28,149 nucleotides of DNA from a virus. The stretch covers positions 1-28,149 of IMG/VR virus record IMGVR_UViG_3300031657_000008, one strand, 5' to 3'. The position numbers were made by a program, and so were the translations under genes. Shown here piece by piece: positions 1 to 28,149 of the stretch (within the stretch, counting starts at the first letter, position 1; each line of letters opens with the position of its first letter). Below the pieces are notes generated by a model. That model was not told the origin of the DNA. It worked only from the letters and a program-made list of their open reading frames with translations, and did not search any database.

Positions 1-60
1 TGAGAAATAATAGTGTTTGCCTCCGTAATAGCTGATGGGTGTCCTCTGATAAATTGTCAC
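1..60 (-). CDS. 5' end of a gene cut by the left edge; unknown, tail protein or DNA methylase-like start
   Basis: A GTG at 60-58 opens a frame that stays open for 20 codons to the window edge; the same frame has a stop at 76-78, so this is the only sensible start. The peptide contains TPISYYGGK, which is identical to the opening motif of D12-class adenine-specific DNA methyltransferases. The residues that follow (HYYFS) do not look like that family, and the gene directly follows tail genes in the same direction. It may therefore simply be another tail-tip protein. Only 20 residues are visible, so neither reading is secure. Confidence 0.4.
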   Translation of the reverse strand, partial: MTIYQRTPISYYGGKHYYFS

Positions 61-89
61 ATTTATTGAATTTGGTTAATAATTGAATT

Positions 90-809
90 TTATATCGGTA
101 TTATGCAATTAACATAGTAAGTGGTACCCTGCTGTGAGGGAGGAGTAATTACCATATTCCCACTTTGATAAATAGTGAGAAATGCTATAAATTTGACATT
201 ACCTTCTTGTACTTCACCCACAATTGGAATGCTGATTTCATACATTAGTCGGTGCTGCATTGGGAGCAGGCCTATATTGGTAATGCTGTCCACCTCGCCA
301 GATAGTTGCAAACATCCATCGGCAATTCTACTCTTGATATGATCCCCTTGCACCCACATACCATCCCGACCGGGGACGCTGGCAACTGCAGGTTTCAAAT
401 CATCGCCACTAATTTGCACACTTGCCTCTTCAATTCTATGAACCTGCTTATTTGACCCATCAAAAAATGTAACGCTCCCTGATAGGTCATTGTATGTATA
501 AAAAACCCACCTGGGAGTTTCACCCGTGTTTGGAAATGGCTCCCCATTTCGGTAAGTAAAGGTATGTGGATTCACCTTGCATATTTTATTACAGCCACCT
601 CCAAGATATATCCATCCTCGCGATACAGAAAAAACATCTTGTGAAGTCTCGCTAATCTCGCATCCCTCTAAAATCATACTCGAAGCACCTGGGGGCAGCA
701 TACTGCTGCAGATGGCAAGTATTGCCTCGTTAATTCCATCTTCCATCCATCGCACGCGATCGAGGGTGAGCGGGAAGCCGCCCGTGTAAGTTGTTATTAA
801 TTTTTTCAT
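90..809 (-). CDS. Probable phage tail-tip/fibre-associated protein (unknown function)
   Basis: This 239-residue protein has no signal peptide and no recognised domain. Its start (KLITTYTGGFPLTLDRVRWM, then EDGINEAI) is of a kind found in proteins near the end of Bacteroidota phage tail operons, and the rest looks beta-rich with many Gly and aromatic residues. Its ATG overlaps the stop of the upstream gp48-like gene by 4 nt (806-809), indicating translational coupling. By position, last in the baseplate/fibre run, it probably sits at the tail tip, as a fibre, fibre adaptor or assembly factor. The structural role is inferred from context only. Confidence 0.6.
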   Translation of the reverse strand: MKKLITTYTGGFPLTLDRVRWMEDGINEAILAICSSMLPPGASSMILEGCEISETSQDVFSVSRGWIYLGGGCNKICKVNPHTFTYRNGEPFPNTGETPRWVFYTYNDLSGSVTFFDGSNKQVHRIEEASVQISGDDLKPAVASVPGRDGMWVQGDHIKSRIADGCLQLSGEVDSITNIGLLPMQHRLMYEISIPIVGEVQEGNVKFIAFLTIYQSGNMVITPPSQQGTTYYVNCIIPI

Positions 810-1306
810 TCTCCTGGATTTATATTAATTACTAAAATTACATATCTCTTTCCCGCTTGACGATATTTATCGACCGTATTGGCGACACTTAAAATGCGGT
901 TGCTTAATTCGAGAGGCACTTTAACGATGAAGTCGTTGATGGCATCGTACTCGCTGCTGTTGTAAATGTACACAGCCTCCTCCTCTTCGCTGTCGTTACG
1001 CACGTACATTACATCCTGCCCCTCGGCGGCGTTAAACAGATAATCATCCAAGCGGGCATCGGTGCTGTCTTCGAGCGAAATGTTGCGGCTCTGTGGATCG
1101 TAGAGGTCGTTTAGCAGGTGCTCGATGTACATTACCTGGCCCGTGTGCGTGATGCTTTGAAGCACCTGCAGGCGGTAAGCCGTGAAGGTATTGTAAAGCT
1201 GTTTCAAAGGTTTTGAAAGGGCTTTTAAATACGCTTTCAAGCGGGGGCGGCGCAGCGCAATAGGCAGCAGCAGCTCAATTATTTTATCAATATCAATATT
1301 AAACAC
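806..1306 (-). CDS. Putative baseplate protein in the gp48 (tail protein I) position
   Basis: This 166-residue protein has a helical first half (residues 1-65, including DIDKIIELLLPIALRRPRLK) and a central acidic stretch (EEEEAVYIY). A C-terminal part resembles the end of Bacteroidota tail-operon proteins (DKYRQAGKRYVILV). It overlaps the upstream gp47-like gene by 8 nt and the downstream gene by 4 nt, so the three are one translational unit. In Mu, gp48 follows gp47 in the baseplate block and completes the wedge. I assign that role by gene order; the sequence alone does not prove it. Confidence 0.5.
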   Translation of the reverse strand: MFNIDIDKIIELLLPIALRRPRLKAYLKALSKPLKQLYNTFTAYRLQVLQSITHTGQVMYIEHLLNDLYDPQSRNISLEDSTDARLDDYLFNAAEGQDVMYVRNDSEEEEAVYIYNSSEYDAINDFIVKVPLELSNRILSVANTVDKYRQAGKRYVILVININPGE

Positions 1307-2150
1307 TTGTGTAGGTGATGTTAAGTTGGTTTGCTATCATATAGCCCGCAACGGTGCGGTAGGTGCGAGCGATTGTGTTGAATGTTGTTGCGGCGTTGGC
1401 CTTGGCCTGCGTGGTGGTAAGCACCACATCGCTTACCCCCACGGCGGCCTGCACGGAATCAATAAGCGCATTATTCATAAAAACACCATCCCAGGGCAGC
1501 GATGCGAGGTAGTTGTTGACAGCATCCTCAACCGGTTTAACTGAAGTGTCGCTGAGTAGCTCCCCGGATGCGCTGATTAGAGAAGCATCGTAATACACCT
1601 GCATTGTTATATTAAGCAGGTCGGGGTCGGCACTAACCACGTTGCACCATGTACCCGCGAACTTTATCTTTGCAATGTAAGTGCTAAATGCCTCCAGCTC
1701 CTCTGTAGTTAACTTCTCAGGCACACCGTTAGTTTCTTTAGCTACCTTTAACAGCACATCGCCGCCTTGCTCGGTAGCTGATGCACGGGCAATAATTTGC
1801 TTATCCGGGTCAACCGGATCGTACTGGAATTTGTAATTTTGGTAAATCATCGTATCTCCAAATTGAAACAGTAAACACATATTGCGGTACCAGCGTGCCG
1901 TTCCCGGTATGGCGGCGGCTACGATTGCATCCACCTCGCTTTTGAAGGCATCCCATAGTTTTTCGTGAACCCAAATTGCAACGGCTATTACGAATGCAAA
2001 TATCCGCCACGCACCCACCTTGCTTGTGCTCGTAAGGTCGTTGAGCAGGGTCTGCGCATCGTCAATGGCGGGTTGCAGGTTTTGCAGCTCTGTCAACGTA
2101 GCCTTTTCGGCGGCTATTTGGTTGTATATTTCTGCTATTGTTCGTGCCAT
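1299..2150 (-). CDS. Baseplate J/gp47-like protein of Bacteroidota phages
   Basis: This 283-residue protein has an N-terminal helix (residues 1-40), then LTSTSKVGAWRIFAFVIAVA around 38-58, a hydrophobic stretch, followed by KLWDAFKSEVDAIVAAAIPG. This arrangement recurs in Bacteroidota phage proteins that I know to be annotated inconsistently, sometimes as 'nucleotidyltransferase'. They occupy the place of Mu gp47/P2 gpJ, the baseplate wedge protein. The C-terminal half has the pattern of a wedge ring protein (PVEDAVNNYLASLPWDGVFM, then a repeated V-V-L-T-T run). No nucleotidyltransferase motif is visible. It overlaps its neighbours by 1 and 8 nt. Confidence 0.6.
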   Translation of the reverse strand: MARTIAEIYNQIAAEKATLTELQNLQPAIDDAQTLLNDLTSTSKVGAWRIFAFVIAVAIWVHEKLWDAFKSEVDAIVAAAIPGTARWYRNMCLLFQFGDTMIYQNYKFQYDPVDPDKQIIARASATEQGGDVLLKVAKETNGVPEKLTTEELEAFSTYIAKIKFAGTWCNVVSADPDLLNITMQVYYDASLISASGELLSDTSVKPVEDAVNNYLASLPWDGVFMNNALIDSVQAAVGVSDVVLTTTQAKANAATTFNTIARTYRTVAGYMIANQLNITYTSV

Positions 2151-2641
2151 TACGCTTCCTCCGGCCTGTTGTCGATAGTTATTTCCCCTGCTTGCACCAA
2201 AAGATTAAACAACTCCTGGTGCTGTGGCTTAATTACATTTAAGTAAAGTTCTACACTCAATGTATCCTCACTCAAAATTATTGGCAACCCGTTTAATTGA
2301 AACCATATAGCTATTGATGGGTAGGTGTCGATCAGGTCAGAAGGAGCGTTAATTCTAAGTGCATAGTCAGTTTCAGGCCAACTGCGCATAGCTATTTCGT
2401 AAGCCGTATAGGTTACTAAATCGTATGTGAATACCTGGTTTACATCGTCAAAATAAAGCGCTCCTAAATGCTCCGTCTCAGGGTTGTATGTCGGTTCAAT
2501 TAAAGGATAAAATCCCTCCTGCCTGTGTATTTCATCAGTAAGCTTATCGAAGCCCCCGGCAACGTTTAAGTTTCCGCTAACATACTTGTTAGGTAGTGTA
2601 GTGAATACCTTTATTTTTTCGTTAATTGTTTTTGCCCACAT
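2150..2641 (-). CDS. Unknown phage tail protein between adhesin and baseplate genes
   Basis: This 163-residue, acidic soluble protein was not matched to a family. It opens with WAKTINEKIKVFTTLPNKY and continues with a tandem of Tyr/Phe-rich strands (ALYFDDVNQVFTYDLVTYTA) and a C-terminal helix. There is no signal peptide or membrane segment. The stop overlaps the start of the gp47-like gene by one base (ATGA-type junction at 2150), and the upstream LamG gene ends 4 nt away. Its place suggests a fibre adaptor, a fibre chaperone or a baseplate-associated part, but this is inference. Confidence 0.55.
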   Translation of the reverse strand: MWAKTINEKIKVFTTLPNKYVSGNLNVAGGFDKLTDEIHRQEGFYPLIEPTYNPETEHLGALYFDDVNQVFTYDLVTYTAYEIAMRSWPETDYALRINAPSDLIDTYPSIAIWFQLNGLPIILSEDTLSVELYLNVIKPQHQELFNLLVQAGEITIDNRPEEA

Positions 2642-2645
2642 AATT

Positions 2646-3410
2646 TTACCAATTTTGATATGCTAACCCATTTCCCGAATTGTAAAGTGCCGAACGTTCA
2701 TCAGAATTTAAACACTTCGACCATATTGCACATTGGTCTATTAAACCATCCATGTAATATTTTCCTTCATTATTTATGATTGTTGATGCTCCAATTGTAA
2801 TAGGGTGGCTGAGATTTGGAATCCCATACCCATTCTCAGCAATATGAGATTTACCTTCTTCCAAAACAGTATCAACATAGAGGCTAAGGACATCGGTTGA
2901 TTTTTTATAAGTACCAATTACGTGGTACCAAGTACCAGCTGACCATAAATTTGCTCGTGAATAGCAGGCATCTATTCTATAAGAATTCCCAACTGTGAAC
3001 CTAAATTTTCCAGCTTCTGAATAGAAGGATAAAAAATATTCTACCGAATTATTATAGTTATTATACCACTCAATGCCTTTACCGAAAAAGCAATGTCTAT
3101 TATTTTTAGTTTTAACCAAAGATGCCATATTAACCCAACATGCGATAGTCATATCATCTGTTATTGCAAATACATCCCCAATGTTAACCTTATCACCTAA
3201 ATTACTGCCATCAAAAGAGTAAGCTTTCCCTAACTTACCAGTTTCGTTAATTGTAGCCCCTGATATAGTGCCGTTATTACTCCCATGACTGTCATAAGCT
3301 ACTGTCCCTATACTTTCATCCAATTCCCAAACAGAAATTAGTCCATCGAGTAAATCGACCGATGGTTGAATAGTAGCCACTTGCGGAATTTGCATTTTAC
3401 CTAATATCAT
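2646..3410 (-). CDS. LamG/concanavalin A-like tail adhesin
   Basis: This 254-residue protein carries a LamG/pentraxin-like jelly-roll domain from about residue 22 to the end. Diagnostic pieces in order are LISVWELDESIGTVAYDSHG, a GKLGKAYSFDGSN segment, TDDMTIACWVNM, a WYHVIGTYK strand, LSLYVDT, and YYMDGLIDQCAIWSKCLN. Such domains bind glycans and are used by phages as receptor-binding or fibre-decorating modules. The gene lies between the tail fibre and baseplate genes, which fits a host-recognition role. The DNA is clearly more AT-rich than the sheath-to-hub genes, suggesting separate acquisition. The carbohydrate ligand cannot be told from sequence. Confidence 0.75.
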   Translation of the reverse strand: MILGKMQIPQVATIQPSVDLLDGLISVWELDESIGTVAYDSHGSNNGTISGATINETGKLGKAYSFDGSNLGDKVNIGDVFAITDDMTIACWVNMASLVKTKNNRHCFFGKGIEWYNNYNNSVEYFLSFYSEAGKFRFTVGNSYRIDACYSRANLWSAGTWYHVIGTYKKSTDVLSLYVDTVLEEGKSHIAENGYGIPNLSHPITIGASTIINNEGKYYMDGLIDQCAIWSKCLNSDERSALYNSGNGLAYQNW

Positions 3411-3415
3411 AATGA

Positions 3416-3775
3416 TTAATCGTTTGGGGTTGCTTGACTAATAGTACACCAAAACTCTTCTTTATCCTTTACATTTTCAACGCAATGTATTTGAATATAA
3501 TTCATTACTTTCCCATCGTAAGCCCCGCTTATAATTTTTACGTTAGATGGAAATGATAATGAATAATCACCTGTTGCAAGTATTGTAATTACTTTATTTA
3601 GCGATGTAGAATAATTGACGAATGTGATGGATGTAGTAGCAATAAGGGTTAGTTTAAATATAGCTCCTACACTCCAATCAATTTGTCCAGATATTAATGT
3701 AGTTCTCGCACTAAATTCAACATCTAAATCTACATCATCAATACTAATACTCGTAAGTTGTTTAAAAGCTGGCAT
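3416..3775 (-). CDS. Small beta-rich protein of the fibre module, unknown
   Basis: This 119-residue protein has alternating hydrophobic strands (FKLTLIATTSITFVNYS, VITILATGDYSLSFPS) of the sort seen in trimeric fibre tips or head domains. It has no signal peptide. It is 5 nt from the LamG gene and follows a terminator-like hairpin at 3789-3814, so it heads a small transcriptional sub-unit with the LamG gene. The AT-rich base composition matches that neighbour. I take it as a fibre tip or adhesin partner; no family was recognised. Confidence 0.55.
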   Translation of the reverse strand: MPAFKQLTSISIDDVDLDVEFSARTTLISGQIDWSVGAIFKLTLIATTSITFVNYSTSLNKVITILATGDYSLSFPSNVKIISGAYDGKVMNYIQIHCVENVKDKEEFWCTISQATPND

Positions 3776-3788
3776 ATTTAAAAAGATT

Positions 3789-3814
3789 AAAAAAGAAGCC
3801 CCCGTAAGGGCTTC
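3789..3814 (-). terminator. Rho-independent terminator after the tail fibre gene
   Basis: On the minus strand a 7-bp stem (GAAGCCC/GGGCTTC, plus-strand 3795-3801 and 3808-3814) with a 6-nt loop is followed at once by six T's. It lies 23 nt beyond the fibre stop codon, in the direction of tail-gene transcription. It would reduce expression of the LamG and baseplate genes downstream unless antiterminated or read through. Confidence 0.75.
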
Positions 3815-3836
3815 TATCTAATTAATAGGTTATTGA

Positions 3837-4796
3837 TTAATAAGAATACACGGCCACAATCTCATCGTCATCGTTGATGGCATACTTGACACTTATTTTA
3901 AGGTCATTACCATTACGCTGCCACCTGTTTGAATTTGCGGCAATTGCTACTTCAGATTCGGGTATCATAATACCATTTATAGATAAAATTGGTTTAACTG
4001 ACTCATGGGGTAACTTCCCTGTAAAAAATCCAGTAATTGTGTTAACTGCGCCAACTGCTGTTGGAGTGGTGGGACCGGCTACTATTTTCTGATACCCTGT
4101 TACAGCAACCCCCGACACTCCCGCTGCGATTGCAGCAGCTACTTTTGCAGCCGTCCAGATAGCTTCTGTATCAGTTCCTGCATCGTTTATTTTTTTTCCA
4201 GATGCATTTAGGTCGCCGTCAGCAGTCGCTGTAAAAAGTTCCCCGGCTTCTGCCCCTGAATCTTTATTTGCTTTGCCCGAAACTGCGGAGCTAATCGCTG
4301 CCGCTTGTGCAGTAGAAACAGGCTTATTTGCATCGGAAGTATTATCAACGCTACCTAAACCAACCTGGGTTTTTGTTACAACGTGGGGATTCGTTCTACT
4401 ATCTGTATGAGCTGACAGGGCGGTAAGATTAGCTTTTAATCCTATCTGACCTGATATAGTGGTTGCAAAATTGGGGTCATCCCCTAACGCAGCAGCCAGT
4501 TCATTTAAGGTGTCAAGTGTACCCGGTGCAGAATCAACAAGGTCTGCAATGTTGGTGTCAACCTCTGTTTTCGTGTAGGTCGTTACCTGATTGGCTTTTA
4601 AGTTTAAGGCAGTTTGCTGCGCTGTTGACACGGGTTTAGCTGAATCGGCAGTATTGTCAACGCTCCCTAACCCCACCTGTGTTTTAGTAACATCATGTGG
4701 ATTTGCTTCATCGTTTACGTGAGTACTTAAAGTACTCGCATCTGCCTTTAAACCGAGTGCGGTTAACAGGCCATCTACTTGCTTTTGAAAAATCAT
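3837..4796 (-). CDS. Tail fibre protein with two NPHxVTKxQVGLGSVDN repeats
   Basis: This 319-residue fibre has two copies of the phage fibre repeat, at about residues 25-68 and 129-176. Each contains NPH.VTKTQVGLGSVDNT followed by KPVSTAQ. Between them is the LVDSAPGTLDTLNELAAALG segment found in many side-tail fibres. The N-terminal helix (residues 1-25) probably docks on the baseplate, and the region after about residue 230 is a separate tip domain (VSGVAVTGYQKIVAG onward). Repeats of this family form elongated trimeric shafts. The function is receptor contact. A terminator follows the gene, and an AT-rich 32-nt leader separates it from the next structural gene. Confidence 0.88.
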   Translation of the reverse strand: MIFQKQVDGLLTALGLKADASTLSTHVNDEANPHDVTKTQVGLGSVDNTADSAKPVSTAQQTALNLKANQVTTYTKTEVDTNIADLVDSAPGTLDTLNELAAALGDDPNFATTISGQIGLKANLTALSAHTDSRTNPHVVTKTQVGLGSVDNTSDANKPVSTAQAAAISSAVSGKANKDSGAEAGELFTATADGDLNASGKKINDAGTDTEAIWTAAKVAAAIAAGVSGVAVTGYQKIVAGPTTPTAVGAVNTITGFFTGKLPHESVKPILSINGIMIPESEVAIAANSNRWQRNGNDLKISVKYAINDDDEIVAVYSY

Positions 4797-4828
4797 AATT
4801 TTAAAAATTTAAAGGTTAATAGGTTTGT

Positions 4829-5527
4829 TTAATTGTAAATTTCAATAATAATTTCATCGCCTGATTCAAGGTCGAAACCCGCATTGCCATCGTTCCAAAC
4901 GAGGTACTCCCTGCCCGCTACCGCTTCGTAATCGGGTCCAACCCCGGCATCTGTGTATTTAATCCCATTTACGAAAATTTTCACCGTATCGCCTGCTTTT
5001 ATTTCATAAGATATAGTGAGTTGCTTTGTGACAGGATCGTAGTTCTGATCTACTGAACCGGCTGTGTCTACAACTATAAACCCCTCATGTTGTAGTGTTT
5101 TTCCTGTTACAGTCCCGGAACCTGTCGTGAGGGCTGTCCAAGTTGTAATTCCATGATCGTAGTACTTAAGCGCACGATTTAGCATGTCGAGGATTACCAT
5201 ACCATGTTCGGGGGCAGTTACAAGCAGGATAGGGAAGGCTTCGCCAACGATGCTCTCACCAAGTACATATATCCCGTTATCAACCGCAACTACATCACGC
5301 CCGTAGATGTCTTTACCTATAAATTGCCCCCATATACCAGAAGCATCTTGAACAATAAAATAGTCGGTAGTTGAATAGCCTGTAAGGCTTATTGAAGCGA
5401 CATCTACAAAGATTTTCTTAGTAGCGTTCTGCCAGCCTGTAATCCTGCCGTGTATATCTATCGCATCAACCAGCTTGAAATCCTGGTTGTTTTTTTGTTT
5501 GATTTTATCAATTAATGATATTGCCAT
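4829..5527 (-). CDS. Phage structural protein of the fibre region, unknown fold
   Basis: This 232-residue soluble protein is beta-rich, ending in EYLVWNDGNAGFDLESGDEI followed by IIEIYN, reminiscent of fibre shaft or collar proteins. There is no recognised catalytic motif. The start is well marked. AAAGGAGG on the minus strand (5536-5543), 8 nt before the ATG, is a textbook Shine-Dalgarno sequence and overlaps the stop codon of the previous gene. That is unusual in Bacteroidota and suggests strong, coupled translation. Placement between two other beta-rich structural genes and the fibre gene supports a virion role. Confidence 0.6.
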   Translation of the reverse strand: MAISLIDKIKQKNNQDFKLVDAIDIHGRITGWQNATKKIFVDVASISLTGYSTTDYFIVQDASGIWGQFIGKDIYGRDVVAVDNGIYVLGESIVGEAFPILLVTAPEHGMVILDMLNRALKYYDHGITTWTALTTGSGTVTGKTLQHEGFIVVDTAGSVDQNYDPVTKQLTISYEIKAGDTVKIFVNGIKYTDAGVGPDYEAVAGREYLVWNDGNAGFDLESGDEIIIEIYN

Positions 5528-5535
5528 TTTCGTGT

Positions 5536-5543
5536 CCTCCTTT
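5536..5543 (-). promoter_or_regulatory. Strong Shine-Dalgarno site AAAGGAGG
   Basis: AAAGGAGG reads on the minus strand, with 8 nt between it and the ATG at 5527. It overlaps the stop codon of the upstream gene (5542-5544), so it decides the start and couples the two genes. Most genes here have only an A/T-rich leader. Confidence 0.75.
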
Positions 5544-6468
5544 AGTTTGATTGAACGGTTACGTTAGTAGAACCCAGGCCTGCATTAGTCGATTTATAAA
5601 CAACGTATTCAACGGTTGTTTCATCGCCTAATTCATATTCAACGTTGCTTGCGGCTACTTCAAATCCGCCTTCAAACCCACCTACATAAAAGTAAGGAGG
5701 TGAAAGGTAAGGGCTACTCACGAACGATTTAGGCACGTAGTAGAAGATATGTTCCCCTGCTGCGGCATTTGCTGTAAATGCCCGGTAAGCATCGGTATCG
5801 AAACCCATAGTGCCTGCATTTAGGAAAGCATCATCGAGGGTAGCGGCGGCAGAACCAACCCTGTACCCTGTTTTGTACTGGAATTTAACTTCACGGATTG
5901 TAGAGTAAATAGTTTCGCCCGATTTGCTGCTTACCTGGACCCTGAACTGGGTATCGGTATTGATAGTTACCGAAACCGTTTCACTGCCGGATGTCCCGGT
6001 CAAGTCTTTTACCTTTGCCCATGTACCAGCACCTTCACGCTTCCACAATTCTTTAGTAAGAATTGGGTTCGTACCTGCCGTTACACTCCATGTAAACGTA
6101 GCTGAATAAGCTGTCAGCGAGTGGTTTTTTTCGAGGGTAACTCCACCTGTTAACGAAGCATGTGGTGGGGTGTAAAGTTGCCCATCCAGCCACTCCAGCA
6201 TCTCGCCAGATAAGTTTCTCAGCACCTTCCATTTACCGGCCGTGATATTAGCCTCGTTAAGTTCGCCCGGGTTGTCCATCAAAGCCAACACCGTATCGGC
6301 AGGCCGAATTGTAATGCTATTTACTTCTACATTAGCGGATGCCGTGCAATGCCACGCATCACCAGCTAAGACCTTAGTTGGTGCAAATGTTGCAAAATCG
6401 GTAAGCTCCCTTAAATTCCATAGCTGCACGCCTACACTATGCAGTTGAATTTTCCTTGGTTTTGCCAT
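5542..6468 (-). CDS. Putative tail fibre/adaptor protein with Ig-like segment
   Basis: This 308-residue protein has an N-terminal segment around residues 1-110 (KIQLHSVGVQLWNLRELTDF onward). It is followed by a stretch resembling a fibronectin/Ig-like domain (about residues 115-200: HSLTAYSATFTWSVTAGTNP, then FRVQVSSKSGETIYSTIREV). A beta-rich C-terminus ends in TTVEYVVYKSTNAGLGSTNV. No enzyme motif or signal peptide is seen. Ig-like domains are common decorations on tailed-phage surface proteins. It stands 6 nt from the upstream structural gene and its stop is overlapped by the Shine-Dalgarno of the next. The structural role is inferred. Confidence 0.6.
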   Translation of the reverse strand: MAKPRKIQLHSVGVQLWNLRELTDFATFAPTKVLAGDAWHCTASANVEVNSITIRPADTVLALMDNPGELNEANITAGKWKVLRNLSGEMLEWLDGQLYTPPHASLTGGVTLEKNHSLTAYSATFTWSVTAGTNPILTKELWKREGAGTWAKVKDLTGTSGSETVSVTINTDTQFRVQVSSKSGETIYSTIREVKFQYKTGYRVGSAAATLDDAFLNAGTMGFDTDAYRAFTANAAAGEHIFYYVPKSFVSSPYLSPPYFYVGGFEGGFEVAASNVEYELGDETTVEYVVYKSTNAGLGSTNVTVQSN

Positions 6469-6474
6469 TTTTGT

Positions 6475-7185
6475 TTAATTATTTAGTTTGTACATTATAT
6501 CTATCACCATTCCGGGCATGAACCTGAAATCAAGCAATTCTTCGTTGATTTGAATTTCGGTATTACCAACCACCTCACCCTCACGGTACACAAAATCGTT
6601 GTTGCCAAATTCGCCGTCATCCAACTTACCGTAGTAGGTCAATTTATTGATTGTGATATTGATTATTTGCGCGTTGATACCAGTCATTGTAATTATATCG
6701 CCTGCCACGGTTGGCGACATGCGCAGGTGCTTCAACTCTATGCTTTGCTGGTTGACAGTAGTATCGCCAAAATGCACAATTTGCCAGTCTGAATCGTTTT
6801 GGTAGTTAAACGATGGTGTTAAATTAGAACGAAGAGCTATCACCCAATCACCAACTACGATAGCATCACCAGAATCGGGCGGCGGCGGGTTAATAATATT
6901 ATAAATCCAAAAATCACCCGGCAAAATATCAACCATCGCAAGTTGAAACGTACCACCCATTATGTTACCTTTTCCCCTGCGGTTGAGCGCAAAATCAGCA
7001 CCCCGCACTGCCGATTTTTTGAGGCGATTGTCGTTGACGAGGACTTCGAGGAGCTGTTTAACTCTTGCCCCGCCATCATCCGTAAGGTTAAACAAGCTAT
7101 CAATCAAATCGGCGAATTGCTCCCGAGTAGGCTTATCGCCCGTCTCGAAGTATTGCTTTAATATGTTCCTGCTGCGTTGTGCCAT
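6475..7185 (-). CDS. Conserved-type Bacteroidota phage tail/baseplate protein
   Basis: This 236-residue protein opens with RSRNILKQYFETGDKPTREQ, followed by FADLIDSLFNL. That N-terminal signature is one I associate with Bacteroidota phage tail proteins and with N-termini of their fibres. It probably docks the protein to the baseplate. The C-terminal half is beta-rich and ends with FRFMPGMVIDIMYKLNN. Its stop codon region and the next gene are 6 nt apart, and it overlaps the LysM-like gene by 1 nt at 7185. I infer that it is the baseplate-proximal part of the fibre apparatus. Confidence 0.6.
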   Translation of the reverse strand: MAQRSRNILKQYFETGDKPTREQFADLIDSLFNLTDDGGARVKQLLEVLVNDNRLKKSAVRGADFALNRRGKGNIMGGTFQLAMVDILPGDFWIYNIINPPPPDSGDAIVVGDWVIALRSNLTPSFNYQNDSDWQIVHFGDTTVNQQSIELKHLRMSPTVAGDIITMTGINAQIINITINKLTYYGKLDDGEFGNNDFVYREGEVVGNTEIQINEELLDFRFMPGMVIDIMYKLNN

Positions 7186-7469
7186 TACTGTATTATAAAG
7201 TCATTTTCTATTATCCAAAATCCTATGCCCTGCCCTGATGGCTGCACGGCTGCCAGGCCAGTTGCGGGGGTGATGGCGTTGCGGGTGTAGTATTGTTTGA
7301 CCATCATCTCACTTGAAATGTTTGTATCAATATTCAATTTACGCCCTGCGCTAAGAGAATCAATTTTGTCTGTCGCTTGCATCAATGCGAAAACATTTTC
7401 GATAGTTCCCGTTTCCTGCAGTGCCACATCAAACCACGTTTGATTATCTTTTATCGTTACCCGCTTCAT
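7185..7469 (-). CDS. LysM-like small tail/baseplate protein
   Basis: This 94-residue protein matches a LysM-like phage module over residues 1-55. Residues NQTWFDVALQETGTIENVFA are followed by a helix and the closing strand SAGRKLNI. In baseplates such LysM-like modules (for example T4 gp53) hold the wedge to the hub rather than binding cell wall. The C-terminal tail (residues 60-94) is the usual disordered extension. It overlaps the gp46-like gene by 4 nt and the next gene by 1 nt, so it is expressed with the wedge proteins. Confidence 0.65.
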   Translation of the reverse strand: MKRVTIKDNQTWFDVALQETGTIENVFALMQATDKIDSLSAGRKLNIDTNISSEMMVKQYYTRNAITPATGLAAVQPSGQGIGFWIIENDFIIQ

Positions 7470-7768
7470 ATTTCAACCCTCACTTTGCCATTTTCAATAC
7501 TTAGCTTTTTTACATCGTAGCCATCCATTAGTAGTTGCAGCCTTATGTTTCTTTTCAAATCTGCATTGCTGCCACCAACAAAGGATACTGCGTTGGCCCC
7601 TGTCATTGGATGCTGTTTGTATTGCCCCGGGGCAGCCTGCAAAATGTGCAATATGTGCTGCTGGTCGCTTTGGCCAATTACAAAATCGCCGCCCTCAATC
7701 AGCAGGTCGCCGCTATCGTCTAACAGTATGTCTTTTCTTTCTGTCATTGTCATTACATTGCTTGACAA
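7466..7768 (-). CDS. gp25/gp46-like baseplate wedge protein
   Basis: This 100-residue protein shows the pattern of the GPW/gp25 baseplate wedge family in its short Mu gp46-like form. It has an N-terminal strand pair (DILLDDSGDLLIEGGDFVIG), then the QHILHILQAAPGQYKQHPMTG segment with its conserved PGQYK..P, and a C-terminal LLMDGYDVKKLSIENGKVRV strand. I recall Bacteroidota homologues being labelled 'oxidase', for which no motif exists here. The protein forms part of the wedge that contacts the sheath. Overlap with the LysM-like gene is 4 nt. Confidence 0.75.
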   Translation of the reverse strand: MSSNVMTMTERKDILLDDSGDLLIEGGDFVIGQSDQQHILHILQAAPGQYKQHPMTGANAVSFVGGSNADLKRNIRLQLLMDGYDVKKLSIENGKVRVEI

Positions 7769-7782
7769 GGCATGCCTTGTCT

Positions 7783-8013
7783 TTACGTTATAGTTCCCGT
7801 TCCCACTGCTGTTGTTCCACCTAAGTGCGTTACCGGGTCAACTGATACCGGTATCGGGAAAGCTACCGTTACCATTGCTGTTTTTATAAAATTATCAATA
7901 GCCGTTGCCATCAGTTCTGCATACTTATCGTCTGCCACCGCCTGGTTGGTTTGCTTCCTCATTTGCTGCTGCAGCTGTTTCAACTCGGTTTTTAATGTTT
8001 CTTTGACCAGCAT
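7783..8013 (-). CDS. Small conserved-type baseplate-region protein, unknown
   Basis: This 76-residue protein has an N-terminal charged helix (LVKETLKTELKQLQQQMRKQ) and a low-complexity C-terminus (TTAVGTGTIT). The middle, FIKTAMVTVAFPIPVSVDP, is hydrophobic but too polar at both ends to be a convincing membrane span. It lies between the spike and gp46-like genes, 7 nt from the former. A gene of similar size and composition commonly occurs at this place in related Bacteroidota phage tails as I remember them. A part in spike or hub assembly is possible; nothing more can be supported. Confidence 0.55.
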   Translation of the reverse strand: MLVKETLKTELKQLQQQMRKQTNQAVADDKYAELMATAIDNFIKTAMVTVAFPIPVSVDPVTHLGGTTAVGTGTIT

Positions 8014-8020
8014 TTCAATG

Positions 8021-8455
8021 TTATTTAAAAAGCGTTTTTACATCATTTTCAAATTGCACTACTGCCTGTATCGTGGGTGGCAAAGGTGTGCCACTGGGCC
8101 CCGCCGGGGTCGAAACCGTCAGTGCTTTTATGATGGCTGCCATATTGAGCAATAAGTCTTTAAAGTTGAGGCTGCTGTTTTTCATTATAAAGTTTTCGGC
8201 CCTGTCAACCATTGCAACGATACCATCGTTGGAGTTCAGCATCACCACCAACACCCAGCTTCCTTTAACGGGAATTGGTGTAAATGCCGCGTTGCCGGCC
8301 AGTGGTGTTAGCCTTACCCCCAGCATGGGGGCAGTTCCATCCGATGGGCTTACATCGCAGGTAAGTTTTGATGTGTCCACATCATCCACTTTGCACATCT
8401 TCGCATACACTTCGCTGTTGCCTACAATCTTTTTAAGTATCTCGCGAATTTCCAT
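8021..8455 (-). CDS. gp45-like baseplate spike (OB-fold) protein
   Basis: This 144-residue protein has the profile of Mu gp45/P2 gpV central spike proteins. An N-terminal helix is followed by an OB-fold-like strand series (KLTCDVSPSDGTAPMLGVRL, then PVKGSWVLVVMLNSNDGIVA), and the C-terminal region is low in charge. The typical beta-helix tip with His metal ligands is not visible, so the tip may be short or supplied by another protein. It shares one base with the hub gene at 8455. In the assembled tail it would lie at the tip below the tube and pierce the outer membrane. Confidence 0.7.
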   Translation of the reverse strand: MEIREILKKIVGNSEVYAKMCKVDDVDTSKLTCDVSPSDGTAPMLGVRLTPLAGNAAFTPIPVKGSWVLVVMLNSNDGIVAMVDRAENFIMKNSSLNFKDLLLNMAAIIKALTVSTPAGPSGTPLPPTIQAVVQFENDVKTLFK

Positions 8456-9414
8456 CAGCCGTTCCTCCCTATCGTTACAACTTGTTGCAGAAAGGATTGG
8501 TTCATCTGGTAGCTCACCTTTTCAACCTGACAAAGTGCTTCATTGCGCTCCTGATTGTCGGCATCCACCAATTTTATAAAATTGCCCGGCTCTACAAGTG
8601 GGCGGCCATACAGGGTTATACTGCCATGCAGGTTGCCGGGCTTGTAGGTGGCCAGCAGGTTCAGGGCATAGTCGCGTAGTTCTTTTTCAGTTTTCTTTTC
8701 CAAAGCCATAAAGGTATGTACTTCGCCGCCTGTGGCTTTCTCGGGTTCCTGAACCTCCAGCTTGGTGTTGTCTGGTAGCACGGTTTTTACTTTAATTATA
8801 AGGTTTACATCCCCATCGCTTACATATTGCAAATTGTCTGCTTTAACATGCACGGCAAAATCAATTTCCAGGCTGTCGGCGGTAGCGGCAAACTGCGTGG
8901 ATGGCATTACCCCAAATAGTTGTTTGTTTCTGAAGTAGAATAACAGGCCGTAGTTCTGCCTGATGTAATCGAGGATGGCCGCCAGGCTGGGGTTGTTGCT
9001 AATGCGAAATGTGCCCAGGCTTACATCTGTTACCAGGTTTTCGATGTCGGCAGGCAGGTATTGACCCAGCAGTGCGTTGATGTGCAAATCGGGGTATTGC
9101 CTGGTTTCGCATGGTATTTGCTTTAGCCGGTACATCTCATCCTCGCCATGTACCTCGATGGGAGTACCCAGGGTAATATTTTTTACATAGCCCGAAAACA
9201 ACAAGCAGTTATTATCATCATACCCGGCTTCTATTTTTATGGCATCACCTTTTTTTACCAGATCGGATACTTTGGTGCCGTTGTAGGCAATGTTTCGCGG
9301 TATGGTAATACTGCACCCCCCTGTAAGGTTTGCCATCGAACGGTCGATGGTGAAACCCGACACCTGTGGCAGGCGGTAATTACCTACTTGTATGTTGTGT
9401 GTGATGCGAAACAT
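8455..9414 (-). CDS. Tail hub protein, gpD/gp44-like (late control D family)
   Basis: This 319-residue protein matches the Mu gp44/P2 gpD hub family. It begins with beta strands forming the first tube-like domain (RLPQVSGFTIDRSMANLTGG). It then shows the KKGDAIKIEAGYDDN loop and the LFSGYVKNI strand typical of this family, and the ILDYIRQNYGLLFYFRNKQL segment in the middle domain. The hub trimer adapts the hexameric tube to the trimeric spike encoded directly downstream. The start codon lies 28 nt from the divergent small gene on the other strand, so its ribosome-binding region overlaps that gene's promoter candidate. Confidence 0.8.
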   Translation of the reverse strand: MFRITHNIQVGNYRLPQVSGFTIDRSMANLTGGCSITIPRNIAYNGTKVSDLVKKGDAIKIEAGYDDNNCLLFSGYVKNITLGTPIEVHGEDEMYRLKQIPCETRQYPDLHINALLGQYLPADIENLVTDVSLGTFRISNNPSLAAILDYIRQNYGLLFYFRNKQLFGVMPSTQFAATADSLEIDFAVHVKADNLQYVSDGDVNLIIKVKTVLPDNTKLEVQEPEKATGGEVHTFMALEKKTEKELRDYALNLLATYKPGNLHGSITLYGRPLVEPGNFIKLVDADNQERNEALCQVEKVSYQMNQSFLQQVVTIGRNG

Positions 9415-9426
9415 TTTGTATCTTTA
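9395..9426 (+). promoter_or_regulatory. Candidate Bacteroidota-type promoter for the DUF6150-like gene
   Basis: TTG at 9395-9397, a 21-nt spacer, then TATCTTTA at 9419-9426 resembles the Bacteroidota -33/-7 pair (TTTG, TAnnTTTG; last base differs). It is 16 nt before the ATG at 9443. It would let the small gene be expressed independently of the opposing tail operon, for example in a lysogen. Confidence 0.4.
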
Positions 9427-9442
9427 TCAAAAATTTTTATCT

Positions 9443-9748
9443 ATGAAATATTTGATTTTACTCTCATTCCTTTTCATATTCACGGCCTCCGAACCCGTTA
9501 CGAAGGATTGTAAGTGCGATGACACTGAACTGTTTGGCCGCGTTCGTTTCGTTAATGACGGCGGCGACTTCCGCATCAGGTTTGTACAAAACAACCCCGA
9601 TTTACGCATCCAATTCGTTGCCCGACCTGCCAGCAAATGCGGACAGTGGCAGATTGTTGATGGCGGCGAAGACTTCACCGTGTACGTGGTTGCAGGCGGC
9701 GAAGACTTTACCGTGCAATACAGCGAATCGAACCCCGGCATTAACTAA
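9443..9748 (+). CDS. DUF6150-like secreted repeat protein, antisense inside the tail operon
   Basis: The 101-residue product has a clear signal peptide (KYLILLSFLFIFTAS, cleavage probably near residue 16). After it come short repeats, each ending in a V/I-x-[VF]-strand after a D-[FL] pair: GGDFRIRFV, NPDLRIQFV, GGEDFTVYVV, GGEDFTVQY. This layout resembles the small DUF6150 proteins that recur in Bacteroidota phages. I chose the ATG at 9443; the frame stays open upstream, but the signal peptide begins here. It runs against the tail operon and overlaps the 3' end of the DUF6046-like gene by 8 nt. A periplasmic or surface role during lysogeny or lysis is possible; function is unknown. Confidence 0.75.
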   Translation: MKYLILLSFLFIFTASEPVTKDCKCDDTELFGRVRFVNDGGDFRIRFVQNNPDLRIQFVARPASKCGQWQIVDGGEDFTVYVVAGGEDFTVQYSESNPGIN

Positions 9749-10358
9749 CTTTTTCCAGTTCAACGGGTAAATCGCTGTACATTTTTATGAGAAAGAACTG
9801 TTGATTTTGGTACCCTGATTTTTGGTCGAGCTTATAATTATGAATTACTGCATTGTAAATTTTGAACAAGTCGAAAAACGGCCCCGATACTTCAATGGCT
9901 TCCGGCAGTTCGCAAATATTAAGCAATGTAGTAACCTGATCCATCGGATACCTGCTTGCGTTTTCGTCTTGTATGCTCCCGCTAATTTCTATGGTATAAT
10001 CATCAAGCGAATAGTATTCTTTTACGCTGCCACTCCGTCCTGTTACGTGTGTACGTCCTATTTTTTTATTTTGTTCAACCATCAAAAGCACACTATCCAA
10101 TTTTATACTCAGCAAAGCATCAGAGGTGCTTTTAAGCGTAACATCGGCAAACACCGGTGTGCCAAACATGCTTACCGGCCACTCGGCCAGCCCCTCATCA
10201 TCCATGCGCTTGTAAATCTCTACCTGTTTGAGTATGCTCATGTACAACCCGGCTTTTGCCGTATTCACAATACCCGCCTCAATACCCAAATCGTCGGGCA
10301 GCGGGTAACTGATGCGCCTGGGCAGCAAGGGGCCGTTGAAGTCGAAATTATAGTGCAT
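9741..10358 (-). CDS. DUF6046-like phage tail protein
   Basis: This 205-residue protein resembles the DUF6046 family of Bacteroidota phages. Its middle part has VTGRSGSVKEYYSLDDYTIE, then ISGSIQDENASRYPMDQV. That is the pattern of tail proteins in which a strand-rich domain precedes a helical region carrying the PEAIEV.GPFFDLFKI motif. It stands between tape measure and hub, the place of Mu gp43/gpN, which acts in tail tip formation. Its ATG lies within the last 11 nt of the tape measure gene (10348-10358), and its stop overlaps the small plus-strand gene. The exact role is inferred from position. Confidence 0.7.
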   Translation of the reverse strand: MHYNFDFNGPLLPRRISYPLPDDLGIEAGIVNTAKAGLYMSILKQVEIYKRMDDEGLAEWPVSMFGTPVFADVTLKSTSDALLSIKLDSVLLMVEQNKKIGRTHVTGRSGSVKEYYSLDDYTIEISGSIQDENASRYPMDQVTTLLNICELPEAIEVSGPFFDLFKIYNAVIHNYKLDQKSGYQNQQFFLIKMYSDLPVELEKVS

Positions 10359-11958
10359 AGTTCACATCGTTGAGTACGCTCTGCAAGGCCATTTTCAGCT
10401 TATCTTTAAAGCTCGAAACATCTGCATCTTTGGCGTTATCGAAAAAGTTGTTGTTCTCGCCAATGAGGCTATCCAGGTTGATGATGATATTTTTGGCCGC
10501 CCGCACATCGCCCGTAATGCTGTCGATGCCGCTTTTAATGCCACCACCGGTCCCGCCTGTCCCTCCTGTTCCTCCGGTTTCTGTACCGCCGGGTTCAGTC
10601 CCCGTACCTTTGCCCGATGAGCTGAACAAGCCAAACATCTTTTCCATGTGGATTATACCCTGTTGGAACTTCATGGCAATTTCCTGTGAAGCATCCGCCG
10701 CACGGCGCGATTCGTACAGCGTGGTCATGGTATCTTTTATGCCTGCAAGGTTGCCTTCAAAAAAACGGATGTCGTAGCCGCCTTTTTCAAGTGCCCGCAT
10801 TACTTCCATTGTCGAAGATGAGCCGCCTTCATAGTTCTTTGCTATAAACCCCCCAATGCTTTCGCGGATCGTTGGATCGTATAGGGCATTAACCTGGTAA
10901 TCCTTATCCGCCTGCGCCATCTTTGGGTCATTGCGTATTTCATCCTGAACAGCCGCAAACGCAGCTTCCATTTTGCGCTGTGCTTCCCATTCCAGGGTTT
11001 GTGATAACCCGGCTTTTTCGTTGAGTTCCCCCAGCACATCCTTTTGTTTTTCTATTGCAATGGTGCGGATGGCCTGGCGGTTGTAGTCAGCCAGGTTGGT
11101 GGTAAGCTTGCCCAGGCTTATGCGTTCGGCATCCAGCCCTTTTACTATGTCGCCGTTAATTTCTTTTAGTTCGGCAAGTATGGTTTTACGCCGCTCGTAA
11201 GGTGTAAGGGTGTTGCTTAGTTCCATAGCGAGGGCGTTCACCTTTTGCCTCTCGTCTTCGAGGGTGCGTGCCAGCGGAACCCTAACCATCTCCTTAGCCT
11301 TGTTAACCATGCCCGACATGCCTGCCATACCCGAGTTCTCAACTGCTGCTTTTATCTGTGGGAGCTCTGCAGAGCCTTCGCGGGCTGCGGCAGCCATCAC
11401 GTTCATCATCTCTGCCATCTTTGCCGATGCAGCAATAGGATCGTCAAGCGAAACCTGATATTGATTCATGGCTGAGGTGAGTACTTCGGTAGCTGCTGCC
11501 GGGTCGTTGCCCAGGGTTTTGCTTAGAATGCTTACCGATTTGCCCATCGCTTCCAAAGCTGCCGGCGTTTTGGCTATTTCGGGCCCAAGCTGCGACAGAA
11601 TTAACTTATAACTCTCAACACTCTTAGCAGCACCGCCGCCAAATTCTTTAGCATTCTGCCTCGCATACCCCCCTATTTCTTTCAGCTTTTCGCCGGTAAC
11701 TCCGGCAATGGCCGAAAGCTCACTCAACTGGCTATCGTATTCAATGCCGGGCTGGATAGCTGCATCGATGCTTTGCTTAACCATATTGAGGGATGAACTG
11801 ATATTATTGAGTGCAAAGGCCTGGTCGCCCAATTTTTTTAAAACATTTCCCAAACGCGTCACCTTTTGCGTGGCGGTATTGCTGGCTGCAGCTACTGCGG
11901 TAAAGCCGGTAGCGGCATTACCTGAAACAGAAAGAATATAATTTATGCTGCTATCCAT
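10348..11958 (-). CDS. Tail tape measure protein (TP901-type core), apparently shortened
   Basis: This 536-residue protein has the TP901 tape-measure core at about residues 65-212 (SQLSELSAIAGVTGEKLKEI, ... SAMNQYQVSLDDPIAASAKM, AAAAREGSAELPQIKAAVEN). The core breaks off after ENSGMA near residue 212 and continues with NKAKEMV and a long charged helical region. A Gly/Thr-rich linker (about 455-475) precedes a helical C-terminus. Usual relatives have several hundred more residues at the break, including hydrophobic segments. Tape measure length sets tail length; at about 0.15 nm per residue this one would give roughly 80 nm. The gene lies directly after the frameshifted chaperone gene, as expected. 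Confidence 0.85.
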   Translation of the reverse strand: MDSSINYILSVSGNAATGFTAVAAASNTATQKVTRLGNVLKKLGDQAFALNNISSSLNMVKQSIDAAIQPGIEYDSQLSELSAIAGVTGEKLKEIGGYARQNAKEFGGGAAKSVESYKLILSQLGPEIAKTPAALEAMGKSVSILSKTLGNDPAAATEVLTSAMNQYQVSLDDPIAASAKMAEMMNVMAAAAREGSAELPQIKAAVENSGMAGMSGMVNKAKEMVRVPLARTLEDERQKVNALAMELSNTLTPYERRKTILAELKEINGDIVKGLDAERISLGKLTTNLADYNRQAIRTIAIEKQKDVLGELNEKAGLSQTLEWEAQRKMEAAFAAVQDEIRNDPKMAQADKDYQVNALYDPTIRESIGGFIAKNYEGGSSSTMEVMRALEKGGYDIRFFEGNLAGIKDTMTTLYESRRAADASQEIAMKFQQGIIHMEKMFGLFSSSGKGTGTEPGGTETGGTGGTGGTGGGIKSGIDSITGDVRAAKNIIINLDSLIGENNNFFDNAKDADVSSFKDKLKMALQSVLNDVNYAL

Positions 11959-11978
11959 TTTTTTACTACTTTAGAGCT

Positions 11979-12158
11979 ATGAAAATTATTGTTTCAATAT
12001 TTGTTTTAGCAATAGCTGCCTGTTTTTTTTACCTGGCTTATGCACTTATCGATGCGGCTGTAACTACATTTATTAGATGGTTTAAAAGAAAAAATCCAAG
12101 AACGGATAATGACAGCCAATCATGGATTGATGAATACAGGGAACGAAATAATCTTTAA
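11979..12158 (+). CDS. 59-residue membrane miniprotein, antisense in the tail operon
   Basis: An ATG at 11979 opens 59 codons ending in TAA at 12156-12158. The N-terminal part (residues 1-31, KIIVSIFVLAIAACFFYLAY onward) is one long hydrophobic segment. It is followed by a positive stretch RWFKRKNPR and a charged polar tail. The layout is that of a single-span protein with a cytoplasmic basic anchor. It lies in the 200-nt gap between the tape measure and chaperone frame-0 ends and overlaps the end of the frameshift extension by 4 nt. TACTTTAG just upstream resembles a -7 element. The role is unknown; it may be a second small accessory gene like that at 9443. Confidence 0.5.
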   Translation: MKIIVSIFVLAIAACFFYLAYALIDAAVTTFIRWFKRKNPRTDNDSQSWIDEYRERNNL

Positions 12159-12322
12159 GCATTACTCCTGCGCTCTCGTTCTCTTATATCAGCTAATTGC
12201 ATGTAGGTTTCTGCCCACTGGTAGTCGCTTAGTGTTTCCGGATCGATGTGCAAAAAATAGCGCATCATAGTGTTAATGTATCCCAACCAGTTTTTTTCTA
12301 ACTCTCCGGAAACACTTTTTAT
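12155..12322 (-). CDS. Tail assembly chaperone, -1 frameshift extension (GT-like)
   Basis: Reading in the -1 frame from the slippery site gives 55 further codons (IKSVSGELEKNWLGYINTMM, RYFLHIDPETLSDYQWAETY, then MQLADIRERERRSNA) to a TAA at 12155-12157. The segment has no good start of its own near its beginning and looks like a genuine helical domain. The fusion with the frame-0 protein would be 158 residues. In lambda and most long-tailed phages the longer product (gpGT) binds tape measure and tail tube during tail assembly. The position directly before the tape measure gene is the classic one. Confidence 0.8.
   Translation of the reverse strand: MKSVSGELEKNWLGYINTMMRYFLHIDPETLSDYQWAETYMQLADIRERERRSNA
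12231..12316 (-). other. 12-bp stem likely stimulating the -1 frameshift
   Basis: AGTGTTTCCGGA (12305-12316, minus strand) and TCCGGAAACACT (12231-12242, minus strand) form a perfect 12-bp inverted repeat enclosing 62 nt. In the mRNA the stem begins 5 nt after the slippery heptamer, within the 5-9 nt spacing known for frameshift-stimulating structures. The long loop may hold further pairing (an A7 and a T6 run) or form a pseudoknot; I cannot fold it here. Confidence 0.7.
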
Positions 12323-12630
12323 AAATTTACGAGTTCGCCTTCCTTTACCGCAATCAGATCTACCAGTTTTGCTGATGCTCCAAAAAATAATTCATCATCG
12401 GTTTTTATTGCCTCGCTACCACCAAGCCAGCTGGCGTTTAGCAGCAGCTCATTACTTTTCATGGGGTTGGTTTGCGCCACGGTAGCCGAATAGGCCAGCG
12501 ACTGGCGATCGGGCTTTTTCAAATACCCAATATGCCCGTCCACTTTTATTGCCCACACTTTGCCGTACTGCTTTTTCCAGGCATCTATTTGTTCCTGGCC
12601 TACCTGGCCTGTTAATTTTTGTTCTTCCAT
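12319..12630 (-). CDS. Tail assembly chaperone, frame-0 product (G-like)
   Basis: This 103-residue protein opens with EEQKLTGQVGQEQIDAWKKQ. Its middle is a conserved-looking YLKKPDRQSLAYSATVAQ and it ends EGELVNL. This form is typical of the short tail assembly chaperone of Bacteroidota phages. The ATG has a strong Shine-Dalgarno (AAAGGAG, minus strand) 5 nt upstream, unlike most genes here. Its last sense codons form the heptamer A AAT TTA, followed directly by TAA. A 20-bp palindrome separates it from the tail tube gene. The frame-0 product would be the abundant form, and a minority of ribosomes would make the 158-residue fusion. Confidence 0.8.
   Translation of the reverse strand: MEEQKLTGQVGQEQIDAWKKQYGKVWAIKVDGHIGYLKKPDRQSLAYSATVAQTNPMKSNELLLNASWLGGSEAIKTDDELFFGASAKLVDLIAVKEGELVNL
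12322..12328 (-). other. -1 slippery heptamer A AAT TTA
   Basis: On the minus strand the frame-0 reading is GTA AAT TTA TAA. The heptamer A AAT TTA fits X XXY YYZ exactly (AAA/TTT after slipping), with the stop codon in the next frame-0 position. The -1 frame then stays open for 55 codons. Confidence 0.85.
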
Positions 12631-12635
12631 GTTTT

Positions 12636-12640
12636 CTCCT
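12636..12640 (-). promoter_or_regulatory. Shine-Dalgarno AGGAG of the tail chaperone gene
   Basis: On the minus strand AAAAGGAGAAAACATG gives AGGAG with a 5-nt spacing to the ATG at 12630. It fixes the start and lies directly beside the 20-bp palindrome. Confidence 0.65.
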
Positions 12641-12647
12641 TTTGTTG

Positions 12648-12667
12648 AGACGGACGGCCGTCCGTCT
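12648..12667. other. Perfect 20-bp palindrome between tail tube and chaperone genes
   Basis: AGACGGACGGCCGTCCGTCT is an exact palindrome that begins on the base after the tail tube stop codon. In the mRNA it can form an 8-bp GC-rich hairpin with a GGCC loop. No T-run follows in the direction of tail transcription, so it is not a plain intrinsic terminator. It could protect the 3' end of tail tube mRNA, act as an attenuator, or be a protein-binding site. Confidence 0.7.
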
Positions 12668-13081
12668 TTACGGTTTTTGATTCTGTACGCGCAAGGCTAT
12701 CCAGGGCAGGCTTACCTCCATGAACTTATCGCCCTGCTTCATTTCTTTAGCATCTTCGGTAAACTCGATGCCTCGTATTTTGTCGGTAAAGGCCACATCG
12801 CCGTTGCTGGGGTTGCCATATACTACTACGGCATCCATGCGCAGGTTTAGCACGCTGCCTTTGCCCAAGGCACGCAGGGTCTCAAGCTCGCTTTGCAGCA
12901 TCGAGAATTCGCCCTCGTAGCTAAGGTTGCCCCGCTGTATGTGCTGCGGTTCGTTGCCTTTGCCATACACGGCCTCCTTTTCCTGCTTGCTGCTGTACTT
13001 TACACCACGCGCTCCGCTTACTATCCGCCCACCCAGTTCCAGGGTGATGTCGGCATATTCATATTGTCTGCTGTCGAACAT
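12668..13081 (-). CDS. Tail tube protein
   Basis: This 137-residue protein has the size and strand pattern of Mu-type and XkdM-like tail tube proteins. It opens with strands around YEYADITLELGGRIVSGARG, followed by VKYSSKQEKEAVYGKGNEPQ with the typical loop and the HIQRGNLSYEGEFSMLQSEL helix-strand pair. A C-terminal strand set ends in the MEVSLPWIALRVQN segment. It follows the sheath gene at 5 nt and precedes the chaperone genes, the canonical sheath-tube-chaperone-tape order. Hexamers stack into the tube through which DNA passes. Confidence 0.85.
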   Translation of the reverse strand: MFDSRQYEYADITLELGGRIVSGARGVKYSSKQEKEAVYGKGNEPQHIQRGNLSYEGEFSMLQSELETLRALGKGSVLNLRMDAVVVYGNPSNGDVAFTDKIRGIEFTEDAKEMKQGDKFMEVSLPWIALRVQNQKP

Positions 13082-13086
13082 GATTA

Positions 13087-14283
13087 CTATTGTGTTATGA
13101 TTTTAAATCCGAGGTTCACCTCGATGTATTTTGCATAGCCAAAGGGCTTTATGCGCAGGCTTACTACTATCTTGCCGGTGGCCAAAACGTTAAGTGTCGG
13201 GTCAACCAGGCACTCCACGCCGGTGTCGTTTTGGTCGGCGGGGTCGTTGCCAAGTTCGCCGTTTACGGTCATCGAGTTAATGATGGCGTTTTCAACTTTG
13301 TTCTCAATGCTTTTTGCATAGCTCACGCTTACCTGACCCTGGTCATTTACGCTCACCTCATCGAGCAGCTCGGCAGTCATGGTTTCGTAAGCAAGGCGAT
13401 AGGCTTTATCAATTACCCGGCGTACGGCAATGCCGTTATAGTCATCGGTGGGCAGGGTGGCCAGCGGGTCGTCCGTAAAAAAGTATCCGGTGCGGCCTAC
13501 GTGCTGCCGCAGGGTGATGTAGCCTTTGTCGTGTATGCTCTCCACATCGGCATTCTCAACCTTTGTACTGCCTATGAAAGCGTAACCGGCTGAATGGATG
13601 GCACCGTCTTTTACCCGCCCTGCATTGCGCTGCACGGGCATTGCGGCCAATCTTCCGGCCAAAAGGCCAATAGCGCAGCCATCGCCACTTACGGTATCGC
13701 CTACCATCACGGCCACCGTGTTATCGGTGCGAATGGTAAGGTCGGTAAGCGCGGTTCCGGTATAGTACAATCCAGAAACAATTACAAACACGGGTGCCTT
13801 CATGGTTTCCGCGCAATAGTTGCTTACCAGGGTAGCATTGCTGATAGCTGTGAAAACATCAGCATCCAAACCACCAGTGGTAGTTTCGCTGTATGATCCA
13901 GGTGGCGTGCGATGCACAAAAATACCCCGCAGCCTGCCATTGGCATCGTTAAGTAATGTTTTTACATTTTCATCAACATCGAGGTCGAGCATATCGGTCA
14001 TAGTTGACGCATCAGAAAATGCACGCAGCCAAAGCTCTGTGCCTGCTCCGGCAACATCGTAAAACTCTTTGAGTACCTTGTACAAACCGGGGTTGTTTTC
14101 GGCATTTATGCCCAAATCATCCTTGGCATCGTCCAGGCTACGCAAGACGTAGCTGGTTTGCAATGCAAATGTTGAAGGCACAGCCACACCGGTAGTAAGC
14201 AACCCAAACACGCCATCGGGTGATGAAGCTACACGGCCAAGTGCGCCGGTGGTATAGTTAATTTTTATTTTTGGAAGGCTCAT
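13087..14283 (-). CDS. Contractile tail sheath protein (DUF2586-like)
   Basis: This 398-residue protein matches the short sheath type of Bacteroidota phages. Pieces in order are the N-terminal PKIKINYTTGALGRVASSPD with the GVFGLLTTGVAV strand, and LYKVLKEFYDVAGAGTELWL. These are followed by the ADVFTAISNATLVSNYCAET and VAVMVGDTVSGDGCAIGLLA segments, the conserved HVGRTGYFFTDDPLATLPTD loop, and a C-terminal domain ending PFGYAKYIEVNLGFKIIT, which holds the sheath contacts. Its presence shows that the tail is contractile. It shares one base with the small upstream gene at 14283. Confidence 0.88.
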   Translation of the reverse strand: MSLPKIKINYTTGALGRVASSPDGVFGLLTTGVAVPSTFALQTSYVLRSLDDAKDDLGINAENNPGLYKVLKEFYDVAGAGTELWLRAFSDASTMTDMLDLDVDENVKTLLNDANGRLRGIFVHRTPPGSYSETTTGGLDADVFTAISNATLVSNYCAETMKAPVFVIVSGLYYTGTALTDLTIRTDNTVAVMVGDTVSGDGCAIGLLAGRLAAMPVQRNAGRVKDGAIHSAGYAFIGSTKVENADVESIHDKGYITLRQHVGRTGYFFTDDPLATLPTDDYNGIAVRRVIDKAYRLAYETMTAELLDEVSVNDQGQVSVSYAKSIENKVENAIINSMTVNGELGNDPADQNDTGVECLVDPTLNVLATGKIVVSLRIKPFGYAKYIEVNLGFKIITQ

Positions 14284-14483
14284 TATTCTTCGCGTTTAAT
14301 TGTGATTACATCCTGATTGGCAAGGCTTGATGCGTGCATAGCAGCATTGTGCTTTTGGGTAAATGCCGTCCCATCGCTGGTGAAGTAAAACTCATCGCAG
14401 GTATGTGTTTTAAAAAGCGCATCGGCTTTTTTTCTGTTTACATCTACCTCTTTATCTTGAGGTGTTGTTTTATTTTTAGCCAT
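14283..14483 (-). CDS. Small unknown protein upstream of the sheath gene
   Basis: This 66-residue hydrophilic protein has a basic N-terminus (KNKTTPQDKEVDVNRKKADA) and a short conserved-looking core LFKTHTCDEFYFTSDGTAFT. It ends QDVITIKREE. No membrane segment is present. A small gene with a 'DEFYFTSDG..F' type core is something I associate with the head-tail region of Bacteroidota phages, but I cannot assign a function. It is coupled to the sheath gene by a one-base overlap and follows the upstream gene by 1 nt. Confidence 0.55.
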   Translation of the reverse strand: MAKNKTTPQDKEVDVNRKKADALFKTHTCDEFYFTSDGTAFTQKHNAAMHASSLANQDVITIKREE

Positions 14484-14484
14484 T

Positions 14485-14760
14485 TCAATTCCTTACTGAT
14501 TTGTTGAAAAATATCATCTTTACCAGGCTGGCCATCAGGTCGGCGGCATCGTCAACCATGTTCAGCATATCGGCCTGCAGGTAGGCTTCAATTAATTCGA
14601 GTAGCTCCTTTGCAAGTTCCGGGTTGTAGCGTTCAAGTGCTTTGTAGCCTTGCTCAAGGCCTTTTTCTAATATTATCCCATCCAGCATCTCCCAGATGCC
14701 TTTGAGCTTGATCTTTTCGTCGAGGTGAGCGGCCAGTTTGCCGATTAGTTCGTTTTTCAT
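14485..14760 (-). CDS. Small helical protein, unknown
   Basis: This 91-residue protein is predicted almost wholly helical, with leucine-rich stretches (KLAAHLDEKIKLKGIWEMLD, NPELAKELLELIEAYLQADM). It has no signal peptide or membrane span. It sits 1 nt from the next small gene and heads the sheath-tube transcription unit as the first gene after a 122-nt gap. Its ATG is preceded by TTAAC-type repeats. It could be a tail or head-tail assembly factor; no family was recognised. Confidence 0.5.
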   Translation of the reverse strand: MKNELIGKLAAHLDEKIKLKGIWEMLDGIILEKGLEQGYKALERYNPELAKELLELIEAYLQADMLNMVDDAADLMASLVKMIFFNKSVRN

Positions 14761-14764
14761 TGTT

Positions 14765-14800
14765 CGTTAATTGATGTTCGTTATCCGTTAATCGTTAATA
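14765..14800 (-). repeat. TTAACG-type short repeats in the leader before the sheath unit
   Basis: The minus strand before the ATG at 14760 carries several copies of ATTAACG or a close variant (ATTAACGATTAACGGATAAC and so on). Similar runs precede two genes near 26.4-26.6 kb. Such repeats near starts are frequent in Bacteroidota; here they may act as AT-rich translation enhancers or be expandable leaders. Confidence 0.5.
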
Positions 14801-14882
14801 AAAAAAAGGCGGGCCGAAACCACTATCCATCACTAAACCAATAATCGGGTGACAATTTTATTGTATTGGAACGCCTATATTG

Positions 14883-15407
14883 TTAAATTCCTAATCTTCT
14901 TTCTAATTCTTTAAGTTTGTTAATTGTCATATTATCGTATGCACTAAACTCGAGCATACTGCCATCGTCGGGTTTTTGCCGCAGCACATAAGCATAGCGG
15001 GTATCTTTGCACAGGATAATTGCCGCGAGGTAGTTCATTTCTTCATAGTGTGAATATGCTACCATATTTGAGATTACGTGCCATTTTATATGGTAGATTG
15101 TGCATAGCTCTTGGATAAGTGGAACGAATGTTTTTTCTTTATACGCACTGTAATTGACATTTTTATCTAAGTAATGCATATTTTTTAAATACTTTATAGG
15201 TATCACATCATTACTTAAACTTACACGAGTAATCCAGTTGAAGCGAATAGCACGGTTGCCGTCCACATCGTAGTGCAGTTTTGGCTGCCAACGGCTGCCG
15301 CGGTTGGTGTCGATGAACTCCTGCAAAAACGCCTCCTCGGTAGTACCTATAGCCTTAATCTCTATCTGCGGATGTCCCTCGCTACGACTGAATTTTACTA
15401 TTGCCAT
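14883..15407 (-). CDS. Unknown 174-residue protein between capsid and sheath genes
   Basis: The sequence is rich in Tyr, Ile and charged residues (NWITRVSLSNDVIPIKYLKN; NYLAAIILCKDTRYAYVLRQ). It looks like a single alpha/beta domain with a C-terminal helix (NKLKELERRL). No catalytic motif, signal peptide or membrane segment is seen. It lies 35 nt after a secreted-protein gene, and the DNA composition is more AT-rich than the sheath region. Together with the next gene it may be a small accessory insertion between head and tail genes. I do not recognise a family. Confidence 0.5.
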   Translation of the reverse strand: MAIVKFSRSEGHPQIEIKAIGTTEEAFLQEFIDTNRGSRWQPKLHYDVDGNRAIRFNWITRVSLSNDVIPIKYLKNMHYLDKNVNYSAYKEKTFVPLIQELCTIYHIKWHVISNMVAYSHYEEMNYLAAIILCKDTRYAYVLRQKPDDGSMLEFSAYDNMTINKLKELERRLGI

Positions 15408-15442
15408 GATTTTGTTGTTGTGTGGCGGTGCATGTTCCGCCG

Positions 15443-16483
15443 TTACCAGCTTACTGTTTTATTAATTGTTTTTCTACCAGTCCAATGGTAACGATTTCTA
15501 CCATCAACACCCTTGTACATCGCCCAATTTATTGTTAGCTCTTTGGTATTTACGGTACCGCATACCTGCTTTTTGTCGCCGGGCTTAGTGCCTCTGCTGC
15601 TAACTATGTACTTTGTTTTCGCCACCCCGTTTATATTAAAGTTCACGTAAACCGGGGTACTTGTAAGTGCCTCAATGAAAATCCAGTTACCCGCCTTGTA
15701 TAGCTTAAAATATTGGTTAGCGTATAGGTCGCCTTCGGGGTTGGGGGCTTTGTCCCTATCAATTTTAACCTGGTATTGCTCAAGCACATCGGCACCCGTC
15801 CATTTATTTTGTCCGGATGCGATAAATAGCACATCGTTGTCGGAAGGTTCAACCGTGTAGGCGAAATTTACCCAACTATTATAAACCCACCTTTTTACTT
15901 TTGATAAATTCCCTGCTCCATTGGTCGTTACATTCAAACCATCAACATTTTTAGCATCCAACTTAAAATACATAATGTTGTCGGTTTTACTCCCGGCTAT
16001 CGACCAGGTACTCTTTAACGATGTAATAATAGCTACATCGGACAGGGCAGGATTTACCTTTAATTGAATTGTATCGCCGAGCTCTTTAACAGTAAATTTT
16101 AATAGGTTTAGGCTCATCCAGCGTGGTATAGTCATATTGCCATTTTGGTTGAAGGTACTCCCAATTAACTCTACCGAAATTTTAGTATTTGCATCATAGT
16201 AGCCAAACCGCATGTTTTGGTTGAAGGCAAAGCCCGGGTCGTACTGATCCTTGCCATAAGCTACTACAAAACTTCTATCTCCATTCACGGGGTTAGAACC
16301 AAAACACAAACTATCAGCGTAAGTAAATAGGTAATCACCATCATCCCAGCCGACCTGCGACATATCTATCGAAATAAAGGCGGGGTTACTCCCGGTTCGG
16401 GAGTAAAGCAGTTCGGGGGCGGGTTGGGCTATCAGCACTAATGAGCCGATTGCTATCAGTAATATTAAAAGTGTCTTTTTCAT
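15443..16483 (-). CDS. Secreted protein of unknown function (346 residues)
   Basis: I start the protein at the ATG at 16483, because the product then begins with a clean signal peptide (KKTLLILLIAIGSLVLIAQ, cleavage near residue 19-20). An upstream ATG at 16525 would only add 14 residues overlapping the previous gene. The mature part is rich in aromatic residues and beta strands (DYLFTYADSLCFGSNPVNGD; VKRWVYNSWVNFAYTVEPSD), and its C-terminus is basic (YHWTGRKTINKTVSW). A signal peptide on a gene between capsid and sheath is not expected of a virion part, so a periplasmic or surface accessory role is more likely. Function is unknown. Confidence 0.6.
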   Translation of the reverse strand: MKKTLLILLIAIGSLVLIAQPAPELLYSRTGSNPAFISIDMSQVGWDDGDYLFTYADSLCFGSNPVNGDRSFVVAYGKDQYDPGFAFNQNMRFGYYDANTKISVELIGSTFNQNGNMTIPRWMSLNLLKFTVKELGDTIQLKVNPALSDVAIITSLKSTWSIAGSKTDNIMYFKLDAKNVDGLNVTTNGAGNLSKVKRWVYNSWVNFAYTVEPSDNDVLFIASGQNKWTGADVLEQYQVKIDRDKAPNPEGDLYANQYFKLYKAGNWIFIEALTSTPVYVNFNINGVAKTKYIVSSRGTKPGDKKQVCGTVNTKELTINWAMYKGVDGRNRYHWTGRKTINKTVSW

Positions 16484-16487
16484 GTTG

Positions 16488-16781
16488 TTAGTCTTTTTGT
16501 TGAATTTTAAAAATGTTGTCGACAATTTTTTCGAGCTTTAAATCAATCCTCACGAGGCTATTATCAAGCGTACTTCGGTCAACCTTCCTTTCGATCTGTA
16601 TTTGAATCAAATCGAGCTTGGTACGAATTACTGTTTGTTCCTGCTTCAACACGTTGAGTTGCTCGCTCATGCTGCGCTGCATGGTGTAGCTCTGAACAAA
16701 AGTGCCAACCAATGCAAGAACCGCTGCGGTAACTAAAGTCCATATCGCCCTGCGCCATTCCTTCCTTAACTCTTCGCTCAT
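16488..16781 (-). CDS. Small membrane-anchored coiled-coil protein, holin- or spanin-like candidate
   Basis: I use the ATG at 16781. A start at 16826 would place the first codons inside the terminator hairpin, so it is rejected. The 97-residue protein has a short cytoplasmic charged end (SEELRKEWRRAIW), one membrane span (about residues 13-30, TLVTAAVLALVGTFVQS) and a long coiled coil (MSEQLNVLKQEQTVIRTKLD onward). This layout is met in phage holin partners and in small inner-membrane spanin-like proteins, but also in other membrane tethers. The gene is 4 nt upstream of the secreted-protein gene. No endolysin was found nearby, so a lysis role is only suggested. Confidence 0.5.
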   Translation of the reverse strand: MSEELRKEWRRAIWTLVTAAVLALVGTFVQSYTMQRSMSEQLNVLKQEQTVIRTKLDLIQIQIERKVDRSTLDNSLVRIDLKLEKIVDNIFKIQQKD

Positions 16782-16805
16782 TGTCAAAATAAATATCTTT
16801 AGCTT

Positions 16806-16833
16806 AAAAAATGCCCCCCGAAACATCGGGGGG
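16806..16833 (-). terminator. Rho-independent terminator after the capsid gene
   Basis: On the minus strand an 8-bp GC-rich stem (16814-16821 with 16826-16833, six C/G pairs) closes a 4-nt loop. It is followed by CA and six T's at 16806-16811. It lies 46 nt beyond the major capsid stop and would limit transcription of the genes downstream, keeping capsid mRNA abundant. Confidence 0.8.
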
Positions 16834-16879
16834 ACTTATCCTATATAATTGCCTTCTCGGCGTTTAGGTTTACTTTTTG

Positions 16880-17938
16880 TTAACCTGCAGGTACAAAGCT
16901 TGAAACGAGTGCGCAAAAACCGGTGTTCTTTTTAGGCAGGCAGATGTGATACAGGCGGAATCCAATCTCTGTACGTCTGAACTTAGGATCGCCCTTGGCC
17001 TCAGCTTTATACATTATTACTTCGCCACGTGCCTGTACAGCACGCTTGTTATAATATGCAACCGAAGTGGCAAGATCTGTGGCAGCAACTGCGGCAGCCC
17101 CAAACGCTTTCTTTTGCGAGTTGGTACTCGAAAATAACGGTGTGGCTACTGATTGTGAGATTAAAAAACCAAACATATCCAAGACCACGCCTGATTTAAT
17201 GGCATACCATTGTTCTTTGAAGGTTTGCGAGGTCATCAACAAATCTTCAACATGCTTATTGCACAGCACAAGTTCACGCCCAAGCATCGGAATTTTCAAA
17301 TCGTCAAGCTTACGCTTTAATTTGATTATATCATTAACAACGAGGCGCAAACGGGGTATTGTTTCCCCATCGGTAGCACCGCTTGTAAAAACAACCGGTG
17401 TGCTGGCGGTATTAGCAGCCGGGCAAAGCGAGTGAATTGCTTTTTCCTGTGTTTTTTCCTCCAGGGTTTCGCGATGTTGTTGCAAAATAGAGCCTTCTTT
17501 ATCATAAGGTAGGGCATACAATTCATCATTAGTAAGTAGCGTGTTGGTAGTATCGAATTTATCCAGGGCAATCGAAATGTTTGTGTCAGTTCGCCCTGCA
17601 GAATCGATAGGGTAGGTAGTGTTATTGATTAGCACCGTTGGATCAGCTCCCATATCAACCAGGTTAATAGCGTTGTTATTCACGTACTCATTCTTTTTAC
17701 CTATTCGGCTTAGGAATGAGTTTTCATGCCTGAAATTTTTAATCAGCTCACCGGTCCATAGCTCAACCAAAAGCCCCATGCGCAGCCCTGAAGGCATCGG
17801 AACAAACGACATGGCTACCGACAAGCCAACCATCGCCGAGAAACCGACACCGGTAGGAATTGCCATTGCCGAGTTAAGCCCTACCGCCATCATCGCGGAT
17901 AAGAGCATTACACTTAAAATATTTAAGATCAATTTCAT
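16880..17938 (-). CDS. Major capsid protein with hydrophobic N-terminal leader
   Basis: This 352-residue protein matches the Bacteroidota phage capsid type. Characteristic pieces are VELWTGELIKNFRHENSFLS, INNTTYPID, ALDKFDTTNTLLTNDELYAL with the YDKEGSILQQHRE segment, and a C-terminal LYHICLPKKNTGFCALVSSF. The first 45 residues form an unusual hydrophobic leader (LILNILSVMLLSAMMAVGL). I recall a similar leader in related capsid proteins; it may be a scaffold-like part removed by the protease encoded upstream. GAAAGGA (minus strand, 17946-17952) precedes the ATG by 7 nt. A terminator follows the gene, in line with high expression. Confidence 0.78.
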   Translation of the reverse strand: MKLILNILSVMLLSAMMAVGLNSAMAIPTGVGFSAMVGLSVAMSFVPMPSGLRMGLLVELWTGELIKNFRHENSFLSRIGKKNEYVNNNAINLVDMGADPTVLINNTTYPIDSAGRTDTNISIALDKFDTTNTLLTNDELYALPYDKEGSILQQHRETLEEKTQEKAIHSLCPAANTASTPVVFTSGATDGETIPRLRLVVNDIIKLKRKLDDLKIPMLGRELVLCNKHVEDLLMTSQTFKEQWYAIKSGVVLDMFGFLISQSVATPLFSSTNSQKKAFGAAAVAATDLATSVAYYNKRAVQARGEVIMYKAEAKGDPKFRRTEIGFRLYHICLPKKNTGFCALVSSFVPAG

Positions 17939-17945
17939 TTTATTG

Positions 17946-17952
17946 TCCTTTC
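17946..17952 (-). promoter_or_regulatory. Shine-Dalgarno-like GAAAGGA of the capsid gene
   Basis: GAAAGGA on the minus strand with 7 nt to the ATG at 17938. It supports this start over later Met codons inside the leader, and is one of three clear Shine-Dalgarno sites in the window. Confidence 0.6.
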
Positions 17953-17970
17953 TTGTTAATTACCAATCCC

Positions 17971-18984
17971 TTAATCCATTTCAGGTTCAAACCCATATTC
18001 TGCCTTAAAAAGGCTTAGGTACTCCTGTGGCTTTTCTTTTTTGTATTTTTCAACCGCCGGTTGCCCTTGCTCGCGTAGCTTTGCAAACGTAAACGTGGTA
18101 TCACCTCCAGCCGATCCACTGGTATTTGAAGTATTACCAGGTGTAATGGCATCGCTTGGACGTGCCATTTCGGGCATGGCTTCGAGTACGTTTTTCAGGG
18201 CATCAATCCCCGAATCTTTGCCAAGCTTCAGGAAAGTTTCACGCTTATCGGCGGTAAACTTTTTGTCCTGTCCGGCATCGACCAGCGCGATGATGCGTGC
18301 CTGGTTAATTTCTTCAACCGAATGGCTGAGTGTTTGGTTTTGTTCCTTCAAGCCCGGAACCTGCTTTGCAAGCTTCAACTGCGTAGTGATAGCAGTATGA
18401 ATGCTATCGTCAGAGGCATTTGGGTCAAGATCGAGCAGCTTCGCCACCCTTTGTTTGAATTCGTCCATTTTTGTTTGGTTATTAGTGTCTTTTTTTAGCA
18501 ATAGCGGAAACATTCCATCCAGATCATCATCGCCAAGGTTGAGCTTTAAAGCGTTCTTATTCGAGCCTATGTCAACTATACTCAATTCAGATAACTCCGA
18601 CTTTACGAGTGTACTGCGGGTTTGCCCTGCAAGCAAGTATTTCGCATCCTCAGAAATCGTAATAGGATCGAGGCCGGGGCTACACATATTAATGAAGCCA
18701 CGCTCAATCTTACCCTCAATCTTTTTTGCAAAATCATCCTCCTGGTCAAACTCAACATCAGCATAAAGCATCCCATCTTCCTTCCACAGCTTCACCGCCT
18801 TCCCAATAGGCAACGGCTCCGATTCCGGGTTTTCTTTGCTCCAGGTGCTTGGCCTTTTATGGTACCACAACACAACCGGATTGCGCTTGTATTGCTTAAT
18901 ATCAATTCCGGCTGTCATCACCCTGATGCCATAGCTGTTAACTACGCTTTCGTCAGACAATATGAATGTGTGTGCTTTCGCCAT
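17971..18984 (-). CDS. Prohead protease/scaffold fusion (Mu gpI-like function)
   Basis: The 337-residue protein has an N-terminal HK97-type prohead protease domain (about residues 1-145). A His at residue 42 in VLWYHKRPSTW and a Ser at 102 in the INMCSPGLDP segment are the likely catalytic pair. It is followed by a helical scaffold domain (about 173-337) with coiled-coil-like stretches (DEFKQRVAKLLDLDP; QVPGLKEQNQTLSHSVEEIN). Met173 (ATG at 18468) starts a complete scaffold domain, like the internal start that makes Mu gpZ from gene I. The protein would shape the procapsid and then cleave scaffold and capsid leader. The promoter candidate at 19006-19037 precedes it. Confidence 0.8.
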   Translation of the reverse strand: MAKAHTFILSDESVVNSYGIRVMTAGIDIKQYKRNPVVLWYHKRPSTWSKENPESEPLPIGKAVKLWKEDGMLYADVEFDQEDDFAKKIEGKIERGFINMCSPGLDPITISEDAKYLLAGQTRSTLVKSELSELSIVDIGSNKNALKLNLGDDDLDGMFPLLLKKDTNNQTKMDEFKQRVAKLLDLDPNASDDSIHTAITTQLKLAKQVPGLKEQNQTLSHSVEEINQARIIALVDAGQDKKFTADKRETFLKLGKDSGIDALKNVLEAMPEMARPSDAITPGNTSNTSGSAGGDTTFTFAKLREQGQPAVEKYKKEKPQEYLSLFKAEYGFEPEMD

Positions 18985-19005
18985 TTTTAAATTGAATTAT
19001 GACTG

Positions 19006-19037
19006 CAAAAATGTTTATCAATTTGGCGCAAAACAAA
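19006..19037 (-). promoter_or_regulatory. Candidate Bacteroidota-type promoter of the minus-strand head/tail operon
   Basis: On the minus strand TTTG (19034-19037), a 20-nt spacer, then CATTTTTG (19006-19013) matches the -33/-7 pair TTTG/TAnnTTTG except for the first base. It lies 21 nt before the protease ATG in the only divergent gap between the two late operons. Confidence 0.45.
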
Positions 19038-19128
19038 TTTTGTATTACTTACTGTTAGTATTTTACTACCTATTAGTTAAAGTATGCCATTAAGTTATTT
19101 TTTGTTTTATTATCATACTTCTCATTGT

Positions 19129-19136
19129 GATATTTG
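19129..19136 (+). promoter_or_regulatory. Possible -7 element of the plus-strand head operon
   Basis: GATATTTG matches TAnnTTTG except for the first base and stands 15 nt before the terminase small subunit ATG. A TTTG at 19101-19104 is 24 nt upstream, slightly further than usual, so the promoter is a weak candidate. Confidence 0.3.
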
Positions 19137-19151
19137 CAAATAAAGAAGCTT

Positions 19152-19586
19152 ATGGCAACGCGCACTGAAAATAAAAAGGAACTCGCTTACCTGCTTTACA
19201 TGCAGGAAGTTACACAAAAGGAAATTTGTGAACGGGTGGGCATTGGCTCATCCAGGACGCTCACGTCGTGGATTCAAAAGGGTAGCTGGAAGGAAAAAAG
19301 AGCTGCTAAAACAATCACAAGAACTGAACTTATTAATAAAGCCCTCGACCGAATCAGCACAATGCTTGAGCAGGATGAAGTGAACGCCGATCAGCTTTCA
19401 AAATTCGCTGCCACAATCGAAAAGCTTGACAAACAAGATTCGGCGGTGGCTTACATGGAATGTTTTACTGCATTTGCTAAATTCCTGCAACAACGCTCCT
19501 ATGCCGATGCCCAGATTGATCTCGATTTTCTAAAAAAAGTAAACCATTACCAGGACCTGTTTATCACCAATAAGATCAATTCGTAA
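19152..19586 (+). CDS. Terminase small subunit (helix-turn-helix)
   Basis: This 144-residue protein starts at the ATG at 19152; a TTG at 19134 would add six residues and overlap the promoter candidate. Residues about 10-50 form a helix-turn-helix (ELAYLLYMQEVTQKEICERV, then GIGSSRTLTSWIQKGSWKEK) of the kind found in small terminases. The rest is helical and would mediate oligomer formation (KALDRISTMLEQDE; TAFAKFLQQRSYADAQ). It overlaps the large terminase start (TAATG at 19584-19588). It would recognise phage DNA and load the large subunit for packaging. In Mu-like phages packaging proceeds from host-flanked ends. Confidence 0.75.
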   Translation: MATRTENKKELAYLLYMQEVTQKEICERVGIGSSRTLTSWIQKGSWKEKRAAKTITRTELINKALDRISTMLEQDEVNADQLSKFAATIEKLDKQDSAVAYMECFTAFAKFLQQRSYADAQIDLDFLKKVNHYQDLFITNKINS

Positions 19587-21121
19587 TGAGCGCACAGAGC
19601 GAAAAATATAATAAATGGAAGGAATGGTGCAGGATAGTGCAATCGGCTACAAATGTAAAACTGCACGAACCCATCGAAGAAAAGGAAAAGCGCATTAGGC
19701 GGGCTAAAGATGATTATGAATTTTTTGTTAACGAGTACTTTTCGCATTATGCTACCGATCCCTGTGCCGACTTCCACATTCGTGAAGCAACGAAGATTAA
19801 AAACGACCCCAATTTTTTTGGGGTTTGGGAATGGCCTCGCGAACACGCAAAATCAGTTCATGCCGATGTAATTGTGCCGTGCTGGCTTAAGTCTCGTGGT
19901 GAGCTTACCGGAATGGTGCTTGTGGGCAAAAATAACGATGATGCCTGCGGTTTACTTGCCGATGTACAGGCCGAGCTACAGTTCAATCAAAAATACATCA
20001 GCGACTATGGTCAGCAATTTAAAGCAGGGTCCTGGGAGGACGGTAATTTTATAACAGATGACGGTGTTGAATTCATTGCGTTTGGCCGGGGGCAATCACC
20101 CCGTGGAATCCGTAACCGGGAGCTCAGGCCAAACTACTGCGTAATTGATGATATTGATGATGACGAAATTGTAAACAATCCCGACCGGGTAGATCGGGTG
20201 GTGGATTGGTTACTGGGTTCACTTTACGGAGCGCTCGACATAAGGCAAAGCCGACTGCTGATGATCGGCAACCGGATTCATCCAAAAAGCATACTGGCGC
20301 ACGTGGTAGGTGATGTGGATGACAAACCAAAACGCAAAGGTTTACACCATAGCAAAGTAATGGCTACGGTTGATGGAACTTTTACAGGTGATCCATCCTG
20401 GCCACAAAAATTTACTTCCGAGCAATTACAAATCCGCTTCGACAGGATGGGCTATTACATGGCCTTGCGTGAGTATTTCCATAAAGCAATTACAAAGGGC
20501 AAGGTATTTAAGCAGGAATGGATTCACTGGGGCAGGATACCGAAACTATCAACAATGGATTTTATCGTTGCCTACTTCGACCCATCCTACAAAGCAAAAA
20601 CAAGTAACGACTTTAAAGCAATAAAATGCTGGGCTAAGAAGGGAATCAACCTTTACAATTTCAATGCTTTTTGTAAACAAAGTACCATTACCGAGGCAAT
20701 TAAGTGGTTTTACGACTTCCACGAATCGCTTCCGGAGGATGTAATTTGCGAATATTACATGGAGGAAGTTTTTCTGCAGGATATGTTTTACGACGATTTT
20801 GAAGCCGAAGCCCGTGAGCGTGGCTACTATCTCCCTATACAGGGCGACACCCGCAAAAAGCCGGATAAGTTCGCCCGTGTGCAGGCAATTAGTCCGCTCT
20901 GGGAACGGGGCCTGGTAACTTACGACATAAAGCAAAAAAAAAACCAGCATATACTTACCGCAATCGACCAAACTTTAGGGTTTCAAAAAGGTGCTGCAAT
21001 ACACGATGATGGCCCCGATGCTGACGAAGGGGCGATATGGAAGCTGCAACGCAAAGGCCGCCTGCAACAAATGCCAGGCACTTTGGGTCAGCGGAATAAA
21101 AACAGCAAATACGCTTACTAA
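19586..21121 (+). CDS. Terminase large subunit
   Basis: This 511-residue protein has the two-domain terminase layout. The ATPase has a deviant Walker A (WPREHAKS, residues 83-90) and a Walker B/catalytic region YCVIDDIDDDE (184-194). The RNase H-like nuclease has AYFDPSYKAKTSNDFKA (about 329-345), a middle acidic strand CEYYMEEVF (389-397) and a closing HDDGPDADEGAIW (473-485), giving the usual Asp ligands. It pumps DNA into the prohead and cuts it. It overlaps the small subunit gene by one base. A run of ten A's at 20934-20943 encodes KQKKN within the nuclease domain. Confidence 0.88.
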   Translation: MSAQSEKYNKWKEWCRIVQSATNVKLHEPIEEKEKRIRRAKDDYEFFVNEYFSHYATDPCADFHIREATKIKNDPNFFGVWEWPREHAKSVHADVIVPCWLKSRGELTGMVLVGKNNDDACGLLADVQAELQFNQKYISDYGQQFKAGSWEDGNFITDDGVEFIAFGRGQSPRGIRNRELRPNYCVIDDIDDDEIVNNPDRVDRVVDWLLGSLYGALDIRQSRLLMIGNRIHPKSILAHVVGDVDDKPKRKGLHHSKVMATVDGTFTGDPSWPQKFTSEQLQIRFDRMGYYMALREYFHKAITKGKVFKQEWIHWGRIPKLSTMDFIVAYFDPSYKAKTSNDFKAIKCWAKKGINLYNFNAFCKQSTITEAIKWFYDFHESLPEDVICEYYMEEVFLQDMFYDDFEAEARERGYYLPIQGDTRKKPDKFARVQAISPLWERGLVTYDIKQKKNQHILTAIDQTLGFQKGAAIHDDGPDADEGAIWKLQRKGRLQQMPGTLGQRNKNSKYAY

Positions 21122-21132
21122 ATATTTAAAAT

Positions 21133-21552
21133 ATGTACCTCACCGATAGTGATTACAGCACGCTCATAAACGACTACGACCTTGACGTTGTGCAGCAAAG
21201 CGAAGAGTTGACAAGGCAAAAAGCTGAGGCCGCAGCAATCGAATATTTTAAAGGCTATCTGCGCTCAAGGTACGATGTTGCCGAACTATTTGCTCGCGCC
21301 GAGGATGAACGTGATCCGGTACTCATTCAATTTTTGATTGATGAAGTATTATATACCCTTCATTCCACGCTGCCAGGTAATATGATGCCCGAAATTCGCA
21401 GGGAGCGCAAAGATGCGGTGGATAAATGGTTGCTTGATGTAAGGAAGGGACTCACGCAACCCGACTTTCCAACCATCGATGATGACGAAACCACCGACCT
21501 GGGGAACCCGGTTCGGTTTGGTGGAAGTAAGAAACTTGAAAGTGCGTGGTAA
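21133..21552 (+). CDS. gp36-like head-tail connector protein (DUF1320-like)
   Basis: This 139-residue protein resembles Mu gp36/DUF1320. An N-terminal YLTDSDYSTLINDYDLDVVQ region is followed by a helical part (RQKAEAAAIEYFKGYLRSRY) and the FLIDEVLYTLHSTLPGNMMP helix. A polar C-terminus ends in VRFGGSKKLESAW. The family forms part of the neck between portal and tail. It stands 11 nt after the terminase and 21 nt before the portal, with the usual head-operon spacing. No catalytic residues are apparent. Confidence 0.72.
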   Translation: MYLTDSDYSTLINDYDLDVVQQSEELTRQKAEAAAIEYFKGYLRSRYDVAELFARAEDERDPVLIQFLIDEVLYTLHSTLPGNMMPEIRRERKDAVDKWLLDVRKGLTQPDFPTIDDDETTDLGNPVRFGGSKKLESAW

Positions 21553-21573
21553 AACCATTTAAACGATATTTAA

Positions 21574-22833
21574 ATGAAATTTAATTTTTTCAAAAACAAA
21601 ACAGAACACCAGTTCGGAGACCTCGAAAATCACCCTAACAGGTTGAGGTTTGCAGATACAGTTCAAAAAAATAAGTCGCTGATTGTTGAGCTGAAGCAAA
21701 ATACCCAAATGCTGTCTCAAAAAGAAATTAAAGCCTGGCGAATGGCCAACCAGGCAGCTCTGAATATCGAAAATCCAAACCGGAGGCAATTAACCGATAT
21801 TTATTACGATGCCATGCTCGATGACCACTTACTTGCTGCTATCCGAAATCGCAAGCTCAAGACCCTACGCACAAAGTTTAAGGTGATTGACGTGAACGGC
21901 GAAACCAATCACGAACTTACAGAGCTGATACAGGGGAAGTGGTTCAAAAGGTTTATGAGCCTGAGCCTCGACAGTATTTTTTACGGGTATAGTCTCATCC
22001 AGTTTGGTGAAATAGTTAGGGAGCCAAAACTGAAATTTACCGAAGTAAAATTAGTTCCACGCCCACACGTGGTGCCTGAATTCAGGGTATTCAAGCGTGA
22101 GGTAAGCGATGAGGCAAAAGATGGCATCGACTATACGAAACCGCCCTATTCGCTATGGTGCATCGGAGTTGGCGAACAAGATGATCTTGGATTATTGCTG
22201 CCGGTTGCGAAGGATACGATTAGCAAAAAGTATGCGCTGCAATTTTGGGATCAGTTTGCAGAGGTGTTCGGTATGCCGATCCGAATAGGTGAAACAACAT
22301 CAAGGGACAAGAAGGAAGTTGACCGGATTGAAAACATGCTCGAAGATATGGGCTCGGCAGCCTGGGGTTTATTCCCCGAAGGTACTACCATTAAAATTGT
22401 AGAAACCACCAGGGGCGACGCTTTTAATGTTTATGACAAACGCATCGACCGGGCCAATACCGAAATGAGCAAAGCCATACTTGGTCAAACCATGACCCTC
22501 GACAACGGATCGAGCAAAAGCCAGGCACAGGTTCACGAAAATGTAAGCGATGAAATTGGCGAAGCTGATGCTGATATGGTAAAGGATGTGGTGAACGATG
22601 ACTTATTTCCTTTCCTGCTCACACACGGGTTCCCGATGACTGGACACACCTTCGACTGGGATTACACCTACGATTACACGCCTGCCGAAATGACCGAAAT
22701 TGAAGGTATGTTGCTCCAATATTACGATGTTGACCCCGATTATTTTATTGAAAAATATGATATTCAAATCACCGGTGTAAAGCAGTCTCAATCATTTATA
22801 ACAACCAGTGATGATACTAAAAAAAAAAGCTAA
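21574..22833 (+). CDS. Portal protein, gp29-like (DUF935-like)
   Basis: The 419-residue protein resembles Mu gp29 portal proteins. It has an N-terminal QLTDIYYDAMLDDHLLAAIR with the NRKLKTLRTKF segment, then LDSIFYGYSLIQFGEIVREP. The QFWDQFAEVFGMPIRIGETT region with DRIENMLEDMGSAAWGLFPE is typical of the portal wing/stem. Its C-terminus has TMTLDNGSSKSQAQVHENVS. Portal dodecamers form the DNA entry channel. The last codons, ACT AAA AAA AAA AGC TAA, lie in a run of ten A's (22819-22828). A -1 slip there would fuse the portal to the MuF protein (859 residues in total). Confidence 0.83.
   Translation: MKFNFFKNKTEHQFGDLENHPNRLRFADTVQKNKSLIVELKQNTQMLSQKEIKAWRMANQAALNIENPNRRQLTDIYYDAMLDDHLLAAIRNRKLKTLRTKFKVIDVNGETNHELTELIQGKWFKRFMSLSLDSIFYGYSLIQFGEIVREPKLKFTEVKLVPRPHVVPEFRVFKREVSDEAKDGIDYTKPPYSLWCIGVGEQDDLGLLLPVAKDTISKKYALQFWDQFAEVFGMPIRIGETTSRDKKEVDRIENMLEDMGSAAWGLFPEGTTIKIVETTRGDAFNVYDKRIDRANTEMSKAILGQTMTLDNGSSKSQAQVHENVSDEIGEADADMVKDVVNDDLFPFLLTHGFPMTGHTFDWDYTYDYTPAEMTEIEGMLLQYYDVDPDYFIEKYDIQITGVKQSQSFITTSDDTKKKS
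22819..22828 (+). other. A10 homopolymer at the portal/MuF junction
   Basis: Ten A's lie in the last codons of the portal gene and contain the in-frame slippery heptamer A AAA AAA. The MuF reading frame is open from 22821 onward but has no ATG, GTG or TTG until 22914. The ATG at 22811 would be in frame with MuF if the run had nine A's, and the portal itself would be in frame with eleven. Confidence 0.85.
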
Positions 22834-22913
22834 CGCTTAACCTCCCGTCCGGACGATCGATTTGCCCAGACTGCCACGGTACAATCCAGCTTGCAGCTAA
22901 AGCAAAAATTGAA

Positions 22914-24152
22914 ATGCCTGATATGATAAGGCAGATTTGGCACGATAGAGGTACAGTGTTTAACTGGGATTACTTCGATAAGACGAACGTTTTACTCCTC
23001 GATGCTATAAGCCGTGGTTGGGAGGAAAAAGAGGGTCTGAAATTGGCGAAACATGCCAACCCGGCGCAAATCAATATCGACTACGATTCTCCGGATTACG
23101 CTTGTTTGCAAATGTTCGAGTTGAATATGTATAAGTTTAGCGCGGGCAAATCTGCGGCGGTGGTGCAGCAACTCAACGAGCTTGCCCGCGACAACGAAAC
23201 CTTTTCGGAGTTCCGTAAGAAAGCCGAAAAGATCACGGCAGTATTCAACGAGAACTACTTGCGCACCGAATACGACTTAGCCCACAACTCATCAAGTAAT
23301 GCAGCAAAGTACCACCGGCTGCGTGCAATGAAAAATCAGTTCCCTACCTGGCAATATATGACCGCCGGCGATGACCGGGTAAGGAGCGCACACCAGGCAC
23401 TTGCTAATAAGAAATTTAAAGCTGACGATGAGGCATTCGATGTAATTATGCCCCCAAATGGTTGGGGCTGCAGGTGCTATTTAAAACCGCTTTCCGGTAA
23501 ATCTAATTCATACACAAGCAAAAAACAGGCAGAGGAGCTGTTGGCAAAATCAGGGATTGATAAGAAGGGAAACAGTGAATTGGATCGGATGATTAAAAAC
23601 GGCTTCAACATCAATAGAGGTAAGGTAAGGCAAATCTTCGATGCAAATAAGATGTACGTGAAAGAGAACCTGAGCGAAAAACTAACCTGGAAGGATCAGG
23701 GCATGAAGGCTTATGATGACATCAACTCGAAGGAGTTCCCGGAAAAAACAATTATGGAACGCGATAAGGCTTTTGCCCAAGCATGGCACGAAAAGAACGG
23801 TGAGACAGTAATTGACTATGCAAAGCGCAGGATCACATTTTCAAAGAAAACAGTAAAAGCTCACCTTGCAGATAAATACATCAAGGAGGGCGTGGCAGGT
23901 CGGCAAAATACTATCGAGCTGGTTCCTGAAATCCTAAAATCAGCAGATGAGGTTTATTTTATAGATACCGGAAAAGGAAGGTATAAGCTTAGGTACATTA
24001 AGTTTTACAAGGATTACATTATGAATGTGGTTGCAGAGATAAACGATGATAAACTATGGGTTCAGGGCTGGTACAACATTACAAGCAATACATTAGACAT
24101 GCATGAGCGTGTAGGAATTTTGATAAAAAGAAATCCTGCAATCGTTATGTAA
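22914..24152 (+). CDS. MuF/gp30-like minor head protein with C-terminal toxin-like domain
   Basis: From the first in-frame ATG the protein has 412 residues. The MuF core covers about 60-190, with TAGDDRVRSAH (150-160) and the hallmark MPPNGWGCRCYL (179-190). A linker (about 195-290) leads to a C-terminal domain (about 295-412; RRITFSKKTVKAHLADKYIK, RYIKFYKDYIMNVVAEINDD). Its shape is that of phage-borne RelE/barnase/colicin-like nuclease domains. The frame is open upstream to 22821 and encodes LPSGRSICPDCHGTIQLAAK, a Cys-pair segment that suits such proteins, so the true start is probably upstream across the A10 run. MuF proteins help head assembly and may be injected with DNA. Confidence 0.78.
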   Translation: MPDMIRQIWHDRGTVFNWDYFDKTNVLLLDAISRGWEEKEGLKLAKHANPAQINIDYDSPDYACLQMFELNMYKFSAGKSAAVVQQLNELARDNETFSEFRKKAEKITAVFNENYLRTEYDLAHNSSSNAAKYHRLRAMKNQFPTWQYMTAGDDRVRSAHQALANKKFKADDEAFDVIMPPNGWGCRCYLKPLSGKSNSYTSKKQAEELLAKSGIDKKGNSELDRMIKNGFNINRGKVRQIFDANKMYVKENLSEKLTWKDQGMKAYDDINSKEFPEKTIMERDKAFAQAWHEKNGETVIDYAKRRITFSKKTVKAHLADKYIKEGVAGRQNTIELVPEILKSADEVYFIDTGKGRYKLRYIKFYKDYIMNVVAEINDDKLWVQGWYNITSNTLDMHERVGILIKRNPAIVM

Positions 24153-24230
24153 TGTACCCCGGAGGCTACTGACAATTTACAATTGCAGGATTCAGGTTGC
24201 AAATATAATACAAATTAAAAGTGAAGTTAA

Positions 24231-24794
24231 GTGAAATCAGTTTTTTATCATAAAGGCAGGCCATACAGCTTCGCTAAAGTGCGCAGGCAGGCACTTAAAA
24301 ACTATGCGCTGGTAATGCCTGCCGTGGCCGAAATAGCTGTTAATTTCTTCCAGGCAAGGTTTAAGGCCCAGGCATGGACAGATAAATCAGCAAAGAAATG
24401 GGAGCCGCGCAAGAAAGTGGATAAGAACAAAAAGCGCAGGGCTATCCTCATTAAATCCGGCCAGCTTCGCAACGCCATCAGGCCCGATATTGTAAACAAA
24501 AACATGGTGCAGATTTCAAACCGTAAACCTTACGCTGCTGTACACAACGAGGGCTTTCGTGGCATACAATATGTAAAGGCCCACCACAGGCGCATCCGTG
24601 GGCGGGTGGCGGTTTATAATATTGAATCACGCCGTGAATCCACCCGCAAAACAACCACTGGCCGTGCGCAGGTAAAAAGTTTTGCACGCCGGGTAAATAT
24701 ACCGCAACGCCAGTTTATGGGTAACAGCGATGCTATGGAGCGCAAATTCGACAGATTAATTATTCACCTTATCGATAAATCTTTTAACGTATGA
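24231..24794 (+). CDS. Phage virion morphogenesis protein (Mu gpG/P2 gpS-like tail completion)
   Basis: The 187-residue protein starts with GTG directly after an in-frame stop (24228-24230), so no other upstream start exists. It is very basic. The KPYAAVHNEGFRG motif (about residues 97-109) is the hallmark of the virion morphogenesis/tail completion family, with RRAILIKSGQLRNAIR before it. A C-terminal part QRQFMGNSDAMERK fits the family end. The role is at the head-tail joint or tail terminus. Its stop overlaps the start of the next gene by 4 nt (24791-24794). The 78-nt gap before it shows nothing beyond an A-rich leader. Confidence 0.78.
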   Translation: MKSVFYHKGRPYSFAKVRRQALKNYALVMPAVAEIAVNFFQARFKAQAWTDKSAKKWEPRKKVDKNKKRRAILIKSGQLRNAIRPDIVNKNMVQISNRKPYAAVHNEGFRGIQYVKAHHRRIRGRVAVYNIESRRESTRKTTTGRAQVKSFARRVNIPQRQFMGNSDAMERKFDRLIIHLIDKSFNV

Positions 24795-25300
24795 ACATCA
24801 GGGCAGAATTTTACAACGCTATTGCCGAACGCTTGCTAAACATAAGCGATCAATCAATATCTACAATCATCAAGCATGTCGATTTTTGGAACAACCAATA
24901 CGAAGGCGATTACAAGGAAGTATTTAGCCATCCGGCAGTGTTTATACACATCAAGGACATCGCCTGGCATAGCACCGGAAAACACCGCCAGCTTGGTCAA
25001 ATGGAGTTCGACCTGCATTTTGCCACTACCACGAAAGCAAAAAGTGCCTTTGCCAGGCAATACACCAACCACTTTCTGGCACACTTAGAAATGATTGATG
25101 TAATACACGCATGGCTTGCCGGTTGGCAGCACGATAGCTTTAGCAGCCTTACCCGCATACGAAGCCACCACGACACCCTGTATGGCGATATAATAAAGCA
25201 CATCGAAACCTACCGCTGCACCGTGGTTGATACGGCAGCAATGCGCAGCTACACTAAAGTAATTGGTGATAAGCTGGTGATTACGGTTGCAAGTGCATAA
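24791..25300 (+). CDS. gp37-like neck/tail terminator protein
   Basis: The 169-residue protein resembles Mu gp37-like proteins. Pieces are an N-terminal helix (NIRAEFYNAIAERLLNISDQ), a strand-rich middle (HPAVFIHIKDIAWHSTGKHR; GQMEFDLHFATTTKAKSAFA), the helix HFLAHLEMIDVIHAWLAGWQ, and closing strands YRCTVVDTAA and GDKLVITVA. This is the layout of tail terminators that cap the tube and sheath. It is coupled to the gpG-like gene by ATGA and is the last gene of the head operon, ending next to a terminator. Confidence 0.7.
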   Translation: MNIRAEFYNAIAERLLNISDQSISTIIKHVDFWNNQYEGDYKEVFSHPAVFIHIKDIAWHSTGKHRQLGQMEFDLHFATTTKAKSAFARQYTNHFLAHLEMIDVIHAWLAGWQHDSFSSLTRIRSHHDTLYGDIIKHIETYRCTVVDTAAMRSYTKVIGDKLVITVASA

Positions 25301-25301
25301 A

Positions 25302-25329
25302 AAAAGCGGTGTAGATCTACACCGCTTTT
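25302..25329. terminator. Perfect 28-bp palindromic bidirectional terminator
   Basis: A fully symmetric palindrome flanked by A- and T-runs (AAAAGCGGTGTAGA and its complement) lies between the stops of two convergent genes; its end overlaps the stop of the gene on the minus strand. It would stop transcription both from the head operon and from the accessory genes on the right. Confidence 0.85.
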
Positions 25330-25705
25330 AATTTTTTGTTGGATAAACCAATTCTTTGTCCATGTAAATTGTGTTTAAATCAAAATCATCCACATAAGTA
25401 AGTGTTAGCTGCACAGTGAACTGCGTGCGGATGTTAGCACCAAAACTATTATCAGAATCTACATAGGCGTTTACCGTATAGAGACCTTCAAATTCTATCA
25501 CCTCAATATCCTTGTAAATTGGGAATTCTGCACTGGTAGGAGATTTTAAGGCTTGTTTTATTAATGACTGACTTGTGTAGTATGCTCGCTCCTTGTTACT
25601 GATTTTTATTTCACCAACATTGCTTGAATAGTTAAAACAACTTCGCAAAGCTAAAAATACTACAACTAAAACTAAAATTGTTAGTATAGGTTTTTCATAT
25701 TTCAT
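25328..25705 (-). CDS. Membrane-anchored accessory protein, unknown
   Basis: The 125-residue protein has an N-terminal hydrophobic segment (residues 7-20, ILTILVLVVVFLAL) followed by RSCFNY, with no good lipobox. It is probably a signal anchor, though lipidation at Cys23 cannot be excluded. The outer domain has the SLIKQALKSPTSAEFPIYKD pattern and VDSDNSFGANIRTQFTVQL. These are motifs I have seen in small secreted proteins of many bacteria, where the Asn-Ser-Phe-Gly turn is conserved. It is the last gene of the right-hand group, and its stop lies inside the palindromic terminator. A host-modifying role in the lysogen is possible. Confidence 0.55.
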   Translation of the reverse strand: MKYEKPILTILVLVVVFLALRSCFNYSSNVGEIKISNKERAYYTSQSLIKQALKSPTSAEFPIYKDIEVIEFEGLYTVNAYVDSDNSFGANIRTQFTVQLTLTYVDDFDLNTIYMDKELVYPTKN

Positions 25706-25727
25706 AATTTATAATCTTAAGTGAATA

Positions 25728-26015
25728 TTAAAATAATTCCATTTGGTTGGCACGTTCTTTTAAAGCGTTTTTAAACAATTTTTTTACAAATGTATCAATT
25801 GCATTTAAATCAACATCGCTATGCGGTAAGTTTATTTCGAGCATATTTTTCAAATCATACTTCCTGAGCAGTTCCTCAACCCACCGCTCGCTTACCGAGA
25901 ACATGTAGCAAATAAACGCCATCGCTTCGCTGTGCGATACCCGATGCCGCTCAAGCTCGGCATAGTACATCAAAATGCGCTTGATTTTACTTTCCTGCAA
26001 ATCGCTCCGCCTCAT
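25728..26015 (-). CDS. Small unknown protein with possible helix-turn-helix
   Basis: The 95-residue helical protein has a segment (AMAFICYMFSVSERWVEELL, residues about 31-50) that could be a helix-turn-helix of the kind found in small phage regulators. An acidic stretch and a basic C-terminal helix ending QMELF follow. Its start overlaps the stop of the upstream gene by 4 nt, so the two are made together. No family was recognised. Confidence 0.5.
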   Translation of the reverse strand: MRRSDLQESKIKRILMYYAELERHRVSHSEAMAFICYMFSVSERWVEELLRKYDLKNMLEINLPHSDVDLNAIDTFVKKLFKNALKERANQMELF

Positions 26016-26368
26016 GCTTCAATAAACTTTGTGTTTTGGTTAATTCTGCTATTATTAGCAAAAAAACTGTGCAGTGCAAACATCAATTTATTTGCCAGGC
26101 TTTGTGCAAAGTAGCCATGCACCACCACGTACATAATGGCCTTGTTTAGGGCGGCAGCTTCGCCGGTGTTTAGCTTTAGCACCCAGGGCTTGCTGTCGAC
26201 GGGTGTGTCGCGGATGTGCTTACCAACGCGCCTAATTACCTCGCCACCGAGGTAGCTTATGATGTGCCGGTCCATCTCGTCATCAAAAACAGTGATGTCG
26301 TAGTTAACGAGCAGCGCAAGCAGGGTTTCCTGCTCGAAGCGGTTGAGCTTTATTTTGAATTTTTGCAT
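26012..26368 (-). CDS. Small unknown protein of the accessory/early region
   Basis: The 118-residue protein is basic at the start (QKFKIKLNRFEQETLLALLV) and helical throughout, with a later segment AAALNKAIMYVVVHGYFAQS. It lacks a signal peptide. Its ATG is preceded by repeats of TTAAC/TTAACC type (26369-26398), as for other genes here. Coupling with the next gene (ATGA at 26012-26015) suggests a shared job. It may belong to the early genes of the phage. Confidence 0.5.
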   Translation of the reverse strand: MQKFKIKLNRFEQETLLALLVNYDITVFDDEMDRHIISYLGGEVIRRVGKHIRDTPVDSKPWVLKLNTGEAAALNKAIMYVVVHGYFAQSLANKLMFALHSFFANNSRINQNTKFIEA

Positions 26369-26398
26369 TGGTTATTGGTTAATTGTTAATGGTTATTA
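26369..26398 (-). repeat. TTAAC-type repeats in a gene leader
   Basis: The minus strand before the ATG at 26368 reads AACCATTAACAATTAACCAA and similar, about four near-copies of a TTAAC/TAACC unit. It belongs to the same class as the leader at 14765-14800. Confidence 0.45.
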
Positions 26399-26400
26399 TA

Positions 26401-26604
26401 TCAACCTATCTCAAATATGCCGCCGTACATTTTTACAAGCTCATCAACTGCTTTGTCGCAAAGTTGCATGCTTGCAAAGCAGTTGTTTTTGCTTATGCTA
26501 AAATTAGCCCAACCACCGCCTCCGTTGTATGTTTTTTTTACAATCTTCCAGGCTTTCAACCGATGATCGTATTGTGAGCGCACTTTTATTTTTAATGTTG
26601 TCAT
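26401..26604 (-). CDS. Small basic unknown protein
   Basis: The 67-residue protein has a basic N-terminal strand (TLKIKVRSQYDHRLKAWKIV) and a Gly run GGGGWANFSISKNNCF. It ends CDKAVDELVKMYGGIFEIG. It has no signal peptide or membrane span. The leader has three copies of TTAAAAGT/TTAACTTT type repeats. Nothing identifies the function; its place suggests an early phage or cassette gene. Confidence 0.45.
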   Translation of the reverse strand: MTTLKIKVRSQYDHRLKAWKIVKKTYNGGGGWANFSISKNNCFASMQLCDKAVDELVKMYGGIFEIG

Positions 26605-26624
26605 TAACTTTTAACTTTTAACTT
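26605..26624 (-). repeat. AGTTAAA-type repeats before the 67-residue gene
   Basis: Three near-copies of AGTTAAA (minus strand) occur just before the ATG at 26604. This is the third leader of this type in the window. Confidence 0.45.
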
Positions 26625-26631
26625 TATGAAC

Positions 26632-27051
26632 TTAGTTGTTCCACAATTCTGCGTTTAAGTATGATTCTGCGTATTTACGTTCTATGCCGGGCTTGAGGGT
26701 TAGTTCGTACTTGCCAATATGGTTGTAAGCCTTCACCTGCTGTGTCTTGCTCATCCTATTCCAGCGTGCTAAAGTGCGTTTTTTACTGCTACGGTCCTTG
26801 CTGTTGTACCTGTTCCAAAACTTATCGAATGTAATATCTTGTTTAATCTCCGTGAAGCGTGCCGATTTGCTTTTATCAAGCATGTCTTTAATCTTAACAA
26901 GGTGCTTAGCCATGTTTTTCAAGATGAAATACATTTGGCTTTCGTTTAAAGTTGCGCCACGGGCATCAAAATTAACGAGGTAGCCTAAGTCGTTAAACTC
27001 AAATATAACCTCGCCCTCGAATAGCTCTGATGTTAGCGTGTATGTTTTCAT
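26632..27051 (-). CDS. Unknown protein with replication-protein-like C-terminus
   Basis: The 139-residue protein has an N-terminal strand pair (TYTLTSELFEGEVIFEFNDL) and a helical middle. Its C-terminal part (about residues 74-139) reads FDKFWNRYNSKDRSSKKRTL, then the NRMSKTQQVKAYNHI segment and AESYLNAELWNN. That matches the FxxFW..Y..K..K..A...W..L.......YL...W arrangement found at the ends of many phage replication initiators and helicase loaders. It probably binds DNA or a partner protein in phage replication or transposition. It begins directly after one attC-like element (27084-27145), so it may be a cassette gene. Confidence 0.55.
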   Translation of the reverse strand: MKTYTLTSELFEGEVIFEFNDLGYLVNFDARGATLNESQMYFILKNMAKHLVKIKDMLDKSKSARFTEIKQDITFDKFWNRYNSKDRSSKKRTLARWNRMSKTQQVKAYNHIGKYELTLKPGIERKYAESYLNAELWNN

Positions 27052-27083
27052 TTTTAATTGTAATTTGTTAATCGGTGAAAATC

Positions 27084-27145
27084 GCTAACGGTGAATATAA
27101 ACAAGTCGAAGCTTCGCAACGACCAGTTCATATTCGGGCGTTAGC
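27084..27145 (-). repeat. attC-like imperfect inverted repeat 1 (62 bp)
   Basis: GCTAAC (27084-27089) pairs with GTTAGC (27140-27145). Inside, GAATATAAAC (27093-27102) pairs with GTTCATATTC (27126-27135) with one wobble, and unequal spacers separate the two boxes, as in integron attC sites. The centre holds the palindrome CGAAGCTTCG. It lies downstream of the zinc-ribbon gene and just upstream of the next start. The strict core GTTRRRY is not fully met, so the identity is probable only. Confidence 0.55.
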
Positions 27146-27152
27146 AACAAGG

Positions 27153-27335
27153 CTAAATAAGTCCTCTAAATTCATCATTACCACATTTAGGACAAACGTA
27201 ATCAGTTATTGAATTATCGTCTTTTCTTTCTACTTGTTTTTGTTGTTTTAAAGTTCCTTCCCATTTACATTTTTGTTTATTACATCTGTATTTGCTTGGT
27301 GTTTCTCCTGATTTGCAAAATTTTCTTTTAGCCAT
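27153..27335 (-). CDS. Small zinc-ribbon protein
   Basis: The 60-residue basic protein carries two cysteine pairs, CNKQKC (residues 18-23) and CPKC (48-51), giving a zinc-ribbon knuckle arrangement with a short linker. The first pair has four residues between the cysteines, so the geometry is slightly unusual. It would bind DNA, RNA or a protein. It sits alone between two attC-like sites, with its ATG about 27 nt after the upstream site and its stop 8 nt before the downstream one, which is the layout of a single-gene cassette. Confidence 0.6.
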   Translation of the reverse strand: MAKRKFCKSGETPSKYRCNKQKCKWEGTLKQQKQVERKDDNSITDYVCPKCGNDEFRGLI

Positions 27336-27362
27336 AATTTTAGTTTTAAAACCGCCAAGTTG

Positions 27363-27490
27363 CTAACACAAAATATAGTGTATAGCTTAGGTTGTGGTTG
27401 TTTATTAATATTTGTTATTTAAGTTTTGTTCGTTTTTCTTTATTAGGGGTGGTGGTTTATTAAAGCTACACACCATATTCAAAACGTTAG
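27363..27490 (-). repeat. attC-like imperfect inverted repeat 2 (128 bp)
   Basis: CTAAC (27363-27367) pairs with GTTAG (27486-27490). Next to them AATATAGTGTATAGCTT (27372-27388) pairs with AAGCTACACACCATATT (27463-27479), 15 of 17 positions identical and the two others wobbles. A 74-nt AT-rich loop with no gene lies between. It occupies the gap between the PAPS-reductase-family gene and the zinc-ribbon gene, as a long attC site would. Confidence 0.55.
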
Positions 27491-27528
27491 TTGCAATTTA
27501 ATTTTTAATAATTTTTGCCACCGCACGT

Positions 27529-28149
27529 TTAATTTTCTGCAAAAATTAATTTGGTTTGAAACTTATCTGCCATATACTTTTTAACCGATAAACCACTACA
27601 CCACCATTCAATTACATTTTCAGCATTTTCAAATTCAGGATATTTACCTTTTTCAATCATAAGTTTTCTGACTGTATTTGTGTATGCCAATTTAAAATTA
27701 GGTCGTTCTCTAAATTCTTTTCTCATTCCTTTTGGGTTCATAGGACAACCAACACAACCTATTCGGGCTTGAGTTTTGTATAATTCACTCCATTCTACAT
27801 CTCTATTTTTTAGGAACTCGAAAACTTCGTGAACTTTCCAATTTTTAATAATATGCAGGAAGTATTTGTTTTTCTTATTTACCCAGTCTTTTTCAAATTC
27901 AGGTCTTTTTTTTCTTTTATCACTTTCTTGGTTAGTTATTCCCGTAACCACAATAGAATTAGTTCCGCTCGTTTCTTTTAATTCAGCACAACAAAATCTT
28001 GCTTGTCTTAAAGGCAACATTCCTTTTTTATTAATTAGTTGAAACATTGTCATATTTGGCTTTATCCATTCAACATCTGGGTAGTTATTTCGTATAAATT
28101 TTAATACCTCTGGGGGGTCAATAGATGTTTTATTAAAAAAGGCTTTGAA
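27529..28149 (-). CDS. PAPS-reductase/adenylyl-sulfate-reductase-family protein, 5' end outside window
   Basis: The frame is open to the window's right edge; 206 codons are visible and the true start lies outside. The visible part resembles phage PAPS-reductase-like proteins of the adenine nucleotide alpha hydrolase fold. It has SIDPPEVLKFIRNNYPDVEW then IKPNMTMFQLINKKG, ARFCCAELKE with a Cys pair, ARIGCVGCPMNPKG with a second Cys pair, and a C-terminal WWCSGLSVKKYM. The four cysteines could bind a 4Fe-4S cluster. Members act in sulfur assimilation, DNA phosphorothioation (DndC-like) or other nucleotide chemistry; which applies here is not decidable. An attC-like element follows its stop. Confidence 0.72.
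   Translation of the reverse strand, partial: FKAFFNKTSIDPPEVLKFIRNNYPDVEWIKPNMTMFQLINKKGMLPLRQARFCCAELKETSGTNSIVVTGITNQESDKRKKRPEFEKDWVNKKNKYFLHIIKNWKVHEVFEFLKNRDVEWSELYKTQARIGCVGCPMNPKGMRKEFRERPNFKLAYTNTVRKLMIEKGKYPEFENAENVIEWWCSGLSVKKYMADKFQTKLIFAEN

Follow-up and report, generated by a model that had tools for sequence, protein, structure and literature searches.

Tail assembly chaperones of phage lambda (G/GT) and of other phages (Xu et al. 2004, in PMC5009743) are encoded between the tail tube and tape measure genes, and in lambda a short chaperone receives a C-terminal extension from the -1 frame. The locus described here occupies the same place and has the same arrangement. In contrast to lambda G/GT, its downstream hairpin is conserved, and its slip site is A_AAN rather than G_GGA_AAG, a heptamer found here in Flavobacterium phage fF4 alone. 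The distance from slip site to stop differs as well: it averages 26-36 nt in the PRFect collections (PMC10885494), whereas here the stop follows one codon on in nearly all relatives.

A second parallel is provided by dnaX of Escherichia coli, in which an upstream Shine-Dalgarno (SD) element, the slip site A_AAA_AAG and a downstream stem follow one another. The order seen in part of the present family is the same: an SD-like stretch, about 10 nt, A_AA(A_AA)R, about 6 nt and then the stem. In a minority of bacterial dnaX genes, too, the shift site is followed at once by the frame-0 stop (PMC5009743). Unlike dnaX, however, the gene is a phage tail gene, its slip site is often a tetramer only, the SD part is patchy, and the stem spans about 85-95 nt, compared with a short hairpin. 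The A_AAG signals of the IS3 family (PMC4066793) likewise rely on a Z_ZZN tetramer or on A_AAA_AAG, and their hairpins, simple or branched, measure 17-140 nt, a range that includes the hairpin described below. Gene function differs from that of the IS3 family, and no sign of a pseudoknot was found here.

The -1 open reading frame (ORF), the A_AAN site, the position of the stop, the covarying stem and the gene order are all observed in this phage and its relatives. From these sequence features we infer that ribosomes undergo programmed -1 frameshifting in the gene for the tail assembly chaperone, yielding a G/GT-like pair of proteins, with a probability of roughly 90%. The same proposal had been made in a sequence-only reading of this DNA, and conservation now lends it strong support.

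The putative chaperone locus and its relatives

The window, which denotes the whole 28,149-base virus record analysed here, encodes a Mu-like portal (PF06074). Its minus strand carries, in order, a tail sheath (DUF2586, 13087-14283; PF10758, E 3e-54), a tail tube protein (12668-13081; PHROG 9206/4579), the putative tail assembly chaperone (12319-12630) and a tape measure protein (10348-11958; PHROG 28, E 1e-12, with a PF10145 match at E 6.5e-6 that is under the curated cut-off). The order sheath, tube, chaperone and tape measure recurs in the loci of relatives, and the gene sits where tail assembly chaperones are normally encoded, after the tube and before the tape measure. The phage is best explained as a relative of the Winoviridae of Bacteroidota, Mu-like and with a contractile tail, and its host, judged from the named relatives, would be a member of the Bacteroidota. 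On the plus strand, a 59-residue membrane-like ORF (11979-12158) lies inside the tail operon, tail to tail with the -1 ORF. Two relatives (L015 and L016) encode similar proteins in the same place, and hydrophobic ORFs occur at this site in several others.

The frame-0 product is a gpG-like protein of 103 residues that matches PHROG 19076 (E 1e-32), a family without an assigned function. Pfam returned no match for the chaperone or for the -1 domain. The AlphaFold model of the frame-0 protein reaches a pLDDT of 90.6. In Foldseek searches it matched the uncharacterised protein 3fgx, while the HK97 tail assembly chaperone 2ob9 supplied the second and third PDB matches, both weak (E 0.3-0.7); in BFVD, several annotated tail assembly chaperones were among its weak matches. 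Comparison of the predicted structure leads towards tail chaperones, through matches that are weak.

Behind the chaperone stop, a T-like domain of 55 codons plus a stop is encoded in the -1 frame (12155-12322, minus strand), reading from ATA at 12322 to 12158 and closing with the stop at 12157-12155. The predicted fusion comprises 158 residues; both this length and the 55-codon frame had been given by the sequence-only reading and are confirmed. Conservation was assessed over 92 distinct loci with usable junctions, drawn from viral contigs and phage records, and over a non-redundant set of 69 relatives thinned to <75% identity. One match in genome contigs (L011) proved false and does not count among them. 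In 92/92 relatives a -1 ORF, some 52-72 codons long, begins exactly at the chaperone stop, down to a protein identity of about 26-32%, and the -1 proteins share a PDxL...W core. In many relatives the -1 frame is closed just 4 codons upstream of the junction, so the shift must fall within the last few codons.

Named relatives include the Flavobacterium phages pippi8-1 and FPSV-S1 (Winoviridae) and a prophage-like region on an Aureibacter plasmid, with junctions ATA AAA AAG ATA TAA, TTA AAA AAG GTA TAG and TTA AAA AAA ATT TAA, respectively. These isolated Flavobacterium phages share the design, which their annotators missed; in the pippi8-1 record, a downstream piece of the extension is annotated as a gene of its own (gp39). 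Departures from the family pattern were also encountered. Flavobacterium phage fF4 (L126, about 3165-3195; Winoviridae) carries the lambda heptamer G_GGA_AAG with a stop four codons later, and the putative slip site of its lineage thereby departs from A_AAN. In Meiothermus phage MMP17 (L128, 4508-4975) and Thermus phage Riverbug (L129, 4513-4978), the ORF of 39-51 codons that comes after the gene at the chaperone's place is in the +1 (or -2) frame, not the -1 frame, which suggests a different direction of shift in that lineage.

Putative slip site and stop codon

The chaperone ORF (12630-12319, minus strand) ends in GTA AAT TTA TAA. The heptamer A_AAT_TTA, pointed out earlier as the slip site, is present at 12322-12328 and is directly followed by the frame-0 stop, at the coordinates originally given. 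It is not the conserved site of the family. An X_XXZ_ZZN heptamer occupies this position in 5/69 non-redundant relatives, the window included; three of them (L015, L016 and L025) share A_AAT_TTA and another (L024) has AAATTTT. One codon upstream, by contrast, 62/69 junctions carry A_AAN, formed by the second-last sense codon and the base before it (A_AAT at 12325-12328 in the window). The tetramer extends to a full heptamer in 20/69, mostly A_AAA_AAR, and is absent from 7/69. The base preceding the second-last codon is A in 64/69 relatives, against 31 +/- 3.8 expected from codon usage. This excess of third-position A spans eight amino acids and hence reflects a constraint acting on nucleotides: the junction carries a slippery Z_ZZN or X_XXZ_ZZN sequence that is conserved at nucleotide level. 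The last sense codon usually encodes Leu, with Cys, His, Tyr, Ser and others also found, and being variable it need not re-pair.

The frame-0 stop (TAA, 12319-12321) lies one codon after A_AAN and thus within the spacer, a position kept in nearly all relatives. Free codon and stop together set a spacer of about 6 nt between A_AAN and the stem, or 8 nt in the window, which falls within the usual slip-to-stimulator distance of 5-8 nt (Sharma et al., PMC4066793). Side observations concern both codons. TAG is the junction stop in 41/69 relatives (59%), compared with 43 of the 363 other ORFs that end within these loci (12%); the third stop base starts the next -1 codon, and a preference for Glu there may be the cause. 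Among the 58 relatives of the thinned set with Leu at codon -1, CTG accounts for 2% against a background of 31% and TTA for 31% against 16%, with the scarcity of CTG becoming milder once close relatives are counted.

Where exactly the window itself would slip is a sub-question within the frameshift reading. Tandem slippage on A_AAT_TTA, a codon downstream of the site usual in the family, would give ELVNL-IKSVSG, whereas slippage on A_AAT would give ELVN-F-IKSVSG. The heptamer is a perfect X_XXZ_ZZN that abuts the stop and has a 12-bp stem behind it after a spacer of 5 nt, and it recurs in the three relatives mentioned above; moreover, A_AAU by itself shifts poorly as a tetramer in E. coli (PMC4066793). 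On the other side, this heptamer position is filled in few relatives in comparison with A_AAN, those ending in GTA AAC TTA do without a heptamer, and the required move of tRNA-Leu from UUA to UUU is not cognate. Tandem slippage in the window is judged somewhat less likely than not. By E. coli rules the site is weak under either choice, given that A_AAG is the best tetramer there, A_AAU is barely active and A_AAU_UUA does not appear in the list of efficient heptamers (PMC4066793). The frameshift rate in the window may therefore be low, which may suit a tail chaperone.

The downstream stem and the upstream element

A perfect 12-bp stem follows the heptamer after 5 nt. It pairs the 5' arm AGTGTTTCCGGA (12305-12316, minus strand) with the 3' arm TCCGGAAACACT (12231-12242), which lies in the codons of DPETL, and encloses a 62-nt apical region (12243-12304) that folds weakly in the window. 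The repeat, its spacing and its loop length agree with the sequence-only reading, which needs amendment in two respects: the -1 coding region contains the whole stem, 5' arm as well as 3' arm, and the loop it called unusually long is normal for the family, where 48-69 nt separate 14-nt arms. In codon shuffles, a perfect stem of 12 bp starting no more than 10 nt from the heptamer arose in 1/20,000. A 115-nt region of the window folds at -28.8 kcal/mol, compared with -17.2 +/- 2.9 in dinucleotide shuffles, a stability 4 standard deviations beyond the shuffles and matched by 0/200 of them; among synonymous shuffles that keep the -1 protein, 0/100 fold as well. Rfam yielded no match of note.

Across relatives, the 5' arm starts right after the stop, where pairing peaks exactly, and codons of a DPDSL motif supply the 3' arm. 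Exchanging arms between relatives weakens mean pairing from -12.9 to -8.9 kcal/mol (z -13). Covariation between the arms, which the sequence-only reading had proposed looking for, was found in 61 relatives, in which the arms were located from the DPDSL motif and from how far they lie from the stop, shifted by 2 nt for the four members of the window's group. The score is 0.241; shuffles give 0.151 +/- 0.012, and slid registers do not exceed 0.10. Examples of covarying arm pairs are AGGCTG/CAGCCT, AACAGGC/GCCTGTT, AAGCATCAG/CTGATGCTT and AGTCATCAG/CTGATGACT. When the window is taken together with the three relatives closest to it, 94% of cells are paired (21-42% in slid registers), with compensatory changes at 5/12 pairs.

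With the -1 protein held constant, the stem is significant (p <= 0.05) in 35/61 relatives, where about 3 would be expected. The remaining 26/61 have no significant stem at the DPDSL place; some of them form other local or longer hairpins and others none that is significant. For some relatives without the stem at this place (L033, L041, L120, L119 and L042), single-sequence folds put another hairpin at about the same start, a hint that evolution preserves where the structure begins but may replace the pairing partner. A covariation-conserved structure 4-10 nt downstream of the slip site is thus a property of the family, not of every relative. The earlier reading had looked to relatives for the fate of -1 frame, stem and heptamer; the -1 frame is kept in all of them and the stem by covariation, whereas the AAATTTA heptamer is not conserved.

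The long loop had also raised the question of a pseudoknot, here taken as H-type, or of a stimulator acting at long range; in either case the stem would belong to pairing that reaches beyond the hairpin. Such a loop leaves room for pairing, and stimulators of this kind operate in IS3411 and in barley yellow dwarf virus (PMC5009743). The loop nevertheless pairs with downstream sequence no better than synonymous shuffles do, in the family (z 0.0 +/- 0.15) as in the window, and in many relatives it folds on itself. An arrangement of this type is accordingly very improbable. Because the region between the arms folds more than expected in the family (z -1.3), with an apical hairpin in many relatives, and downstream pairing shows no excess, the putative stimulator is best read as a long hairpin, to which many members add branches or extensions, and not as a pseudoknot.

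Upstream of the slip site, an SD-like element, AAAGGAAGG (12338-12346, minus strand), stands 9 nt before A_AAT. Its excess over synonymous shuffles is a family-level result: codons -9 to -4 pair with the anti-SD at -6.15 kcal/mol, compared with -4.59 in synonymous versions (p 2e-4), and form the strongest anti-SD dip along the chaperone gene. For the window itself, anti-SD pairing showed no excess over synonymous shuffles. Where codon -7 encodes Glu, GAG is used in 32/48 cases, compared with 33% elsewhere (p 1e-5), with GAG and GAA mixed over the tree. The element is patchy, and many relatives are without it. Pairing of an upstream GAGGC with the 3' arm was considered as the cause of GAG at codon -7 and rejected for want of an association (10/29 vs 5/14). 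A trade-off between slip-site type and SD strength was not significant (p 0.16).

The chaperone start codons of relatives show no SD (0.18 vs 0.14 shuffled); several gene starts in the window, that of the chaperone included, do carry one. Bacteroidia ribosomes are reported not to recognise the SD (PMC9976891), and together with the SD-less starts of relatives this implies that the element is either used unexpectedly or selected for another reason. It probably stimulates the shift in part of the family, and we count it as a lead. That Bacteroidota phages use an internal SD for frameshifting, so that elongating ribosomes, or those without bS21, could make use of their anti-SD, is a rather unlikely extension of this idea; if true, tail assembly could respond to ribosome type.

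Proposed mechanism and significance

Most ribosomes would end at the frame-0 stop and release the 103-residue chaperone. The hairpin, 5 nt past the AAT-TTA codon pair, would hold up a minority, and these, on nearing the end of the gene, would shift by -1 and go on to produce the 158-residue fusion. In the family, slippage would most likely occur on A_AAN, followed by one free codon, the stop and the stem; in the window's group, the Asn-Leu pair AAT TTA also yields A_AAT_TTA as a second candidate slip codon. If lambda gpG/gpGT is a guide, tail assembly on the tape measure may depend for support on the proportion in which the two products are made.

Two further explanations dispense with ribosomal frameshifting. 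In the first, chaperone and -1 ORF would be separate genes, the latter translated by termination-reinitiation at the stop with no fusion formed. The ORFs do abut at the stop, and the pippi8-1 annotators treated gp39 in just this way; yet the first -1 codon is NTA and rarely NTG, ATG, GTG and TTG are all absent within 15 codons in 36/69 relatives, and reinitiation assigns no role to the selected third-position A upstream of the stop, which together make it very improbable. The second, transcriptional slippage on an A-run, could draw on the 6-8 A before the stop in some relatives, but is scarcely credible when the longest such run is at most 4 in 48/69 and 3 in the window.

A description of this junction was not found in the searchable literature, which covers a minority of subscription papers. 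As far as could be searched, the signal layout is therefore new for this phage group, although its kind is well known. The proposed frameshift suggests a likely function for the unnamed family PHROG 19076, and points to a predicted fusion product missed in published Flavobacterium phages, where annotation splits or omits the extension. The fixed layout of A_AAN, free codon, stop and stem, with arms that vary and yet remain paired, offers a natural series on what a -1 stimulator needs. Finally, an SD-like element amid SD-less chaperone starts makes the use of the anti-SD by elongating Bacteroidota ribosomes testable.
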